A stretch of 64,000 nt of DNA, taken from Microbacterium radiodurans. Its GTDB lineage: Bacteria; Actinomycetota; Actinomycetes; Actinomycetales; Microbacteriaceae. Below are positions 1-64,000 of this stretch, piece after piece. The stretch covers positions 248,001 through 312,000 of the forward strand of contig NZ_VYRZ01000001.1 in assembly GCF_008710705.1 (NCBI RefSeq). Reading direction: 5' to 3'. The position numbers were made by a program, and so were the translations under genes. The notes below the pieces were generated by a model. It searched no databases. It was given only the letters and a program-made list of their open reading frames with translations, and was not told the origin of the DNA. How positions within the stretch are numbered: position 1 is the stretch's first letter; each line of letters opens with the position of its first letter.

Positions 1-18
1 CGTCGTCCCGCCCGTCTC

Positions 19-24
19 TAGGGT
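19..24 (+). promoter_or_regulatory. -10 element of a leaderless promoter
   Basis: TAGGGT ends exactly 6 nt before the ATG at 31, so transcription would begin at or next to the A of the start codon. This favours ATG 31 over the in-frame GTG at 25. The -35 region would lie outside the window. Confidence 0.45.
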
Positions 25-30
25 GTGAGC

Positions 31-339
31 ATGACGCACAGCTTCGACGAGGCCGCCGTTTCCGGCGTGCTCGGCCACATGAACGACGACCACCGCGACG
101 ACAACCTCCTCATCGCCCGCGCCTTCGGGCAGCCCGACGCGACGACCGCGACGATGACCGGATTCGACGGCGACGGCGGCGTGTGGGATGCCGCGCTGCC
201 GGGCGGCTCGGTCAGCTCCGTGCGCGTCCCCTGGCCCGGCGGCCCGATCACCGAGCGGCGCGAGGTGAGGCGCGAGATCGTCGCCCTCTACGACGCCGCG
301 TGCGAGCGCCTCGGCATCGAGCCGCGTCCGCACGACTGA
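31..339 (+). CDS. DUF2470 domain protein, heme-linked
   Basis: This is a 102-residue protein with the DUF2470 hallmark HMNDDHRDDN near residue 17. The domain also forms the C-terminal part of heme-iron utilisation proteins of the HugZ type. It sits 46 nt upstream of the heme oxygenase gene on the same strand, which fits a role in heme handling or flavin/heme binding. The biochemical activity is not known from sequence alone. The first codon is taken as ATG 31 because a TAGGGT -10 element is placed for leaderless transcription; GTG 25 would add only two residues. No membrane segment or signal peptide is visible. Confidence 0.8.
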   Translation: MTHSFDEAAVSGVLGHMNDDHRDDNLLIARAFGQPDATTATMTGFDGDGGVWDAALPGGSVSSVRVPWPGGPITERREVRREIVALYDAACERLGIEPRPHD

Positions 340-350
340 GGATTCGACCT

Positions 351-379
351 TCAGGTTAGCTGTACCTAACTGCTACGCT
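351..379 (+). promoter_or_regulatory. DtxR/IdeR-type iron box over the hmuO promoter
   Basis: Positions 351-369 match the 19-bp actinobacterial iron-box consensus (TTAGGTTAGGCTAACCTAA type) at about 15 of 19 positions, with both outer AGGT and ACCTAA half-sites intact. The probable -10 TACGCT (374-379) follows directly and lies 6 nt before the ATG at 386. An iron-loaded repressor bound here would cover the -35 region. Confidence 0.75.
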
Positions 380-385
380 CGCCGC

Positions 386-1051
386 ATGCCCGAACTCCTC
401 CCGTTCTCCACGGCTCTCCGCGAGCGCTCGAGCGCCGCCCATTCCGGCAGCGAGCACGCCGGCTTCATGGCCGACCTGATGCGCGGCGAGGGGACCCGTG
501 AGGACTACGTCGCGCTGGTCGCGCAGCACTGGTTCATCTACGAGGCACTCGAGTCGGCGGCATCCCGCATGGCCGCCGACCCGGTCGCCGCGACCTTCAT
601 CAGCGACAAGCTGACGCGGCTGCCGGCCCTCGAGGCCGACCTCGAGTTCCTCATCGGCGCCGACTGGCGCGAGCAGATCACGCCGCTGCCGACGACCGAG
701 CGGTACGTGACTCGCATCCGCGAGGTCGGGGCCACCTGGGCGGGTGGCTTCGTCGCGCACCACTACACCCGCTACCTGGGCGACCTCTCGGGCGGCCTGT
801 TCATCGGCAAGCTCATGGCGCGCCGGTTCGGCTTCGAGACGAACGGCATCGGGTTCTACATCTTCGGCGACATCGCCGATCCCGGCGAGTTCAAGGAGCG
901 CTACCGCGCCCAGCTCGACGCCGCTCCGTGGGACGAGGCCGAGCAGCAGCGGGTGATCGACGAGGTACTCGTCGCCTACCGGTTCAACACCGACCTGTTC
1001 ACCGACCTCGCGGCCGCCAAGGCCGCCGCAAACGCCTCGGTCGTCGCCTGA
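386..1051 (+). CDS. hmuO: biliverdin-producing heme oxygenase
   Basis: The protein (221 aa) resembles Corynebacterium HmuO across its length. It would open the heme ring oxidatively to biliverdin, CO and Fe2+, releasing iron in the cytosol. His19 in RSSAAHSGSEHAGFM aligns with the proximal heme-ligand His20 of HmuO. The distal helix motif HHYTRYLGDLSGG is present near residues 128-140, with the glycines that contact bound heme. It lies behind a DtxR-type iron box, so it should be derepressed under iron limitation, and follows the DUF2470 gene. The ATG at 386 fits leaderless transcription from TACGCT. Family assignment is firm; control by iron is inferred from the operator. Confidence 0.95.
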   Translation: MPELLPFSTALRERSSAAHSGSEHAGFMADLMRGEGTREDYVALVAQHWFIYEALESAASRMAADPVAATFISDKLTRLPALEADLEFLIGADWREQITPLPTTERYVTRIREVGATWAGGFVAHHYTRYLGDLSGGLFIGKLMARRFGFETNGIGFYIFGDIADPGEFKERYRAQLDAAPWDEAEQQRVIDEVLVAYRFNTDLFTDLAAAKAAANASVVA

Positions 1052-1095
1052 CCGCTCGCCCCGGGGCGGGCCGGGACGGGCTGGGTGAGCCGGCG

Positions 1096-1173
1096 CGAGC
1101 CCACCCGTTCCCACCGAGCCCACCCGTCGTCAGGCGCGAACAAGGCGTGGGCTCGATGCTCACGGGTGGGGTC
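1096..1173. terminator. inverted-repeat region between convergent genes
   Basis: CGAGCCCACCCGT occurs twice (about 1096-1108 and 1115-1127). Its complement occurs as GTGGGCTC (1147-1154) and again as ACGGGTGGG further on. The arms can form alternative stem-loops between the convergent heme oxygenase and helicase genes, suggesting a bidirectional terminator. No T-tract follows. Confidence 0.4.
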
Positions 1174-1205
1174 AGCGCGAGCGGGGAGGTCGGCGGGCCG
1201 GACCG

Positions 1206-2588
1206 TCACATCCCGGCCGCGCGGACGGCGGCCATGAAGCGACGGACGTCGTGGTCGACGAGGATGTCGCTCGGCCGCAGCGGCCGCGACAGGTAGAGCC
1301 CGTCGAGCGAGGTCAGGCGCGAGAGCGCCACGTAGGTCTGCCCCGGCGCGAATGCGCCCGACCCGAGGTCGACGATCGCCCGGTCGTACGTCTTGCCCTG
1401 CGACTTGTGGATCGTCACGGCCCACGCCAGCCGGAGCGGGAACTGCGTGAACTCCGCCACGACCTCGCGGGTGAGCTTGCGCGAGCCCGGGTCGTAGGCG
1501 TAGCGGAACCTCTCCCAGACGGTCGGCTCGACGTCGTGCTCCTCGCCGTCGAGCTCGACGCGCACCGACGAGCCCGCGATGCGGGTGACGGTGCCGATCG
1601 AGCCGTTGACCCACCGAGGGCCGTCGCCCCCGAACCCGCCGCCGACGTCGTTGCGCAGGAACATCACCTGCGCCCCGACCTTCAGCTGCAGCTCGGGATC
1701 GGCCGGGTACCCCGTCTCGCCGCGCCCGAAGTCTCCGCTGACGTCGGCCTTCGCCGTCTGCACCGGCCCGGAGAGCGCATCGAGGTGGCGCTGATTGATG
1801 CGCGAGACGGCGTCGTTGCGGGTCGCGAGGGTGATGATCGGCGGCTCGTCGCCCGTCGGGGCGGGGGGCTTGCGCGCCCCCGCGGCGTTCAGGGCCGCGG
1901 CGATGTCCGCCGTCACGACGCCGTAGCGCACGGCGTTGAGCATGTCCTTGAACCCGCTGTCGGCCTGGCGGTGGATCTCGCCGAGCTCGGCGATGTGCAG
2001 GGGCGCGCCGACCCGGCCGAGATCGAGCAGTCCGTCGGAGCGGATCGCCCCGGCATCCGCCTTCGGCCCCGCCCACACCTGGGCGTCGAAGAACCAGAAC
2101 GAGCGGTAGTGGTCCTGGATGTAGCGCAGCTCGTCGCCGCGCGGCGGCACGGGCGACAGCTGGTAGGGATCCCCGAACATCACGACCTGCACCCCGCCGA
2201 ACGCCTCCGACCGGCGACGGCGGGCCTGCCGGAGCGAGCGGTCGATCGCATCCATGACGTCGGCGTTGACCATCGAGATCTCGTCGATGACGAGCGTGTC
2301 GATCGCGTTGAGGATGCGGCGGGTCTGCTCGGACTGGTCGAGCTCGCTGTCGGCGACGAGACCGATCGGCAGCCGGAACAGCGAATGGATCGTCTGCCCC
2401 TCGACGTTGAGCGCCGCGACCCCCGTCGGCGCGCAGATCGCGATCTGCTTGTCGGTGTTCCAGGCGAGGTGCTGGAGCAGCGTCGACTTGCCGGTTCCGG
2501 CACGTCCGGTGACGAAGACATGGTCGCGGGTGTCTTCGATCCGACGGAAAAGGGCTTCCTGCTCGGCGGAAAGCGGCGGCAGGGTCAC
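1206..2588 (-). CDS. Pif1/RecD-like AAA helicase
   Basis: The 460-residue ATPase has a Walker A motif TGRAGTGKSTLL near residue 30, a Walker B-like VIDEISMV, a GDPYQLSP motif III region and a C-terminal VTIHKSQGKTYD plus YVALSRLTS typical of superfamily 1B helicases (Pif1/RecD2-like). It probably unwinds DNA 5' to 3' in repair or replication. The chosen start is GTG 2588: the same frame stays open upstream but without a nearby good start, and TACCAT sits 6 nt upstream on the minus strand as a leaderless -10. It is divergent from the membrane protein gene at 2631. No accessory nuclease domain is fused. Confidence 0.85.
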   Translation of the reverse strand: MTLPPLSAEQEALFRRIEDTRDHVFVTGRAGTGKSTLLQHLAWNTDKQIAICAPTGVAALNVEGQTIHSLFRLPIGLVADSELDQSEQTRRILNAIDTLVIDEISMVNADVMDAIDRSLRQARRRRSEAFGGVQVVMFGDPYQLSPVPPRGDELRYIQDHYRSFWFFDAQVWAGPKADAGAIRSDGLLDLGRVGAPLHIAELGEIHRQADSGFKDMLNAVRYGVVTADIAAALNAAGARKPPAPTGDEPPIITLATRNDAVSRINQRHLDALSGPVQTAKADVSGDFGRGETGYPADPELQLKVGAQVMFLRNDVGGGFGGDGPRWVNGSIGTVTRIAGSSVRVELDGEEHDVEPTVWERFRYAYDPGSRKLTREVVAEFTQFPLRLAWAVTIHKSQGKTYDRAIVDLGSGAFAPGQTYVALSRLTSLDGLYLSRPLRPSDILVDHDVRRFMAAVRAAGM

Positions 2589-2618
2589 CGATTCATGGTA
2601 GCCACAGGCGACGCTTCC

Positions 2619-2624
2619 TAGACT
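2619..2624 (+). promoter_or_regulatory. -10 element, leaderless
   Basis: TAGACT lies 6 nt before the GTG at 2631. A divergent TACCAT (2595-2600, minus strand) serves the helicase in the same 42-bp gap. The two promoters therefore face away from each other within one short spacer. Confidence 0.4.
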
Positions 2625-2630
2625 TGTGCT

Positions 2631-3716
2631 GTGGACCTTGCCGAGACGACGGATGCCGCGGACGCGCGCGCTCCGCGCCGACGCCGTCGCAGCCTCGCGT
2701 TCGACCTGACCGCGCTCGGCGTCGCCGGCGTCCTCGTCCTCGGCGCTCTCGGATTCGGAGCCGTGACGGTCTACACCCAGCTCTACAGCGCCTCGGCCTT
2801 CGTCGAGCGCTACCTCTCGCTCCTCGGATCCGGCAGCGCCGCCGACGCTCTCGCCGTGCCCGGGGTCGCGATGGACGACGGCGAACTCACGGCGGCCGGC
2901 CTGCCGAACACCGCCTCCGAGGTGCTGCTCCGCCGCGCCGCGCTGACGGCGCTGTCGGACGTGAGGGTCGTCGACGAGGAACCGCACGACGGCGTGACCG
3001 AGGTCACGGTTGCGTACTCGGCCGGCGGACATCGCGGGCGCACGTCGTTCCACGTGGAGCGGGACGGCTGGATCGGCGTCGCGCCGGCCTGGCGGTTCGC
3101 CGAGAGCCCGCTCGCGGCGGTGGATCTCACGGTGCGCGGCGCGACCCGCTTCAGCGTCAACGGCTTCGAGATCGACACGCGGCAGGTCGCGCCCGAGGGC
3201 GTGGACGCCGATCCGCTGACCCCCGTATCGATGCTCGTCTTCTCGCCCGGCGCGTACTCCATCGCGGTGGACACCGCGACCTCGACCTCGCCGGGTGTGG
3301 CCGTGCTCTCCGACATGCCGGGCAAGACCATCCCCGTCGATCTGCAGACCCAGCCGACGGACGAGTTCGTGAATGTCGTGCAGGACCGCGTCGACGAGTT
3401 CCTCGCCTCGTGCGCGACGCAGCAGGTGCTCCAGCCGACCGGATGCCCCTTCGGCTACTTCGTGCGCAACCGCGTCGAGGGTGCGCCGACCTGGTCGATG
3501 ACCGAGAACCCCGAGGTCACCGTCGTGCCCGACGGCGCGCAGTGGGCCATTCCGACGACACGCGCCGTCGCCCATATCGATGTCGACGTGCGCTCGCTCT
3601 TCGACGGTCGCGTCAACGAGGTGTCGGAGGACGTGGAGTTCTTCCTCGGCGGGACGATCACGATCCTGCCCGACGGCACGGCGTCGATCCAGGTCTCCGC
3701 GGCGCAGGAGCCATAG
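2631..3716 (+). CDS. membrane-anchored protein of unknown function
   Basis: The family was not recognised. The 361-residue protein has a short Arg-rich cytosolic tail (APRRRRRS), one membrane segment at about residues 25-47 and a large extracytoplasmic part. Residues 50-110 resemble the secreted-protein fold in which a transport-type domain (SAFVERYLSLLGSG...) precedes beta-rich repeats. Two cysteines (SCATQQ and GCPFGYF) lie about 12 residues apart and could form a disulfide. It is probably a surface-exposed anchored protein. It is divergent from the helicase, and its GTG start fits a leaderless promoter. A link to the downstream dioxygenase-like lipoprotein is possible but unproven, since 95 bp separate them. 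Confidence 0.7.
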   Translation: MDLAETTDAADARAPRRRRRSLAFDLTALGVAGVLVLGALGFGAVTVYTQLYSASAFVERYLSLLGSGSAADALAVPGVAMDDGELTAAGLPNTASEVLLRRAALTALSDVRVVDEEPHDGVTEVTVAYSAGGHRGRTSFHVERDGWIGVAPAWRFAESPLAAVDLTVRGATRFSVNGFEIDTRQVAPEGVDADPLTPVSMLVFSPGAYSIAVDTATSTSPGVAVLSDMPGKTIPVDLQTQPTDEFVNVVQDRVDEFLASCATQQVLQPTGCPFGYFVRNRVEGAPTWSMTENPEVTVVPDGAQWAIPTTRAVAHIDVDVRSLFDGRVNEVSEDVEFFLGGTITILPDGTASIQVSAAQEP

Positions 3717-3811
3717 CCCGCGCATAGGGAGCGTGAGGGACCGTCCAACCGGACGACCCCACTCTGGACTCAGCCCGGACGGACCGGGCACCGAGACCCG
3801 AGGAGGCCCTG

Positions 3812-4789
3812 ATGGCCCGCGTTCCCGAGCCCGAGCAGACACCGGACGGCCCGTCCTACGAGGGCCGCCTCCTCGATCGCCCCGACGATGAGATCGTCGA
3901 CCAGGGCGTCGGCTTCGACCTCGGCACCCTCGTGAGCCGGCGGAGCGTGCTCGGACTCGTCGGCCTCGGGGCGGGGGCGGTCCTGCTCGCGGCGTGCGCG
4001 CCCGCGGCATCGACCGCTTCGCCGACGGCCGCATCCAGCTCGTCGCCGACCCCCACCGCCGCGACGACGCCGACCGCGAGCGCGTCGGCGAGCGCAGCCG
4101 CGGGGTATGCGACCTCCGAGATCCCCGACGAGACGAACGGCCCCTACCCCGCCGACGGCACCAACGGGCTCAATGTCCTCGAGCAGTCCGGGATCGTGCG
4201 CAGCGACATCACCGCGAGCCTCGACGGCGGCACCGTCGTCGCAGGCGTCCCGCTCACCCTCACGCTCACACTCAGCGATCTGGCCAGGGGGAACGTCCCG
4301 TTCGCGGGCGTCGCCGTCTACGCCTGGCAGTGCGACGCGCAGGGCCTGTACTCGATGTACTCCGCGGGAGTCGAAGACGAGACGTACCTGCGGGGCGTGC
4401 AGGTGGCGGATGCCGCGGGTCAGGTGACGTTCCGGACGATCGTCCCCGGGTGCTACGCGGGCCGATGGACGCACATCCACTTCGAGGTCTACCCCGACGC
4501 CGGCTCGGCCACGGCCGGATCCAACGCGATCGCCATCTCGCAGGTAGCCTTTCCGGCGGACATGCTCACGCCGGTCTACGAGCTCGCTGCCTACTCGGGC
4601 TCTGCCCGGAATCTCGCCCAGGTCGGCTCGCTCGAGAACGACAACGTGTTCGGCGACGGCTCCGGCCTCCAGATGGGCACCTTCACCGGCGACACCACCG
4701 CCGGCTACGTCGGCACCCTCGCGGTCGCGGTCGACACCCGGACCGCCATGACCCTGTCGCAGGCACCCGCCGGCGGCGGACGCCCCTGA
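3812..4789 (+). CDS. Tat-exported lipoprotein, intradiol dioxygenase-like
   Basis: The 325-residue protein carries a twin-arginine signal (SRRSVLG, about residue 43) followed by a lipobox LLAAC, then a Ser/Thr/Ala-rich linker to about residue 95. The remainder matches the intradiol ring-cleavage dioxygenase beta-fold. The iron ligands are recognisable as Tyr in AVYAWQCD and Tyr, His, His in PGCYAGRWTHIHFEVY. Family members cleave catechols, but secreted lipoprotein versions have no assigned substrate. GAGGAGG about 8 nt upstream sets ATG 3812. It is convergent with the CtaG-CopD gene. Tat export agrees with folding and Fe3+ insertion in the cytosol before secretion. Confidence 0.85.
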   Translation: MARVPEPEQTPDGPSYEGRLLDRPDDEIVDQGVGFDLGTLVSRRSVLGLVGLGAGAVLLAACAPAASTASPTAASSSSPTPTAATTPTASASASAAAGYATSEIPDETNGPYPADGTNGLNVLEQSGIVRSDITASLDGGTVVAGVPLTLTLTLSDLARGNVPFAGVAVYAWQCDAQGLYSMYSAGVEDETYLRGVQVADAAGQVTFRTIVPGCYAGRWTHIHFEVYPDAGSATAGSNAIAISQVAFPADMLTPVYELAAYSGSARNLAQVGSLENDNVFGDGSGLQMGTFTGDTTAGYVGTLAVAVDTRTAMTLSQAPAGGGRP

Positions 4790-4824
4790 TCCCTCGACTT
4801 CCGTCCGCGACCGGCTGCGCCGGA

Positions 4825-6798
4825 TCAGCTGCGCGCGGCGTCGCGACGCGCGAGGTCGGCGAGCCGTTCGTTGTAGGCATCGAGCTCGAGGTCTCCGGCG
4901 CGGTCGACCTGGCGGTCGCGGCGCCGCTGCATCCGATCGTCCGACCGGCTCCACTGGATCGCGACGGTGATCGCGAGGATGAGCGTCGGGATCTCGCCTA
5001 CCGACCACGCGACGCCGCCGCCGATGTACTGGTCTTCGAGGGGCGTCGGTCCCCACGTGCGGCCCATCGCACCGAACCACTCCGGAACGAACAGACCCGC
5101 CGACATCATGATCGCGATGCCGAAGAAGGCGTGCATCGCCATGATCGCGATCAGGGTGAGCAGGCGGAACGGATACGGCAGGCGATAGGGCACCGGGTCG
5201 ATGCCGATGAGCGACAGCACGAAGAGGTACCCCGAGATGAGGAAGTGGGCGACCATCCACTCGTGGCCGATGTGGTCGAAGAGCGACCAGCGGAACAGAT
5301 CGGTGTAGTAGAAGACCCACAGCGACCCGATGAACATCGCCGACGCGAACGCGGGGTGCGTGACGACGCGGGAGAACGGGGTGTGCACGGCCCAGAGGAT
5401 CCACTCGCGGCCGCCGCGCGTGCCGTCGTCGCGCTTGCGGACGGCGCGGGCCGCGAGGGTGACCGGGGCTCCGGCGACCAGGCACACGGGGATCGCCATC
5501 GACAGCAGCATGTGGCCGACCATGTGCATGCTGAAGAGGTAGTCCTGGTAGGCGTTGATCGGGCCGCAGGTGACCCAGAACAGCAGCAGCATCCCGAACA
5601 CCCACAGCACGGTGCGGTACACCGGCCAGGCGTCGCCGCGGCGGCGCAGCCGCCACGCTCCCGCGAGGTAGAAGAAGATGCCGAAGGCCGCGACGAACAG
5701 CCACAGGAGGTCGATGTCCCACCGCACGAACCACTCGTTCATCGTCAGCTCGGGGGGAAGCGTCGCCCCGGTGAGGATCTGCGCCGGGGTCTGATCCTCG
5801 GGCAGCGCGGTGTCGACCGGCGGCGGTGTGCGGGCGAGGGCCGCGGCGGCGCCGCTGGCAATGCCCATGAATGCGAGCTCGAGCGTGATCAGCAGCCAGA
5901 AGACGCCCGCGGCGCCGGCCGCGCCGAGCTTCGCGATCAGTCCGCGCCGGTACCAGGCGCCGAGCGCGCCGATGACGAGCAGCGCCACGACCTTCACGGC
6001 CAGCAGCGCACCGTACGCCGAGAAGAGGTTCTCGGGTGAGACGACGCCGACGGCGGCGCGGACGGTGCCCGAGACGGCGACGACCACGAACGCGACGAGC
6101 GCGATGCTCGAATAACGCGAGACGAGCGAGGCCATGGCCGCGCGGTCGAGGAGCGGCCGCACGATCACGAGCAGCACGAGTCCGCCGAGCCACACGGCGG
6201 CCGCGATGATGTGCAGCGCGAGAGCGACGACGGCGGTGTTGTGGTTCGCCTCTTCGCCGGAGTGGCCCTGCGTCGCCATCGGGATGAGGGATGCCGCGGC
6301 CAGCACGCCGACGAGCAGCGTCGCCGTCCAGCCGCGCACCGCGAAGGTGAGCACCGTCAGCAGGGCGCCCGCGATCGTCGTCAGCGACCAGGCGCGTCCG
6401 GCCTCGGTCTCGACGAGGAACCGGCCGAGCTGCTGGCCGAATTCGGCGCCGGCGCTCGGCGCTGCGCCGAAGAAATTGAGGAACGTGAAGAACGCGGTGA
6501 TCGCGCTCGTGACGGTGAAGACGGCCGCCGAGACGGATGCCGTGTCGAGGGCGACGTCGAAGGGGCGCTCACCCGCGCGGAGGCCGAACAGCGCGACGAC
6601 GAGCGAGCCGACCATCCCCGCCGCCGAGAGGTTGACGAGGAGCTTGACCACGGGAAGGCCCCAGCGCACGACCGGGCCCGGGTCGAGCAGCTGCAGCGGT
6701 TGCGCGCCACCCCCGACCGCGAGGCCGATGAGGACGGCGACGAAGGCCGCCGCGGCGAGGATCGCCGGACCGGCGACGCGCAGCGCTCGTGAGTCCAC
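4825..6798 (-). CDS. CopD-CtaG fusion: copper/cytochrome oxidase assembly membrane protein
   Basis: This 657-residue multi-pass protein joins an N-terminal CopD-like copper-transport region (about residues 10-310, at least eight hydrophobic helices, HSGEEANHN and HIIAAAVWLGG motifs) to a C-terminal caa3-type CtaG domain (about 340-630, WDIDLLWLFVA, HMVGHMLLSMA, HAFFGIAIMMS). Such fusions are common in actinobacteria. They are thought to deliver copper for assembly of the cytochrome c oxidase CuA/CuB centres. The His- and Met-rich membrane edges fit metal handling. The GTG start at 6798 lies 6 nt after TAGGCT on the minus strand, pointing to a leaderless transcript separate from the upstream HU gene, which ends in a strong hairpin. 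Confidence 0.85.
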   Translation of the reverse strand: MDSRALRVAGPAILAAAAFVAVLIGLAVGGGAQPLQLLDPGPVVRWGLPVVKLLVNLSAAGMVGSLVVALFGLRAGERPFDVALDTASVSAAVFTVTSAITAFFTFLNFFGAAPSAGAEFGQQLGRFLVETEAGRAWSLTTIAGALLTVLTFAVRGWTATLLVGVLAAASLIPMATQGHSGEEANHNTAVVALALHIIAAAVWLGGLVLLVIVRPLLDRAAMASLVSRYSSIALVAFVVVAVSGTVRAAVGVVSPENLFSAYGALLAVKVVALLVIGALGAWYRRGLIAKLGAAGAAGVFWLLITLELAFMGIASGAAAALARTPPPVDTALPEDQTPAQILTGATLPPELTMNEWFVRWDIDLLWLFVAAFGIFFYLAGAWRLRRRGDAWPVYRTVLWVFGMLLLFWVTCGPINAYQDYLFSMHMVGHMLLSMAIPVCLVAGAPVTLAARAVRKRDDGTRGGREWILWAVHTPFSRVVTHPAFASAMFIGSLWVFYYTDLFRWSLFDHIGHEWMVAHFLISGYLFVLSLIGIDPVPYRLPYPFRLLTLIAIMAMHAFFGIAIMMSAGLFVPEWFGAMGRTWGPTPLEDQYIGGGVAWSVGEIPTLILAITVAIQWSRSDDRMQRRRDRQVDRAGDLELDAYNERLADLARRDAARS

Positions 6799-6819
6799 CC
6801 GACAAGCCTACGGCGCGCA

Positions 6820-6857
6820 CGACGAAGGGGGATGCCGAGCGGCATCCCCCTTCGTCG
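6820..6857 (-). terminator. strong hairpin after the HU gene
   Basis: A perfect 17-bp stem with a 4-nt loop (arms CGACGAAGGGGGATGCC and its complement) begins 13 nt after the HU stop codon. There is no U-tract, as is usual in high-GC actinobacteria. It separates hup from the gene starting at 6798. Confidence 0.85.
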
Positions 6858-6870
6858 ACGTCAGCGTCGA

Positions 6871-7158
6871 TTACTTGACGGCTGCCTTCAGCTTCGAGCC
6901 GGCGGTCACCTTGACGCGCTTGCCCGCGGCGATCTTGATCTCTTCGCCGGTCTGGGGGTTGCGGCCGGTGCGAGCGGCGGTGTCGACCTGCTCGAAGGCG
7001 ATCCAGCCCGGGATCGAGACCTTGCTGCCCTTGGCGACAGCCTCGGAGACGGTGGTGAAGAGCGAGTCGAGCACGCCCGAGACGGCAGCCTGGCTCTGGC
7101 CGGTGGCGCTGGCGATGCTCGCGACGAGCTCGGTCTTGGTGATGGACTTGTCAGCCAT
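6871..7158 (-). CDS. hup: HU family DNA-binding protein
   Basis: The protein is a canonical 95-residue HU/IHF monomer: KTELVASIASATG at the N terminus, SIPGWIAFE in the beta saddle, and the DNA-intercalating arm with ARTGRNPQTGEEI near residues 60-72. It compacts DNA as a dimer. It lacks the long Lys/Ala-rich C-terminal tail of mycobacterial HupB, so it is the short form. A GGAGGA ribosome-binding site lies just upstream of ATG 7158. The gene is monocistronic, with a 17-bp stem terminator after it and about a 95-nt leader from a TATATT -10 element. Confidence 0.95.
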   Translation of the reverse strand: MADKSITKTELVASIASATGQSQAAVSGVLDSLFTTVSEAVAKGSKVSIPGWIAFEQVDTAARTGRNPQTGEEIKIAAGKRVKVTAGSKLKAAVK

Positions 7159-7257
7159 AGGTTGTCCTCCAGACGGCGGACGACGGACGCGCCGCCGACA
7201 GCGTGGGTGGTTCCCGGGGAACTCGCGTTCCGCCGGTTGGTCGTTCGACCGGTCCCG

Positions 7258-7263
7258 AATATA
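7258..7263 (-). promoter_or_regulatory. -10 element of hup
   Basis: TATATT on the minus strand is a near-consensus -10, embedded in an unusually AT-rich patch with repeated CGCGGAWTT motifs (7264-7291). No clear -35 is seen. Confidence 0.5.
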
Positions 7264-7405
7264 CGCGGATTCCGCGGAATTTCGCGGATTTGGGCGTCTC
7301 GGAGGCCTCATTCCTCCGGCGTGTCGTCCCTTTCGGGGGCCCGTGGGGCGGATGTGACGACCGCGGCGGTCCGCAGGGCGCTCAGCAGGGCGACCGTCGC
7401 CCCGG

Positions 7406-8515
7406 TCAGATCCGCCGCATCGCGGCGACGACCTCGGCCTCCCAGCGACGGGCCGCGGGGAGCGCGCCGACGTAGAGCGGGGTGTCGTGCGTGACGCCCA
7501 GGTAGCGCGTCGCACTGGCCTCGACGCCCGCGCGCCGCAGCTTCGCCGCGTACGCGGCGCCGTCTGCGCGGAGCGGATCGTACTCGGCGGTGAGGATGAC
7601 GGCCGGCGGCAGATCCCGGTGGGATGCCGCCCGCATCGGCGACGCGTACGACTCCCGCGCGCGGGAGCGGTCGCCGAGATAGGTGCGGGCGACGGAGACG
7701 AGCTCGCGGACCGCGATGAACGCCGGGATGCCGAGGGCGTAGGTCGCGCGCAGGTCGATGTGCCGGCCGGTCAGATCGGTGACCGGCACCTCGAGGATCT
7801 GCAGCGCGATCGGATGCCGCGACCGGTCGCGGTTCAGCAGGGTCAGGGCGGCGGCGATGCAGCCGCCCGCCGACGATCCCGAGATGCCGAGGCGCTGCGG
7901 GTCGATGCCCAGCGCGTCGGCCTCGGCGTGCACCCACTCCCACACGGCGTGCGCCTGCTCGATCTGCGTGGGATAGCGGTGCTCGGGGGCGAGGGCGTAG
8001 TCGATGGCGATGAGGACGGCTCCGGAGGCCTCGGCGCGGCGGCGGCAGGCGGCATCCGCGGTGGGATAGTCGATGCCGCCGATGCGGAACGCCCCGCCGG
8101 CGAAGACGAGGAACGCGGGCGCCGGATCCGCGGCCGGCGCGGTGGTCGGGCGGTACACGCGCACCCGGACCGTCGGGTGCCCCGGCACCGGCACGCGGTG
8201 CTCGACGGTGTCGATCGGCGGACCGGCGAGCCCGGCGGTGCGGAGCTCCTGCCGATCCCACCGCAGCGCGGCGCGGCGATGCCGCTCGCGCGGCGTCAGG
8301 GCGCGCGCGGGCTGCTTCTCCGCCGGTCCCGGCGCGGGCTCCGTCGACCCGGCGGGCGCTGTGCCGGGGACGCCGTCCGCGGCGGGCGGCCGTGGCACGC
8401 CCCGCCACCCGGACGCGACACCCGCGACCTTTCCGGTCAGCGACGTCCAGGCCTGACGGAGCAAATAGCGGCGGTGCGTGCGCAGGCGCTCGGCGAAGAA
8501 GGGATCCAGCGGCAT
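7406..8515 (-). CDS. alpha/beta hydrolase, HSL-type esterase
   Basis: This 369-residue cytosolic hydrolase has the nucleophile elbow GISGSSAGG, an acid region AEYDPLRADG and a C-terminal GVTHDT histidine, as in hormone-sensitive-lipase-like esterases. The usual HGGG oxyanion motif is replaced by AGGAF, so the first His is missing. About 100 N-terminal residues, Pro/Ala-rich and charged, precede the core domain. It should hydrolyse short acyl esters; the substrate is unknown. The ATG at 8515 lies 6 nt after TAGCGT (minus strand), giving a probable leaderless start. No operon partner is evident. Confidence 0.8.
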   Translation of the reverse strand: MPLDPFFAERLRTHRRYLLRQAWTSLTGKVAGVASGWRGVPRPPAADGVPGTAPAGSTEPAPGPAEKQPARALTPRERHRRAALRWDRQELRTAGLAGPPIDTVEHRVPVPGHPTVRVRVYRPTTAPAADPAPAFLVFAGGAFRIGGIDYPTADAACRRRAEASGAVLIAIDYALAPEHRYPTQIEQAHAVWEWVHAEADALGIDPQRLGISGSSAGGCIAAALTLLNRDRSRHPIALQILEVPVTDLTGRHIDLRATYALGIPAFIAVRELVSVARTYLGDRSRARESYASPMRAASHRDLPPAVILTAEYDPLRADGAAYAAKLRRAGVEASATRYLGVTHDTPLYVGALPAARRWEAEVVAAMRRI

Positions 8516-8581
8516 GCATCGACGCTACGCGGCATCCCGCCTGCGGCGCACCCCGTTGCGGCCTGCCGCCGCGGACCGAGC

Positions 8582-8654
8582 CCGTTCTCAGGAGAAACCG
8601 GCCCAGCCCGACTCGGGAGCAGCCGCGCACCCGATCGATCCTGACTCCGTGCAC
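8582..8654. repeat. 73-bp direct repeat, copy 1
   Basis: This copy runs from CCGTTCTCAGGAG to TCCGTGCAC. It is identical to the copy at 8748-8820 except for one C/T difference near the end. Confidence 0.9.
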
Positions 8655-8747
8655 GCCGACGAGCCACCGCGCCCGAGCACCCGGGCGCGCTCCGACACCC
8701 GGACGCGCTCCGAGCACACACCGGGCACGGCACATGTGACGGCGACA

Positions 8748-8820
8748 CCGTTCTCAGGAGAAACCGGCCCAGCCCGACTCGGGAGCAGCCGCGCACCCGA
8801 TCGATCCTGATTCCGTGCAC
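8748..8820. repeat. 73-bp direct repeat, copy 2
   Basis: This is the second copy, 166 bp downstream of the first with one mismatch. It contains a near-palindromic CCCGACTCGGGA core. Confidence 0.9.
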
Positions 8821-8861
8821 CGCGGGGGCGGCCACCGGACTCGGTCGTTCCCGGGGTACGA

Positions 8862-8899
8862 CGAAGCCCCCGTCCCGAGAGATCGGAACGGGGGCTTCG
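8862..8899 (-). terminator. hairpin terminator of rpmB-rpmG-rpsN
   Basis: The stem of 16 paired positions with one mismatch (CGAAGCCCCCGTCCCG and its near-complement) has a 6-nt loop. It lies about 54 nt after the rpsN stop, beyond the tandem duplication. Confidence 0.8.
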
Positions 8900-8900
8900 A

Positions 8901-8964
8901 GATGCTCGACGCGGGCTGGCTTACCAGCTCGAGATGCTCGACGCGGGCTGGCTTACCAGCTCGA
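8901..8964. repeat. 32-bp tandem duplication over the rpsN 3' end
   Basis: Two exact 32-bp units lie at 8901-8932 and 8933-8964. The second contains the rpsN stop codon and last codons; the first is a downstream duplicate pushing the terminator further away. Confidence 0.9.
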
Positions 8965-9258
8965 CTTGGTCACACCGGGCAGCTCGCCCTTGTGCGCCAT
9001 GTCGCGGAAGCGGACACGTGAGATGCCGAACTTCGAGAGGTGGCCACGGGGGCGACCGTCGATGGCGTCGCGCTTGCGCACGCGCACCGGCGACGCGTTG
9101 CGCGGCAGCTTCTGCAGACCGACGCGCGCGGCCTCGCGGGCCTCGTCGGTCGCGTTCGGGTCGACGAGGGTCTTCTTCAGCTCGGCACGCTTCTCGGCGT
9201 AGCGGGCGACGACCTCTTCGCGCTGGTTGTTGCGCGCGATCTTGCTCTTCTTAGCCAT
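8953..9258 (-). CDS. rpsN: 30S ribosomal protein S14, zinc-free type
   Basis: The protein has 101 residues, the long S14 form. It ends with [21 protein letters not shown] and lacks the CxxC pairs of the zinc-binding short form. It binds 16S rRNA in the small-subunit head. It is the last gene of rpmB-rpmG-rpsN; ATG 9258 follows the rpmG stop by 4 nt. In mycobacteria such cysteine-free paralogues are Zur-repressed spares, but no AT-rich Zur site is visible upstream of rpmB here, so it could equally be the housekeeping copy. Confidence 0.95.
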
Positions 9259-9262
9259 GAGA

Positions 9263-9433
9263 TCAGCGCTCCTCTCGGAATTCGACGTGCTTGCGGACCA
9301 CCGGGTCGTACTTCTTCAGCACGATGCGGTCGGGGTTGTTGCGACGGTTCTTGCGCGTCACGTAGGTGTACCCCGTGCCTGCGGTCGAACGCAGCTTGAT
9401 GATCGGACGGACGTCCTGAGCCTTCTTCGCCAT
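9263..9433 (-). CDS. rpmG: 50S ribosomal protein L33, cysteine-free
   Basis: The 56-residue protein starts [19 protein letters not shown] and contains [14 protein letters not shown], as in L33. The four zinc-ligand cysteines of the other L33 type are absent. It lies in the large subunit near the E site. Its ATG shares one base with the rpmB stop (TAATG), indicating translational coupling. The adjacent S14 is also zinc-free, so the cluster makes zinc-independent ribosomal proteins. Confidence 0.95.
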
Positions 9434-9669
9434 TAGAGCTTCACACCCTTCGCGATGAGGTCCTTCACGACCGACTCGATGCCGCGGGCGTCGATGACCT
9501 TGATGCCCTTAGCCGAGACGTTCAGCGTGATCTTGCGACCAAGCGAAGGAACGTAGTAGGTCTTCTTCTGCACGTTCGGGTCGAAGCGGCGCTTCGTCCG
9601 GCGGTGCGAGTGCGAGATGTTGTGACCGAAGCCGGGAACTGCTCCGGTCACCTGGCACACTGCTGCCAT
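9433..9669 (-). CDS. rpmB: 50S ribosomal protein L28
   Basis: The 78-residue protein begins [29 protein letters not shown], the L28 signature (first part quoted across the conserved N terminus), followed by [16 protein letters not shown] single Cys remains at position 5, so the zinc-site cysteine pattern is incomplete. It is the first gene of the ribosomal cluster, with an AGGAG site before ATG 9669. It lies 139 nt downstream of the DNA glycosylase gene on the same strand. No terminator is obvious between them, so read-through from the zinc operon is possible. Confidence 0.95.
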
Positions 9670-9808
9670 AGTGATTCTCCTTAGTACCGTGACACCGGAC
9701 GGTGCCACCCAAGATCCCTTGTCTGCACCCGCGCTCCATCGGGCCGTTTCCGGCCGGAAGATGAAGAGTGGGTACGTACTGCGTGCTGGAGTGCGCGCAG
9801 ACAAACAC

Positions 9809-10522
9809 TCACTCTAGCACGGCGGCACCGCGCCCCCAGCGGAACGCCGACACCGTCGGGTCGCCCGGCACCCAGAAGCGCCACGGGAACGCCGCCGTCC
9901 CCGCGACCCCGGCGACACCCACGCGCGGGCCGGTCGCGACGTCCGCGAGGGGCTCGTCGCGCAGCAGCAGCCGCGCGCGTACGCCGGCCCGCTCCGAACC
10001 CGACACCGCGTCGATGCCGTCGTGCACCGGATGCCGCAGCCCCACCGCCTCGCCGAGCCTGCCCGGTCCCCGCGCGAGGTCGCGGTCCACCCGGGCGGCC
10101 GGGCGGCGGAGCCGCGCGGCATCCACGCCCTCGACGATCTCGGCCGCGCGCAGCAGCACACCGCCCGCGACGCCGGCCGGGCCGCAGACGACATTCACGC
10201 ACGAGTGGATGCCGTGACTCAGGTACACGTAGAGGTGACCCGGCTCGCCCCACATCGTCGCGTTGCGCGCCGTCGGCCCCATCCGCGCGTGCGAGCCGGG
10301 ATCGGGGCGGTCGCCTGTGTCGCGTCCGTGGTAGGCCTCGACCTCGGTCAGCCGCGCCACGACCACCTCCGACCCGACCGACTCCGACCCGACCACCGCG
10401 TCGACCTCGACCACGAGCAGCCCGCCGAGCAGGCGCGGCGCCACCTCCACCGGCAGCGCCGCCAGCTCGGCGCGCTGCGCGTGGTGGAAGCCGGCCGGGG
10501 CGGCGGCGGATGCCCCGCTCAC
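9809..10522 (-). CDS. DNA-3-methyladenine glycosylase (AAG/MPG type)
   Basis: The 237-residue protein matches the AAG family: [14 protein letters not shown] carries the catalytic Glu, followed by [29 protein letters not shown] and a C-terminal PRVGVAG region. It excises alkylated purines, the first step of base excision repair. Its GTG at 10522 overlaps the stop of the upstream gene (GTGA), which decides the start over GTG 10543. It is the last gene of a chain of overlapping genes beginning with zur or znuA, an odd place for a repair enzyme. A functional link with zinc uptake is not suggested by the enzyme itself. Confidence 0.9.
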
Positions 10523-11934
10523 GGCCGGGGTGCGCTCTGACACCACGAGATGTCGAAGCCGCCGAGCGCCGAGACCTCCTCGCCGGTGCCGAGGTCGACG
10601 ATGTGCGTCTGCAGCCGCTGCGGCAGGGGCAGGAGGTACGCGTCGTACGGGTTCGAGACGGCATCGGGTGCGATGAGGAACGCGGCGTATCGGCTGCTCG
10701 GCGACACGCACGCGTGCTGCAGCAGTGCGCCGTCCGGCACGTCGAAAACGGTCCGGACGGCGCCGGACTCGTCGACCGCCGCGACGGAGGTCGACAGCAC
10801 CGTGAATCCGTCGACCTGCGACAGCACGCGGAGTGTCTCGTCGGCGTTCCCCGGCAGCGCGACGATCGACTGCGTCTCGCCCGCCGCGGGGTCGGTGACC
10901 GGCAGCGACCGCTCCTCGGCCGTCGCGAGGTCGATCGCGACGAGACCGTCGGCGCGCTGCACGATCGCCTCGGTCGACCCGCGCGCGATCCCGTCGATCG
11001 TGATCGCGTTGCCGAGCGCGACCGGTGCGCCGCCGCCGGTCGACACCAGGGTCAGCGCTCCGTCGAAGGTGAGCAGCAGCACCGCGTCGCTGCCGGGGAC
11101 GAACCGCCAGTCGTCGACCCGGGAATCGCCGCCGGCGATCTGCAGCTGGTCGGGCTCGTCGGCGGCGCGCGCCTCGGCGAGGGATGCCGTGTACAGCTCG
11201 CTCTCGCGGGTCCCGCCGCTGCCGATGTCGGCATCGGTGAAGGTGTAGCCGATGAGGTCGCCGCGGTCCGCGGACTGCAGATTCGTCACCGTCCCCGGTC
11301 CGGGCAGCGGGAGCTCCCGCGCGTTCTGCCCGTCACGATCGGTGACGGTGAGCGTCGACTCGCCCGCGTCGTCGGAGGTCACGATCGCGAGGTGGGTCGC
11401 GGTGGCGCGGAAGTCCTCGATCCGAGCGCGGGCGAACACGGGCTCCGCGTTCTCGCCGTCGAGGGTCGTGCGGAAGATCGTGTCCTCGTCGCCGCCGCGC
11501 TGCAGCAGGAACGTCTCGAGTGCGGGCGTCGTGAACCGCTCCTCGACCTCGCCGGTCGGCCCGCCGCCGAGCCCGCGCAGGCCGGAGATTCGCACCGTGT
11601 AGTCGGTGGCGTCGCGCAGCGGCAGGGCGAAGCGGATGCCGATCTGCCGCCCGGACGTGTCGACGGTGAAGTCGGCTGCGGGCTCGACCTCCACCTGGGC
11701 GGGATCGACCTCCTCGAGCGACTGCGTCGTCGTGACGATCAGGCGCGACCCCGCCGACTCGACGGCCGCCTGGGGATCGACGGTGACGTCCGTCGCCCGG
11801 GGTCCCTGCACGGTCGTGACGACCGCGCTCCCCGCTCCGACGAGGACGAGCACGCCGACGACGGCCGTCATGGCGACGACGAATCCCCGCGAGCGACGGC
11901 GCCGCGCGCGCGTGCGGCGGCCGTCAGTACTCAT
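10519..11934 (-). CDS. membrane-anchored beta-propeller-like protein
   Basis: The family was not recognised with certainty. The 471-residue protein has an Arg-rich start (RRTRARRRRSRG), one membrane helix (about residues 20-43) and a beta-rich exterior. There, short repeats such as LLQRGGDEDTIFRTTLDG and TLVSTGGGAPVALG recur, consistent with a WD40/TolB-like propeller. Two cysteines occur late (HACVS, SWCQS). It starts inside the end of the TIGR03943-type gene (11-nt overlap) and is followed by a GTGA overlap with the glycosylase, so it is translated as part of the zinc operon. A periplasm-facing binding or scaffold role is an inference. Confidence 0.7.
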   Translation of the reverse strand: MSTDGRRTRARRRRSRGFVVAMTAVVGVLVLVGAGSAVVTTVQGPRATDVTVDPQAAVESAGSRLIVTTTQSLEEVDPAQVEVEPAADFTVDTSGRQIGIRFALPLRDATDYTVRISGLRGLGGGPTGEVEERFTTPALETFLLQRGGDEDTIFRTTLDGENAEPVFARARIEDFRATATHLAIVTSDDAGESTLTVTDRDGQNARELPLPGPGTVTNLQSADRGDLIGYTFTDADIGSGGTRESELYTASLAEARAADEPDQLQIAGGDSRVDDWRFVPGSDAVLLLTFDGALTLVSTGGGAPVALGNAITIDGIARGSTEAIVQRADGLVAIDLATAEERSLPVTDPAAGETQSIVALPGNADETLRVLSQVDGFTVLSTSVAAVDESGAVRTVFDVPDGALLQHACVSPSSRYAAFLIAPDAVSNPYDAYLLPLPQRLQTHIVDLGTGEEVSALGGFDISWCQSAPRP

Positions 11935-12787
11935 AGGGGTCCTCGGGCTCGTCGATCGTCTGCACACCGGTCGCCTCGACGACCAGGCGACCGTCGCGGT
12001 CGCGGATGACACCGGTGACCGTCACCCAGTCGCCCGTCTGCGGCGATGCCTGCGTCGCTCCGCCGATCGGGATGCTCGCCGGCTGCGCGTCGATCACACA
12101 GTGAGTGATGATGAGGCGGGTCAGGCCGAAGCCGCCGTCGGCTCCGGGCGTGACGAAGCCGGTGAGGCTGATCTCGTCGCCCTCGAACGCCTCGGGGTTC
12201 GTGGCCGTGGCGAAGACGCTCGCCCATTCGCCGACGCCGAACGCGGCCGTGTCGCCCGTCGTGGCCAGCGCGATCGAGTCGGCCCCCTGGAACAGCGGCG
12301 GCGCACCGGTGTCGCGCGACATCGCGAGCTCGGCCGAGAGCGTTGCGGGCGGGGTGACGAGCACGACGGCGACGAGACCCGTCGCGATGACACCGCCGGT
12401 GCCGGCCGCCGCCGCGCCGAGCACGAGCCGCAGGCGGTCGGGGGCGGGCCGCCGCAGTGGCGACACCGGCGCGGCGCGGCGGGCGCGCCGCATCCCGCCG
12501 TCGACGTGACCGTGCGCGACGCCGTGGTCGTGCGCGTCGCCGAGATCGTGGTCGTGGGCGTCGCCGTGGTCGTGGGCGTGGTCGGCCTCCGCGCCGAGGG
12601 GGAGCGCGAAGCTCACCACGGCGCCGATCAGCGCGAGCACCGCCATCCCGATCGCGAACCACGCGGATTCGGGGTTGATGTAGAGCCCGATGCGGCCGGT
12701 CGCGGCGAGCACGACGGTCACGGCCGCGAGGGCTGCGGCCAGACCCACTCCGAAGAGCCGGGTGAGGAGCGCGGACGACCTAGACAA
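11924..12787 (-). CDS. TIGR03943/DUF1980-type permease partner, His-rich
   Basis: The 287-residue protein resembles YcgQ/TIGR03943 partners of YcgR-type permeases. Two N-terminal membrane helices (about 9-30 and 42-64) are followed by an unusual His/Asp stretch, DHAHDHGDAHDHDLG (about 68-95). Another helix and an extracytoplasmic domain follow, containing EFEGDEISLTGFV-like and LIITHCVIDAQPAS segments typical of the family. The His-rich loop should bind divalent metal. The TTG start at 12787 overlaps the permease stop by 8 nt. Transport of zinc is inferred from the Zur/Znu neighbourhood, not known for the family as a whole. Confidence 0.8.
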   Translation of the reverse strand: MSRSSALLTRLFGVGLAAALAAVTVVLAATGRIGLYINPESAWFAIGMAVLALIGAVVSFALPLGAEADHAHDHGDAHDHDLGDAHDHGVAHGHVDGGMRRARRAAPVSPLRRPAPDRLRLVLGAAAAGTGGVIATGLVAVVLVTPPATLSAELAMSRDTGAPPLFQGADSIALATTGDTAAFGVGEWASVFATATNPEAFEGDEISLTGFVTPGADGGFGLTRLIITHCVIDAQPASIPIGGATQASPQTGDWVTVTGVIRDRDGRLVVEATGVQTIDEPEDPYEY

Positions 12788-13790
12788 GGAGGTTCACCAC
12801 CCCTCCGACGGCGATCGCGAACAGGACGACGATCACGACGAGCGCGACGAGCACGCGGGTGCGGAAGGTCGTGCGCATGAGCGCGAGCATCTTGACGTCC
12901 ACGAGCGGCCCCACCAGCAGGAATGCGACGAGCGAACCGGGCGTGAAGGTCGAGGCGAACGACAGGGCGAAGAACGCGTCGACGTTCGAGCAGATCGCGA
13001 CGATCATCGCGAGGGCGATCATCGCAAGGATCGACAGGGCGGGGTTCGAGCCGATCGCCAGGAGGGCGTCGCGCGGGACGATCACCTGCACCGCGCCCGC
13101 GATGGCCGACCCGATCACGAGCGCCGGCATGACCGCCCGCAGCTCCACGACGTACTGCACGAGGCTCCGGCGTCCCTTTCCGCCCGGATCCTCGGCGGCG
13201 ATCTCGCACGCCGCGAGGAAGCGCTCGGTGAGCAGTCCGTCGGGGTCGGGATGCCGCGAGTACAGCCAGCCGATCAGGTTCGCCACGACGTAGCCGCCGA
13301 CCAGGCGGGCGATGAGGATGCCGTCGTCGAACCCGAACGCCTGGTGCGTCGTGATGATGACGATGGGGTTCACGATGGGCGCGGCGATGAGGAAGGTCAT
13401 CGTCTCGGGCACCGAGAAGCCGCGGATCATGAGGCCCCGGGCGAACGGCAGGTTGCCGCACTCGCAGACCGGCACGAGCATGCCGAGCAGCGACAGCACC
13501 GCACGGCGGGCCCAGGCTCGGCGCGGCATCCACCGCTCGATCGCACCCGGCGGGACCCACACCTGCACGATGATCGACAGCAGCACGCCCAGCATGACGA
13601 AGGGCAGCGACTCGATGAGGACGCTCAGCCCGAGGGTCAGGCCGTCCTGCGCGCGCGTCGAGAGCGCGGCACCGGGCGTGAGGAAGGCGACGACGACGAG
13701 GATCACGACCGCGGCCGCGCCGATGCCGAGCGCAGCCGTCGTGCGCGTGGCGGGCGTGGGCGCGAGCCGTGCGGTCTTAGGCGCCGTCAC
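12780..13790 (-). CDS. YcgR/DUF318-type permease
   Basis: The 336-residue integral membrane protein of COG0701 has about eight helices. Both family motifs are present: PVCECGNLP near residue 108 and AICSNVDAFFALSF near residue 268, with membrane-embedded cysteines that could carry metal or thiols. It is paired, as in many Gram-positive bacteria, with the TIGR03943 protein downstream. It overlaps the zur 3' end by 14 nt (GTG 13790), so the two are co-translated. Substrate is unproven; its position between zur and a His-rich partner argues for zinc or zinc-complex movement. Confidence 0.85.
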   Translation of the reverse strand: MTAPKTARLAPTPATRTTAALGIGAAAVVILVVVAFLTPGAALSTRAQDGLTLGLSVLIESLPFVMLGVLLSIIVQVWVPPGAIERWMPRRAWARRAVLSLLGMLVPVCECGNLPFARGLMIRGFSVPETMTFLIAAPIVNPIVIITTHQAFGFDDGILIARLVGGYVVANLIGWLYSRHPDPDGLLTERFLAACEIAAEDPGGKGRRSLVQYVVELRAVMPALVIGSAIAGAVQVIVPRDALLAIGSNPALSILAMIALAMIVAICSNVDAFFALSFASTFTPGSLVAFLLVGPLVDVKMLALMRTTFRTRVLVALVVIVVLFAIAVGGVVNLLV

Positions 13791-14193
13791 GCTCGACCGA
13801 GGGTCGCGCGGCCGAGCAGGCGGCGCAGAGCCCGAAGATGTCGACGACGTGCTCGGCGGCGGTGAACCCGTTGGCCGCGGCGGTGCGGCGGGCCCATTCC
13901 TCGACGTCGGTCGCCTGGATCTCGACGGTCAGCCCGCACGAGCGGCAGATGAGGTGGTGGTGGTGTCCGTCGCTCGAGCAGGCCCGGTAGATGGCCTCGC
14001 CCTCGGGACTCTGCAGCTGGTCGGCTTCGCCGGCAGCGGCCAGGGTCGCGAGCGCGCGGTAGACGGTCGCCAGACCGATGCCGGTGTTGTCGTCGCGGAG
14101 GGCGGCATGCAGGTCCTGAGCCGACACGAAACCGCGGGCATCCGACAATGCCGTCCGCACGCGCTCGCGCTGCCAGGTGTTCCGCTGGGCCAT
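13777..14193 (-). CDS. zur: Fur-family regulator, Zur type
   Basis: The 138-residue protein has the Fur winged helix (residues 1-80, GIGLATVYRALATL recognition helix). It also has the metal sites GHHHHLICRSCG and a C-terminal CAAC, which make the two CxxC structural zinc pairs. Gene context (znuB 46 nt upstream, permease downstream, znuCA in the same operon) points to Zur, the zinc-sensing repressor. It would repress its own operon through the site at 16950-16964, giving a negative feedback loop. Fur or peroxide-sensing PerR are less likely in this context. Confidence 0.88.
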   Translation of the reverse strand: MAQRNTWQRERVRTALSDARGFVSAQDLHAALRDDNTGIGLATVYRALATLAAAGEADQLQSPEGEAIYRACSSDGHHHHLICRSCGLTVEIQATDVEEWARRTAAANGFTAAEHVVDIFGLCAACSAARPSVERDGA

Positions 14194-14239
14194 GGCGGGG
14201 AGTCTACTCGGCGCTGCTCTGCGGCGGCTGGGTGCCCGG

Positions 14240-15115
14240 CTACGCGCCCGGCAGCGGCTGGGTGCGCTGGACGCGGCCGCGGCGCCCGCCGACGATGCGG
14301 CAGACCAGGTAGATGCCGAACGAGATCGTCGTGATGTACGGGCTCACCGGAAGCGTCCCCGCGACGGCGAGCAGGATGCCGCCCACCGCCGACACGACGC
14401 CGAAGACCGCCGCCAGCACGGGCACCGTCACCGGCCCGGTGGCGACCCGCATGGCAGCCGCGGCCGGGGTGACCAGCAGCGCCATCACGAGCAGCGCGCC
14501 GATGATGTGCACCGCCACGGCGACGATGAGCCCGAGCAGCAGCATGAAGCCGAGCGAGACGCCGACCGTGGGCACGCCCCGGGCGGCCGCCGACTGCGGG
14601 TCGAGGGAATCGAAGCGGAGCGGGCGCCAGATGAGCAGCAGGGCGAGGAGCACGAAGGCCGCGATGCCGATGAGCCAGCCGAGCTGCCCCGACTGCACCG
14701 AGACGATCTGACCGGTCAGCAGGCTGAACCGGTTGGCGCTGCGTCCGTCGTAGAGCGAGAGGAACAGGATGCCGAGACCGAGGCCGAACGGCATGAGCAC
14801 GCCGATGATCGAGTTGCGGTCGCGCGCGCGGGAGCCGAGCCAGCCGATGAGGGCGGCGGCGACGAGCGAGCCCACGATCGACCCCGACACGACGTCGGCC
14901 CCGATGAGGAGGGCTGCGGCGGCCCCGGCGAACGAGAGTTCGCTGATGCCGTGGACGGCGAAGGCCATGTCGCGCTGCAGGACGAAGACGCCGATGAGGC
15001 CGCCGACGAGGCCCAGGACGGCTCCGGCCCACACGGAGTTCTGCACGAGCGCGAGGATGTCGCCGTACACCGGGAGACCGCCGAACATGGCGTCCCAGAC
15101 GTCGGCCCAGGTCAT
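14240..15115 (-). CDS. znuB: zinc ABC transporter permease
   Basis: The 291-residue ABC-3 family permease has about eight or nine membrane helices. It has the family segments LQRDMAFAVHGISELSFAGAA and GALLVMALLVTPAAAA (each shown in part of the conserved stretches). It forms the membrane channel for Zn2+ (possibly Mn2+) import with ZnuC and ZnuA. Its ATG overlaps the znuC stop (ATGA), indicating coupled translation. It ends 46 nt before zur. Confidence 0.9.
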   Translation of the reverse strand: MTWADVWDAMFGGLPVYGDILALVQNSVWAGAVLGLVGGLIGVFVLQRDMAFAVHGISELSFAGAAAALLIGADVVSGSIVGSLVAAALIGWLGSRARDRNSIIGVLMPFGLGLGILFLSLYDGRSANRFSLLTGQIVSVQSGQLGWLIGIAAFVLLALLLIWRPLRFDSLDPQSAAARGVPTVGVSLGFMLLLGLIVAVAVHIIGALLVMALLVTPAAAAMRVATGPVTVPVLAAVFGVVSAVGGILLAVAGTLPVSPYITTISFGIYLVCRIVGGRRGRVQRTQPLPGA

Positions 15116-15915
15116 AGGTGGTCTCCGTGGTCGTGGTGGTGGTGCGAGGCGTCGGCGTCGGGGGCGCCGACGACGACGAGGCGGTCGCCGGCGCGCAGCA
15201 CAAAGACCGGCGCCCCGTAGAGGTCGGTGAGCACCGGCGAGGTGAGCACGTCCTTCGGGGTGCCGAGGGTGAACCGGCCGTTCGCGATGTAGAGGATGCG
15301 GTCGACCTTGCCGAGGACGGGATTGATGTCGTGGGTGACGAGGAGCACACCCGCGCCGGTGCGCCGGTGCTCGTCGATCAGCCGCACGACCGCCTGCTGG
15401 TTCGCCAGGTCGAGACTCGTGAGCGGCTCGTCGCACAGCAGGAGGCGCGGGTCGTCGGCGAGCGCCTGACCCACCCGCAGGCGCTGCTGCTCGCCGCCGG
15501 AGAGAACCCCGACCGGTCGATCGGCGAAGGCGCTCGCGCCGGCGGCCGCAAGCAGCCGGTCGACGCGGTCGCGGTCGCGGCGGCGGGGCAGCGGGATGCC
15601 GAAACGGTGCCCGTCCACACCGAGCGAGACGAGGTCGCGGCCGCGCAGCGCCGTGTCGGGCGGGAGCGGGCGGGCCTGCGGCAGATACCCGATCGCGCGA
15701 TTGCCGCGGCGCCGCACCGGCTGGCCGAGGGCGGTGATGGACCCCTCGCTCAGCGGCTCGAGGCCGAGGATCGCGCGCAGCAGCGTGGTCTTGCCCGAAC
15801 CGCTCGGGCCGAGGACGGCGATGAGCTCGCCCGGCTCGACGCTGAGGTCCAGTCCGCTCCACAGTTCGCGGCCGGATCGCCGCAGGGCGGCGCCGCGGAT
15901 CTCGAGCAGACTCAC
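15112..15915 (-). CDS. znuC: zinc ABC transporter ATP-binding protein, His-tailed
   Basis: The 267-residue ATPase has Walker A GPSGSGKTT (about residue 35), signature LSGGEQQRLR, Walker B LLLCDEP and the switch His in LLVTHD. It energises ZnuB. The last residues form SHHHHDHGDHL, an uncommon metal-binding tail for an ATPase. The start is GTG 15915, because GTGA overlaps the znuA stop; upstream in-frame codons would run into znuA. Together with the His-rich loops of ZnuA and the TIGR03943 protein, this is the third His/Asp tract in one operon. Confidence 0.9.
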   Translation of the reverse strand: MSLLEIRGAALRRSGRELWSGLDLSVEPGELIAVLGPSGSGKTTLLRAILGLEPLSEGSITALGQPVRRRGNRAIGYLPQARPLPPDTALRGRDLVSLGVDGHRFGIPLPRRRDRDRVDRLLAAAGASAFADRPVGVLSGGEQQRLRVGQALADDPRLLLCDEPLTSLDLANQQAVVRLIDEHRRTGAGVLLVTHDINPVLGKVDRILYIANGRFTLGTPKDVLTSPVLTDLYGAPVFVLRAGDRLVVVGAPDADASHHHHDHGDHL

Positions 15916-16928
15916 CGGGTCAGCGTACCGGCCAGCTCGTCGACGTTCTGCTGCATCCATTCGACGTAGTCGACGCCGTCGGGCATGAGCTCGGTGAACT
16001 CGAGGACCGGGATCTGCAGCGAGTCGGCGAGGTTCACGACCTCGGTCGTCTCCGCTCCGCCGGTCTGCGCATTGACGATGACGGCGCGGACGTCGCCGGC
16101 GCGGAGGATCTGCTGCGCCTCGAGCAGGGTCGCCGGGGGCACGTCCTGACCCTCCTCGACGGCTTCGCTGAAGGCGTCGGGCGTCGCGTTCTCGAGACCG
16201 GCCGCGGCGGTGAGGTACAGCGGCACGGGCTCGGTCACGAAGATGCCGTCGCCGGCGTGGTCCTGGGCGATGCCCTCCAGCGAGGTCTCGAGCCCGTCGA
16301 TCCGCTCGATCAGCGCGGCGGCGTTCGTCTCGAAGGTCTCGGCGTTCGCGGGGTCGATCTCGCCGAGCTGATGCGCGATGTCCTCGACCAGGTGCGCGAC
16401 CGTGTGCGGGTCGTACCAGACGTGCTCGTTGAAGCCCTCGATGTGGTCGTGCCCGGCGTGGTCGTGGTCGTCGCCCTCGGCGTGGTCGTCGCCCTCGGCG
16501 TGATCCTCATCGCCGTGGTCATCGCCGTGGTCGTCGTGGCCCTCGGCGCCGGGGAAGTCGTGGGAGAACTCGACCGCGGTGAGAACCGGGGCCTCGCTGC
16601 CGCTGGAGTCGACGAGTCCGTCGAGGAACGAGTCGTAGCCGCCGCCGTTCTCGATGATGAGGTCGGCCTGCGACACCGTGAGCTGGTCGCGCGCGGAGGC
16701 CTCGTACGAGTGGGGGTCCTGCGAGAGCGACGTGATGATCGAGGTGACCTCGACGGCGTCCCCGCCCACCTCCGCGGCGAGCGAGCCGTAGACGTTGGTC
16801 GAGGCGACGACCTGGACGGCACCGCCGCCGTCCTGTCCGTCGCCGGGTGCCGTCGTGCCGGCGCAGCCGGCGAGAGCGAGGGATGCGGTGGCCACGAGGG
16901 CGGCGGCGGGCAGGAGACGTCGGGTCAT
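15912..16928 (-). CDS. znuA: zinc-binding lipoprotein of an ABC transporter
   Basis: The 338-residue cluster A-I solute-binding protein has a signal peptide with lipobox LALAGC (Cys near 22). It contains TNVYGSLAAEVGGD, DPHSYE, a long His/Asp/Glu loop (about 130-165, rich in DDHGDDHG) and EHVWYDPHTV. The metal ligands are the conserved His residues of DPHS and the WYDPH region plus a late acidic residue. The His-rich loop is typical of zinc-specific ZnuA rather than manganese-binding proteins. It is the first gene of the operon; ATG 16928 lies about 7 nt after TATAGT, so translation is probably leaderless. Confidence 0.92.
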   Translation of the reverse strand: MTRRLLPAAALVATASLALAGCAGTTAPGDGQDGGGAVQVVASTNVYGSLAAEVGGDAVEVTSIITSLSQDPHSYEASARDQLTVSQADLIIENGGGYDSFLDGLVDSSGSEAPVLTAVEFSHDFPGAEGHDDHGDDHGDEDHAEGDDHAEGDDHDHAGHDHIEGFNEHVWYDPHTVAHLVEDIAHQLGEIDPANAETFETNAAALIERIDGLETSLEGIAQDHAGDGIFVTEPVPLYLTAAAGLENATPDAFSEAVEEGQDVPPATLLEAQQILRAGDVRAVIVNAQTGGAETTEVVNLADSLQIPVLEFTELMPDGVDYVEWMQQNVDELAGTLTR

Positions 16929-16935
16929 GGCATCG

Positions 16936-16964
16936 ACTATAGCGGCTACTGATAATCGTTCTCG
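16936..16964 (-). promoter_or_regulatory. znuA promoter with a Zur-like box
   Basis: On the minus strand TATAGT (16941-16936) is a good -10. A TGATAATCGTTCTCG-like site at 16950-16964 (written on the plus strand) covers the -35/spacer. It matches the actinobacterial Zur pattern TGANAANNATTNTCA in its first half and only partly in the second. Confidence 0.6.
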
Positions 16965-17003
16965 CCATCGCGGTTTCGGCCGCCCGAAGGATTCGCTCGC
17001 CCG

Positions 17004-17020
17004 AAATGATGATAATCAGG
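17004..17020 (+). promoter_or_regulatory. second Zur/metal-regulator-like site and mntP -10
   Basis: TGATGATAATCA (17007-17018) has TGAT/ATCA outer arms and shares TGATAATC with the znuA site. GATAAT (17011-17016) within it is a likely -10 for the divergent mntP, so a bound regulator would block mntP transcription. Confidence 0.45.
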
Positions 17021-17144
17021 CCTTTTGGTCCGGATCGCGGGTGCCGTGATGGCAAGCTCGACATCGGCTGAGAGTCGTCGAGGTGGCAGCCGCCGCATCC
17101 GATCTCCGCTCGATCCCGCTTTCCCGTCGATCCGAGGAGGACCC
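17017..17144 (+). other. long 5' leader of mntP
   Basis: If transcription starts near 17022, the mRNA has a GC-rich leader of about 120 nt before GTG 17145. It can fold locally (for example GGTGCCGTGATGGC, then GCTCGACATCGGCTGAG against later complements). It lacks the conserved GGGGAGUAG of manganese yybP-ykoY riboswitches. Confidence 0.35.
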
Positions 17145-17708
17145 GTGTCGCCCTGGGCGCTGTTCGTCCTCGCCGTCGGCGTCTCCGCCGACGCGTTCGC
17201 CGTCGCGCTCGGAAAAGGGCTGCAGCTTCGTCGTCACGTCGTGCGCGGAGCGTTGCTCATCGCCGGCGCCTTCGGCGTCGCCCAGGCGGTGATGCCGCTC
17301 ATCGGCTGGCTGCTCGGCAGCACGTTCGCCGCGGCCATCGCGCCGTTCGATCACTGGATCGCCTTCGCGCTCCTCGCCGCGATCGGCGGCAAGATGCTGT
17401 GGGAGGCGTTCCGTCCGGGCGACGACGAGGATCCGGCATCCGGCATCTCAGCGCGGGAGATCACGCTCCTCGCCCTCGCGACGAGCATCGACGCCCTCGC
17501 GGTCGGCCTGTCGTTCGCGTTCCTCGACGTGCCGCTGTGGGTCGCCGTCGTCTCGATCGGCCTCGTCACCTTCGTGCTGTCGTTCGTCGCGGTGCTCATC
17601 GGCCACCGGGTCGGCACGCGCTGGCGCAAGCCCGCCGAGATCATCGGCGGCATCGTGCTCATCGGGATCGGCGCTCAGATCCTCGTCGAGCACCTGCTGG
17701 CCGGCTGA
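17145..17708 (+). CDS. mntP: manganese efflux pump MntP family
   Basis: The 187-residue protein has six predicted helices and the two related halves of the family, each with an Asp-containing motif: GVSADAFAVALGKG near residue 10 and ATSIDALAVGLSF near residue 105. MntP exports excess Mn2+. GAGGAGG 5-10 nt before GTG 17145 fixes the start; the frame is open upstream but without a comparable site. It is divergent from the zinc operon, and the shared gap holds two metal-regulator-like sites, so zinc and manganese balance may be coordinated. Confidence 0.9.
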   Translation: MSPWALFVLAVGVSADAFAVALGKGLQLRRHVVRGALLIAGAFGVAQAVMPLIGWLLGSTFAAAIAPFDHWIAFALLAAIGGKMLWEAFRPGDDEDPASGISAREITLLALATSIDALAVGLSFAFLDVPLWVAVVSIGLVTFVLSFVAVLIGHRVGTRWRKPAEIIGGIVLIGIGAQILVEHLLAG

Positions 17709-17753
17709 CCCCCCCCTCACGGTTCACCCCTATCGCGAAACATCACTCTCGCG

Positions 17754-17803
17754 CCGAGACAGTGGGTGTCACCCACGCCCTCGGCGTGAAACTGCTGTCT
17801 CGG
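17754..17803. terminator. nested palindromes between mntP and a DUF4287 gene
   Basis: CCGAGACAG (17754-17762) pairs perfectly with CTGTCTCGG (17795-17803). Between them GTGGGT/ACCCAC (17762-17776) forms a second hairpin. A run of C (from 17709) and a run of G (17802-17810) flank the structure. It lies between convergent genes and could terminate both. Confidence 0.6.
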
Positions 17804-17820
17804 GGGGGGGAGAGCCGGGA

Positions 17821-18072
17821 TCAGGCGGCGAGCTCGGCCTTCACGTAGGCGACGACGGCGTTCGCGTGGCCGTGGCCGAGGCCGTGCTCGGTCTTGAGCG
17901 AGTCCACCACCGCCATGTGCGAGGCACCGGCCGAGAGCTGGTCGGCGGCGATGTCGAGCCAGTGCTGCATCGGCAGGCCGTACGTCTTCTCGATGCTCGG
18001 GAAGTACGACGCCGGGCCCTTCGGCTTGTACGCGGGGTCGATCTCGGGAGCGGGGACGCGCGGCGTGCTCAT
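17821..18072 (-). CDS. DUF4287 domain protein
   Basis: The 83-residue soluble protein is of the DUF4287 type: SYFPSIEKTYGLPMQHWL followed by DSLKTEHGLGHGHANAVVAYVKAE. Its function is unknown. The ATG at 18072 is chosen because TACCCT lies 6 nt upstream on the minus strand as a leaderless -10; a GTG at 18078 would add two residues. It is convergent with mntP and marks the left edge of the accessory block that follows. Confidence 0.85.
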   Translation of the reverse strand: MSTPRVPAPEIDPAYKPKGPASYFPSIEKTYGLPMQHWLDIAADQLSAGASHMAVVDSLKTEHGLGHGHANAVVAYVKAELAA

Positions 18073-18131
18073 GCGCACAGGGTAGTGCGCGCATGCGCCT
18101 GGCGGACGCCGAGAACTCCGGAACGGAGGGC

Positions 18132-18596
18132 TCAGAGCAGCTGCCGCACCCGCTGACTGATGTGTTCTCTCAACACGATGGATGTGACGGTGCGTTGAAC
18201 GCCTGCCTCGGCGAGGATCCGCTGTCCAATCTCGTACAAGTGATCGTTGTCACGAGCCAGCACCTCACACATGAGATCTTCTCGTCCGGATATGGCCACG
18301 GTCTCCACGACCTCGGGGATGCTCCGGAGGTGGTCGACGACCCTATCCAGCGCTCCTTGAGATAGTTCGAGTGATACGTAGGCGCGGGTAAAGTATCCGA
18401 GCATCTCGGGCGCGATCCGGACACTGTTCGCCCGAAGCGCCATCGCCTTCAACCGTTCGAGCCGGGTGTGCACGGTACCGCGGGCCAGTCCGAGCATGTC
18501 CGCCAGATTCGCAGTTGAACGGCGCGGGTCGATGTCCAGGGCCGCGAGAAGCCGGCGGTCGGTCGAATCGAGACCACGCAGATCGTCTGGTTGCAT
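18132..18596 (-). CDS. Lrp/AsnC-family regulator
   Basis: The 154-residue protein has an N-terminal helix-turn-helix (LDSTDRRLLAALDIDPRRS, RGTVHTRLERLKAM) and a C-terminal RAM ligand-binding domain (about 70-145, AYVSLEL, VAISGREDLMCEV). It would sense an amino or keto acid. It is transcribed away from the decarboxylase/dehydrogenase pair, and the 87-bp gap contains a TTGAAC-GATCT-GTTCAA palindrome, so it most likely controls those genes. ATG 18596 lies 6 nt after TAGTGT, again a leaderless arrangement. Confidence 0.88.
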   Translation of the reverse strand: MQPDDLRGLDSTDRRLLAALDIDPRRSTANLADMLGLARGTVHTRLERLKAMALRANSVRIAPEMLGYFTRAYVSLELSQGALDRVVDHLRSIPEVVETVAISGREDLMCEVLARDNDHLYEIGQRILAEAGVQRTVTSIVLREHISQRVRQLL

Positions 18597-18616
18597 GGGA
18601 GCACACTACGACCAGA

Positions 18617-18633
18617 TTGAACGATCTGTTCAA
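18617..18633. promoter_or_regulatory. palindromic operator, probably for the Lrp-like regulator
   Basis: Perfect 6-bp arms TTGAAC and GTTCAA are separated by 5 nt and centred between the divergent start codons. Lrp/AsnC proteins bind such degenerate palindromes. Confidence 0.6.
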
Positions 18634-18663
18634 CGCGAGGCGACGCCTTTGCCTTTATCCCGT

Positions 18664-18680
18664 CGAAGGATCATCCTTCG
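18664..18680 (+). promoter_or_regulatory. 17-bp perfect palindrome over the decarboxylase start region
   Basis: CGAAGGAT-C-ATCCTTCG ends 3 nt before GTG 18684. It contains the only Shine-Dalgarno-like AAGGA, so it is either an operator or an RNA hairpin that would hide the ribosome-binding site. Confidence 0.6.
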
Positions 18681-18683
18681 TGT

Positions 18684-20381
18684 GTGAATGAGGACTTGAA
18701 GGCGGTTACTGTCGGACGCTACCTCGCGCTGCGACTGCGCGAGCTGGGTGTAGAGCACCTGTTCGGGCTTCCGGGCGACTTCAATCTCTCCCTGCTCGAT
18801 GAGATGCTCATGCACACCGGACTGGAGTGGGTCGGCTCCACCAACGAGTTGAACGCTGCGTACACCGCCGACGCTTACGCGAGAGTTCGACGAAGTGTCG
18901 GAGCGTTGGTCACCACCTACGGCGTGGGCGAGCTTTCCGCGATCAACGGAGTCGCCGGCGCGTACGCTGAGGACGTGCCGGTGGTTCAGATCACGGGCGC
19001 CACCTCGACAACCGCCGCGACGACGCGTGCGCTGCTTCATCACACCTTGGTTGATGGGGATCACGGTCATTTCGAACGCGCGTACCGAGAAGTGACCGCG
19101 CATAGCGAAGTGCTTCGCGTTGACAGCGCGACCCAGCAGATCGACCTGGCGTTGCTGCAAGCGGTGCGGACTTCGAAACCCGTATACATCTCCGTTCCCA
19201 CTGACGTTGCGGTCGCAGTCGTCGACGGCAGCAACCTCACTTGGCCCCTCCGACGGCCGCAGAGCGACTCCCTCATGCTGAGCCAGTTTCGCGCCGCGCT
19301 CACGGAACGCCTCACCTCGACGCAGAACGTCACTGTGCTGGCAGGCCCAAGACTCCACCGTCGAGGTCTCGAGGCTGCGGTGACGTCGCTGGCTGAGACT
19401 CCCGGCGTGCGGATCGCCTCCCAGTCAGGGTCGAAAGCGATCCTTGATGAGGCACACCCTCGCAGCCTCGGCACCTACATGGGCCACATCACGCGATCCC
19501 AGACGGTCCGGGAACTCGTCGACAACGCGGACCCTATCGTGCTCGCCGGCGTCGTGCTCAGCGATCTCCTCACCGGCTTCTTTTCGCACGGTTTCGACGT
19601 CTCGGAGGCCATCGCGCTCGACCTCACCGAAGCGCGCATCGGGGGCAGTCGGTTCTATGGCGTACTCCTGGAGGACTCACTGCAGACCTTGAAAGAAGTG
19701 GTTTCTGATCTTGCGCTGGAGGACGAGCAGACAGACACGGCATATCTGGGTGTTGCCGCGACGGAAACGACGGGAGAGCCGCTCTCTCAAGCCGAGTTCT
19801 GGTACGCCGTGCAACAGTGGCTCCCCAAGAGCTCGACAGTGATCGCTGATGCGGGCACGGCCTTCTACGGGGCTCTCGAGCTAGCGATGCCCGCCGATTC
19901 GGACCTTCTTGGCCAGCCGATCTGGTCCTCCATCGGCTACACCCTCCCCGCCACCCTCGGAGCGAGCCTGGGCGACACCAGCAAGCGAGCGATCCTGTTC
20001 ATTGGCGACGGGTCCGCGCAGCTCACCATCCAGGAATTGGCGACGATGCTGCACCGTGGGCTGACTCCCGTGGTGTTCCTCATCAACAACGCCGGTTACA
20101 CGGTCGAACGAGCAATCCAGAGCCCCGACGCGGTCTACCAGAACGTGACCGGCTGGGACTGGTTGCGCTTCCCGCAAGCGTTCGGGGCCGGCGACAGAGC
20201 TGCCACCTACCGGGTGTCGACCGGCATAGAGCTGCAGGAGGCGCTGGCCGCCGCGTCAGACAACACCGCCACGTTGGTACTCATCGAAGTGATCATGGAC
20301 CGTTTGGATACTCCGACGATCCTCACGGAATTGGCGGCGGGCCTCGCGGCAGCAAATACCGCACGCGAGGCTCGTAAATGA
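18684..20381 (+). CDS. thiamine-diphosphate 2-keto-acid decarboxylase
   Basis: The 565-residue protein belongs to the pyruvate/indolepyruvate decarboxylase group. Glu55 in GSTNELNAAY is the cofactor-activating Glu. HHTLVDGD near residue 118 is the catalytic His pair specific to this group. IGDGSAQLTIQE with NNAGYTVE near residues 435-465 binds ThDP/Mg2+. It converts a 2-keto acid to an aldehyde and CO2. Substrate cannot be told from sequence: aromatic, branched-chain or 2-oxoglutarate are all possible. The next gene starts in its stop codon (ATGA), so the decarboxylase and dehydrogenase are co-translated. An AAGGAT site before GTG 18684 lies inside a palindrome. Confidence 0.9.
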   Translation: MNEDLKAVTVGRYLALRLRELGVEHLFGLPGDFNLSLLDEMLMHTGLEWVGSTNELNAAYTADAYARVRRSVGALVTTYGVGELSAINGVAGAYAEDVPVVQITGATSTTAATTRALLHHTLVDGDHGHFERAYREVTAHSEVLRVDSATQQIDLALLQAVRTSKPVYISVPTDVAVAVVDGSNLTWPLRRPQSDSLMLSQFRAALTERLTSTQNVTVLAGPRLHRRGLEAAVTSLAETPGVRIASQSGSKAILDEAHPRSLGTYMGHITRSQTVRELVDNADPIVLAGVVLSDLLTGFFSHGFDVSEAIALDLTEARIGGSRFYGVLLEDSLQTLKEVVSDLALEDEQTDTAYLGVAATETTGEPLSQAEFWYAVQQWLPKSSTVIADAGTAFYGALELAMPADSDLLGQPIWSSIGYTLPATLGASLGDTSKRAILFIGDGSAQLTIQELATMLHRGLTPVVFLINNAGYTVERAIQSPDAVYQNVTGWDWLRFPQAFGAGDRAATYRVSTGIELQEALAAASDNTATLVLIEVIMDRLDTPTILTELAAGLAAANTAREARK

Positions 20382-21649
20382 CCAGTGACGCGCTAACGAA
20401 CGCCATGTCGACCGGACCGCTTGCCGCGGCCCAGCAACAGTTACGGGAAGCTGCCATCCATCTCGGTTTGGACGACGGGACCTACCAGATGCTGTCCTCG
20501 GCTCGCCGGGAACTGAGCGTCAGCGTCCCGCTGCGCCGGGACGACGGAAGCGTGCAGACACTGCGGGGATACCGCGTACAACACAACCTCACTCGCGGCC
20601 CCGCAAAAGGTGGAGTGCGATTTCACCCCATGGTGAGCTTGGACGAAGTCCGCGCCCTAGCGATGTGGATGACGTGGAAATGCGCACTCCTGAGCGTCCC
20701 TTACGGGGGCGCGAAGGGCGGGGTGACAGTGGACCCACGCAACTATTCGGCCGCGGAGTTGGAACGCATCACTCGCCGCTATACCAGCGAGATCGCGCCC
20801 TTCATCGGACCGGACCGCGACATCCCCGCCCCCGACGTGGGAACAGACGAGCAGACGATGGCGTGGATGATGGACACCTTCTCCGTCAATGCCGGCCACA
20901 CCGTCCTCGGAGTCGTGACCGGCAAGCCGCTCGGATTCGGTGGCTCCCGCGGCCGGGCATCAGCGACCTCCCGCGGCGTGACGCATGTGAGCCTTGCAGC
21001 ACTGCAATCCCGCGGCATGTCCCCGGAAGGCAGCACCGCTGCCGTTCAAGGGTTCGGCAAAGTTGGACGCGGCGCCGCCGGGTTCCTGCAGCAGGCCGGA
21101 GTCACCGTCGTCGCCGTCAGCGACCAGTACGGTGCCGTGCGCAACGAGAGCGGCCTCGATATCGCCGCCCTCGGTGAATACGTGGACCGGACCGGGGCAG
21201 TGGTTGGGTTCCACAACGCGGACCCGCTGGAAAGTTCCGCGCTCCTCGAGCTCGACGTAACCCTTCTGGTTCCTGCAGCTGTGGAGGGGGTCATCACCGA
21301 GATCAACGCGCCGAGAGTGAACGCCCGGGTTGTCGTCGAGGGCGCGAACGGGCCAACGACCCCCCGCGCCGACGAGATCCTCAATGAGCGGGACGTCCTG
21401 GTCGTCCCCGACATCTTCGCTAACGCGGGCGGCGTGCTGGTCAGCTACTTCGAGTGGATTCAGGGAAACCAGGCCTACTGGTGGAGCGAGCAAGAGGTTG
21501 AAGACAAGCTGCGTGAACGGATGCTGCGCACCTGGGGAGAGTTGCGAGAGCGCTCCTCCCGGGACGGACGTTCGCTCAGAGCAACCGCGACGGCGATGGC
21601 GGTAGAGAAGGTGGCCGAAGCTCACCGGCTACGGGGCCTCTACCCGTGA
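20378..21649 (+). CDS. Glu/Leu/Phe/Val dehydrogenase, glutamate type
   Basis: The 423-residue protein has the GDH substrate domain (GPAKGGVRFHP, MTWKCALLSVPYGGAKGGV) with the catalytic Lys and Asp (APDVGTDE). It also has a Rossmann domain with VQGFGKVGRG and the NAGGVLVSYFEWIQ motif of glutamate dehydrogenases. It deaminates glutamate oxidatively to 2-oxoglutarate and ammonia. It overlaps the decarboxylase gene by 4 nt, suggesting a shared pathway: either amino-acid to keto-acid to aldehyde, or regeneration of 2-oxoglutarate for a transaminase. It is convergent with the TetR gene, with a 10-nt overlap. Confidence 0.9.
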   Translation: MTSDALTNAMSTGPLAAAQQQLREAAIHLGLDDGTYQMLSSARRELSVSVPLRRDDGSVQTLRGYRVQHNLTRGPAKGGVRFHPMVSLDEVRALAMWMTWKCALLSVPYGGAKGGVTVDPRNYSAAELERITRRYTSEIAPFIGPDRDIPAPDVGTDEQTMAWMMDTFSVNAGHTVLGVVTGKPLGFGGSRGRASATSRGVTHVSLAALQSRGMSPEGSTAAVQGFGKVGRGAAGFLQQAGVTVVAVSDQYGAVRNESGLDIAALGEYVDRTGAVVGFHNADPLESSALLELDVTLLVPAAVEGVITEINAPRVNARVVVEGANGPTTPRADEILNERDVLVVPDIFANAGGVLVSYFEWIQGNQAYWWSEQEVEDKLRERMLRTWGELRERSSRDGRSLRATATAMAVEKVAEAHRLRGLYP

Positions 21650-22233
21650 CCAATATGGGGCGCACCGGATGCAGCCCATCCCCTCAATGCTCCCCCCACG
21701 GCGCCGCTCAGGTGCACGACGATGTGGTCGACGTCCATCCGAGCGTGCTGGTGAAGGTCGAGTATCTCTCGGGGGTCGAGTACCGAGTTGGCGAGGAACT
21801 TCGCGGTCGGCAGCGCATCGTCCCCGAGGCCGCAGGAGCGGAGCAGCTCTCCCAGAGCAGGCCGCCACGCTTCGTCAGCAACGACGAGAATATCGTCGCT
21901 GGCAGCCGTGCGTTCCAAGAACCCCCGGCGGGATCGGAAGTGCACGAGCGCCGGTCCGCTTCTCAAGACAATCCGAACCCACTCCGCGACGGTATCCATG
22001 AAGCTCGGCGAGCCATCGGCGCGATCGGCGAAGCCGCGGAGGTCGGCAGCTTGCTGATAGGCGAAGGCATGCATGAGGTCTTCGAGGCCCGAGAAGTGTC
22101 TCCACGCGGTGGACGCGGCAACTCCCGCTCGCGCAGCCACCGCTTGCATCGTCAGTGCCCCTGGGTCCGCGCGCACGATCTCGCCCGCGGCTTCGAGCAG
22201 CGCGAGCTTGTTGCGTTTCAGGTCACTGCGCAC
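21640..22233 (-). CDS. TetR-family regulator, copy 1
   Basis: The 197-residue protein has a TetR N-terminal HTH (GALTMQAVAARAGVAASTAWRHF) and a ligand domain. It resembles the regulator at 31577, sharing RSRxGFLxR, LDPREILDLH and HLSGA/SLDGA-like segments. It probably controls the GH2/ABC genes divergent from or near it. GTG 22233 (VRSDLKRN) is chosen because the paralogue begins MRSDTRRN; the frame continues upstream without a clear start. It overlaps the end of the dehydrogenase gene by 10 nt in convergent orientation. Confidence 0.82.
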   Translation of the reverse strand: MRSDLKRNKLALLEAAGEIVRADPGALTMQAVAARAGVAASTAWRHFSGLEDLMHAFAYQQAADLRGFADRADGSPSFMDTVAEWVRIVLRSGPALVHFRSRRGFLERTAASDDILVVADEAWRPALGELLRSCGLGDDALPTAKFLANSVLDPREILDLHQHARMDVDHIVVHLSGAVGGALRGWAASGAPHIGHG

Positions 22234-22478
22234 GTCAGCCTCTCGGGTGGAGAACCGTTTCCTCGAACCCGTGCCCGCCGCGCAGCGGCCACGCGCCGCC
22301 TCTATGAAAGAGCACAATGATCTGCCCTGTTTGCGGTCTCGGACCGAAGTATTGCACGCCGCATCCGTCTCTCGAGGCGATTTCGACGATGACTTTGACT
22401 TCGAGCGCGTCACCGAAGACCCGGACGACGCCGCGCCTACCTGCAACGGACTAGGACCTCGATCGCGCAACAGCGTGC

Positions 22479-23556
22479 CTACGTTCGTCGCAGCGGATCC
22501 CGGTCCTTGTCGAGCCGCGCGGGAGAGTGAGCTGAGGACTCGACCACCACAGTTCTACCGTCGCGCACTGATTCCTCGATGGACAACAGAACATCGAGAA
22601 TGTGCGCCGCGAACACCCCGGAAGCACGTTCCGGTTCACCCGCCCAGATTGACCGTGCCAAGTCGACAACACCCACCCCTCGACCTCATGTGCTAGTTCG
22701 GGACGGGATCATCTGGGGGTCGTCGAAGAGATCGGTGACGATGCGATCCCCGCTGAAGTGGTTCGGATCAGGCACCTGTAACGTCGCCGCCGGGCCGTAG
22801 AACTCACGCTGGTTGCGCCGCACACCGCTGTCGTAACTTGTCAAGAGCGTCGCGGTCGCACCGGATCGGAAGGTCAGCAGTGCGGAGGTGTGAGTGCTCA
22901 CCGTGACATCGAACCGGGTTGCGCTTGCCGCTCCGACCCGCACAGTCCGGGTCGCTCCCGAGGATCCACCGGAGGCCACAACCGTCGCCACCGGTCCCAT
23001 CATCTGCACGAGGGCGCTGACGTAATACGGGCCCATGTCCAGAACTGGCCCTGCCCCGGGGGCGTAGTAGAACGCCGGATTCGGGTGCACACCTTCGGGG
23101 CCAGGCGACTGCACGACGGCAAGGGCCGAGCGGACGTGCCCGACGCGCCCCGATTCGACAAGATGCTGTGCCATCTGCAGCGCACTGCCGAAATTGTGTC
23201 GGGGGCGCATCCGAGGCGGAGACCACGTTCAGCGGCGCATGCCTCCAGAGCCTCCGCTTGCTGCCGCGACGTTGCGAGCGGCTTTTCGCTCCAAACGTGT
23301 TTGCCGGCATCTAGGATCCGGGCGGACACGTCGAAGTGTGCGCCCGGAACGGTGAGTTCAGCACGATGTCGATGGTTGGTTCCGCAAGGACTTCGGTGAC
23401 CGTCATCACCGGGATACCGAACTCTGAACCTACGCGCTGCGCTCGGGCCTCATGCTCATCTGCGACACCGCGCACCGCGATGTCGGGGTACTGGACCATA
23501 TTCCGGAGGTAGTGCCGACTGATCACCCCAGCACCCACGATCCCGACGCCTGTCAC
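22479..23556 (-). pseudogene. frameshifted Gfo/Idh/MocA-type oxidoreductase
   Basis: Pieces in three or four frames, read in order, make one oxidoreductase. An NAD-binding start GVGIVGAGVISRHYLRN lies at 23556-23311, then HVWSEKPLATSRQQAEAL (up to about 23200). These are followed by LQMAQHLVESGRVGHVRSA through FYYAPGAGPVLDMGPYYV (to 22686) and a C-terminal GVVDLARSIWAGEPERASG (22676-22479). Frameshifts lie near 23320, 23195 and 22680. An intact protein would be about 350 residues. It lies 45 nt downstream of the GH2 gene and presumably once served the same sugar pathway. Sequencing error at three places is the alternative. Confidence 0.8.
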
Positions 23557-23601
23557 GGTCCTGTCATCGGTGCCCTGCTTCCCCCGGGCCGCGCTGCGAA
23601 G

Positions 23602-26052
23602 TCAGCTGCGTGCCGAGTCGCCGGTCGCAGCGAGGGAGACAATGGTGTCCGGGTAGCCGACCGCGTGAACCGTCACGGTGATCGGCCCCGCCGCTCCTGT
23701 GCCGCGGATGACAGCGAGTGCTCGGCCGCGGTAGGTCATCGTTTCAGAGGACCGGAAGTCGTCTTCTGTGACAGGGTTGGCGCTCCCAAGACCCTGCAGG
23801 ACTGCCGGGCCGGTGAGGCTCACTTCGAGCTGCGTGTCAGGTCCGAAGCAGCGCACGCCACTCTCGTCGACGAGGCTGATCTCGAGATGTACGAGCCCTC
23901 CGCTACCGCCTCGCAGCTCGTCCGAGTCGGCATCGATGCGAATGTGGGAAGCGGCGCCGGCGGTCGCGAGGATGTTTCGTGCAAGCTCGGTTCCGTTACG
24001 GTACGCGACCGCTTCGAGCGTGCCGACCCGGTAAGGGATTTCCGTCTCGATGAGGAACGGCCGTTTCTGTCCGACGGGACCGCGGGAGACTTCTTCCCCG
24101 TTGAGAATGAATGCCACTTCGTCGCCGGTCGAGTACGCCTCGACATGAATGGGTGTCTCCTCGGCGGTTTCCCACGTCCACGACGGGGTCACATCGGACC
24201 AGGTCCACGCCTTCGGCTCGATGACGAAACGGTCTGCTCGAGGGAGCCGTGCCGCCACGTACGGGACATCGGTGAGCCCGAAGACGACCTCCCGATAAAA
24301 CGACATCGGTTTGCGGTCGCCGATGAGGTCGATGTCCCCGCATACCGCTGCGATCCACGGATACGGCGCGCGATGCACCTGAGCGTCTTCGGGGTAGACG
24401 TGACGCCCAGTCCCGACTTCGCCGAGGAAGTCCCACCCGGTCCAGGTGAAATCACCGAGCACGTTGTCGTTATCGGTGACGATGCGCCAGATCTCGTCGA
24501 TACGTGTGGGGAAGGACTCCGATCCGAAGTAGACGCGGTTCGGGAAATCCGTTCTGTCGACGGCGTAACGGCTGTCACCGTAGTTCAAGCCGACAACGTC
24601 GAGGGTCGAGGCAGGCTCGAGGAGACGCTCACCAACTAGATCCGAGGCCATGACCCGCTCCATGAGCTGGGTGACCTGACCCAAATAGTCGTTCAGCCCC
24701 TTGATGACCGTGCTGTCGGAATCGACCTCGGCCCGAAGCTCGGGGATCTTGTCCCGCGCGATGTACATGCCCTGCAGGGCGTGAGTCGTGATCCGGGTGG
24801 GATCCAGCGCCCGCACACGTTCGGCGAGGAGCCGCCCCCACCTGGCGCCGTGGGTGGTGCCCGCCTCGATGATCTCGTTTCCGATGGAGTAGATGATCAC
24901 CGACGGGTGGTTGAAGTCTTTGGCCACCAGCGCGTCGATATCCCGTTCCCACCATTCGGGGAACCGCCGCGAGTAATCGTCACCTGACTTGGGGACGGTC
25001 CACATGTCGAACGCTTCGTCCATGACGAGCAGCCCGAGCCGATCGCAGGCGTCGAGCATAGCCACGCTCAACGGATTGTGCGACGATCTCACCGCGTTGA
25101 AACCCGCGGCTTTCAGTTTCACCGCCCGCCGAAGCGCGGCGTCGGCGAACTCTGCTGCCCCCAGGATGCCGTTGTCATGGTGCACCGCCGCGCCTCGCAG
25201 CTTCACGGTGCGGCCGTTCAGGCGCAAGCCCCTGACCGGGTCGACGCTCAGCGACCGCACCCCGAATGTGGTGTGGTCGGCGTCGAGGACGTCGTCATCA
25301 TGAGAGACGGTGATGGTGGCGGTGTAGAGGTTCGGGGTGTCGAGGTCCCACAGCCGGGGCTCGCGGATGTACGCACGTAACTGCACCGGAAGGGTCTCAC
25401 CGCTGCGGAGGGTGATCCGTCCCCGCTCGCCGGCTACCGCAACCCCGTCCCCATCGGTGATGTCCACACGAACGTCGAGGGTGCGGGTGATGGGTTCATC
25501 GTTGACGATTTCGGCTCGCGTGATGACGGTGGCGAGATCGCTGTCCAAGTCCGGTGTGGAGATACGGAGGGTCTGGGGTACGACTCGGACGAGGTCCCCC
25601 ACGATCAGGTGCACGGGACGGTAGATCCCGCCGCCCGAGTACCACCGTGAGTCGTCGCCCGCTTGCGCGTCGACGCGGATGGTGTTGGACTGCCCGAAGT
25701 TCAGGAACGGGGTGATGTCGACGAGGAAGCCGCTGTACCCATTGGCCCACTGTCCGGCGAAGGCGCCGTTGACGTACACGGTTGCGTCGCGGTACACACC
25801 TTCGAACTGAACCGCCACTCGGGTGCGTTCCCAGACCTCCGGCGCGTCGAACTGCTTCTCGTAGGACCACCTGCCGCCGAGGAAGTATCCGTTCTGTGGG
25901 CCGCCCGATCCCTCTGCCGCTCGACCGTCGGCGAGGAGTGCGTCGTGAGGGAGCGTAACGACGTTCTCGCTCGGCGCGGCGACGCGGATGGCTTCGTGGA
26001 CGGATACGAGGGGGCCGAACTGCCAGCCGTCGTTCCAGGAGGTGCGGAGCAT
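23602..26052 (-). CDS. glycoside hydrolase family 2 beta-galactosidase-like
   Basis: The 816-residue cytosolic enzyme has the N-terminal sugar-binding jelly roll (about 1-160), an immunoglobulin-like domain and the TIM barrel. The acid/base Glu393 lies in IYSIGNEI and the nucleophile Glu512 in YFGSESF. A C-terminal beta-rich region (about 630-816) follows, as in GH2 enzymes with extra domains. It hydrolyses a beta-galactoside or related beta-glycoside imported by the ABC transporter encoded upstream. There is no signal peptide. Spacing of 29 nt to the permease gene indicates one operon. Exact sugar specificity is not readable. Confidence 0.9.
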   Translation of the reverse strand: MLRTSWNDGWQFGPLVSVHEAIRVAAPSENVVTLPHDALLADGRAAEGSGGPQNGYFLGGRWSYEKQFDAPEVWERTRVAVQFEGVYRDATVYVNGAFAGQWANGYSGFLVDITPFLNFGQSNTIRVDAQAGDDSRWYSGGGIYRPVHLIVGDLVRVVPQTLRISTPDLDSDLATVITRAEIVNDEPITRTLDVRVDITDGDGVAVAGERGRITLRSGETLPVQLRAYIREPRLWDLDTPNLYTATITVSHDDDVLDADHTTFGVRSLSVDPVRGLRLNGRTVKLRGAAVHHDNGILGAAEFADAALRRAVKLKAAGFNAVRSSHNPLSVAMLDACDRLGLLVMDEAFDMWTVPKSGDDYSRRFPEWWERDIDALVAKDFNHPSVIIYSIGNEIIEAGTTHGARWGRLLAERVRALDPTRITTHALQGMYIARDKIPELRAEVDSDSTVIKGLNDYLGQVTQLMERVMASDLVGERLLEPASTLDVVGLNYGDSRYAVDRTDFPNRVYFGSESFPTRIDEIWRIVTDNDNVLGDFTWTGWDFLGEVGTGRHVYPEDAQVHRAPYPWIAAVCGDIDLIGDRKPMSFYREVVFGLTDVPYVAARLPRADRFVIEPKAWTWSDVTPSWTWETAEETPIHVEAYSTGDEVAFILNGEEVSRGPVGQKRPFLIETEIPYRVGTLEAVAYRNGTELARNILATAGAASHIRIDADSDELRGGSGGLVHLEISLVDESGVRCFGPDTQLEVSLTGPAVLQGLGSANPVTEDDFRSSETMTYRGRALAVIRGTGAAGPITVTVHAVGYPDTIVSLAATGDSARS

Positions 26053-26081
26053 GCGAGGGGTACCTTGCTTCGAGAATCGGG

Positions 26082-26996
26082 TTACTTGACGCCGCCGGCA
26101 GTGAGGTCCGAGCGCCAGTATCGCTGGAGGATGGCGAAGGCGATCAGCAGCGGGATGACAGCCAGCAGCGACCCGGTGATCGTGATGTTGTAGGGGATGC
26201 CCTCGGTGAGTCGTTCGCGCCAGTTCACCAGTCCCACAGACAAGGGCTGCAGGTGGTCGTTGTTGAGCATCAGCACGGGCAGGAGGTAGTTGCTCCAGAT
26301 GGCGACGAACTGGTACAGGAAGACCGTCACCAGGGCGGGCATCATGATCGGCAGGCCGATCTTGAAGAAGATGCGCGCTTCTCCCGACCCGTCCAGTCGC
26401 GCGGCCTCTAGCAGCTCATCGGGGATTGCCTGGCTGGCGTAGATGCGGGCGAGGTACACCCCGAACGGGCTGACGAGGCTGGGCAACAGCACAGCCCAGT
26501 ACGTGTTGACCAGACCGATCTCGCTGAACATCAGGTACAGGGGCAGCGCAAACAGGACGGAGGGGACCAGGACCGCGGCGAGGATGATGTTGGCGATCAG
26601 TTTGCGGCCCCGGAACTCGTACTTGCCGAGCGCGAATCCGGTCATGGCCGACAGCAGGGTGCTGATGGCTGCGCCACCGACGCAGTAGATGATGGTGTTG
26701 CCGGTCCAGACGGCGAAGATGCCGTTCTGTTGTGCGAAGACGTCGGTGATGTTCCCCCACAGGTCGAAGTGGGAGAACCACATCGGGTTGGTGGTGAAGA
26801 GGAACTCCTTGTTCTTCGTCGCAGTCACCAGCAGCCACCACATGGGGATGAGGCTGTAGAGGCCGAAGATGGCCATGACGATGAACGCGCCGGCGCGCGG
26901 GGCGAGCGGGATGCGTCGTTCGCGGATGAAGGGCCGTCGGGTGCGGGTGCGCTGCTTGTCGCCCTGCACGATGGCTCGGGTGGTGACGGTGCTCAA
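26082..26996 (-). CDS. sugar ABC transporter permease, MalG type
   Basis: The 304-residue protein has six membrane helices and the EAA loop EAARLDGSGEARIFFKIGLP near residue 200 that contacts the ATPase. The start is TTG 26996, overlapping the stop of the first permease (TTGA); no better start is in frame nearby. No ATPase gene is in the cluster, so it probably uses a shared MsiK-like ATPase encoded elsewhere, as is common in actinobacteria. Confidence 0.9.
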   Translation of the reverse strand: MSTVTTRAIVQGDKQRTRTRRPFIRERRIPLAPRAGAFIVMAIFGLYSLIPMWWLLVTATKNKEFLFTTNPMWFSHFDLWGNITDVFAQQNGIFAVWTGNTIIYCVGGAAISTLLSAMTGFALGKYEFRGRKLIANIILAAVLVPSVLFALPLYLMFSEIGLVNTYWAVLLPSLVSPFGVYLARIYASQAIPDELLEAARLDGSGEARIFFKIGLPIMMPALVTVFLYQFVAIWSNYLLPVLMLNNDHLQPLSVGLVNWRERLTEGIPYNITITGSLLAVIPLLIAFAILQRYWRSDLTAGGVK

Positions 26997-27943
26997 GAGT
27001 CTGCGCCCTTCCGCTGGGTGAACTTCAAGAAGCCGAAGGACAGGATGAAGGCGACCAGCGCCAGGATGATCGACTGTGCTGCGGCGAGGTTGTAGTTGTT
27101 GGCTGCGGCGGATTGCTGCGCGGCCATGATGGGTGTGAATGTCGAGGAGATACCCGGTGCGACTTTCGCGAGGATCGCCGGGTCGTTGTACAGCTGCACC
27201 GTTCCGATGATCGAGAAGACCGCGCTGAGGATGATTGCGGGGCGCACCGCGGGGATCTTGATGTACCAGGACGTCTTCAACCAGCCGGCGCCGTCGAGGC
27301 TGGACGCTTCGGTGAGCTCTTCGGGAACTGCTTGGAGGGCGGAGTAGATGATGAGCATGTTGAAGCCGGTGTAGCCCCAGGTCATCATGTTGCCAATGGA
27401 GAAGAAGGCCAGGTCGCTGGAGAGGAAGTTCACGTCCAGTCCGATGGCGCTCAGCCAGTCCGAGAACGGTCCGATGCGCGGCTGGTAGAGGAAGGACCAC
27501 ATGATCGCGGCGATCACGGCCGGGAACGCGTACGGCAAGAAGAAGATCAGCCGGAACGTGCGCCGCAGCGGTGAGAACGCCGCGTCGAGGAGCAGTGCGA
27601 GCACCAGAGCGATGAGCATCATCAGCGGGACCTGCACCACACCGATGGCGAACACGCGCCCGAAGGAGGCGATGAAGTCGCTGTTCTGCAGCGCGGCGAT
27701 GTAGTTGTCGATCCCCGCGAACAGTGTTTCGCCGCCATCGAGGCCGAGCCCACTGCGCTGAACGCGGAAGAAGCTCTGCACCAGGGCGTAGACGATGGGG
27801 GCGACCATGACCCCGAGGAAGAGGATCGCGAACGGCGTCAGCAGCAGCAGCGCCGATCTGGTGCGGTGATCCGCGCGACGAGGGCGCCGCTTGGCCGCTT
27901 CTCGTTGCGTGGCCAGCTCGGCAGGCAGGACGGGTGCCGACAT
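26993..27943 (-). CDS. sugar ABC transporter permease, MalF type
   Basis: The 316-residue protein has an N-terminal Arg-rich cytosolic tail (RRPRRADHRTRS), about six helices and an EAA-like motif TEASSLDGAGWLKTSWYI near residue 215. It forms the membrane channel with the MalG-type partner, whose start codon overlaps its stop. It lies 68 nt downstream of the binding-protein gene in the order binding protein, MalF, MalG, GH2. Confidence 0.9.
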   Translation of the reverse strand: MSAPVLPAELATQREAAKRRPRRADHRTRSALLLLTPFAILFLGVMVAPIVYALVQSFFRVQRSGLGLDGGETLFAGIDNYIAALQNSDFIASFGRVFAIGVVQVPLMMLIALVLALLLDAAFSPLRRTFRLIFFLPYAFPAVIAAIMWSFLYQPRIGPFSDWLSAIGLDVNFLSSDLAFFSIGNMMTWGYTGFNMLIIYSALQAVPEELTEASSLDGAGWLKTSWYIKIPAVRPAIILSAVFSIIGTVQLYNDPAILAKVAPGISSTFTPIMAAQQSAAANNYNLAAAQSIILALVAFILSFGFLKFTQRKGADS

Positions 27944-28011
27944 GGCGGCTCCTTTTCTTCGGGAAGAGGATCAGGGGTGCCCGGGGAGGAATCCGGGCAC
28001 CCTTGAAGCGG

Positions 28012-29325
28012 TTACTCGGTGACGGTCAGGCCCTGATCGGAGAGGGTGGTGACGGTGCTCTGCTGGGCCTCGTCGAGAAGGTCCGGGAGCGTCTTCTGGC
28101 CGGCTCCGACGAGCTTGAGGCCGTCGTTGATCTGCGGCTGCAGGGTAGTCATGTTCGGGCCCCACACCCACGAGTCGGGCGTGTTGCGCGCCGCAGTGGT
28201 GAACACGTCGTAGATCTTCTCGCCGTTGAAGAAGTCCGATCCCTCCGACAGCACGGGCAGGTCCTGGCCGCTGAGCGACGCGGGGAAGATGCCGGTGTTC
28301 TCGATGTACGCGTTGACGCTGTCATCGTTGGTGCTCAACCAGATGGCGGCCTCAGTGGCCTCCTCCGGGTTCGCGCAGCCCTTGAGCACTGCGTTCGTGG
28401 AACCACCGCGGTTACCCGATGCGTCGTCGCCAGCGTTCCACTGCGGCAGCTCCGCGACGGACAGCTTCCCGGCAAGCCCCGGCGCGTTCTGCTCCAGCAG
28501 CGCGACCGCCCATGCGGCACCCACGAAGGAGAGGACCCGGCCCTCCTGGATGCTGGTGTACCACGCGGTATCGAATGCGGGCTCGGCGACCACGAGCTGA
28601 TCGTCGACGAGGCCCTGCCAGTAGTCGGCGACCTCCTGGGAGGCGGTGTCGTTGATGTCGACCTGCCATTCGCCGCCCTCGGTGCCGAACCACTGCGCAC
28701 CGTTCTGCCACGCCAGAGCTCCGATGTCGTAGGTGCTCAGCGGAAGGGTGGTCATGTAGGCGTTGGGGTCGGCTGCGTGGACGGTCGCGGCGTCCGCGGC
28801 GAAGTCTTCCCATGTGGCGGGCGCGTCGAGGCCGTACTGCTGGAACAGGTCCGCACGGTAGAACAGCGCCATCGGCCCCAGGTCGACGGGGATGCCGAAG
28901 ACCTGACCACCGACGCTCGCCAGCTGCCAGGCGGCGGGGGCGAAGAGGTCTTTACTCGAGTCTGCGAACTCGGTGATGTCCTCGAGCGCGCCGGCGGTCG
29001 CGAAGCTGGGGATGGTGTCGTAGGACACCTGCCCCAGGCACGGACCGTTGCCAGCATTCACCGCGTTCAGCATCTTCTCGTAGCCGCCGGCGCTGCCGGC
29101 CGAGATCTGCGTGTAGTTGATCTGCACGTCATCGTGCGCAGCGTTGAAGGTGTCGACCGCCTTCTCCTGCCCCAGGGCTGAACCCCAGAATTCGATGGTG
29201 ATCGGCTCACCGTCGCCGGACGCCGAGGGTGATGCCGCGCCTCCGGCGGAACACCCGGCCAGAGCGGCGACCGCGAACGTTGCTGTCGCCGCTGCGGTGA
29301 TGGTCTTGAACCGTCGCGAAGTCAT
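28012..29325 (-). CDS. sugar-binding lipoprotein of the ABC transporter
   Basis: The 437-residue extracellular solute-binding protein (family 1) has a signal peptide with lipobox ALAGC (Cys near 24) and a Ser/Gly-rich linker. It has the fold segments FWGSALGQEKAVDTFN and EAAIWLSTNDDS. It captures the oligosaccharide for the two permeases downstream. AAGGAG just before ATG 29325 fixes the start; an earlier in-frame ATG (29352) would give a poor signal peptide. It is first in the operon and is preceded by a palindrome at 29510-29525. Confidence 0.9.
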   Translation of the reverse strand: MTSRRFKTITAAATATFAVAALAGCSAGGAASPSASGDGEPITIEFWGSALGQEKAVDTFNAAHDDVQINYTQISAGSAGGYEKMLNAVNAGNGPCLGQVSYDTIPSFATAGALEDITEFADSSKDLFAPAAWQLASVGGQVFGIPVDLGPMALFYRADLFQQYGLDAPATWEDFAADAATVHAADPNAYMTTLPLSTYDIGALAWQNGAQWFGTEGGEWQVDINDTASQEVADYWQGLVDDQLVVAEPAFDTAWYTSIQEGRVLSFVGAAWAVALLEQNAPGLAGKLSVAELPQWNAGDDASGNRGGSTNAVLKGCANPEEATEAAIWLSTNDDSVNAYIENTGIFPASLSGQDLPVLSEGSDFFNGEKIYDVFTTAARNTPDSWVWGPNMTTLQPQINDGLKLVGAGQKTLPDLLDEAQQSTVTTLSDQGLTVTE

Positions 29326-29509
29326 GTGAACTCCTTGTGTTGTGCCACCCATGGTGACGGTGTGGATGCAGGTGGGGCGTTGTTGACCCTGGAACGGTCA
29401 GATGCGGATCCCGCGAGAAGGAGGTTGGTGATTGCGTCTCGAGTGCATACGTGGGCGGGTCCACCCGAGTTCGACCACATTGGAGCGGCGTTGCTCGGTC
29501 CAGCATAAA

Positions 29510-29530
29510 TGAGATTCATATCTCAATTGG
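29510..29530. promoter_or_regulatory. palindrome and TCAATTGG site upstream of the binding-protein gene
   Basis: TGAGAT-TCAT-ATCTCA (29510-29525) is a perfect 6-bp palindrome. TCAATTGG (29523-29530) overlaps it and recurs twice in the aminotransferase promoter. TATGCT on the minus strand nearby is a possible -10. The rest of 29326-29509 shows nothing else. Confidence 0.5.
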
Positions 29531-29583
29531 GATGAGTATGCGAGTTACTTCCGCACCCTGTCAAGCGGACGACAAGAGAAGCA

Positions 29584-30231
29584 TCAAGGACGCTCGCCCT
29601 TGGAGTTGCGAATTCGGGCACGCAAGCGGTCTTCGGCGGCTTCGAGCCGCTCAACCTCTCTGGCGACAGCGGCAATGCGTCCCGCAGGAATCACGGCGAC
29701 ACCATCCGCATCGGCCACGATGAGGTCGCCCGGGTTCACGACAACCCCACCGCACGCCACAGGCGCCCCCACGGCGCCCGGCCCGTTCTTGAAGGGTCCT
29801 GCCGGCGAGAGCCCCCGCGCCCACACCGCCAGCCCGAGATCGCTGATTGCAGCCGCGTCCCGAGAGAGTCCGTCGATGATGACGCCCGCGATCCCGCGCG
29901 TCATGCAAATCTCCGCCAGCAGATCTCCGAACACAGCGCGGGCAGAACCGCCCTGCGCGTCGATGATGAGCACGTCTCCCGGTTCGGCATGATCGAGCGC
30001 GACATGGATGGCGAGGTTGTCACCTTCGCGGGTGAGCACCGTTAAGGCACGCCCCGCGCACCGGGCACGACCGTCGAGCGCGGAGATCCCGGAATCCATC
30101 AGACCAAACCGACCCATCGCATCCCCGACCAGCGTAGAAGCGGCGTGAGCGAATCGAGCTACGAGGTCGGGCGGCAGCTCCTCCGTTCGGTCGTGAACGT
30201 GGACAGTCGACGTGTCGGCGTTGATGAACAT
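29584..30231 (-). CDS. RraA/HMG-aldolase-like protein
   Basis: The 215-residue protein matches the RraA family: GGSARAVFGDLLAEICMTRG, then GVIIDGLSRDA with the Arg and Asp of class II 4-hydroxy-4-methyl-2-oxoglutarate (HMG/CHA) aldolases, and a late NPGDLIVADADGVAVIP. In the aldolases these residues bind the substrate and Mg2+. The enzyme probably cleaves a 4-hydroxy-2-oxo acid to pyruvate plus a second oxo acid, though RNase-inhibitor-type RraA proteins share the fold. It is divergent from the aminotransferase across a shared operator region, suggesting joint control. Confidence 0.8.
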   Translation of the reverse strand: MFINADTSTVHVHDRTEELPPDLVARFAHAASTLVGDAMGRFGLMDSGISALDGRARCAGRALTVLTREGDNLAIHVALDHAEPGDVLIIDAQGGSARAVFGDLLAEICMTRGIAGVIIDGLSRDAAAISDLGLAVWARGLSPAGPFKNGPGAVGAPVACGGVVVNPGDLIVADADGVAVIPAGRIAAVAREVERLEAAEDRLRARIRNSKGERP

Positions 30232-30237
30232 GCGGCT

Positions 30238-30269
30238 CCAATTGAAATATGACTATCAATTGGTAATCT
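30238..30269 (+). promoter_or_regulatory. aminotransferase promoter with CCAATTGA/TCAATTGG operator
   Basis: TTGAAA (30242-30247) and TAATCT (30264-30269) are separated by 16 nt, a near-consensus promoter. CCAATTGA (30238-30245) and TCAATTGG (30256-30263) are perfect 8-bp inverted arms with a 10-nt spacer lying across it. Confidence 0.7.
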
Positions 30270-30331
30270 ACTCTTGCTTTGCTCGGTTGGGCAGTGCAAC
30301 GACGCCGCCGTCCGGGCCGACAGGAGAGATC

Positions 30332-31501
30332 ATGCAGCTGACTGAGACCATCGAGTCCAACGCCGCGCGACGCATAACGCAAGCCTCGCGCCGCCCGGCG
30401 ACGCTCGGTTCAACCCCCGCCGACGCTGTCGCGCTCTCCATGGGCGAGCCGGACTCCGGGACACCGCGGGTGGTCGTCGACGCGGCGGTCGCGGCGCTGC
30501 ACGCCGGGCGCACCCGCTACACGAACCTGACTGGCGACCCCTCCTTGCGCGACGCGCTCGCAGAGAAGCTGACCTCCAGCGCGGGACGCCCGATCAGCAG
30601 TGAACAGATCGTCGTCACCCACGGAGGCAGCGCCGGTCTTGCTGCGACGATGCTCGCTCTGGTCGACCCGGGGGAGAACGTCCTGATCCCCGAGCCGACG
30701 TACTCGCTGTATGCCGACCACGCCGCGATGGTCGGGGCGAATACGATTTGGGTTCCGAACCGCGCCGACGGTGGGCTGGACCTCGAAGCACTTGAAGAGC
30801 AGGCAGCGACGGCCCGGATGATTGTGCTCTGCAACCCCGGCAACCCAACTGGGCGCGTGTACTCCACAGCGGACCTCGACCAACTGACCAGGATCCTCCG
30901 TCATCACCCCGAGCTCGTGCTCCTGGCCGATGAGGCCTACGGCGACATCGTCTTCGAGGGAACGCAGTTCCGGTCGGCGTTGTCGTTTGTCGACGTCGCA
31001 GACCAGGTGGTCGTATGCAGCACCTTTTCCAAGTCGTACGCGATGACTGGCTGGCGAGTCGGATACGTCGTCGCGACCCCCGACATCGCGAGCCGCGTCA
31101 ACCTCTTGCACCGCACCGTCAATGGATCCATCAATACCTTCGTTCAGGATGCCGCCGCCGTCGCCCTCGCGATCACCGACACCGACCTGCGAGAGACCGC
31201 ACGGTCGTACCAGCTGAGGCGCGACCTCGTGGTCGCCGCTCTCGACGGGGTCGCGGGCCTGAGCATGCTGCCTCCTCAGGGCGCGTTCTACGCGTTCGTC
31301 GCCATCGATTCAGACCTCACGTCCGACGAGATGACGGCGCGCTTCGCCGATGGTGGCGTCGTCGTTCGCTCCGGAAGCGAGTTCGGCCCCTCCGGGGAGG
31401 GCTACGTCAGATTGTCATTCGCGACCGACCCCGACACGCTCCGCGAAGGGCTCCGACGTTTTCTCGTTGTCGCCGGCCAGATCACTCACCCCCGGCGATG
31501 A
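30332..31501 (+). CDS. PLP-dependent aminotransferase, class I/II
   Basis: The 389-residue fold-type I aminotransferase has the PLP Lys234 in STFSKSYAMTGWRVGY, the cofactor Asp/Tyr in LLADEAYGD and a CNPGNPTGR motif. It transfers an amino group between an amino acid and a 2-oxo acid. The specific substrate is unknown; the neighbouring RraA-like aldolase handles oxo acids, so a joint amino-acid or oxo-acid degradation route is plausible. CAGGAGAG before ATG 30332 sets the start. Transcription begins from a TTGAAA/TAATCT promoter with a built-in palindrome. Confidence 0.85.
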   Translation: MQLTETIESNAARRITQASRRPATLGSTPADAVALSMGEPDSGTPRVVVDAAVAALHAGRTRYTNLTGDPSLRDALAEKLTSSAGRPISSEQIVVTHGGSAGLAATMLALVDPGENVLIPEPTYSLYADHAAMVGANTIWVPNRADGGLDLEALEEQAATARMIVLCNPGNPTGRVYSTADLDQLTRILRHHPELVLLADEAYGDIVFEGTQFRSALSFVDVADQVVVCSTFSKSYAMTGWRVGYVVATPDIASRVNLLHRTVNGSINTFVQDAAAVALAITDTDLRETARSYQLRRDLVVAALDGVAGLSMLPPQGAFYAFVAIDSDLTSDEMTARFADGGVVVRSGSEFGPSGEGYVRLSFATDPDTLREGLRRFLVVAGQITHPRR

Positions 31502-31576
31502 CCCAACATGGCTCCCCGCGGAAACCTTTTCACGCGTGGGAAGATGAGGCCCCGACGATGCAACACGGAGGAATCG

Positions 31577-32185
31577 ATGCGTAGCGACACACGACGCAAC
31601 ATCCGCCTACTGCTCAACGCTGTCGCGGAGGAGATCGAAGAGAACCCGACCGGCTTGAGCATGCAGTCCGCAGCGGCTCGCGCAGGCATCGGCACCGCTA
31701 CCGCCTACCGCTACTTCTCCACCCTTGACGACCTCGTTGCCGCGTACGTGCTCGAAGTCTTCGAGGAGCTGAAGACCTTCTCACACGATGCGACGGAGAG
31801 CGGCGCCGAGTTGTTCAACGTTGTCTTGCGCGAATGGGTCGACGTCGTGCTGCGTAACGGACAGGCAATGGTGCACCTGCGATCGCGCTCCGGATTCCTG
31901 CAACGCTTGGATGCCGGGAACCCGGTGATAGACCGGTCTCGCGAGATCTGGGAACGCCCCCTCGCATCCCTTCTCGATGACATGGACGAGCCGGCGACCG
32001 ATCTTCGCTGGGCGATGTTCCTCGCGAACATCCTGAGCGATCCTCGCGAGATCCTCGACCTGCACCGCGCGGCGGGACTCTCCGTCGACGAAATCTGCGC
32101 GAGCCTCGACGGCGCGATCCGAGGCGCCATCGCGGGGTGGTCTACTGTCACCTCCAGCACGGATATGCTCCTACCCGACGTATGA
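31577..32185 (+). CDS. TetR-family regulator, copy 2
   Basis: The 202-residue protein has the HTH LSMQSAAARAGIGTATAYRYFST near residues 30-52 and a C-terminal ligand domain with SDPREILDLHRAAGLSVDEI. It is a clear relative of the regulator at 21640, both having the odd HLRSRSGFLQR / HFRSRRGFLER segment. It follows the aminotransferase by 75 nt and GGAGGA precedes ATG 31577. The TCAATTGG palindromes nearby are candidate binding sites. The two copies flank the accessory block. Confidence 0.85.
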   Translation: MRSDTRRNIRLLLNAVAEEIEENPTGLSMQSAAARAGIGTATAYRYFSTLDDLVAAYVLEVFEELKTFSHDATESGAELFNVVLREWVDVVLRNGQAMVHLRSRSGFLQRLDAGNPVIDRSREIWERPLASLLDDMDEPATDLRWAMFLANILSDPREILDLHRAAGLSVDEICASLDGAIRGAIAGWSTVTSSTDMLLPDV

Positions 32186-32292
32186 GCAACGATCGCCTGC
32201 TTCTCACAGGACGCGGTGTACGCGAGGCAGCCCGCTACCACGGTTCCGCGTCTCCTGAGGAGGTGGACAGCCGTCGCGCGTTGATAACGGGG

Positions 32293-32326
32293 CTAGATGC
32301 CAGCGAACTCCTAGATGCCAGCGAAC
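32293..32326. repeat. short tandem repeat at the right edge of the accessory block
   Basis: CTAGATGCCAGCGAAC occurs at 32293-32308 and 32311-32326, separated by 2 nt. It lies in the gap before the 2-oxoacid dehydrogenase genes; no gene is visible between 32186 and 32362. Confidence 0.75.
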
Positions 32327-32362
32327 ACAGCGAGCGCCATCCATGTTCTGTGACGCCTCACA

Positions 32363-33709
32363 TCAGTCGAGCAGCAGCGCGGGCTCCTCGAGCACCGAGG
32401 CCACGTCGGCGATGAAGCGGCTCATGCCGTCGCCGTCCACCACTCGGTGATCGAACGACCCCGACACCGTCGTGACGTAGCGGGGACGCACCTCGCCGTC
32501 GACGACCCACGGCTTCTGGCGGATCGTGCCCATCGCGATGATGCCGGACTCCCCCGGGTTGATGATCGGCGTGCCGGCATCCATCCCGAAGACGCCGATG
32601 TTGGTGATCGTGATCGTGCCGCCCTGCTGGTCGGCGGGCGATGTCTTGCCCTCCCGGGCGGTCAGCGTCAGCTTCTCGAGGCCCCGCGCGAGACCGCGCA
32701 TGTTGAGATCCTGCGCATCCTTGATGTTCGGCACGAGGAGGCCACGGGGCGTCGCCGCCGCGATGCCGAGGTTCACGTAGTGGCGCACCCGGATCTCGGC
32801 GCCGGCCTCGGTCTCGACCCACGCGGCATTGACCATCGGGGTGCGACGCACCGCCCAGACGACGGCGCGCGCCATGATCAGCAGCGGCGACACCTTGATG
32901 TCGGCGAAGTCGGGCGACGCCTTCATCCGCTTGACGAGCTCCATCGTCCGCGTCGCGTCGACATCGGTCCACACCGACACGTGCGGCGCGGTGTACGCGG
33001 AATCGACCATGTGCTTGGCGGTGACCTTGCGGACGCCCTTGACGGGGATCGTCTCCACGCGCTCGTCGGCCGGTTCGCCCGAGACGACCGCCGGGGGAAC
33101 CGGGATCGTGTGCTCGCGGACGTCGGGACGGGCCGGCGTCTGGAGGTTGCGGAACACCGACGCCTGCGACGCGTGCTTGACGACGTCGTCGCGGGTCACC
33201 TCGCCCGCCGAGCCGGTCGGCGTCACCGAGGCCAGCTCGACGCCGAGGTCGCGGGCGAGCTTGCGGATCGGCGGCTTGGCGACGACGCCGATCGCGGCGC
33301 GGGCCGGAGCCTCCGCGGGCTTGCGGCGACGCGACTGCACCTGACCGCCCCCGCCGTAGCCGACGAGGACGGAGCCGCTCTCCTCGGCCGCGGCCGGACG
33401 CTCGGGCTCAGGCTGACCGTGCTCGGAACGCCCGGCATCCGTCCCGGCGGAATCGGATGCCGCGGCCGCCGACGCGTCGATCGTGATGATCGCGGCACCG
33501 ACCTCGACGGTCGCACCCTCGTCGACGAGCAGCTCGCCGACCGTGCCCGAGAAGGGCGAGGGCAGCTCGACGAGCGACTTCGCGGTCTCGATCTCGACGA
33601 GCACGTCGTTGACCGACACGGTGTCGCCCGCGGCGACGCGCCACTGCACGATCTCGGCCTCGGTGAGGCCTTCGCCGACGTCGGGCAGGTGGAAGGTCTG
33701 GGTGCTCAT
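32363..33709 (-). CDS. bkdC: 2-oxoacid dehydrogenase E2, dihydrolipoyl acyltransferase
   Basis: The 448-residue protein has a single lipoyl domain (1-78, lipoylated Lys44 in [11 protein letters not shown]) and an acidic linker. It also has a peripheral subunit-binding domain (about 145-180, [12 protein letters not shown]) and the catalytic domain with [11 protein letters not shown] near the C terminus, whose His and Asp are catalytic. It accepts acyl groups from E1 and passes them to CoA. One lipoyl domain and the branched E1 partners favour a branched-chain or general 2-oxoacid complex over the main pyruvate dehydrogenase. It lies 31 nt downstream of E1 beta. E3 is not in the window. Confidence 0.92.
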
Positions 33710-33740
33710 GAGGGGATCCTCTCGCAGGCGCGTCGGATGG

Positions 33741-34748
33741 TCAGTAGGCGAGGGCGCGGTCGACGGCCTCGAGGATGCGGTCGGCGTCGGGCAGGTAGGC
33801 GCCCTCGAGCTTCGCGGCGGGGAACGGCACGTCGAAGCCCGAGACGCGCAGCACGGGGGCCTCGAGCGAGAAGAACGCCTGCTCGGTCACGGTGGCGGCG
33901 ACCTCGGATCCGAGCGAGGTGAACCCCGGCGCCTCCTGCCCGTAGACCATGCGGCCGGTGCGGCGGACGGAGTCGACGATCGGCGCGTAGTCGATCGGCG
34001 ACAGCGAGCGGAGGTCGACGACCTCGCACGAGATGCCCTCGCTCTCGGCGAGCGCGGCGGCCTGGAGCAGCACGGTGACCATCGCGCCGTGGCCGACGAG
34101 GGTGACGTCGGTGCCGCGGCGGACGACGCGCGACGCGTGCAGCGGCAGCGCGCGGGCCGACGGATCGACCTCGCCCTTGGGCCAGTAGCGCGACTTCGGC
34201 TCGAGGAAGATCACCGGGTCGGGCGAGGCGACGGCATCCTGGATCATCCAGTACGCGTCGTTTGGCGTCGAGGGCGAGACGACGCGCAGGCCCGGGGTGT
34301 GCGTGAAGTACGCCTCGGGGCTCTCCTGGTGGTGCTCCACGGCGCCGATGTGCCCGCCGTAGGGGATGCGGATGACGACGGGGAACGACATGCGACCCTC
34401 GTGCCGGTTCGTGAGCTTCGCCAGCTGCGAGGTGATCTGGTCGAAGGCGGGGAAGACGAAGCCGTCGAACTGGATCTCGCACACGGGGCGGTAGCCGGCC
34501 ATGGCGAGCCCGATGGCCGTGCCGACGATGCCCGACTCCGCGAGCGGCGTGTCGAGCACGCGTCGCTCGCCGAACTCGGCCTGGAGCCCCTCGGTGACGC
34601 GGAAGACGCCGCCCAGGCGCCCGATGTCCTCGCCCATGAGGAGCACGCGGTCGTCGTTCGCCATCGCGGCGCGCAGGCCCGCGTTGAGCGCCTTGCTGAA
34701 GGGCAGGGTCTGCACGCCCGTGGCCGTGTCGGCGCTGTCGATGCTCAT
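33741..34748 (-). CDS. bkdB: 2-oxoacid dehydrogenase E1 beta
   Basis: The 335-residue transketolase-like pyrimidine-binding subunit contains [17 protein letters not shown], with the Glu that binds the ThDP aminopyrimidine. It also contains [18 protein letters not shown] and a C-terminal [13 protein letters not shown] domain. It forms the alpha2-beta2 E1 with the upstream subunit. ATG 34748 overlaps the E1 alpha stop (ATGA), which decides the start over an upstream GTG. Assignment to branched-chain rather than acetoin or pyruvate substrate is by context only. Confidence 0.92.
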
Positions 34749-35911
34749 GCGCGTCCCTCCTCGAAGGATGCCTCGTAGTCGGCGAGCCACTGGCGCTGCT
34801 GCTCGACGAGCGGATGCGGCTCGCTGTAGGCGTGCGTGAACATGCTGTCGGGATCGAGCGAACCGAGCTCGTTCGTGCGCACGCGCACATCATCGGCGTA
34901 GGCGGCGGCCTCGGCGTCGACCTCGTCGAAGAAGGATGCCGCGGCCCCCTTCTGCTCGAGGAATCCGCGCATGCGGGCGATCGGGTCGCGCTGCGCCCAG
35001 AACCGCTCCTCGTCGCTCGTGCGGTACTTCGTGGGGTCGTCGCTCGTCGTGTGCGCGCCCATCCGGTATGTCAGCGCCTCGATGGCGCGCGGACCCTCAC
35101 CCGAGCGCGCCTCGTCGAGGGCGAGCCGGGTCACGGCGTAGCTGGCGAGCACGTCGTTGCCGTCGACGCGGATGGACGGCATGCCGTAGCCCTCGCCGCG
35201 CCGCACGAGCGGAACCCGCGACTGGGTCGAGACGGGGACCGAGATCGCCCAGTGGTTGTTCTGCAGGAAGAACACCTGCGGCGTGTTGTAGCTCGCGGCG
35301 AAGACCATGGCCTCGTGCACGTCGCCCTGGCTGGAGGCGCCGTCGCCGTAGTAGACGATGACGGCCTCGTCGCGCTCCGGGTCCCCCGTGCCGGTGCGTC
35401 CGTCGAACACCATGCCCATGCCGTAGCCCGACGCGTGCAGCGTCTGCGACCCGAGCACCAGGGTGTAGATGTGCGTGTTGCCGTTCTTCGGGTCGGTCGG
35501 GTCCCACCCGCCGTGGGTGAGCCCGCGCATCAGGCGGATGATGTCGATCGGGTCGACGCCGCGGATGGTGCAGACGACGTGCTCGCGGTACGAGGGGAAG
35601 AGGTGGTCCTGGGCGCGCGTCGCGCGCGCCGAGCCGACCTGCGCGGCCTCCTGGCCGAAGGACGGCGGCCACAGCGCGAGCTGTCCCTGTCGCTGCAGGT
35701 TCGTCGCCTGCCGGTCGAAGGCGCGCACCGTGACCATGTCGCGGTAGAACGTCTCGAGCTCGCTGTCGGGCAGCGCCTCGACGAGCGGAAGGTACCGCTC
35801 GGCCTCGGCGGAGGGCGCGAGCGTCCCATCGGCCGCGAGGACGCGGACGAGAGCGGGGTCGTGTGCGTCGGCGTCGGGGGTGGCGGGCATCGCCGCGGGA
35901 GAACCGGTCAC
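34745..35911 (-). CDS. bkdA: 2-oxoacid dehydrogenase E1 alpha
   Basis: The 388-residue ThDP-binding subunit has YYGDGASSQGDVHEAM and FFLQNNHWAIS (the GDG...NN motif) and the YRMGAHTTSDDPTKYR phosphorylation-loop region typical of E1 alpha. It decarboxylates the 2-oxo acid and passes the acyl group to lipoyl-E2. GTG 35911 lies 6 nt after TAGCGT on the minus strand, a probable leaderless promoter at the head of the alpha-beta-E2 operon. In other Microbacteriaceae I recall hisC next to this gene; here hisC is 20 kb away. Confidence 0.92.
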   Translation of the reverse strand: MTGSPAAMPATPDADAHDPALVRVLAADGTLAPSAEAERYLPLVEALPDSELETFYRDMVTVRAFDRQATNLQRQGQLALWPPSFGQEAAQVGSARATRAQDHLFPSYREHVVCTIRGVDPIDIIRLMRGLTHGGWDPTDPKNGNTHIYTLVLGSQTLHASGYGMGMVFDGRTGTGDPERDEAVIVYYGDGASSQGDVHEAMVFAASYNTPQVFFLQNNHWAISVPVSTQSRVPLVRRGEGYGMPSIRVDGNDVLASYAVTRLALDEARSGEGPRAIEALTYRMGAHTTSDDPTKYRTSDEERFWAQRDPIARMRGFLEQKGAAASFFDEVDAEAAAYADDVRVRTNELGSLDPDSMFTHAYSEPHPLVEQQRQWLADYEASFEEGRA

Positions 35912-36027
35912 GCTCTAACGCTAACGCGCCGCCTATGACCCGTTCTGCATGCGCCGCACAATGGATGCCGCGATTCGCCGTGCCGGTCGCACAAGGGCGC
36001 GCGGTGTCCGGGCTTCGCGCGCCCGTG

Positions 36028-36109
36028 CCGCGATGCAAGGGATCGTGGCCGACACGCCGGTGACCCGGCATCCGCACCGGGGTGTCGCCAGCACGACCTT
36101 GCATCGCGG
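36028..36109. repeat. 82-bp palindromic element, copy 1
   Basis: Terminal arms CCGCGATGCAAGG and CCTTGCATCGCGG are perfect 13-bp complements. Inner arms GGCCGACACGCC and GGGGTGTCGCC also pair, so the element can fold end to end. Confidence 0.92.
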
Positions 36110-36121
36110 ATCGGGCGCGCG

Positions 36122-36197
36122 GAGGCGGCCCCGGCCCAGGGCGGTCGCCCCGGCCGAGGGAGGCGGCCCCGGCCCAGGGCGGTCGCCCCGGCCCAGG
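36122..36197. repeat. 38-bp tandem repeat
   Basis: Two 38-bp units (36122-36159, 36160-36197) differ at one position. They are GC-only-rich and made of GGCGGTCGCCCCGGCC-like segments. Confidence 0.85.
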
Positions 36198-36249
36198 GCG
36201 GTCGGGCTGCCGGGCCCCGGCGCGGGTGGTCACCACGCCGCAGCACGGT

Positions 36250-36331
36250 CCGCGATGCAAGGGATCGTGGCCGACACGCCGGTGACCCGGCATCCCCACC
36301 GGGGTGTCGCCGACACACCGTTGCATGCCGG
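36250..36331. repeat. 82-bp palindromic element, copy 2
   Basis: This copy is the same length as copy 1 and nearly identical over its first 60 bp. The right arm has drifted (CCGTTGCATGCCGG). Confidence 0.9.
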
Positions 36332-36347
36332 GGCGGCCAGGGCCGCG

Positions 36348-37085
36348 TCAGGCGCCCTCGTCGCGGACGTCGAAGGCGCGCAGGCGCCCGCACATCCCGA
36401 ACCCGCGTTCGCCGGTGAGGGCCGGCGCCTGGCGCAGCGTCGCGTCCGCGAGGTGACCGGCGGTGCCGGCCGTCAGCGCCCGCACCACGCCGAGACTGCG
36501 CTCGGCCTGGGCGAGCGGCCCGTCAGCGACGATCGCCTCCCAACCCGCGGCGCGCTCGGCGACGAGTGCCGCCGCCGCCTCGTGGAATCGGCGCAGCGGG
36601 CCGTCGTCGCCGGCGACGAGGGCGTCGCGCAGCCGCAGGTAGCCCGAGACCGCGAGGTCGCGGCGGTGAGCGGCATCCTTCGCCCGGTTCGTCTCGGAAC
36701 CGTGGCTCGGCAGAGTCGCGGCGGCGCGATAGCGCTCGGCGTCGGCGACGATCTCGGCGGGGAACGTCATGACGGCGTCGCCCGCCTCGGGAAGGCCGGC
36801 GTTGCCCATCACCACGAGCACACGCAGGTCGCCGTGGTTGACGGCGCGGTGGATCGTTCCCGGCGTGAACCACACGACCGTCCCCGCTTCGAGCGGCGTC
36901 TCGCGCGCCCCGGAGAGGTCGAGGGTGTGCAGGGCGCCCCGGCCCGAGATCACGACATAGCACTCGGTCGACGCGAGATGCATGTGCGGACTCCCGCCGA
37001 CGAGACCGTCGGGAGCCGCGTCGTCGTAGACGTCGAGCATCGTGACGGACGTGCCGCCGGGGAAGGTTCCGACCGCGCCGGTCAC
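36348..37085 (-). CDS. cupin domain protein
   Basis: The 245-residue protein has an N-terminal cupin (about 1-110). Metal-ligand motifs are SPHMHLASTECYVV (H, H, E) and TPGTIHRAVNH (H). A helical C-terminal half of unknown role follows. Cupins of this kind bind sugars or serve as isomerases or sensors. GTG 37085 overlaps the stop of the upstream PmoA-like gene (GTGA), so it is the third gene of a LacI-controlled operon. The 82-bp repeat copy 2 lies 16 nt beyond its stop codon. Confidence 0.8.
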   Translation of the reverse strand: MTGAVGTFPGGTSVTMLDVYDDAAPDGLVGGSPHMHLASTECYVVISGRGALHTLDLSGARETPLEAGTVVWFTPGTIHRAVNHGDLRVLVVMGNAGLPEAGDAVMTFPAEIVADAERYRAAATLPSHGSETNRAKDAAHRRDLAVSGYLRLRDALVAGDDGPLRRFHEAAAALVAERAAGWEAIVADGPLAQAERSLGVVRALTAGTAGHLADATLRQAPALTGERGFGMCGRLRAFDVRDEGA

Positions 37086-38032
37086 GACCGGACCGCTCGG
37101 GCTGCGGCATCCGACGCGCCCTCCGCGAGCACGCCGCGGGCGAGTCCCGCGATCTCGGCCGCGCGCTCGGCCGTCCCGTCGGCGACCGCCACCGCGTAGC
37201 GGAACACGACGGTCCGGCCGGGCTCGACCGGCACCTCCTCGCTGAAGAATGGCGCGGGATTGATGCACGCGAACTCCTCCGTCCGCACGAACCACTGCGG
37301 CGGATGCTGCGGGTTGGCCGCATCGTCGACGAAGGCCAGCACGGACTCGGCGTCGATCTCGTCGTGCCGGCCCGCGAAGGCCATCCACTCGTGACGCTGT
37401 CCACGCATGTCGTTGCCCGAGCCGGATCCCGTGGGGCTGATGGCGAGGCCTCCCGTGAACGAGCGCGGTCCGCGCCAGAACAGTCCGCCGTAGCCGGCGT
37501 TCTCGCGCCCGCGGGTCGTCGGCGAGCCGATCGAGATCGTGGCGTCGGTCACGTTCGTCATCGCCGTCTCGAAGGTCAGCACCCACACGTCGTCCGCCGC
37601 GACGCGCGCCGTCAGGCTGCGCCGCTCGTCGAAGAGGTGGATGCCGCCTTCGGTGATCCACTGGAGCGTGTGCGCGAAGCGGGCGACGCCGCCCTCGACC
37701 GACTGCTCGAGGGTGGTCCGGTGCTCCTGCGACCCGTCGTTCGGCAGCTGGACGTAGAAGCGGCCCGGGACGAAGGTCGGTCCGCCCCAGAAGTTCTCGT
37801 CGTCGACGACCGGCAGCGACCACGCGATGCCCTTGTGCCAGACGTGGTCGTGCGGGCGGAAGAGGCTGACGACACGACCGGCGCGGGTGCGCAGCGGACT
37901 CAGGTACGGCTTCGGCGACTCCAGCTGGGGACTGTCGGGGACGAGGGTGTAGCGGAAGAGCTCGACATCCCCGTCGAGGACCGAGATTCCACTGTCGTCG
38001 CCGGTGATCCGGAGAGTGCTGTCGATGGTCAT
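37082..38032 (-). CDS. PmoA-like/DUF6807 protein
   Basis: The 316-residue beta-rich protein is of the PmoA-like (DUF6807) family: RPHDHVWHKGIAWSLP near residue 60, GRENAGYGGLFWRGPRSF near residue 170. The name PmoA is historical; these proteins accompany Gfo/Idh oxidoreductases and sugar-degradation genes and probably act on carbohydrates. ATG 38032 overlaps the Gfo/Idh stop (ATGA). There is no signal peptide, so it acts in the cytosol. Confidence 0.82.
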   Translation of the reverse strand: MTIDSTLRITGDDSGISVLDGDVELFRYTLVPDSPQLESPKPYLSPLRTRAGRVVSLFRPHDHVWHKGIAWSLPVVDDENFWGGPTFVPGRFYVQLPNDGSQEHRTTLEQSVEGGVARFAHTLQWITEGGIHLFDERRSLTARVAADDVWVLTFETAMTNVTDATISIGSPTTRGRENAGYGGLFWRGPRSFTGGLAISPTGSGSGNDMRGQRHEWMAFAGRHDEIDAESVLAFVDDAANPQHPPQWFVRTEEFACINPAPFFSEEVPVEPGRTVVFRYAVAVADGTAERAAEIAGLARGVLAEGASDAAARAVRS

Positions 38033-39138
38033 GCCGCCGCCCCCTTCAGGCGAGCCCACGGCACGACCCCGCCGTCCATGCTCTGCGAGAACGCGTCGTC
38101 CTCGCCGATCTCGCCCGCCCGGATCGGCGTGCCGCGGAACGCCGAAGCGTAGGTCGCCGCCGCGAACTCCAGGGTCCGCCGCGAGTCGTGGATGTCGACG
38201 CCGGGACGCTCGCCCGCCACGAGAGCATCGAGGATCGCCTCGATCTGCATCCGGTGGCCGCTGACCTCGGTCCCCTCCGCCCGCCACAGCTCGGCGAGAT
38301 GCTCGTGACCCGGTGCCGGGGTGAAGGTCCAGTCGCGGTCGGAGTATCCGTAGAGATGCTCGACCTCGACGGTCGCGTACTCGTAGTCGAAGCGCAGGCG
38401 CGAGGTCTCGCGCGGCGAGACGACCGAGTTCACGACCGTCGCGAGCGCGCCGTTGTCGAACTCGGCCAGCGCCACCGACACGTCCTCCGTATCGGTCGGG
38501 CGGGACTGGCGCGCCGCGAAGGCCGTGACCTTCGACCACGGGCCGAGGATGGCGAGCATCAGATCGAACTGATGGATGCCGTGCCCCATCGTGGGTCCGC
38601 CGCCCTCGACCTCCCAGCGGCCGCGCCACGGCACGTCGAAGTACTCGGCGGGCCGGTACCAGAGGGTCTCGCATGTCGCGACCTGCGGCCGTCCGAGCGC
38701 CCCCGAGTCCGCGATGCGGCGCAGCCGCTGCGCAGCCTCGCCGTAGCGGTGCTGGAACACCGTGAGCACCGGCACTCCCGTCGTCGCCTCCGATGCGACG
38801 AGGACATCGAGCTCGCTGAGGCTCAGCGCGATCGGCTTCTCGACGAGTGCCGGGACGCCCGCGCGCTGCGCCAGCAGGGCGAGCGGCACGTGCGACTGCG
38901 GCGGCGTGCAGATGTGGACGAGGTCGAGACTCTCGGCGTCGAAGAGCGCCGCGGCATCCGTGTAGATGCCCGCCGCACCGAATCGCTCGGCGAAATCCCG
39001 CGCACGCGCCTCGTCGACATCGGCGACGGCGACGATCTCGGCTTTGTCGCTGAGATCGCGCAGCGCCTCGGCGTGCGCGTGGGCGATGCCGCCGGTGCCG
39101 ATGATGGCGACGCGCGCCCGCGGATGGGTGACTGACAT
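38029..39138 (-). CDS. Gfo/Idh/MocA-family oxidoreductase
   Basis: The 369-residue protein has the Rossmann motif VAIIGTGGIAHAHAEAL and the EKP motif (VEKPIALSLSEL, Lys near 105). It also has a C-terminal GHGIHQFDLMLAI segment with the conserved His. It oxidises or reduces a sugar or inositol derivative with NAD(P). It is first in the operon Gfo/Idh - PmoA-like - cupin. GAGGAG precedes ATG 39138, which is chosen over an earlier in-frame ATG (39165) lying within the operator region. Control by the divergent LacI regulator is strongly suggested by paired operators. Confidence 0.9.
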   Translation of the reverse strand: MSVTHPRARVAIIGTGGIAHAHAEALRDLSDKAEIVAVADVDEARARDFAERFGAAGIYTDAAALFDAESLDLVHICTPPQSHVPLALLAQRAGVPALVEKPIALSLSELDVLVASEATTGVPVLTVFQHRYGEAAQRLRRIADSGALGRPQVATCETLWYRPAEYFDVPWRGRWEVEGGGPTMGHGIHQFDLMLAILGPWSKVTAFAARQSRPTDTEDVSVALAEFDNGALATVVNSVVSPRETSRLRFDYEYATVEVEHLYGYSDRDWTFTPAPGHEHLAELWRAEGTEVSGHRMQIEAILDALVAGERPGVDIHDSRRTLEFAAATYASAFRGTPIRAGEIGEDDAFSQSMDGGVVPWARLKGAAA

Positions 39139-39153
39139 CGGGATCTCCTCGTT

Positions 39154-39193
39154 GTGATCGTTCACCTTTCGCTCGAACTTAGTGAACGATCAC
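39154..39193. promoter_or_regulatory. paired LacI operators in a divergent promoter region
   Basis: GTGATCGTTCAC (39154-39165) and GTGAACGATCAC (39182-39193) are perfect complements 16 nt apart. Each is itself near-palindromic around CG (TGANCGNTCA), the usual LacI-family operator form. One lies toward each divergent gene. Confidence 0.8.
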
Positions 39194-39214
39194 GTTTTGG
39201 GTCAAGATGGGGCC

Positions 39215-40240
39215 ATGAGCGCACCGGGCGTCCCTCCCGCGAAGCGGCCGACCATTCTCGACGTCGCCCGTCTGGCCGGCGTCTCGCATCAGACGGTGTC
39301 GCGCTACCTGCGCTTCTCCGGTGAAGGTCTGAAGCCGCAGACCGTCGCGCGCGTCAGCGCCGCCGTCGACGAGCTCGGATACCGGCCGAACCTGGTCGCC
39401 CGGTCGATGCGCACGCGTCGCACCGGCCGGCTGGCCGTCCTGATCCCGACGGTCGCCTTCAACCCGGCGCGCATGCTCGCGGGCGCGAGCGCCGTGGCGC
39501 ACGAGGCGGGCTACGCCGTCGACGTCATCAGCGTCGAGGGCGGTGCCGCCTCGCGCAGCGCGCGCCTGTCGGACCTCGTCGAGTTCGGACAGGTCGAGGG
39601 CGTCCTCTCGTTCGCCCCGCTGGATACCGAAGCCGTCGAGCGGATGCCGGCGGCGACCACCGTCGTCATCGCCGCCGAGCTCGACGACGAGATGCGCGGG
39701 ATCGGCGAGCTGGCCGACGGGTCGGCGATGACCGAGATCATCGAGCGGCTCGCCGCATCCGGACACCGCCGCTTCTTCCACGTCGCCGGTGCGCGCGACT
39801 TCGCGTCGGCGCGGGCTCGGCGCGAGATCTACCTTGCCACGGTCGAACGCCTCGGGCTCGAGTCGGTGGGCATATACGACGGCGACTGGTCGGGAGAGTC
39901 GGGGGTCGCCGCCGTCGCGACGCTGCCCGACGACGCGCCGCCCCTCGCGATCCTCGCCGCGAACGACCTCGTCGCGGCCGGCGTGCTCGCCGCCGTCACG
40001 GCGCGCGGCTGGCGCGTTCCGGCCGAGGTGAGCGTCACCGGCTGGGACGATGTCGCCACGGCGCCGTTCCTCATCCCCGCCCTGACCTCGGTCGCGATCG
40101 ACCTCGAGCGCATCGGCAGCGACGCGATGCGCCGCCTCCTCGCGGCGATGCGCGGCGAGGAGGCCGAGCTCCACGACGGCCCGACGAGCCGCGTCGTGTG
40201 GCGCGCCTCGACCGGGTCGCCGGAGGCGCCTCCCACGTGA
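39215..40240 (+). CDS. LacI-family repressor
   Basis: The 341-residue protein has the HTH and hinge (PTILDVARLAGVSHQTVSRYLR, about residues 11-32) and a periplasmic-binding-protein-like sugar domain ending SVTGWDDVATAPFLIPALTSV. It should repress the divergent Gfo/Idh-PmoA-cupin operon, releasing it when a sugar binds. The ATG at 39215 is chosen because the in-frame GTG at 39182 lies in the operator. An 82-bp palindromic repeat begins 35 nt after its stop. Confidence 0.9.
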   Translation: MSAPGVPPAKRPTILDVARLAGVSHQTVSRYLRFSGEGLKPQTVARVSAAVDELGYRPNLVARSMRTRRTGRLAVLIPTVAFNPARMLAGASAVAHEAGYAVDVISVEGGAASRSARLSDLVEFGQVEGVLSFAPLDTEAVERMPAATTVVIAAELDDEMRGIGELADGSAMTEIIERLAASGHRRFFHVAGARDFASARARREIYLATVERLGLESVGIYDGDWSGESGVAAVATLPDDAPPLAILAANDLVAAGVLAAVTARGWRVPAEVSVTGWDDVATAPFLIPALTSVAIDLERIGSDAMRRLLAAMRGEEAELHDGPTSRVVWRASTGSPEAPPT

Positions 40241-40275
40241 GACGCAGCCGGCGCGTCACCCCGTGCCGCCCGGGG

Positions 40276-40357
40276 CCGCGATGCGAGGGATCAGGGCCGA
40301 CACGCCGCCCCGACCGCCTCCGGCCCGGCGTGCCGCCGCAGAATCCTTGCATCCGCG
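40276..40357. repeat. 82-bp palindromic element, copy 3
   Basis: The ends are CCGCGATGCGAGG and CCTTGCATCCGCG. The length is again exactly 82 bp; the middle has diverged more than in copies 1 and 2. Confidence 0.88.
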
Positions 40358-40371
40358 CACGCCCCGCCGCG

Positions 40372-40405
40372 TTTCAGCCGCGCTTCAGCGTGCGCGCGAC
40401 ACACT
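40372..40405 (+). promoter_or_regulatory. response-regulator promoter with CTTCAG repeats
   Basis: TTTCAG (40372-40377) and CTTCAG (40383-40388) are 11 bp apart. They are followed 11 nt later by a CACACT -10 (40400-40405). The same repeat-to-(-10) spacing occurs at 42460-42503. Confidence 0.6.
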
Positions 40406-40412
40406 GGGCGGG

Positions 40413-41090
40413 ATGCGAGTTCTGGTGGTCGATGACGAGGTGCGCCTCGCCGACGGGATCAAACGCGGCCTCGAGGCCGAGGGCTTCGCCGTCGATGTCG
40501 CCCACGACGGCGTCGACGGCCTCTGGCGCGCACGCGAGACGCGGTACGACGCGATCGTGCTCGACCTGATGATGCCGGGGATGAGCGGCTGGAAGGTGTG
40601 CGCCGCGCTGCGCGCCGAGGAGAACTGGACCCCGGTGCTCATGCTGACCGCGAAGGACGGCGAATGGGACCAGGTCGAGGCGCTCGAGACGGGCGCCGAC
40701 GACTACGTCACGAAGCCGTTCTCCTACCCCGTGCTCGTCGCGCGGCTGCGCGCGCTCATCCGGCGGGGCGGGGTCGAGCGTCCCGTCGCGCTCGAAGCCG
40801 GCGACCTGCGCGTCGATCCGGGCGCACGACGCGTGTGGCGCGGCGACGTGCCGATCGAGCTGACCTCCCGCGAGTTCGCCGTGCTCGAGCACCTGATCCG
40901 ACACCGCGGGCAGGTGCTGTCGAAGCGCGCGCTCATCGCGGGGGTCTGGGACGACGACTTCGACGGCGACCCGAACATCGTCGAGGTCTACGTCGGCCAC
41001 CTGCGTCGCAAGGTCGACCGCCCGTTCGGCCGGGATGCCATCGAGACGGTGCGCGGAGCCGGCTACCGATTGGCGGCCGACGGTGGCTGA
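40413..41090 (+). CDS. OmpR-family response regulator
   Basis: The 225-residue protein has a receiver domain with phospho-acceptor Asp51 (IVLDLMMPGMSG), acidic pocket DDE, Lys101 (YVTKPF) and a C-terminal winged helix (about 130-220, ELTSREFAVLEHLIRHRG). It should bind the CTTCAG direct repeats found in its own promoter and before 42510. It is partner to the histidine kinase, whose GTG start lies inside its last codons (8-nt overlap). Confidence 0.92.
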   Translation: MRVLVVDDEVRLADGIKRGLEAEGFAVDVAHDGVDGLWRARETRYDAIVLDLMMPGMSGWKVCAALRAEENWTPVLMLTAKDGEWDQVEALETGADDYVTKPFSYPVLVARLRALIRRGGVERPVALEAGDLRVDPGARRVWRGDVPIELTSREFAVLEHLIRHRGQVLSKRALIAGVWDDDFDGDPNIVEVYVGHLRRKVDRPFGRDAIETVRGAGYRLAADGG

Positions 41091-42453
41091 TCGCGTCGCC
41101 GCCGACGCCGCCGCCGATGCTGCGCAGAAGCGGATGCGGCGCCCGCGGTCCCTGCGCGCGCGCATCACCCTGCTGGCCACGGTCGCGGTGGCGATCGTCA
41201 TGATCGTCGGGTCGCTCGCCTTCCACCTCGTGCTGAGCGCCAGCATCCACGCCGCGACCGAGCGCGCGGCCGAGACGCGCGCCGAGGAGCTCGCCGCGCG
41301 CATCGCGACGGGCGGACCGGGGGTCGTGGCGGCGATCGAGGACGACGCGGCGCAGCTGATCGACGACGCCGGCCGGGTGATCGCCGCCTCCGACGACGCC
41401 GACGACCGTGCGCTCCCCCGCGTCGAGTCCGGAAGGGTCGTCGACGTCGACGGCGACGCCCTGCTGCTCGTCCGCGAGGACGTCGACGGCGGGAATGCGG
41501 ACGGCGGCCGTGAGCTGATCCTCGGGGTCTCGGTGGAGGACGACCGCGAGACGCTGGCGACGGTCGCGATGCTGCTGACGGTCTCCACGATCGCCGTCGT
41601 CGGCGTCGTCGCCGGCGTGACGTGGTGGGTCGTGGGCCGCTCGCTGCGTCCCGTCGCACGCATCCGCGCCGAGGTCGAGGCCATCACCGCCGACCGACTC
41701 GATCGGCGCGTCGCCGAGCCGCCGTCGGGCGACGAGATCGCGGCGCTGGCGGTGACCATGAACCGGATGCTGGACCGACTCGACAGCGCGTCGGCGGCGC
41801 AGGGGCGTTTCGTTGCGGACGCGTCGCACGAACTGCGCTCGCCCCTCGCGACCATCCGCCAGCACGCCGAGCTCGCGAGGGCGCATCCCGAGGCGAGCTC
41901 GCTCGACGATCTGGCCGGGGTCGTGACGGACGAGGGCGCGCGCATGCAGCACCTCGTGGACGCACTCCTGCTGCTCGCCCGCCTCGACGAACAGGCGCCA
42001 CGGCGCGCCGATGCCGTCGATCTCGACGACATCGCCCTCGCAGAGGTCGCTCGCCTGCGGTCCCGAGGCGTCGCCGTGGACGCGTCGGGGATCGGCGCGG
42101 CCCGCGTGACGGGCGATCCGAGGCTGCTCGGTCAGCTCGTGCGCAACCTGGCCGACAACGCCGCACGGCACGCGGTGTCGCGCGTCGCGATCGCGGTCGG
42201 TCACGGCGGTGACCGCGTCGTGCTGACCGTCGACGACGACGGCACGGGCATTCCCGAGGACGAGCGCTCACGCGTCTTCGAGCGATTCGTCCGCCTCGAT
42301 GAGGGACGGGCGCGGGATGCCGGGGGCAGCGGACTCGGTCTCGCCATCGTCCACGGTGTCGCGACGTCGGCGGGCGGGTCGGTCGCGATCGGCGACGGTC
42401 CCCTCGGCGGGGCCCGGTTCACGGTCGAGCTGCCCGCGGCATCCGGAAGCTGA
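41083..42453 (+). CDS. sensor histidine kinase
   Basis: The 456-residue membrane kinase has TM1 (about 28-52), an extracellular sensor of about 105 residues, TM2 (about 158-184), HAMP (185-235), and H-box His249 in FVADASHELRSPLATIR. The ATPase motifs NLADNAARHA, DDGTGIP and GGSGLGLAI are present. It autophosphorylates and donates to the response regulator. The sensor region is very acidic (EDDAAQLIDD, SDDADDRA), which may favour cation binding; this is an inference. GTG 41083 overlaps the regulator gene. Confidence 0.92.
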   Translation: MADRVAADAAADAAQKRMRRPRSLRARITLLATVAVAIVMIVGSLAFHLVLSASIHAATERAAETRAEELAARIATGGPGVVAAIEDDAAQLIDDAGRVIAASDDADDRALPRVESGRVVDVDGDALLLVREDVDGGNADGGRELILGVSVEDDRETLATVAMLLTVSTIAVVGVVAGVTWWVVGRSLRPVARIRAEVEAITADRLDRRVAEPPSGDEIAALAVTMNRMLDRLDSASAAQGRFVADASHELRSPLATIRQHAELARAHPEASSLDDLAGVVTDEGARMQHLVDALLLLARLDEQAPRRADAVDLDDIALAEVARLRSRGVAVDASGIGAARVTGDPRLLGQLVRNLADNAARHAVSRVAIAVGHGGDRVVLTVDDDGTGIPEDERSRVFERFVRLDEGRARDAGGSGLGLAIVHGVATSAGGSVAIGDGPLGGARFTVELPAASGS

Positions 42454-42459
42454 AGCCGC

Positions 42460-42503
42460 CTTCAGGTCGCTTCAGGAGTGCTTCAGCACCCCCTGGGCAC
42501 GAT
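42460..42503 (+). promoter_or_regulatory. triple CTTCAG promoter
   Basis: CTTCAG occurs at 42460-42465, 42470-42475 and 42481-42486 (10 and 11 bp spacing). The CACGAT -10 (42498-42503) lies 6 nt before ATG 42510. An inverted copy (CTGAAG) is at 42450-42455. Confidence 0.7.
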
Positions 42504-42509
42504 CGGATC

Positions 42510-43253
42510 ATGACCGAGACGAACCACACCCCCGACAACCAGCCGACCATCCCCATCGAGCCGGCGGCTCCCGTCGAGCCGACGACCGCCGCGGCCGCCC
42601 CCGCGCCGAAGCGTCGCGGGCGCCTCGCCCTCATCGCCGGCGGTGCCGTTCTGGGCGCAGCCCTGCTGGCCGGTGGCGGTGTCGCGGTGGGCGCCGCCAT
42701 CGCCGACGACGACGATGACGACGACCGCGCGAGCGCACGGGTGGACGACAGGACGGGCACGACCGGCGCGACGGGCGCGACCGACGCCCCGGGCACGACC
42801 GGCACGACCGGCACGACCGCGAGCGCCTGGGGCGCGGCATCCGCCGACGAGCTCGACGAGGTCGCGCAGGCGGCGAGCGCGGTCGCCGAGGGCCAGCCCG
42901 TCTCGATCGACGCGAACCGCGACGGCAGCTGGGACGTGACGCTGCGCGGTGCGGACGGCGGTGAGACCGAGGTGCGCGTCGCCGCCGACGGCTCCGCGGC
43001 CGTGCGCGAGACGGAGGCCCCCGACGGCGACGACACCGCGCCGCGGAACATCCTGGATGCCGCGACCCTCCGCTCGATCGTCGACGCCGCCCTGGCCGAA
43101 TCCGCCGCCGCCGGCGGCCGGGTCGTGGACGTCGACGCGGACGACGACAGCCGCTCCCCGTTCGACGTGACGATCCTCGTCGCCGACGGACGCACCGTCG
43201 ACGTCGAGCTCGACGCGGCGGGCGCCGTGCTCCGCACCGATCTCGACGACTGA
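42510..43253 (+). CDS. acidic membrane-anchored protein, probable two-component target
   Basis: The family was not identified; a PepSY-like fold is possible. The 247-residue protein has a Pro/Ala-rich start, one membrane helix (about 37-63, LALIAGGAVLGAALLAGG), seven consecutive Asp residues and a GTTGATGATD-like linker. Two similar beta-rich units follow, each with a [S/P]FDVTILVADG or SWDVTLRGADG segment. The Asp-rich outer part could bind cations. Its promoter carries three regulator-type CTTCAG repeats and it follows the kinase by 56 nt, so it is probably the main output of the system. Leaderless start. Confidence 0.72.
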   Translation: MTETNHTPDNQPTIPIEPAAPVEPTTAAAAPAPKRRGRLALIAGGAVLGAALLAGGGVAVGAAIADDDDDDDRASARVDDRTGTTGATGATDAPGTTGTTGTTASAWGAASADELDEVAQAASAVAEGQPVSIDANRDGSWDVTLRGADGGETEVRVAADGSAAVRETEAPDGDDTAPRNILDAATLRSIVDAALAESAAAGGRVVDVDADDDSRSPFDVTILVADGRTVDVELDAAGAVLRTDLDD

Positions 43254-43293
43254 TCGCCGGGGCACGGCCGGCGCCGGATGCGATGATCGCGGA

Positions 43294-43743
43294 GTGACCA
43301 CGACGTTCGAGATCGAGACCCGGGCACCTGTCGCGCTCGTGAAGCTCTTCGACGCCTCGCTCGACATCGACGCGCATATCTCGTCCATGCCGGGAACGCG
43401 CGAGCGCGCGGTGGCCGGGGTGACGTCCGGCCGGATCGGGCTCGGCGAGAGCGTGACCTGGCGCGCGTGGCATTTCGGCATCCCGTTCACTCTGACCTCG
43501 CGGGTCACCTCACTCGACCGGCCCGGACGATTCGTCGACGAGCAGGTCCGCGGGCCGTTCCGGGAGTTCCGTCACGAGCATCTCTTCCGACGGGACGGCG
43601 GCGCGACCGTCATGCTCGACCGCGTGACGATCGCGTCGCCGATCTTCGGCACGCTCGCCGAGCGACTGATCCTGGTTCCGTACCTCCGACGGCTCCTCAC
43701 CCGGCGCGCTCGGCACCTGGTGGCGTCGCTGCCTCGGGACTGA
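43294..43743 (+). CDS. SRPBCC-family protein
   Basis: The 149-residue cyclase/dehydrase-like START-fold protein contains FEIETRAPVALVKLFDASLD at the N terminus, and WRAWHFGIPFTLTSRVT and EFRHEHLFRRDGGATVMLDR later. These proteins bind a hydrophobic ligand; the ligand is unknown. There is no signal peptide or membrane helix. It ends just before a double hairpin that separates it from the convergent GH1 gene. Confidence 0.8.
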   Translation: MTTTFEIETRAPVALVKLFDASLDIDAHISSMPGTRERAVAGVTSGRIGLGESVTWRAWHFGIPFTLTSRVTSLDRPGRFVDEQVRGPFREFRHEHLFRRDGGATVMLDRVTIASPIFGTLAERLILVPYLRRLLTRRARHLVASLPRD

Positions 43744-43773
43744 CGCGCCGCGAAGACAGGCGATCCGGCTGAC

Positions 43774-43824
43774 GCAGGACGAATCGCGACCGAACGTCCT
43801 GCGGAGGCAGGATCGCCTGCCTCC
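43774..43824. terminator. two consecutive hairpins between convergent genes
   Basis: GCAGGACG/CGTCCTGC (43774-43781, 43795-43802) and GGAGGCAGG-ATCG-CCTGCCTCC (43803-43824) are perfect stems. They lie between the SRPBCC and GH1 genes and serve both strands. Confidence 0.8.
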
Positions 43825-43851
43825 GGCGCGCATGCACCGCCGAGCGCCGCG

Positions 43852-45039
43852 TCAGGCCGCGGGCAGCACGTTCCGCCGGGCCAGGTCGCCGAGCCATCCG
43901 AGGCTCGGCTTGGCGGTGCGCTCGAACGTGTCGTGGTCGACGTGCACGAGGCCGAAGGTCGGGCGGTACGACCCCCACTCGTAGTTGTCGAGCAGCGACC
44001 AGTGCAGGTACCCGCGGATGTCGCACCCGTCGGCGACCGCCGAGGCGAGGCCCTGCAGCGCCCCCGTGGTGTAGTCGATCCGCCGCGCGTCGTCGGCGGT
44101 CGCCATGCCGTTCTCCGTCACGAGCATCGGGACGCCGCCGGTCACCTCGCGCGTATGACGGAGCGCGTGGCCGAGCGCCTCGGGGTAGTACTCCCACCCC
44201 GTGAGCGTCCGCTCGACGTCGTCCGGGAACGGCACCGGCCCGTCCGGCCCGATGATGGTCCGCAGGTACGACTGCACGCCGATGAAATCGTCGTTCCGGG
44301 CCTGCTCGAGGTAGAAGTCCTCGCGCCAGTAGCCCCACTCGTCGCGCTTGCGCTCGGAGCCCGGCAGCGCCTGATAGACCTGGTTCGCGACGGTCCATCC
44401 CGACTTCACGCCCCCGAAGCCGCGCAGCACCTCGGTCGCGGCGTGGTGGGCATCGGCGATCACGCGGGCGACGTGCGGAGAGGGCCCGGGGAAGTTGACG
44501 CCCTGCTCGGTGTCGATCTTCGCCTCGGTCTGGTTCACCATCATGTTCGGCTCGTTGATCGTCACGACCCACTCGACGTCGTCGAGGATCCGCGTCGCGG
44601 TCTCGGTGTATCGCCGGAACCGGTCGACGACGTCGTCGGCGTACCAGCCGCCGTCCCGTCCCTGCCAGCGCGGCACCGTGAAGTGGTGCAGCGTCACGAC
44701 CGGTTCGACGCCGGCATCCCGGCACGTGTCGATCATGCGCCGGTAGTGATCGAGCTGAGCTCGCGAGACGACCCCCTTCTCGGGCTCGATCCGTGCCCAC
44801 TCGATCGAGAACCGGTAGGCGCGCAGGCCCGAAGCCGCGAGGAGCGCGATGTCTTCGGGGTAGCGGTGATACGAGTCGCAGGCGTCGCCGGAGGGCTCGG
44901 CGACCGTCGTGTCGTCGGCGTACTCGAACTCCCAGTGGCTCGTGTTGACGTTGCCGCCCTCGATCTGGTGGGCGGCGGTCGAGGCCCCCCAGAGGAAACC
45001 GTCGGGGGCGCCGGTGGCCGGGCCGGTGTAGGTCGTCAT
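43852..45039 (-). CDS. glycoside hydrolase family 1 beta-glucosidase
   Basis: The 395-residue cytosolic retaining enzyme has acid/base Glu163 (VTINEPN), nucleophile Glu309 (LVTENG), LHHFTVPRW and the C-terminal YLHWSLLDNYEW signature. It hydrolyses beta-glucosides; the exact linkage is unknown. GH1 proteins are usually 440-480 residues, so this one is somewhat short but keeps all active-site motifs. ATG 45039 overlaps the GH13 stop (ATGA), so it is the second gene of a GH13-GH1 operon under the LacI site at 46696. Confidence 0.9.
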   Translation of the reverse strand: MTTYTGPATGAPDGFLWGASTAAHQIEGGNVNTSHWEFEYADDTTVAEPSGDACDSYHRYPEDIALLAASGLRAYRFSIEWARIEPEKGVVSRAQLDHYRRMIDTCRDAGVEPVVTLHHFTVPRWQGRDGGWYADDVVDRFRRYTETATRILDDVEWVVTINEPNMMVNQTEAKIDTEQGVNFPGPSPHVARVIADAHHAATEVLRGFGGVKSGWTVANQVYQALPGSERKRDEWGYWREDFYLEQARNDDFIGVQSYLRTIIGPDGPVPFPDDVERTLTGWEYYPEALGHALRHTREVTGGVPMLVTENGMATADDARRIDYTTGALQGLASAVADGCDIRGYLHWSLLDNYEWGSYRPTFGLVHVDHDTFERTAKPSLGWLGDLARRNVLPAA

Positions 45040-46643
45040 GCGTCTGTCGTCCTCTCGTCGGGTTCGGTTCGGAGATCGACAACCGCGCACCCGAAGGCAT
45101 CCAGATGCAGGATGCCGGCGGCATCCGTCCGCGCGCGGTGGCCGAGGATGATCGGCCCGCCGCCCGCCGCGAACGTGCGGGGCGTGGCCGAGGGGTTGAG
45201 GGCGACGAGAAGCGACCCGCCGCGGCGGTAGACGAACGGGTAGGCGGTCTCGAGGACCTCCACCTCGCTCCGGGCCGACAGCCGCGGATCGCTGCGGCGC
45301 AGCGCGATCGCGGCACGCACGAACGTCAGGAGCGAGTCCGGGTCGTCGCGCTGCGCCGCGACCGTGGGAGCGGCGGGATCGGGGTCGGCCGGCAGATATC
45401 GCGAGTCGGACGCGGCCCGCCCGAAGAGCTCGTCGTCACCCCAGGCCATCGGCGTCCGCGAGCCGGCTCGTTCGTAGGTCGGTCCGAGCGACGAGCCCTC
45501 GCGGGACTCGAGGCCGGGCACGTATCGCATGCCGATCTCGTCTCCGTAGTAGATCGCGGGCATCGCCGCCCAGGTGCAGACGAGCAGCAGCGACGGCCGC
45601 ACCTGCTCGGCGGTGCGCTCTCCGCAGACGAGCCGGGAGAAGTCGTGGTTCGCGGTCGGCAGACCGGCGATGCCGACGCTTCCGGCCGCGGCGATCGCCT
45701 CGCGTGCTTCGGCGGCCGCCGCGACGAAATCCGCCGCGTCGCCCCGGCCGGCGGCATCCGCCCATGGCGCCCGGGCGGGCCACGCCTCGTGCACCGTTCC
45801 GGATCCGTTCTCGACGAGCGACTTCAGCGGGAGCCCGTCGGAGTCGCCGCCGAACTGCAGGAAGAAGTCGACGTCGAAGCCCGCCGGAACGGCGCGCGCG
45901 GGGTCGCCCCACTCCGACAGCAGGATGCGGCCGGGGTGGTGGTGGTCGAGGCGTCGGTGCACCTCGTGCCACAGCTTCGCCGTCTCGACGTGCCCGGGAT
46001 CGTCCTTGACGAGGGAGGCGGCCATGTCGACGCGGAAGCCCGCGACCCCGCGGTCGTACCAGTGGCGGACGATCTCGACGAGGGCGTCACGATTGCGGCG
46101 GGGGCCCTCGGCGTCGACGGGCTGGCGCCACGGCTCGTCGCGATCGGGCCGGGCGTAGCCGAAGTTCAGCGCGGGCTGGAAGTCGAAGAAGTTCGGCCGA
46201 TAGAACCCTCGATCACCCGACGGCACCGGCACGAACCCCTCGGCCGCGACCGGACTGAACACGTACCGGCCGTCGCCCTCGTCGCCGAGCGCCCGCGCGA
46301 ACCACGGGTGCTCGTCGGAGGTGTGGCCGGCGACGAGGTCGAGCACGATCCCGATCCCCCTCCGGTTCGCCTCATCGAGCAGCCGGTCCATCGCCGCATC
46401 GCCGCCGTAGCGCTCGGCGACGCGCTGGAAGTCCGCGACGTCGTAGCCGCCGTCGCGGAAGGGCGAGACGAACACGGGGTTCAGCCACACGGCGTCGACG
46501 CCGAGCCAGGCGAGGTAGTCGAGGCGTGCCGCGACGCCGTCGAGGTCGCCCATCCCGTCGCCGTCGGCGTCGGCGAAGCTCTGCGGGTAGACCTGGTACA
46601 GCACGATCCGGTCGAGGCGGTCGGCGAGCAGCGGTGTCGTCAT
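45036..46643 (-). CDS. GH13 alpha-glucosidase/oligo-1,6-glucosidase-like
   Basis: The 535-residue alpha-amylase-family enzyme has YQVYPQSFADADGDGMGDLDG at the start, nucleophile Asp206 (GFRVDMAASL), acid Glu244 (LLSEWGDP) and the His333-Asp334 pair (ANHDFSR). A C-terminal beta domain follows. The N-terminal motif is that of intracellular alpha-glucosidases acting on short oligosaccharides. There is no signal peptide. GAGGACC precedes ATG 46643. A LacI-type operator (46696-46709) sits 53 nt upstream, shared with the LacI gene promoter 700 bp away. Confidence 0.9.
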   Translation of the reverse strand: MTTPLLADRLDRIVLYQVYPQSFADADGDGMGDLDGVAARLDYLAWLGVDAVWLNPVFVSPFRDGGYDVADFQRVAERYGGDAAMDRLLDEANRRGIGIVLDLVAGHTSDEHPWFARALGDEGDGRYVFSPVAAEGFVPVPSGDRGFYRPNFFDFQPALNFGYARPDRDEPWRQPVDAEGPRRNRDALVEIVRHWYDRGVAGFRVDMAASLVKDDPGHVETAKLWHEVHRRLDHHHPGRILLSEWGDPARAVPAGFDVDFFLQFGGDSDGLPLKSLVENGSGTVHEAWPARAPWADAAGRGDAADFVAAAAEAREAIAAAGSVGIAGLPTANHDFSRLVCGERTAEQVRPSLLLVCTWAAMPAIYYGDEIGMRYVPGLESREGSSLGPTYERAGSRTPMAWGDDELFGRAASDSRYLPADPDPAAPTVAAQRDDPDSLLTFVRAAIALRRSDPRLSARSEVEVLETAYPFVYRRGGSLLVALNPSATPRTFAAGGGPIILGHRARTDAAGILHLDAFGCAVVDLRTEPDERTTDA

Positions 46644-46695
46644 CGCGGGGTCCTCCTGCAGCGGTGCCATCGATCTGGCGGCAGACGCTACCCGA

Positions 46696-46709
46696 TGTAT
46701 CCGGTTACA
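46696..46709. promoter_or_regulatory. LacI-type operator upstream of the GH13-GH1 operon
   Basis: TGTATCCGGTTACA is identical to the site at 47417-47430 and complementary to 47385-47398. It lies between the GH13 start and the flavoprotein gene end. Confidence 0.8.
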
Positions 46710-46760
46710 TCCACCCCCGGAGCCGTCGCGGGCCGCGAATCACAGGTCGCGCCGCGCGGA

Positions 46761-47345
46761 TCACCCCCGGATCGCGCCCGCGACCTCGGCGACGACGGCG
46801 TCCAGCCGTGCGGCGACACCCTCGCTCTCGGATTCGTGCAGGAACGCCGTGACTCCCCGGCGGCTGCCGCAGTAGTCGACGATGCCGTTCTCGATCTGCG
46901 TGCGCAGCGACGTGTCGTACCCCCGCCGGTCGTAGAGAGCGGCATCCGACGCGGCGATCGGGACGAGATGCGTCGTCAGTCGCTGCATCCCGGGGCGGAT
47001 GCTGTCGCCCTCCCCGACACCGAAAGCCCACCCGTTGACGAACACGCGGTCGATCCAGCCCTTCAGCAGCGCGGGCATCGACCACCAGTAGACGGGGAAC
47101 ACCAGGACGAGGTGGTCCGCCCGGTCGATCCGGGCCATCTCGGCGGCGACATCGCCCGGATACTCGCCCGCGACGACGTACGAACGGCGATCGGCGAGGG
47201 TGAAGCGGGGGTCGAAGCCCTCGGCGGCGAGGTCGGCGACCTCGACCGGCTCATGCGCCGCCGAGAGGTCCTCCGCGAGGCGGGTGGCGACGGCGTGCGT
47301 GAGCGACGACGGATCGGGATGAGCGGTGACGATGAGCGTGGACAC
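46761..47345 (-). CDS. NAD(P)H quinone reductase-like flavoprotein
   Basis: The 194-residue flavodoxin-fold protein of the NQO1/KefF type contains IVTAHPDPSSLTHAVA near the N terminus, FPVYWWSMPALLKGWIDRV near residue 85 and GYDTSLRTQIENG later. It would reduce quinones with NAD(P)H. Its link to sugar use is by position only. GTG 47345 is chosen over ATG 47354 because GGAAGG lies 9 nt before the GTG. It is divergent from the LacI gene over a pair of operators, so it belongs to that regulon. Confidence 0.82.
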   Translation of the reverse strand: MSTLIVTAHPDPSSLTHAVATRLAEDLSAAHEPVEVADLAAEGFDPRFTLADRRSYVVAGEYPGDVAAEMARIDRADHLVLVFPVYWWSMPALLKGWIDRVFVNGWAFGVGEGDSIRPGMQRLTTHLVPIAASDAALYDRRGYDTSLRTQIENGIVDYCGSRRGVTAFLHESESEGVAARLDAVVAEVAGAIRG

Positions 47346-47380
47346 CCGTCCCATCCTTCCCGGACTCCGAGAGCGAGGGG

Positions 47381-47430
47381 TTGATGTAACCGGATACACG
47401 GCGTATGGTCGGCTCGTGTATCCGGTTACA
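47381..47430 (+). promoter_or_regulatory. lacI-type gene promoter with two operators
   Basis: TTGATG (47381-47386) and TATGGT (47404-47409) are 17 nt apart. TGTAACCGGATACA (47385-47398) lies between them and TGTATCCGGTTACA (47417-47430) follows. The two sites extend to a perfect 15-bp inverted repeat. Confidence 0.85.
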
Positions 47431-47472
47431 TCGCCGGGTGCTCGAGCGATCAGCACGAGGAGGTGCGCGCAG

Positions 47473-48513
47473 ATGACCGAATCGCAGCGCGGCGCGAGCC
47501 GCCGGCATCCGTCGAACACGTCGACCCGCCCGACGATCCGAGACATCGCCCGCGAGGCCGGCGTCTCGGTCGCGACCGTCTCGCGCGTGACGCACGACGA
47601 TCCGCGGGTCATCAGCGAGACCAAGCAGCGCGTGCAGCGCGCCATCGACCGTCTCGGCTACCGCCCCTCGGCCCTCGGCCGCGCGCTGTCGTACCAGCGC
47701 ACCAGCACGCTGGGCATCGTGCTCCCGGGCCTCGGCGGCCCCTACTTCGCGCAGCTGATCGAGGGCGCCGAATCCGTCGCCGTCCAGCGCGGCGTCGTCA
47801 TCAACGTGCTCGGCACGCACCTGCGACCGGATGCCGCGGACGCCGTGCGCCGGCTCGCCGAACGCACCGACGGACTCATCATCGCGGGCGGCACCCTGCC
47901 CGACGACGAGCTCGCCGCCCTCGCCGCCACCGGCCGCGTCATCGTCGTCGCCGGCGAGGTCGAGGGGGCGCCGACGGTCGTCACCGACGGCCGTCGCGCC
48001 GCCGCGGAGCTGACGTCCCACCTCGCCGACGTGCACGGCTACCGCCGGATGCGCTTCGTCGGCGAGCCCGACGGCTCTCCCGACACCGCCTGGCGGTACG
48101 CCGGCTTCTGCGACGCCCTCGCCGAGCGCGGCCTCACCGAGGCGGGCGAGCCGCTCCGCCTCGGCCTCGATGTGCGCAGCGGCGCGGTCGCCGCGCGCCT
48201 GCTCCACGACGAGGCCGACCTGCCCGACGCCCTGGTCTGCGCGAACGACGAGCTCGCGATCGGCATGCTCGCGACGCTGCCGGGGCTCGGCCACCGGATC
48301 CCCGCGGACGTCGCGGTGACCGGCTTCGACGACCAGTCGCTCGCCGAGATCGCCTCGCCGCGACTGACGACGGTCTTCCAGCCGACCGCCGAGCTCGGCG
48401 CCCGCGCCGCCGCCGGCGCCCTCGGCGACCCGATCGACGACAACACGATCCTGCCGACGCGCCTTGTCGTGCGGGAATCGTGCGGTTGCGAGCCGGAGCA
48501 CGCTCCGAACTGA
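47473..48513 (+). CDS. LacI-family repressor of the glycoside operons
   Basis: The 346-residue protein has the HTH PTIRDIAREAGVSVATVSRVTHD (about 17-39) and a sugar-binding domain. It ends AVTGFDDQSLAEIASPRLTTVFQP, with a Cys pair (ESCGCEPE) near the C terminus. It should bind TGTAACCGGATACA sites at its own promoter and before GH13-GH1. It is the first gene of the ABC/GH144-like operon. GAGGAGG precedes ATG 47473. The effector sugar is unknown. Confidence 0.9.
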   Translation: MTESQRGASRRHPSNTSTRPTIRDIAREAGVSVATVSRVTHDDPRVISETKQRVQRAIDRLGYRPSALGRALSYQRTSTLGIVLPGLGGPYFAQLIEGAESVAVQRGVVINVLGTHLRPDAADAVRRLAERTDGLIIAGGTLPDDELAALAATGRVIVVAGEVEGAPTVVTDGRRAAAELTSHLADVHGYRRMRFVGEPDGSPDTAWRYAGFCDALAERGLTEAGEPLRLGLDVRSGAVAARLLHDEADLPDALVCANDELAIGMLATLPGLGHRIPADVAVTGFDDQSLAEIASPRLTTVFQPTAELGARAAAGALGDPIDDNTILPTRLVVRESCGCEPEHAPN

Positions 48514-48573
48514 TCACCACCGCGACCGGCCCGCGCAGGTCCGGCCGCATCGAGGGAACGAGGAGGTTCCACG

Positions 48574-50277
48574 ATGAGGACACGCACGAGAGCGGCTGTC
48601 AGCGCAGCCGCCGTCACGGCGCTGCTCGCGACGTCCGCGTGCGCGAACGTCGGGCTCGTCCCCCCGCCGCCGGCGGAGGAGGGCATGATCGCCGAGATCC
48701 GGATGCCGTCCGAGGCCGGCGGATCGGTGCAGGGACTGCTCAACTACAACTGGCTCTCCCCCAACGCGACGGTCCAGAGCTGGCTGTTCGAGCCGCTCAT
48801 GATCCGCGACCGCTTCACCTGCGAGGCCGTGCCGTGGCTCGCGACCGGCTACGAGTGGGAGCAGCCCGACCGGCTCGTGATGACCCTGCGCGAAGGCGTC
48901 GAATGGAGCGACGGCGAGCCCTTCACGGCAGACGACGTCGTCTACACCTTCATGGTCGGCAAGGAGTACCCCGCCGCCGACAAGGCCGGGCTCTGGGGCG
49001 ACTTCTTCGGCGCCCCGGCCGAGAGCGTCACGGCGCAGGACGACCACACCGTCGTCTTCGACTTCGCCGGGGCCGCCGTGCCGAAGACCGACGCGATCCT
49101 GCAGACGACGAAGATCCTCCCCGAGCACATCTACGCGCCCCACGGCGACCCGACACTGTTCGTCGACGAGCAGGGCATCGCCACCGGCCCCTTCACCCCC
49201 GAGTCCTACAACGGGCGCCGGCTCGTCCTCGAGCGCAACGAGAACTACTGGAACGCCGACGAGATCAAGGTCCAGCGCCTGTCGCTCGAGGGTCAGTACG
49301 ACGCGAACTCCGGCGCGCTGAAGCTGCGCAGCGGCGCGCTCGACCTGTACCGCGGGGATATCCCCAATCCGAACCGCTCGGTGGTCGCACCAGACCCCGA
49401 GAACGCGCACTTCTTCTACCCGCCGGACGCGACTACCGTGCTCGCGCTGAACACCGAACGCCCGGTGCTGAACGACCGGAACTTCCGCGAGGCGTTCGCC
49501 TACGCGCTCGACCGCGATGCGCTCAGCCAGCGGGCGAGCTTCGGCATCATGGAGCCGGCGAGCCAGACGATGCTGCTGCTGCCCTTCCAGGAGCAGGACA
49601 TCCCCGAGAAGTGGCGCGGTCGGGAGTTCATCCCCTACGACCCCGACCGCGCGAACGAACTGCTCGACGCCGCCGGCTACCCGCGCGGCGACGACGGCTG
49701 GCGGGTCGACGAGAGCGGTCAGCCGCTGTCGTTCGTCTTCAGCGTCCAGGCCGGCTGGATGGACGTCATCGCGATGGCCGACGTCGTCGCCCGCAACGCC
49801 GCCGACGTCGGTGTGCAGGTGCGGATGGTCACGACCGACCCCAACGCCATCGAGGGCATGCAGAAGGCCGGCGACTTCGACATGACCGTCGACTTCGTCA
49901 GCGGCGGGTGCCAGCGCGCCCGCGACCTCGGGGCCAAGCTGCAGAGCTCGCAGATCTCGAGCGAGCAGGAGCTGCTGCTGAACCGCGCGCGGTACGTCGA
50001 CCCCGAGATCGACGCGCTCGTCGAGGAGTGGACGAACACCACCGATGACAGCCGCACGGCCGAGATCGAGGGCCGGATCATGGATGTCTTCATGACCGAG
50101 TTCCCCTACATCGCGCTGCAGTACGCACCCAGCCGACTCATCTACCGCACGAACAACGCGGTCGGCTGGCCGAGCGACGAGAACCCCTACCCGGTCGACC
50201 AGCTGATCCGCATCGCACCCGAGCTGCGCCCTCCCGGCGCGACGGATGCCGGAGCCGCCGGCGACGCGGAGGACTGA
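48574..50277 (+). CDS. oligopeptide/sugar-binding lipoprotein (family 5)
   Basis: The 567-residue solute-binding protein of the DppA/OppA type has a signal peptide ending LLATSAC (Cys near 23, a weak lipobox). It contains LVMTLREGVEWSDGEPFTADDVVYTF and the NYWNADEIKVQRLSLEG region of the family. Family 5 proteins bind peptides, but several bind oligosaccharides. Placement after a LacI regulator and with a glycosidase-like gene favours a beta-glucan oligomer. GAGGAGG precedes ATG 48574. Confidence 0.88.
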   Translation: MRTRTRAAVSAAAVTALLATSACANVGLVPPPPAEEGMIAEIRMPSEAGGSVQGLLNYNWLSPNATVQSWLFEPLMIRDRFTCEAVPWLATGYEWEQPDRLVMTLREGVEWSDGEPFTADDVVYTFMVGKEYPAADKAGLWGDFFGAPAESVTAQDDHTVVFDFAGAAVPKTDAILQTTKILPEHIYAPHGDPTLFVDEQGIATGPFTPESYNGRRLVLERNENYWNADEIKVQRLSLEGQYDANSGALKLRSGALDLYRGDIPNPNRSVVAPDPENAHFFYPPDATTVLALNTERPVLNDRNFREAFAYALDRDALSQRASFGIMEPASQTMLLLPFQEQDIPEKWRGREFIPYDPDRANELLDAAGYPRGDDGWRVDESGQPLSFVFSVQAGWMDVIAMADVVARNAADVGVQVRMVTTDPNAIEGMQKAGDFDMTVDFVSGGCQRARDLGAKLQSSQISSEQELLLNRARYVDPEIDALVEEWTNTTDDSRTAEIEGRIMDVFMTEFPYIALQYAPSRLIYRTNNAVGWPSDENPYPVDQLIRIAPELRPPGATDAGAAGDAED

Positions 50278-50280
50278 GCG

Positions 50281-51267
50281 ATGGTCTACTACGCGCGCAA
50301 GACCGGCTACTTCCTGCTCACCCTGTGGGCGGCGATCACGCTGAACTTCATCATCCCGCGCCTGCAGCCCGGCGACCCGGCCGAGATCATGGTGCGTCAG
50401 CTCAACGGGCAGGGCGAGATCGACCCGGCGCAGGTCGCCGCGGTCAAGACGATGCTCGGCTACTCGAACGACAACGTCTTCGTGGCCTACGTCGACTACC
50501 TCAGGCAGCTCGCCTCGGGAGACCTCGGGACGTCGTTCACGTACTTCCCCTACCCCGTCGCCGAGGTCATCGGCCAGGCGCTGCCCTGGACCCTCGTCCT
50601 CGTGGGACTGACCCAGGTGCTCTCGTTCGTGCTCGGCACCCTGCTCGGCGCGGTCGCGGCCTGGCGGCGCAACAGCCGGTTCGACGCGACGATCTCGGTC
50701 GGCTCGACCTTCGTCGGCAACCTGCAGTCGGTGTGGATCGGCCTCATCGTCCTGTTCGTCTTCGCCTACACGCTCGGGTGGTTCCCGGCATCCGGCGGCT
50801 ACGGCTACACGACGCCGGGGCTCTCGCCGCTGCACATCGCCGACGTCGTCTCGCACGGGTTCCTGCCCGCGCTGACGCTCATGGTCACGGCGCCCATCGG
50901 GTTCATCCTCTCGATGCGCAACACGATGGTGCAGGTGCTCGGCGAGGACTACATCCGCCTCGGCGCCGCGGCCGGACTCAAGGGACGCACTCTCGCGCTC
51001 GGCTACGCCGCCCGCAACGCCCTGCTGCCGGTCGTCACCGGGTTCGCCCTGTCGCTCGGCGTCCTGATGGGCGGCTCGATCCTCATCGAGACGGTGTTCG
51101 ACTACCCCGGCATGGGACGCCTTATGGGCGAGGCGACCTCGAACCGCGACTTCCCCCTGATGCAGGCGATCCTGCTCGCGACGATCGTCATCGTCCTGAC
51201 GGCGAACTTCATCGTCGACCTCATCTATCCGCTCATCGATCCGCGGGCCCGCCGGGCCAAGGCGTGA
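50281..51267 (+). CDS. ABC transporter permease, DppB type
   Basis: The 328-residue permease has about six helices. It has the long extracytoplasmic segment after the first helix (PGDPAEIMVRQLNGQ) and an EAA-type loop near GAAAGLKGRTLALGYAARNALLP. It pairs with the DppC-type permease. It starts 3 nt after the binding-protein stop, so the two are co-translated. Confidence 0.9.
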   Translation: MVYYARKTGYFLLTLWAAITLNFIIPRLQPGDPAEIMVRQLNGQGEIDPAQVAAVKTMLGYSNDNVFVAYVDYLRQLASGDLGTSFTYFPYPVAEVIGQALPWTLVLVGLTQVLSFVLGTLLGAVAAWRRNSRFDATISVGSTFVGNLQSVWIGLIVLFVFAYTLGWFPASGGYGYTTPGLSPLHIADVVSHGFLPALTLMVTAPIGFILSMRNTMVQVLGEDYIRLGAAAGLKGRTLALGYAARNALLPVVTGFALSLGVLMGGSILIETVFDYPGMGRLMGEATSNRDFPLMQAILLATIVIVLTANFIVDLIYPLIDPRARRAKA

Positions 51268-51283
51268 AAGGCAGGTGACAGCC

Positions 51284-52297
51284 ATGTCTCCCTCCGGAAT
51301 GTCCGATGAGACCCCCCTCCCCCAGCCGGCGTCCATGCCGCAACCGGCCCGCATCGAGCCGGAGCGCACGCAGCCGACCCGCACCTTCCGCCGGCGCCTG
51401 ACCGACGACGACGCGTCGACGAAGGAGGTCGTCGCGATCGTCCGCCCCGCGCGTTGGTACGCGGTGATCTGGTCGAGCCGCAAGGCCCGCGTGGGCATCG
51501 TGATGCTCGCGGTGTTCCTGCTCGTCGCGATCTTCGCCGACCTGCTCTCGCCCTACCGGCCGACCGATGCGACGTTCGCCCCGGCGCAGGATCCGAGCTG
51601 GGCCCACTGGATGGGCACCAACACCCTCGGCTACGACATCTGGACGCAGCTCGTCCACGGCACGCGGCTCTCGTTCGCGATCGGCGTGCTGGGAGGTCTG
51701 GCCACGATCGTCATCGCGATCGTCGTGGGCCTGCTCGCGGGCTACCGCGAGGGAGGCCTGCTCGACGACGTGCTGTCGTTCCTGACGAACCTCGCACTCG
51801 TGATCCCGGTGCTGCCGCTCATGATGGTGATCGTCGCCTACAGCGAGACCCGCGGCCTCGGACTCCTCGTGTTCGTCATCGCGATCACGAGCTGGGCGGG
51901 CGCCTCGCGCGAGATGCGGTCGCTCATCATCTCGATGCGCAACCGCGACTACGTCACCGCCGCGCGGTTCGGCGGCGACGGGATGCTGCGCATCGTCTTC
52001 CGCGAGATCATGCCGAACATGTCGTCCCTCATCGTGTCGGGCTTCATCGGCGCGGCGACGGCGGCCATCGCGGCCGAGGCCGGCCTGTCGTTCATGGGCT
52101 TCGGCGATCCGAACACCGTCAGCTGGGGCCAGATGCTCGCCCAGGCCAACGCCAACGGCGCCCTCGTCCAGGGCCTGTGGGTGTGGCTCGTCGCCCCGGG
52201 CGTGATGCTGGCGCTGCTCATGACGTCGCTGACGTTCGTGAACTTCGGCGTCGACATGCTGAGCAACCCGCACCTGCGCGAAGAGGAGAAGTCATGA
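51284..52297 (+). CDS. ABC transporter permease, DppC type
   Basis: The 337-residue permease has an N-terminal Pro-rich cytosolic tail (about 1-60). The OppC_N-like helix, then HWMGTNTLGYDIWTQLVHGTRLS, and an EAA loop TAARFGGDGMLRIVFREIMPN near 225 follow. AAAGGCAGG lies 8 nt before ATG 51284; a GTG at 51275 is the alternative. It overlaps the ATPase gene by 4 nt. Confidence 0.9.
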   Translation: MSPSGMSDETPLPQPASMPQPARIEPERTQPTRTFRRRLTDDDASTKEVVAIVRPARWYAVIWSSRKARVGIVMLAVFLLVAIFADLLSPYRPTDATFAPAQDPSWAHWMGTNTLGYDIWTQLVHGTRLSFAIGVLGGLATIVIAIVVGLLAGYREGGLLDDVLSFLTNLALVIPVLPLMMVIVAYSETRGLGLLVFVIAITSWAGASREMRSLIISMRNRDYVTAARFGGDGMLRIVFREIMPNMSSLIVSGFIGAATAAIAAEAGLSFMGFGDPNTVSWGQMLAQANANGALVQGLWVWLVAPGVMLALLMTSLTFVNFGVDMLSNPHLREEEKS

Positions 52298-54000
52298 CCG
52301 CCGCATCCGTTCTGCCAGGCGCATCCGTTCTGAACGTCCACGACCTGTCGGTGCAGTACCGGCCGAAGCTCGGTCCCGCCCTCGACGCCGTCAAGCACGT
52401 GTCGCTGCAGGTGGCCCCGGGCGAGTTCGTCGGCCTCGCCGGGGAGTCGGGCTCGGGCAAGACGACCTTCGCGCAGGCCGTGCTCCGGCTGCTGCGGAGC
52501 CCGGGGCACATCACCGGCGGCTCCATCCGCTGGGGCGACCGGGACGTCACGACGCTCGACGAGGACGAGCTGCGGCCGCTCCGGTGGTCGTACGTGTCGA
52601 CGGTGTTCCAATCGAGCATGAACTCGCTCAACCCCGTCGTGCGGGTGCGGAAGATGTTCGAGGACATCCTCGCCGAGCACACCGGCGCCGGCGCCGCGGC
52701 CTCCCGCGAACGCGCCGAGGAGCTGTTCGACCTCGTGAGGGTCGACGCGCGCTTCCTCGACATGTTCCCGCACGAGCTCTCGGGCGGAATGAAGCAGCGC
52801 GTGAACCTCGCGCTCGCGCTGGCCCTGAAGCCGCAGCTCGTGCTCTTCGACGAGCCGACCACGGGACTCGATGTCGTCGTGCAGAAGTCAATCCTCGACA
52901 AGATCCGCGAGCTGCAGGAGCGGGAGCGCTTCGGCGCGATCCTCATCACGCACGACATGGGCACGCTCCTCGACTTCGCCGATCGCGTGGCGGTCATGTA
53001 CGAGGGCGAGATCGTCGAGGACATCAGCGCTCAGGATGCCGTGACCAGCGGCCCGCGGCATCCGTACTCGATCCACCTGGTCGGGTCCTACGCGGAACTC
53101 CTCGGCGAGGACGTCACCGGCTACTCCGGCGCCGAACTCGAGACGCCCGCCGAGGTGTCGGACGAGGCGCCGGTCGAGCACGCGCCGATCATCGAGGTCG
53201 AGGACCTGCACCGCCGGTTCTCGAAGCGGCAGGGTCTGCGCACCGAGCACGTCGACGCCGTGAAGGACGTCTCGTTCACACTCCGCGAAGGCGAGGTGAC
53301 GGCCCTCGTCGGCCAGTCCGGATCGGGCAAGTCGACCATCGCCCGCATCCTCACGCGCATCGACGATCCGACGTCGGGCTCGGTGCGGTACTACGGCCGG
53401 GCCGACGGGCAGCCGCACGACATCACGGCCCTGCGCGGCCGGCTCGCCCGCGAGTACCGGCGGAACGTGCAGTACGTCTTCCAGGACCCGTATGCCGCGC
53501 TCAATCCGACCCTCACCGTCGGCTACTCGCTCGCGAGGCCGCTGGCGAACTTCCTGCACGTCGGAAGGCGCGAGGCGGTCGAGCGATCGGCGAGCCTGCT
53601 CGAGCAGGTCGGGCTCACCCCGGCCGGCCGCTACCTCGGGCGCCTGCCGCACGAGCTCTCGGGCGGGCAGCGTCAACGCGTCGTGATCGCACGGGCGCTC
53701 GCGGCCGAACCGCGACTCGTCGTGGCCGACGAGCCGATCGCGAGCCTCGACGTGTCGATCCGCGCCGAGATCCTCGAGGTGCTGCAGTCGCTCGTCGCCG
53801 ATCACGGCGTCGGGATGCTCTACATCACCCACGACCTGCTGTCGGCGAAGAGCCTCGCCAACCACGCCCTCGTGCTGCGCGGTGGTGAGCTCATCGAGTC
53901 CGGCCCCGCCGCCGAGGTCATCGACAACCCGCAGGCCGAGTACACCCGGCAGCTGCTGGATGCCATCCCCAACCCTTTCGAGAAGAGGACCGCCGCGTGA
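52294..54000 (+). CDS. double ABC ATPase (DppD-DppF fusion)
   Basis: The 568-residue protein has two complete nucleotide-binding domains. The first has Walker A GESGSGKTT (about residue 50) and LSGGMKQRV. The second has GQSGSGKST (about 348) and LSGGQRQRV with DEPIASLD. They are joined by an acidic linker (about 285-305). Most Dpp/Opp systems encode two separate ATPases. It drives both permeases. ATG 52294 overlaps the previous stop. Confidence 0.92.
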   Translation: MTAASVLPGASVLNVHDLSVQYRPKLGPALDAVKHVSLQVAPGEFVGLAGESGSGKTTFAQAVLRLLRSPGHITGGSIRWGDRDVTTLDEDELRPLRWSYVSTVFQSSMNSLNPVVRVRKMFEDILAEHTGAGAAASRERAEELFDLVRVDARFLDMFPHELSGGMKQRVNLALALALKPQLVLFDEPTTGLDVVVQKSILDKIRELQERERFGAILITHDMGTLLDFADRVAVMYEGEIVEDISAQDAVTSGPRHPYSIHLVGSYAELLGEDVTGYSGAELETPAEVSDEAPVEHAPIIEVEDLHRRFSKRQGLRTEHVDAVKDVSFTLREGEVTALVGQSGSGKSTIARILTRIDDPTSGSVRYYGRADGQPHDITALRGRLAREYRRNVQYVFQDPYAALNPTLTVGYSLARPLANFLHVGRREAVERSASLLEQVGLTPAGRYLGRLPHELSGGQRQRVVIARALAAEPRLVVADEPIASLDVSIRAEILEVLQSLVADHGVGMLYITHDLLSAKSLANHALVLRGGELIESGPAAEVIDNPQAEYTRQLLDAIPNPFEKRTAA

Positions 54001-55307
54001 GCACCCCCCGTCCCGCGTCCGCCCCGAGCGCCCCGACCGCCCCGCTGCCCGATGACATCCGAGAGCTGACCGAACGCGAGGTCGACGCCTCGATCCGCTG
54101 GCTCTGGCAGCACGCGACCGCCGACCTCGACAGCCCCGGCTGCGGGCTCGTGCTCGACCGCGACGACCTGCCGGGAGTCGCCACCGTCGCCGCGACGGGC
54201 TTCGCGCTCGCGGCCTGGTGCGTCGGTGTCGAGCGCGGCGTCCTCGCGCGCGATGCCGTGCGCGACCGCGTCGCCGCGACCCTCCGCACCCTCGAGGAGT
54301 CGGTGCCCCAGCGCGGCGGGTTCCTCGCGCACTTCGTCGACGCCGGCACCGGGGAGCGGCAGGGGCGGTCGGAGTACTCGACCATCGACACGACCCTGGC
54401 CCTGTGCGGTGCTGTCGCCGCGGCATCCTTCTTCGACGGCGACGGCGACGCCGGGCGCGGGATCGCCGACCGCGTCGACCGGCTGCTCGGGCGCATCGAC
54501 TGGAACTGGATCATCGACGACTCCGGCGAAAGGACCGTCGTGCGCATGGCCTGGGTCGCCGACCGCGAAGACGACTACGCCGACGGCGCCGACGATGCCG
54601 GTTTCGTCAGCGCCTGGTCGATGACGGCCGAGCAGCTGCCGATGTATCTGCTCGCCGCGGGGCACGACGCCGTCTCGGCCGACCTCGCGCGCGATCTCTG
54701 GCGCGGCTTCGACAAGCCGGTCGGCGCGTACGGCGGCCACGCGTGCGTGCACGAGCCCGCAGGCACGCTGTTCACGTACCACTTCCCGCTCGCGTTCTAT
54801 CCCTTCCAGCGTGTGCGCGACCTCGACGGACGCGACTGGTGGGCCAACGCCCGTGAAGCGTCGCTGGCCTCGAAGGCCTGGTGCGCCGATCAGTCCGACC
54901 GGTGGCGGACGTTCGCGAGCGGGCTGTGGGGACCCGCCGCGGGGCTCGGGCCCGGCGGTTACGTGGTGAACGGCGCGCGACCGGCGCTGCGCGAACCGCA
55001 CGTCGACGGGACGGTGCCGCCGGTGTCGCTGTTCGGCGCGCTGCAGCTCGCTCCCGACGACGTGAGCCCGGCGCTGCGCGTGCTGCGCGACGAGCACCCG
55101 GAGGCGTGGAACGAGTGGGGCGCCACGGACGGTGTGAACCTCGAGGGCGAGGAGCCCTGGTACGCCGCACCGCGCTACGGGCTGAACAAGGGGGCGACGG
55201 CGCTGCTCGGTGCCGCCGCGCTCGGATCCACCCTCGTGTGGGACGCGTTCTCCCGGCATCCGTGGATCGCCCGCGGCGCCGACAAGCTCGGCTTCACGCC
55301 CGCCTGA
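53997..55307 (+). CDS. GH144-like (COG5368) protein, putative beta-1,2-glucan hydrolase
   Basis: The 436-residue all-alpha protein resembles COG5368/GH144 enzymes, whose known member is an endo-beta-1,2-glucanase. SEYSTIDTTLALCGAVAAASFF (about 122), WSMTAEQLPMYLLAAG, a SLASKAWCADQSDRW stretch, LWGPAAGLGPGGYV, DGTVPPVSLFGAL and GLNKGATALL occur in family order. There is no signal peptide, so it would act on imported oligomers. GTG 53997 overlaps the ATPase stop (GTGA). If correct, the operon imports and cleaves beta-1,2-glucan oligomers, with the nearby GH1 finishing to glucose. The match is from remembered family patterns, so confidence in the function is moderate. Confidence 0.65.
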   Translation: MSTPRPASAPSAPTAPLPDDIRELTEREVDASIRWLWQHATADLDSPGCGLVLDRDDLPGVATVAATGFALAAWCVGVERGVLARDAVRDRVAATLRTLEESVPQRGGFLAHFVDAGTGERQGRSEYSTIDTTLALCGAVAAASFFDGDGDAGRGIADRVDRLLGRIDWNWIIDDSGERTVVRMAWVADREDDYADGADDAGFVSAWSMTAEQLPMYLLAAGHDAVSADLARDLWRGFDKPVGAYGGHACVHEPAGTLFTYHFPLAFYPFQRVRDLDGRDWWANAREASLASKAWCADQSDRWRTFASGLWGPAAGLGPGGYVVNGARPALREPHVDGTVPPVSLFGALQLAPDDVSPALRVLRDEHPEAWNEWGATDGVNLEGEEPWYAAPRYGLNKGATALLGAAALGSTLVWDAFSRHPWIARGADKLGFTPA

Positions 55308-55343
55308 CCCCCGCCGCGCCCCGCCGTGCCCCGCCGTGCCGTG

Positions 55344-55425
55344 CCGCGATGCAAGGGATCAAGGGCGACACCCCGCGCCGGCCGCCTCGGGACCGGGGTG
55401 TCGCCGCGGAATCCTTGCATCCGCG
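55344..55425. repeat. 82-bp palindromic element, copy 4
   Basis: The ends are CCGCGATGCAAGG and CCTTGCATCCGCG. It lies 36 nt after the GH144-like stop codon. Confidence 0.9.
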
Positions 55426-55452
55426 TACGCGCCGCGGTGGGATGCTGGGCGC

Positions 55453-55950
55453 ATGAGCCTGCCGCACCGTGACGAGTGGAACGCCGCGCCGGGCGGCTTC
55501 CGCAGGTTCGAGAGAACCGTGCGGGTGGGGACGGGGGATGCCGCGTGGCGACGTGCCCGTGGCGACCTGCTGGCCTGGCGGGTCAAGACGCGCTCCGGAT
55601 TCCGGGTGGTCCCCGACGACGTGCCCGCGGCCGTCGGCGGACGACACTGGCTCGAGGCCGGCGTCGGCCGGTTCTTGCTCCGCGAGCCTGTCGCGGTCGT
55701 CGCGGTCGTCGACGAGCCCGATCGCGTGGGATACGTGTACCTCGCGCTCCCCGGCCATCCGCTGGAGGGCGAGGAGACGTTCCTCCTCACCCGCCGCGGC
55801 GACGAGGTGCTGTTCACCCTGCGGTCGCGGTCGCGACCGGCGCCGTCGCGGTTCTGGCGCCTCGCCTATCCGGCGGTCCGGGTCGTGCAGGTGGTGGTGC
55901 GCCGCCGCTACCTGCGCGCGCTCCGGCGCCGCGGCCACGGCGGCGGGTAG
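55453..55950 (+). CDS. DUF1990 family protein
   Basis: The 165-residue protein matches DUF1990: FERTVRVGTGDAAWRRA near the start, YLALPGHPLEGEETFLL and a C-terminal SRPAPSRFWRLAYPAVR with a basic VRRRYLRALRRRG tail. The function of the family is unknown. ATG 55453 is used; an 82-bp repeat lies on each side of the gene (55344-55425 and 55988-56069). Confidence 0.85.
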   Translation: MSLPHRDEWNAAPGGFRRFERTVRVGTGDAAWRRARGDLLAWRVKTRSGFRVVPDDVPAAVGGRHWLEAGVGRFLLREPVAVVAVVDEPDRVGYVYLALPGHPLEGEETFLLTRRGDEVLFTLRSRSRPAPSRFWRLAYPAVRVVQVVVRRRYLRALRRRGHGGG

Positions 55951-55987
55951 CCCCGAGGCGGCCGACGGGCCGAGGTCGGCCGGCGGA

Positions 55988-56069
55988 CCGCGATGCACGG
56001 CATCGGGGCCGACGCGCCGCGGGATCGACATCCCGCTCGGGGTGTCGCCGCAGATCCCTTGCATCGCGG
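55988..56069. repeat. 82-bp palindromic element, copy 5
   Basis: The ends are CCGCGATGCACGG and CCTTGCATCGCGG. The centre differs (GGGATCGACATCCC). It sits between the convergent DUF1990 and hisC genes. Confidence 0.9.
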
Positions 56070-56123
56070 CACGCGCAGACGCGTCCGCGCGGCCGACCGA
56101 CCGGGGCGACAGGCGCCGCCGGG

Positions 56124-57188
56124 TCAGCGGACGACGGATGCCGCGGCGGCCAGGATGCCGGCCGTCGACTCCTCTTCGCCGATCGAGATGCGCACGCCGT
56201 CGCCGGCGAACGCGCGGACGATGAGTCCCGCGGCGTCGAAGGCCTCGGCGACCTCCAGCGCCCGCTCGCCGACGGGGAGCCAGACGAAGTTGCCCTGCGC
56301 GACCGGCACGTCCCAGCCCGCGGTGCGCAGCGCCTCGGCGAGCGCGTCACGCCGCTTCGCGATGTGCCGCACGCGTTCGAGCAGCTCATCCTCGGCGTCG
56401 AGGCTCGCGAGCGCGGCCTCCTCGGCCTGGGCCGTCACCGAGAGCGGGATGCCGGTGCTGCGGGCGGCGTCGAGGATGCGGTGGTCGCCGATCGCGTAGC
56501 CGACGCGCAGGCCCGCGAGACCATAGGCCTTCGAGAAGGTGCGCAGCACGACGACGTTCGCGTGGCCGGCGCCGAGGACCGCGGCTCCGGTCACGGCGTC
56601 GGGGTCGGTCACGAACTCGGCGTACGCCTCGTCGAGCACGATCAGGACGTCACCCGGAACCCGGGCGACGAAGGCGTCGAACGCGGCCTGCGACACCACC
56701 GGACCGGTGGGGTTGTTCGGGCTGCAGACGATGATCATGCGCGTGCGGTCGGTGACGGCATCCGCCATCGCGTCGAGGTCGTGCCCCGCGTCGGCGGTCA
56801 GCGGCACCGGGACGGCCGTCGCGCCGGCGACGGCGGCCAGTCCCGGGTATGCCTCGAACGAGCGCCAGGCGAACATGATCTCGTCGCCCGGACCGCTCGT
56901 CGCCGAGGCGAGCTGGTAGAGGATCGACACCGATCCGGCAGCGACGTGCACCCCGTCGGGTGCCACCGCGTACCGGTCGGCGAGGCGCGCACGCAGCCGT
57001 GCCGCCGAGGCGTCGGGGTAGCGGTTGAACGTCGTCGCCGCGCGCACGGCCTCGACGACGCCGGGCAGCGGGTCGAACGGGTTCTCGTTGCTCGACAGCT
57101 TGAACGCGTCGGCGGAGGCCTGACGCCCCTGGCGGTAGGCGGGCAGCGCCGCGATCTCGGGTCGGATGCGCACGGGCAGGTCGGTCAC
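56124..57188 (-). CDS. hisC: histidinol-phosphate aminotransferase
   Basis: The 354-residue PLP aminotransferase has Lys220 ([12 protein letters not shown]), [11 protein letters not shown] near the N terminus, SPNNPTGPV and VLDEAYAEF. It converts imidazole-acetol phosphate plus glutamate to histidinol phosphate. Actinobacterial paralogues can be aromatic aminotransferases, and no other his gene is nearby, so that is the main alternative. GTG 57188 lies 6 nt after TAGACT (minus strand), a leaderless start. Confidence 0.88.
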
Positions 57189-57259
57189 AGCGCGAGTCTA
57201 CGGAGTGCGCGTGTCGAGCGGATGCCGCGCCTCGGCCGCCGTGGCAGACTGGCGGCACT

Positions 57260-57682
57260 ATGAGCCTCATCATCCGGCTGATCGTCAACGCCTTCGCGAT
57301 CTGGATCGTCACGCTCATCCCGGCGCTGCAGGTGAGCGTCATCGCGTTCCCGCCGGGCGGCGACCTGCAGCTCGTCCTCACGCTGCTGCTCATCGCGCTC
57401 ATCTTCGGACTCGTCAACGCGATCGTGGGGACGGTCGTGAAGCTGCTCGCGTTCCCGCTCTACATCCTCACGCTCGGCCTCATCTCCTTCGTGATCAACG
57501 GCTTCCTGCTGTGGCTCACCGGCTGGGTCACCTCGGGATGGGATTGGGGTCTGCGCATCGGCGACTTCTGGCTCGCCGTCCTGGCCGCGATCGTCATCGG
57601 TCTCATCAACTGGGTCGCGGGCATGTTCTTCCGCCCGAGCGCGGACGCGCGCGCTGCGCGCCGCTCGCGCCGGCACGACTGA
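57260..57682 (+). CDS. 4-TM holin-like membrane protein
   Basis: The 140-residue protein has four hydrophobic segments (about 3-25, 34-56, 60-84, 105-126) and a basic tail (ARRSRRHD). It matches the mycobacterial 4-TMS phage-holin-like family (Phage_holin_4_2), found on many actinobacterial chromosomes and not necessarily phage-derived. The function is unknown. No lysin or phage gene is nearby. Confidence 0.85.
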   Translation: MSLIIRLIVNAFAIWIVTLIPALQVSVIAFPPGGDLQLVLTLLLIALIFGLVNAIVGTVVKLLAFPLYILTLGLISFVINGFLLWLTGWVTSGWDWGLRIGDFWLAVLAAIVIGLINWVAGMFFRPSADARAARRSRRHD

Positions 57683-57722
57683 CGACGCGACTGACGGCGT
57701 CCCGGCCGACGAGCACGCGGTC

Positions 57723-59033
57723 TCAGCCCGACCGCCGGGCGTGGAAGAGCGTGGTGGTGGCGCGGCTCGCCCCGCCGAATGAGGCGAGCAGGCCGTGGAT
57801 CTGCGCCACCCGCGGATCCCCGGAACCGTCGACGAACGCGGCCGTCGCCCGGTAGGCGTCGACGCCGTGGGCGCCGAGCCCGACGTCGCCCGGCGATCCG
57901 CCCGGATCGGCCACACGCTCGGCGACGAAGCTGCCCGGCGCGCCGGTGCCCGCCGGATGCCCGCCCGACTGCAGCGCCGGAACCGGGTCGTCGGTGTGAC
58001 GCAGCGTGATGTCGATCGTGTCGGCGGGCGGGTCCACGTGAACCGGCGATCCGAGGGTCACGACGGCCGCCACGGCGAACTCGCTCTCCAGCGCGAGGCG
58101 CGCCACGGCGGCGCCGCCCTGCGAATGGCCGACCGCGAGCACGGTGTCGCCGGGCTTCGCCCCCGCCTCGCGCAGCGCCGCGGCGACGGCCTCGACCGAC
58201 GCCGCCCGCTGCCCGGTGTAGAGGTCGATGTTGGATGCCATGTCCATCGGTTCGTCGCCGCCGAAGCCGAGCGGCGCACGGGTTCCTGCGACGTACACCG
58301 CGAAGCGCTGCGCGCCGCCCGGATCGACGTAGCGCTCCACCCGGATCTGCTCGTCGCGATCCTGCGGGATGCGCGCGGCGAGGTCGGCGAGATCCACCGG
58401 AGCGGATGCCGGCGGCGCCGCGACCCGCTCGAGATCGACGCTCGGAACGGGACCCGCCGAGCGCTCGGCCCGCTCCACCCGGCCGAGACCGAGCACGCCC
58501 GCCAACCCGAGGACGGAGCCCGAGACCAGCGGGGCGACGAACCCGATCAGCCCGAAGCCCGCCCCGGCCTGCGCGATCTGCAGCTCGAGCTCGAGATGGC
58601 GGCGGAAGGGCCACGCGGCGGCGAGGACGTCCGCTCGGGCGGCGGCCTCCGGCATCCGCTCGCGCGCCTCCGCCAGTCGTCGTTCGAGGACGAACAGGGC
58701 GCGCACGTCCCCACCCGCCGTCCCCGCGGCGCGCGCCGCCTCCAACTCGAGGATCTCGTACACGTCGGCCATCTCGCGAAGGCCCGCAGCGAGCCGACCG
58801 GCGGCGTGCACGGTGTCGGCGAGGGCGCGGACGACGCTTCCGCCGATCTCGACGGGGCTCCAGGCCGTCTCCGGGTGCCAGGCGAGTTCGATCGTCACCG
58901 ACTCGACCTCGCGCTGGAGCGCGTCGAGCTCTCCGGCGAGGGCCGCGAGCTCGAGAGCAGCCTCCCGGAGCTCGGCGGTGTCGACGGCGACGATTCCGCC
59001 GGAGCGGATGTCGATCCCGTCCGCGCCGGTCAC
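57723..59033 (-). CDS. lipase-fold hydrolase with helical N-terminal domain
   Basis: The 436-residue protein has an N-terminal region that is alpha-helical and Ala/Glu-rich (about 15-160), with a WHPETAWSPVEIGG turn resembling WXG/ESX proteins. Two hydrophobic stretches (about 165-190) follow. The alpha/beta hydrolase domain has GHSQGG (near 298), an Asp-containing HTDDPVPAL and late HGVDAYR, a plausible Ser-Asp-His triad. GTG 59033 overlaps the stop of the WXG-like gene (GTGA). It could be a type VII-type secreted hydrolase with its partner, but no secretion genes are in view. The substrate is unknown. Confidence 0.72.
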   Translation of the reverse strand: MTGADGIDIRSGGIVAVDTAELREAALELAALAGELDALQREVESVTIELAWHPETAWSPVEIGGSVVRALADTVHAAGRLAAGLREMADVYEILELEAARAAGTAGGDVRALFVLERRLAEARERMPEAAARADVLAAAWPFRRHLELELQIAQAGAGFGLIGFVAPLVSGSVLGLAGVLGLGRVERAERSAGPVPSVDLERVAAPPASAPVDLADLAARIPQDRDEQIRVERYVDPGGAQRFAVYVAGTRAPLGFGGDEPMDMASNIDLYTGQRAASVEAVAAALREAGAKPGDTVLAVGHSQGGAAVARLALESEFAVAAVVTLGSPVHVDPPADTIDITLRHTDDPVPALQSGGHPAGTGAPGSFVAERVADPGGSPGDVGLGAHGVDAYRATAAFVDGSGDPRVAQIHGLLASFGGASRATTTLFHARRSG

Positions 59034-59335
59034 CGGACCGACCGACGAAGCAGCTCACCCTGCATCTCGAGGCGCGCGACGACGGACCGCAGCTCGTCAT
59101 CGAAGGCCTCCAGGTGCGCGGCGCTCTCGTCGAGGCGATCGCGCCACGACGCCAGTCCCTCGCGGTACGCGTCGGCGGCGCGAGCCCGCCAGGCGGTCGC
59201 GACCGCGAGAACCGCCCCGGCGCGCCGGATCCCCTCGAGATCGCGTCGGACGCGGGAGAGCCGCGCGCGTGCGCGGACCGCCGTGTCGAGGACATCGTCC
59301 GAGGAATGCTCGCGGGCTGAGGTTTCACGTGACAC
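59030..59335 (-). CDS. WXG100-like small helical protein
   Basis: The 101-residue protein is almost entirely helical, with RARLSRVRRDLEGI, a central TAWRARAADAYREGL turn reminiscent of the W-x-G hairpin of ESAT-6-like proteins, and a second helix ESAAHLEAFDDELR. The Gly of WxG is replaced (WRA). The next gene overlaps its stop, so the two proteins are made together. The GTG 59335 start is the first good in-frame codon after a GGGGAGG tract. The family call is tentative. Confidence 0.6.
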   Translation of the reverse strand: MSRETSAREHSSDDVLDTAVRARARLSRVRRDLEGIRRAGAVLAVATAWRARAADAYREGLASWRDRLDESAAHLEAFDDELRSVVARLEMQGELLRRSVR

Positions 59336-59437
59336 CCTCCCCACCCTGACGAGCGCCGCGCTCGCGGGTGCCCGGACGGCGTATCGCTGTGCGCCGATCG
59401 TCACAGATCGTGCCTGTGCAGGAAACGCGGCATCCCC

Positions 59438-59443
59438 CACAAT
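59438..59443 (+). promoter_or_regulatory. -10 element, leaderless
   Basis: CACAAT lies 6 nt before the GTG at 59450; the same hexamer sits 7 nt before ATG 63533. The rest of 59336-59449 shows no other feature. Confidence 0.4.
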
Positions 59444-59449
59444 GGGACG

Positions 59450-59956
59450 GTGACCCGACGCGACGACCCCTTCCGCGTCATGTTCGTCTGCACGGGCAAC
59501 ATCTGCCGATCGCCGATGGCCGACGTGGTGTTCCGCTGGTTCGTGGAGCAGTCCGGTCTCGGCGACCGCGTCGCGTCCGCGAGCGCCGGAACCGGCGACT
59601 GGCACGTCGGCGAGCCCGCCGACGCGCGAACGCTCGCCGCACTCGAGCGACGCGGCTTCGACGGCGGACGCCATCGGGCCCGCCGGTTCACCCTCGTCGA
59701 CTTCGACCGGTTCGACCTGATCGTGGCTCTCGACCGGTCGCACGAACGCGTGCTCGCGAACTGGGCGCGGACGACCTCGGATGCCGACAAGGTCAGTCTG
59801 CTGCTGTCGTTCGACCCGCAGGCGGCCGGCAACCTCGATGTCCCCGACCCCTACTACGCCGACGCCGGAATGTTCGATGAGGTGCTCGGTATGATCGAGA
59901 GCGCGAGCCGGGCGCTCTTCCGGCAGCTCGAACCCGCGATCCGCACCACGTCCTGA
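59450..59956 (+). CDS. low-molecular-weight protein-tyrosine phosphatase
   Basis: The 168-residue cytosolic phosphatase has the P-loop VCTGNICRS (nucleophile Cys14, Arg20), the general-acid region VPDPYYA near 130 and Asp/Tyr lid residues. It removes phosphate from tyrosine or arginine side chains. It is 24 nt upstream of purB and may be co-transcribed. No cognate tyrosine kinase is in the window. The GTG 59450 start fits leaderless transcription. Confidence 0.92.
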   Translation: MTRRDDPFRVMFVCTGNICRSPMADVVFRWFVEQSGLGDRVASASAGTGDWHVGEPADARTLAALERRGFDGGRHRARRFTLVDFDRFDLIVALDRSHERVLANWARTTSDADKVSLLLSFDPQAAGNLDVPDPYYADAGMFDEVLGMIESASRALFRQLEPAIRTTS

Positions 59957-59980
59957 GCGCCCGTCAACGAACGGAGCCTC

Positions 59981-61363
59981 GTGACCTCTCTGCCCCCGCA
60001 GCCCCTCAGCCCCCTCGACGGACGCTACGCCGCCGCCGTCGGCTCGCTCGCCGACTACCTCTCCGAGGCAGGCCTGAACCGCGCCCGCGTCGAGGTGGAG
60101 GTCGAGTGGATCATCGCGCTGACCGACCGCTCGCTGTTCGGAAGCGCGCCGCTCTCCGACGAGCAGAAGACCGAGCTGCGCCGGCTGTACCGCGACTTCG
60201 GCCAGACCGAGATCGACTGGCTCTCGGCGAAGGAGGCGGTCACCCGCCACGACGTCAAGGCCGTCGAGTACCTCGTCCGCGACCGTCTGTCGGCCCTGGG
60301 GCTCGACGCGATCGCCGAACTCACGCACTTCGCGTGCACGAGCGAGGACATCAACTCGGCCTCCTACGCCCTCACCGTCAAGCGCGCCGTCGACAGCGTC
60401 TGGCTCCCGAAGCTCCACGCCGTCATCGAGGCGCTGGGCGACCTGGCGCGCGAGCACCGGGACGCCCCGATGCTCTCGCGCACCCACGGCCAGCCCGCGA
60501 CTCCCTCGACGATGGGCAAGGAGATCGCGGTGTTCGCGTGGCGCCTCGCCCGCGTCGCGCGGCAGATCGAGGGCGGGGAGTACCTCGCGAAGTTCTCGGG
60601 CGCGACCGGCACCTGGTCGGCCCACCTCGCCGCCGAGCCCGACGTCGACTGGCCCGAGCTGTCGCGCTCGTTCATCGAGGGCCTCGGCGTCGACTTCAAT
60701 GTCCTGACGACGCAGATCGAGTCTCACGACTGGCAGGTCGAGCTCTACGACCGCGTGCGTCACGCCGGCGGCATCCTGCACAACCTCGCCACCGACGTCT
60801 GGACGTACATCTCGCTCGGCTTCTTCGCGCAGATCCCCGTCGCCGGTGCGACGGGCTCGTCGACGATGCCGCACAAGATCAACCCGATCCGCTTCGAGAA
60901 CGCCGAGGCCAACCTCGAGATCTCGGGCGGATTGTTCTCGACCCTCGCCTCGACGCTCGTCACGAGCCGGATGCAGCGCGACCTCACCGACTCGACGACG
61001 CAGCGCAACATCGGGGTCGCCTTCGGCCACTCGCTGCTGGCCCTCGACAACCTCCAGCGCGGACTCACCGAGATCTCGCTGTCGCGCGACGTGCTGCTCG
61101 CCGACCTCGACGCGAACTGGGAGGTCCTCGCCGAGGCGATCCAGACCGTCGTCCGCGCCGAGATCGCGGCGGGGCGCTCGCAGATCACCGATCCCTACGC
61201 ACTGCTGAAGGACCTCACGCGCGGCCGGCGCGTCGGGGCCCCCGAGCTCGCGGAGTTCGTGCGCGGACTCGACATCGGCGACGCCGCGAAGGAGCGCCTG
61301 CTGGCGCTCACGCCCGCGGGTTACGCCGGTCTCGCCGACGAGCTCGTCGACCGCCTGGGCTGA
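59981..61363 (+). CDS. purB: adenylosuccinate lyase
   Basis: The 460-residue protein is the Escherichia coli-type PurB. PLSPLDGRYA starts it, RTHGQPATPSTMG (catalytic His169) lies mid-protein, and the flexible-loop signature GSSTMPHKINPIRFEN is near residue 292. It splits SAICAR and adenylosuccinate with release of fumarate in purine synthesis. ACGGAG precedes GTG 59981. Confidence 0.95.
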   Translation: MTSLPPQPLSPLDGRYAAAVGSLADYLSEAGLNRARVEVEVEWIIALTDRSLFGSAPLSDEQKTELRRLYRDFGQTEIDWLSAKEAVTRHDVKAVEYLVRDRLSALGLDAIAELTHFACTSEDINSASYALTVKRAVDSVWLPKLHAVIEALGDLAREHRDAPMLSRTHGQPATPSTMGKEIAVFAWRLARVARQIEGGEYLAKFSGATGTWSAHLAAEPDVDWPELSRSFIEGLGVDFNVLTTQIESHDWQVELYDRVRHAGGILHNLATDVWTYISLGFFAQIPVAGATGSSTMPHKINPIRFENAEANLEISGGLFSTLASTLVTSRMQRDLTDSTTQRNIGVAFGHSLLALDNLQRGLTEISLSRDVLLADLDANWEVLAEAIQTVVRAEIAAGRSQITDPYALLKDLTRGRRVGAPELAEFVRGLDIGDAAKERLLALTPAGYAGLADELVDRLG

Positions 61364-61392
61364 CCCCCTGTCGCGGCGGGGCGCCGGAGCCG

Positions 61393-61728
61393 TCAGCGGC
61401 CGTGCGCTCCGCCGGTGGAGCCGCTGTCGGTGCCGGCATCCGGAGTCTCGTCGGGATACAGGACGGGTCGATCCACCCGCTTCGACACCTGCGCCGGGTC
61501 GACCGCGAGCATCAGCAGCGCGATGATCACGAGCGTCGCGATGAACGCGATGCCCGCGACGATGAGAGCCATGACGATGGCGCGCTGCACCGACTCCTGC
61601 GGGATCGCCTGGAAGGCGCCCATCGAGACGAGCGTGATGACGCCCGAGAACACGGCGGCGGCGAAGGCGAGCCCCAGCAGGTGGAGCGGCCGCATGATCT
61701 CGCGACGGGTGGGCTGATCGCCGGTCAC
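61393..61728 (-). CDS. small membrane protein of unknown function
   Basis: The family was not recognised. The 111-residue protein has two strong membrane helices (about 16-40 and 48-74), with acidic and Thr/Gly-rich ends facing the same side (TPDAGTDSGSTGG). GTG 61728 overlaps the stop of the upstream membrane gene (GTGA), so the two are a pair. It is convergent with purB. Confidence 0.7.
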   Translation of the reverse strand: MTGDQPTRREIMRPLHLLGLAFAAAVFSGVITLVSMGAFQAIPQESVQRAIVMALIVAGIAFIATLVIIALLMLAVDPAQVSKRVDRPVLYPDETPDAGTDSGSTGGAHGR

Positions 61729-62384
61729 GATGCGACCTCCGGATTGACGTTGTGCGGGGAAGCGGATGCCGTGGCCTCGACGCTCTCTGCGGAGCGCGGC
61801 GCACGCGGCGAGAAGCCGGCGATGCCGAGGAACACCGCGATCACGGCGGCGTACCCGCCGAAGATGCCGACGCCGATGGTGATGCCGGTGAGGGTGTAGG
61901 CGCCGCCGGCCTCGGCGATGACGTACTCGAGGCTGTAGGCGGGGTTGACGAGCAGCAGCCCGAGGGCCAGCGCCAGCCCGAGCGCGCCGATGAGGATCTG
62001 GTCGCGAGCGACGGGTTCGCGGCGACGACGACGGATGCCTGCGGCCAGCTCGATCGCGCCGGTGACGGCCGCCCACGAGACGACGACGGCGAAGAAGCCG
62101 ATCGGGGTGCGCAACGGCGGCAGTCCGCCGAGGATCGCACCGACGAGGGTCAGCGAGCCGAGCACGATCGGCAGCCGGCGGCGACCCGCGGGGTGGACGA
62201 GCCAGGCCGAGAGGAAGAACGCGATCGCCGACGCGGTGGCGAAACCGCTGAACACCGACATCCCGACGCTCGCGGAGTGATCGGGCGAGAACGTGATCAT
62301 GATCGCCGCGATCGCCGCGAACAGGGCGCGCGCGAGCTGCTCATGGCGCACATCGACGGTGCGGACGGCGGGGGCTGCGGTCAC
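61725..62384 (-). CDS. multi-pass membrane protein, HdeD/DUF308-like
   Basis: The 219-residue protein has about six hydrophobic helices and a basic loop (GIRRRRREPVARDQ) near residue 115, resembling HdeD/DUF308 membrane proteins. Its role is unknown. A TAGAAT -10 and GGAGGAA lie upstream on the minus strand, though GTG 62384 is more than 20 nt from the latter. Translation is coupled to the smaller downstream membrane protein. Confidence 0.7.
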   Translation of the reverse strand: MTAAPAVRTVDVRHEQLARALFAAIAAIMITFSPDHSASVGMSVFSGFATASAIAFFLSAWLVHPAGRRRLPIVLGSLTLVGAILGGLPPLRTPIGFFAVVVSWAAVTGAIELAAGIRRRRREPVARDQILIGALGLALALGLLLVNPAYSLEYVIAEAGGAYTLTGITIGVGIFGGYAAVIAVFLGIAGFSPRAPRSAESVEATASASPHNVNPEVAS

Positions 62385-62503
62385 GGCGGGACTCTCGCGG
62401 ATCAGAACGGGATTCCTCCGATTCTACGCGTGGTGCTCGGACGTTGGCCGCGAGCGGACCGCCGCCGGGAATCCCGGGCGGGGTGCAACCGTTGTCCTCG
62501 GAC

Positions 62504-63427
62504 ATGAAGGCTCTCACCTACAGCGGATTCGGCGGCAACGAGCGGTTCGAGATCACCGAGCGCGACATGCCGCACATCGGCCCCGACACCCTCGTGGTCC
62601 GCGTCGTGGCAGCGGGGCTGAACCCCGTCGACTACAAGGTTCGCGGCGGCTACCTGCAGGGGCTCATCGACGTCACGCTGCCGGCGGTGCCCGGATGGGA
62701 CGTGGCCGGCGTCGTCGAGAAGGTGGGCGTCGACACCCCCGAGTTCTCGGTCGGCGACCCGGTGCTCGCGTACGCGCGCGCCGATGTCGTGCACGGCGGA
62801 TCGGTCGCCGAGTACATGCCGGTACCGGTGCGCACGGCCACCCGCAAGCCCGACGGTCTCGACTTCACGGCTGCGGCCGCGCTGCCGCTGACCGGGCTCA
62901 CCGCCCTGCAGTCGATCGAGCGGTCCGGGCTCGGCAACGGCTCGACTGTGCTGATCCACGGCGCGGCCGGCGGCGTCGGCTCGTTCGGTGTGCAGCTCGC
63001 TCGCCTGCGGGGCGCTCGCGTGATCGGCACCGCGTCGGAGCGCAACCACGACTACCTGCGCGAGCTCGGCGCCGAGCCCGTGGTCTACGGCGACGGTCTC
63101 GCCGATCGGGTCCGCGAACTCGCCCCGGACGGGGTCGACGTGATCCTCGACTTCGCCGGCGGCGACTCGCTCGATTCCACCCCTGACCTCCTCCAGGACG
63201 ACGGCACGGTCGTCTCGATCGCCGACCCGCGTGCCGCTTCGGAGTTCGGCGGCCACTATCTCTGGGTACGCCCCGACGCCGGTCAGCTGGCCGAGCTCGC
63301 CCGCCTCGCCGCCGACGGCGCGCTGCGCGTCGAGATCGCCGAGACATTCGAGCTCGATCGCGCGGCCGCGGCGTACGCCCGTCTCGAAGAGGGACACACG
63401 CGCGGCAAGATCGTCGTCACCGTCTGA
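62504..63427 (+). CDS. NADPH:quinone oxidoreductase-like (MDR family)
   Basis: The 307-residue medium-chain dehydrogenase/reductase is without zinc ligands. GLNPVDYKVRGG near residue 40, VPGWDVAGVVEKVG, IHGAAGGVGSFGVQLAR (NADPH site, near 150) and a C-terminal HTRGKIVVTV are all as in quinone oxidoreductases. It reduces quinones or enones. ATG 62504 is the first codon fitting the family N terminus MKAL; an earlier in-frame GTG would add a poor sequence. Confidence 0.88.
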   Translation: MKALTYSGFGGNERFEITERDMPHIGPDTLVVRVVAAGLNPVDYKVRGGYLQGLIDVTLPAVPGWDVAGVVEKVGVDTPEFSVGDPVLAYARADVVHGGSVAEYMPVPVRTATRKPDGLDFTAAAALPLTGLTALQSIERSGLGNGSTVLIHGAAGGVGSFGVQLARLRGARVIGTASERNHDYLRELGAEPVVYGDGLADRVRELAPDGVDVILDFAGGDSLDSTPDLLQDDGTVVSIADPRAASEFGGHYLWVRPDAGQLAELARLAADGALRVEIAETFELDRAAAAYARLEEGHTRGKIVVTV

Positions 63428-63532
63428 GCATCGCACCGGGTCTTCCTCCACGGCACGGGAAGGCGACCAGTTGTCCACCAGTAGTACCCATATTCTATAC
63501 TCGTGTCGGTGCCGCATGGCACAATATCGTTC

Positions 63533-64000
63533 ATGGGGACGAAGCGATCGGGGAGCGACGAGGAGTCGTGGGCGCGGATCCGCGCCGCGCTCGAGCTCGT
63601 GGAGTCGGCGCTCCGGGCGAAGGATGCCGCCGAGGATCCGCAGCTGCGGATCCTCGCCACGCTCGGCCGTGAGGCTCTGTCCATGTCGAGTCGGAACGGG
63701 CTGCTGGGTTGTGAGACGGATATGCATCTGCGGGCTGTGGCGGCGGAGTTCGCCGCGATCGCGCGGTGCGGGGATCGTCGGATCCAGAACGAGATCGGCC
63801 GGGCGTTGGAGATCGTCGACGGGAACCCGTTGGTGCTCGCCGCGTGGGAAGCGGGCCGGCTGACGGCGCGGCATGTCGATGACATCGTCAAGCTCGGTCG
63901 GAACATTCCGCGTGAGAACCAGGAGGAGTGGCAGGAAGCGGCCATCGCTGTCGCGGAACGGGATGTGCCCGTCCGGGTGCAGGGTGCGTTGGAGGCGCTC
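63533..64000 (+). CDS. DUF222 (HNH-type) protein, 5' part
   Basis: The reading frame is open to the window end (at least 156 residues). The region LEIVDGNPLVLAAWEAGRLT followed by ARHVDDIVKLG is typical of DUF222, which in actinobacteria usually precedes a C-terminal HNH endonuclease domain, here cut off. A CACAAT element lies 7 nt before ATG 63533, and a nearby TATACT is AT-rich. These genes are numerous in Microbacteriaceae and often associated with repeats. Confidence 0.8.
   Translation, partial: MGTKRSGSDEESWARIRAALELVESALRAKDAAEDPQLRILATLGREALSMSSRNGLLGCETDMHLRAVAAEFAAIARCGDRRIQNEIGRALEIVDGNPLVLAAWEAGRLTARHVDDIVKLGRNIPRENQEEWQEAAIAVAERDVPVRVQGALEAL

Follow-up and report, generated by a model that had tools for sequence, protein, structure and literature searches.

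A zinc-uptake locus of Microbacterium radiodurans, predicted to be Zur-regulated and probably made of at least two units

The closest described systems are the znuACB/Zur loci of Corynebacterium and Streptomyces, which combine an ABC zinc importer with a Fur-type Zur regulator and a 15-bp inverted-repeat box at the znuA promoter, and which have further boxes at genes for a COG0523 protein, a second importer and a CDF exporter; as far as the available parts of the published accounts extend, this regulon pattern matches the set of sites found here (PMC2823685, PMC5472717, PMC6103462). Among extracellular zinc proteins, the available part of one report describes AztD as a beta-propeller zinc chaperone (PMC6689063). 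Our locus lies in a 64,000-nt stretch of Microbacterium radiodurans DNA (the window), all features below being on the minus strand and the gene coordinates being those after start correction:

16950..16964, minus: Zur box CGAGAACGATTATCA (one mismatch to TGANAAYNRTTNTCA), kept upstream of znuA in relatives
16936..16941, minus: TATAGT, a -10-like element 7 nt ahead of the znuA ATG, by TAnnnT conservation
15912..16928, minus: znuA, zinc substrate-binding lipoprotein with a His/Asp loop (PF01297, 192.8 bits)
15112..15915, minus: znuC, ABC ATPase with a C-terminal His tract (PF00005, tail conservation)
14240..15115, minus: znuB, ABC-3 permease (PF00950, 152 bits)
14201..14206, minus: TAGACT, a -10-like element 7 nt ahead of the zur ATG, candidate internal promoter, by genus conservation
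13777..14193, minus: zur, Fur-family zinc regulator with two CxxC pairs (PF01475, sequence)
12780..13790, minus: ArsP_1-type permease, trio gene 1 (PF03773, 188.6 bits)
11924..12787, minus: TIGR03943/DUF1980 partner with a His-rich stretch, trio gene 2 (TIGR03943, 112 bits)
10519..11934, minus: membrane-anchored Ig-like and beta-propeller protein, trio gene 3 (AlphaFold2 model, linkage)
9809..10546, minus: DNA-3-methyladenine glycosylase, GTG start at 10543 or 10546 (NF002003, 202.9 bits; cut-off 182)

Zinc import and the ZnuC tail

Adjacent genes carry PF01297, PF00950 and PF00005, the composition of a ZnuABC-type importer. ZnuA, ZnuB and ZnuC score 67.9, 96.8 and 59.5 bits, below the NCBIfam equivalog cut-offs of PRK09543/44/45 (284, 306 and 268 bits), models that represent the enterobacterial Znu proteins, and we therefore call the importer Znu-type rather than an enterobacterial equivalog. 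A Zur box lies within 250 nt of znuA in 49/49 genus and 36/39 family regions. With the window included, the box stands 33-36 nt before znuA in 50/50 regions, 45 of them without a mismatch (in one exception, L072, it is at -27 and the start is mis-set), and TAnnnT occurs 4-10 nt ahead of the znuA start in all 50. These data support zinc uptake under Zur well, and the eight genes form a normal zinc-uptake locus of the Microbacterium type, predicted to be Zur-controlled. Less usual are a set of three membrane-protein genes within the locus and, immediately beyond it, an RNA leader whose structure is conserved.

A whole-genome scan (3.18 Mb, at most one mismatch) returned only five palindromic Zur-box sites, and a control pattern returned none. 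The sites lie at znuA, between aztA and aztB, upstream of a CobW_C/COG0523-type gene, at a distance of 57 nt from the start of a gene for a ZitB-like CDF exporter and, doubtfully, before genes for an XRE-type regulator and an oxidoreductase-methyltransferase. AztA and AztB of the second importer exceed their curated cut-offs and AztC falls slightly under. We propose that zinc-loaded Zur, bound to the box that covers the -35 region of znuA, would keep znuACB off, and that when zinc falls Zur would be released and znuACB expressed, probably from a leaderless mRNA; zinc would then be captured by the His/Asp loop and the site of ZnuA and imported through ZnuBC.

His/Asp tracts had been described in ZnuA, at the end of ZnuC and in the TIGR03943 protein, and all three are there. 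The ZnuC tail had also been called unusual, and its absence from relatives had been named among the findings that would refute that reading; instead nearly all sampled orthologues have it. At least three His occur in the last 30 residues of ZnuC (six in the window) in 50/50 genus loci (those with a match above 60% identity out of 57 fetched), in 38/40 orthologues from other genera of the family (a single genome for each of 40 genera, hand-chosen from the 87 genomes that matched) and in 19/20 from other families (20 of 38 matches). Such a tract is found in 1/7 further ABC ATPases that this genome encodes, and its recurrence in orthologues indicates that it is more than chance. Its sequence and length vary freely. 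AztA, the ATPase of the genome's second zinc importer, has no His in its last 30 residues, so that a His tail is not required for zinc import as such. We suggest that the tail is a loose, fast-changing extension that may bind metal and that most likely accepts or buffers zinc with low affinity where the importer opens into the cytosol.

C-terminal regulatory parts occur in other importers, and the tail could instead be a specific zinc sensor that halts the transporter at high cytosolic zinc (trans-inhibition), a role with which its conserved presence, extending to E. coli ZnuC, would agree. We consider this unlikely, since free variation in sequence and length is unlike a defined regulatory site, the tail has no folded domain, AztA has no such tail, and the literature searched, available in part, gives no function for a ZnuC tail.

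The zur promoter and the membrane trio

The preliminary description read the eight genes as a single operon with overlaps at nearly every junction. The same-strand arrangement is present and 6/7 junctions overlap: znuA-znuC and znuC-znuB by 4 nt each, zur-permease by 14 nt, permease-TIGR03943 by 8 nt, TIGR03943-propeller by 11 nt and propeller-glycosylase by 25-28 nt; the exception is a 46-nt gap between znuB and zur. It is the single transcription unit that is doubtful. Upstream of zur, a -10 element, its pattern picked post hoc from data already inspected, is conserved in 52/52 genus regions (mononucleotide-shuffle mean 0.32; znuB control 0/38), two of 54 loci having been dropped (L061, truncated, and L063, start one codon off). 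L063 still carries TAGGCT. The element is kept in 9/9 genomes in which the znuB-zur gap exceeds 300 nt (354-2,964 nt), and the pattern is absent from the five parsable zur upstream regions of other genera of the family. No Zur box was found upstream of zur in 53 genus regions. Internal promoters that split the operon, which had been named as the evidence that would count against it, are thus probably present in the form of the zur element; its conservation is observed, whereas its activity as a promoter we infer.

These data are consistent with a Zur-regulated zinc-uptake locus that is, judged from its sequence, probably made of at least two units. zur and the genes downstream would be transcribed mainly from their own promoter just ahead of zur, with some read-through from znuB possible. 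Because this putative promoter has no Zur box, we propose that the regulator and the trio are made at any zinc level; they are probably outside Zur promoter control, and zinc starvation therefore need not induce a permease of "export type" even where it adjoins the genes of a zinc importer.

If instead all eight genes were co-transcribed from the Zur-controlled znuA promoter, the whole set would answer zinc starvation. The shared strand and the overlaps agree with this arrangement, as does the recurrence of overlaps in relatives (zur-permease in 40/53, permease-TIGR03943 in 43/53, with BLAST-estimated starts), and no terminator-like site was found between znuB and zur, so that one long transcript is possible. 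Yet zur has a conserved -10 element of its own, the znuB-zur distance reaches 2,964 nt in the nine genomes with wide gaps, two genomes (L049, L068) have zur and the trio while the region retrieved from them contains no znu genes, and the permease trio lies away from zur in 26/30 loci. We regard full co-transcription as distinctly unlikely, and favor the reading with at least two units.

The trio is, by its distribution among genomes, separable from the zinc locus. In the best 30 permease loci of 54 genomes, the propeller gene follows the permease gene in every case, and only four of these loci adjoin zur. The TIGR03943 protein scores above the curated cut-off of 88.8 bits and belongs to that family, and the permease reaches 81.4 of the 300 bits that define the SO_0444 Cu/Zn efflux transporter; being so far under this cut-off, metal export is a weak guess. 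We read the trio as an independently inherited membrane module that perhaps exports or exchanges a metal ion or one that resembles it.

The third protein matches nothing in Pfam or NCBIfam. Its description as propeller-like is borne out by an AlphaFold2 model (mean pLDDT 87.1, pTM 0.81), for which Foldseek returned only generic propellers, TolB first, with a TM of about 0.37; a search of 296 phylum genomes (at most five candidates scored per genome) gave two matches, both in the genus. An AztD-type chaperone feeding ZnuA would have such a fold, a predicted extracellular location (here from an N-terminal membrane helix) and a place beside zinc genes, but we rejected this highly improbable identity for lack of sequence similarity and of a conserved zinc-site His: no His is invariant in 20 or 36 aligned relatives (H181 is nearly so in the 36 alone), a PDB-sequence profile search gave three weak matches, none named AztD, AztD is absent among the 50 Foldseek matches listed, and the propeller tracks the permease, not the importer, in 30/30 loci. 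L106, the protein encoded where AztD would be expected beside the second importer, matched no PDB entry at E 0.01 or better, which leaves it a candidate AztD at most.

A leader RNA before rpmB

The same-strand run continues past 9809 into three ribosomal-protein genes (9669-8953):

9811..9816, minus: TAGAGT, a -10-like element and putative promoter of the rpmB unit, overlapping the stop codon of the glycosylase gene, from sequence
9685..9726, minus: conserved core of the RNA leader of rpmB (full leader at about 9670-9804), conserved covarying structure
9433..9669, minus: rpmB (L28), one Cys only, sole L28 gene found in the genome (family and genome search)
9263..9433, minus: rpmG (L33), no Cys, from sequence
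8953..9258, minus: rpsN (S14), 101-aa form, no Cys, from sequence

A covarying leader RNA lies immediately past the last zinc-locus gene and before rpmB-rpmG-rpsN, and occurs once per genome, directly upstream of rpmB, in 55/60 family genomes. It thus has the conserved covarying structure, in cis before an r-protein gene, that is expected of a ribosomal-protein leader. The alignment (A3, 41 rows) leaves out L050 (core identical to that in the window) and L089. Also left out are the forms with a long hairpin (L232, L242, L252, L256, L229, with a different ending) as well as two that a text pattern missed, L241 and L258; the genome of L241 (G089) was found by the leader model. A long-range helix of UUGUCUGC with GCAGACAA is perfect in most genus sequences, but because of mismatches in L049, L053, L060 and L063 it is a guess only, and so is a pairing between the CUCC loop of the hairpin and the ribosome-binding site.

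The leader would regulate the rpmB operon. We tentatively put forward, as a possibility, that it is an unreported r-leader class specific to Microbacteriaceae, in which the CAAG hairpin and the covarying stem just ahead of the ribosome-binding site are bound by L28 (or L33/S14), which thereby shuts its own operon, and that it sits beside znuACB-zur because the zinc-free ribosomal genes were former Zur targets that became the only copy and swapped Zur for RNA control. L28 as a present-day Zur-controlled spare copy was rejected, there being one L28 copy in this genome and in 60/60 family genomes and no Zur box before rpmB.

Comparison with known systems

The locus shares the importer, regulator and box arrangement of the Corynebacterium and Streptomyces systems, including the additional boxes, and differs from them in that the Microbacterium zur has a separate promoter element without a box and that no Zur box lies ahead of the ribosomal genes (0/35 genus, 0/35 family regions). 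ZnuC of E. coli K-12 is likewise His-rich near its C-terminus, with five His in the last 30 residues, but adds residues beyond the stretch, which in Microbacterium is the very end. Like AztD, the propeller protein is predicted to be an extracellular beta-propeller, but it has neither a sequence match nor an invariant His. Pairs of ArsP_1 permease and TIGR03943 protein share both proteins and their adjacency with the trio, which differs in having the membrane-anchored propeller protein as a third member in all 30 loci checked; this protein without a family, tied to such permeases, is a by-product of possible importance. The r-leaders, as described in the available part of the source (PMC7247131), are likewise covarying structured RNAs just upstream of an r-protein gene; that part names no L28 leader and the leader in the window has no Rfam match. 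A covarying leader found before rpmB across the family would, if regulatory, make L28 a further ribosomal protein under RNA feedback, and is the second by-product of possible importance.

Gene order and transcription of the zinc locus

The eight genes were found where the preliminary description had placed them, all on the minus strand of the 3.18-Mb, six-contig genome of M. radiodurans, and six of their seven junctions overlap; only znuB and zur are apart, by 46 nt. Pfam and NCBIfam matches support ZnuA, the ABC ATPase, the ABC-3 permease, the Fur family protein, the ArsP_1 permease, the TIGR03943 protein and the 3-methyladenine glycosylase, and the same strand runs on past the glycosylase gene into rpmB, rpmG and rpsN. 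The zinc operon itself is ordinary. Divergent from znuA is an mntP-like manganese-efflux gene (17145-17708, plus strand); of the 54 Microbacterium stretches that encode a zur orthologue, only three (L046, L047 and L079) have it adjacent.

The proposal that all eight genes form a single operon is favored by the shared strand and the overlaps but made doubtful by a -10-like element, free of a Zur box, that zur has of its own. This pattern (TA[GA][AGC][ACG]T), which was selected after inspection of the data, lies 6-7 nt upstream of zur in 52 of 52 Microbacterium regions and is kept in all nine regions in which znuB and zur are 354-2,964 nt apart. Simple shuffles gave a mean of 0.32 matches and a maximum of 2, and the control upstream regions gave none (znuB, 0/38; TIGR03943, 0/20; permease, 0/4; znuC, 0/1); nor was the pattern found in the five parseable zur regions from other genera of the family. 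A Zur box precedes zur in none of 53 Microbacterium regions and in one of 40 family regions (L248). Because no terminator-like site was found between znuB and zur, read-through is possible, and transcription from znuB may add to that from the putative zur promoter.

The permease-TIGR03943-propeller trio

Two by-products of the analysis, this trio and a leader RNA preceding rpmB, are worth following up. The propeller protein, which has no Pfam or NCBIfam match, is predicted by structural modeling to comprise a membrane helix, an Ig-like domain and a beta-propeller. The trio lies near znuB in only 3 of 40 other genera of the family (L224, L257 and, in opposite orientation, L232). The permease is present in 54 of 120 family genomes, and at the best 30 permease loci the propeller gene is downstream on the same strand in all 30 and TIGR03943 was seen in 28, yet zur is adjacent in only four, two of which are M. 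radiodurans and a same-genus genome. Judged by these neighborhoods, the three genes form an independent unit, which in Microbacterium has ended up behind zur. The nearest named relatives of the propeller gene are from Microbacterium species, and a search of 296 genomes across the phylum, in which few candidates were scored, detected its family in two, both of them Microbacterium. A propeller gene of 64% identity is carried by a 5.3-kb contig whose record title names Stenotrophomonas maltophilia (L116); the contig is probably contaminating Microbacterium DNA.

A leader RNA upstream of rpmB

9670-9804, minus strand: conserved, covarying leader RNA without an Rfam match, before rpmB-rpmG-rpsN

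The leader consensus is GCMGACAAGNGANCUUGGG-stem-loop-CGGUA. Across 41 distinct sequences, pairing in its six-pair stem amounts to 98.8%, and each of the six pairs has two-sided changes, a count reached by 33 of 500 shuffles. Both-side changes occupy 66 cells versus 19.1 in shuffles, none of 500 reaching 66, and the covariation score is 0.497 versus 0.190; sliding the partner strand reduced pairing to at most 54.4%. The CAAG/CUUG hairpin is invariant in all 41 rows and so proves nothing; L232, left out of this set, has CAUG/CAUG instead.

Of 60 family genomes searched with the leader model, 55 have exactly one site, in every case on the rpmB strand and 20-60 nt upstream of rpmB; since 16 of these genomes supplied training rows, the independent count is 39 of 44. 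Of the five without a match (G068, G071, G073, G076 and G095), G076 and G095 carry divergent forms (L232 and L229). An order-wide search of 149 genomes with stricter filters yielded 10 matches, all from the genus or family. Rfam gave no match in the window or in six other stretches, and only one chance microRNA row for the leader alone at a lax threshold. All 60 family genomes carry a single L28 gene, and rpmB is within reach in 35 of 40 family stretches, without the intervening trio in 33 of these 35. From its position, we infer that the leader acts on L28, L33 or S14. The available portions of PMC7247131 and PMC2864571 name no L28 leader, and no title in the literature searched does.

The ZnuC tail and the Zur regulon

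The histidine-rich ZnuC tail, initially described as unusual, proved to be the rule among relatives. Among 57 Microbacterium stretches retrieved, a ZnuC of >60% identity is encoded in 50, each time with four or more His in its last 30 residues; at least three occur in 38 of 40 other genera of the family (L237 has two, and in L259 the tract is farther from the C-terminal end) and in 19 of 20 stretches sampled outside the family but within the order. There are five in E. coli K-12 ZnuC, whereas among seven other ABC ATPases of M. radiodurans one has three and AztA has none. By sequence comparison, the tract is genuine and general; the freedom with which it varies fits a putative role in loose metal binding better than one as a defined sensor.

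A Zur box of the type TGANAAYNRTTNTCA, with no more than one mismatch, is present at -33 to -36 of znuA in the window and in 48 of 49 Microbacterium regions (at -27 in L072, where the znuA start is mis-set); in 36 of 39 family regions a box occurs no more than 250 nt from the gene. Only five sites in the whole M. radiodurans genome fit the pattern, and the reversed control gave none. Four adjoin zinc genes: znuA and the first three entries below, which, like the fourth, are on other stretches of this genome.

L106 7645-11398 (G000:C1:1027644-1031397): second zinc importer, Zur box between the divergent genes aztA-like and aztB + secreted protein + aztC-like
L107 4673-5688: CobW_C/COG0523-type protein, perfect-match box at its start
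L108 3459-4444: CDF-family (ZitB-like) exporter, one-mismatch box 57 nt upstream
L106 5193-5207: doubtful fifth box, one mismatch, before an XRE-type regulator and an oxidoreductase-methyltransferase fusion

The fifth box may be a chance occurrence. The CDF protein scores 219.9 bits, short of the 408-bit equivalog cut-off for ZitB. In Streptomyces, according to the available portion of PMC5472717, zitB is activated by Zur; the M. radiodurans CDF gene likewise lies near a Zur box, and by analogy its activation by Zur is possible.
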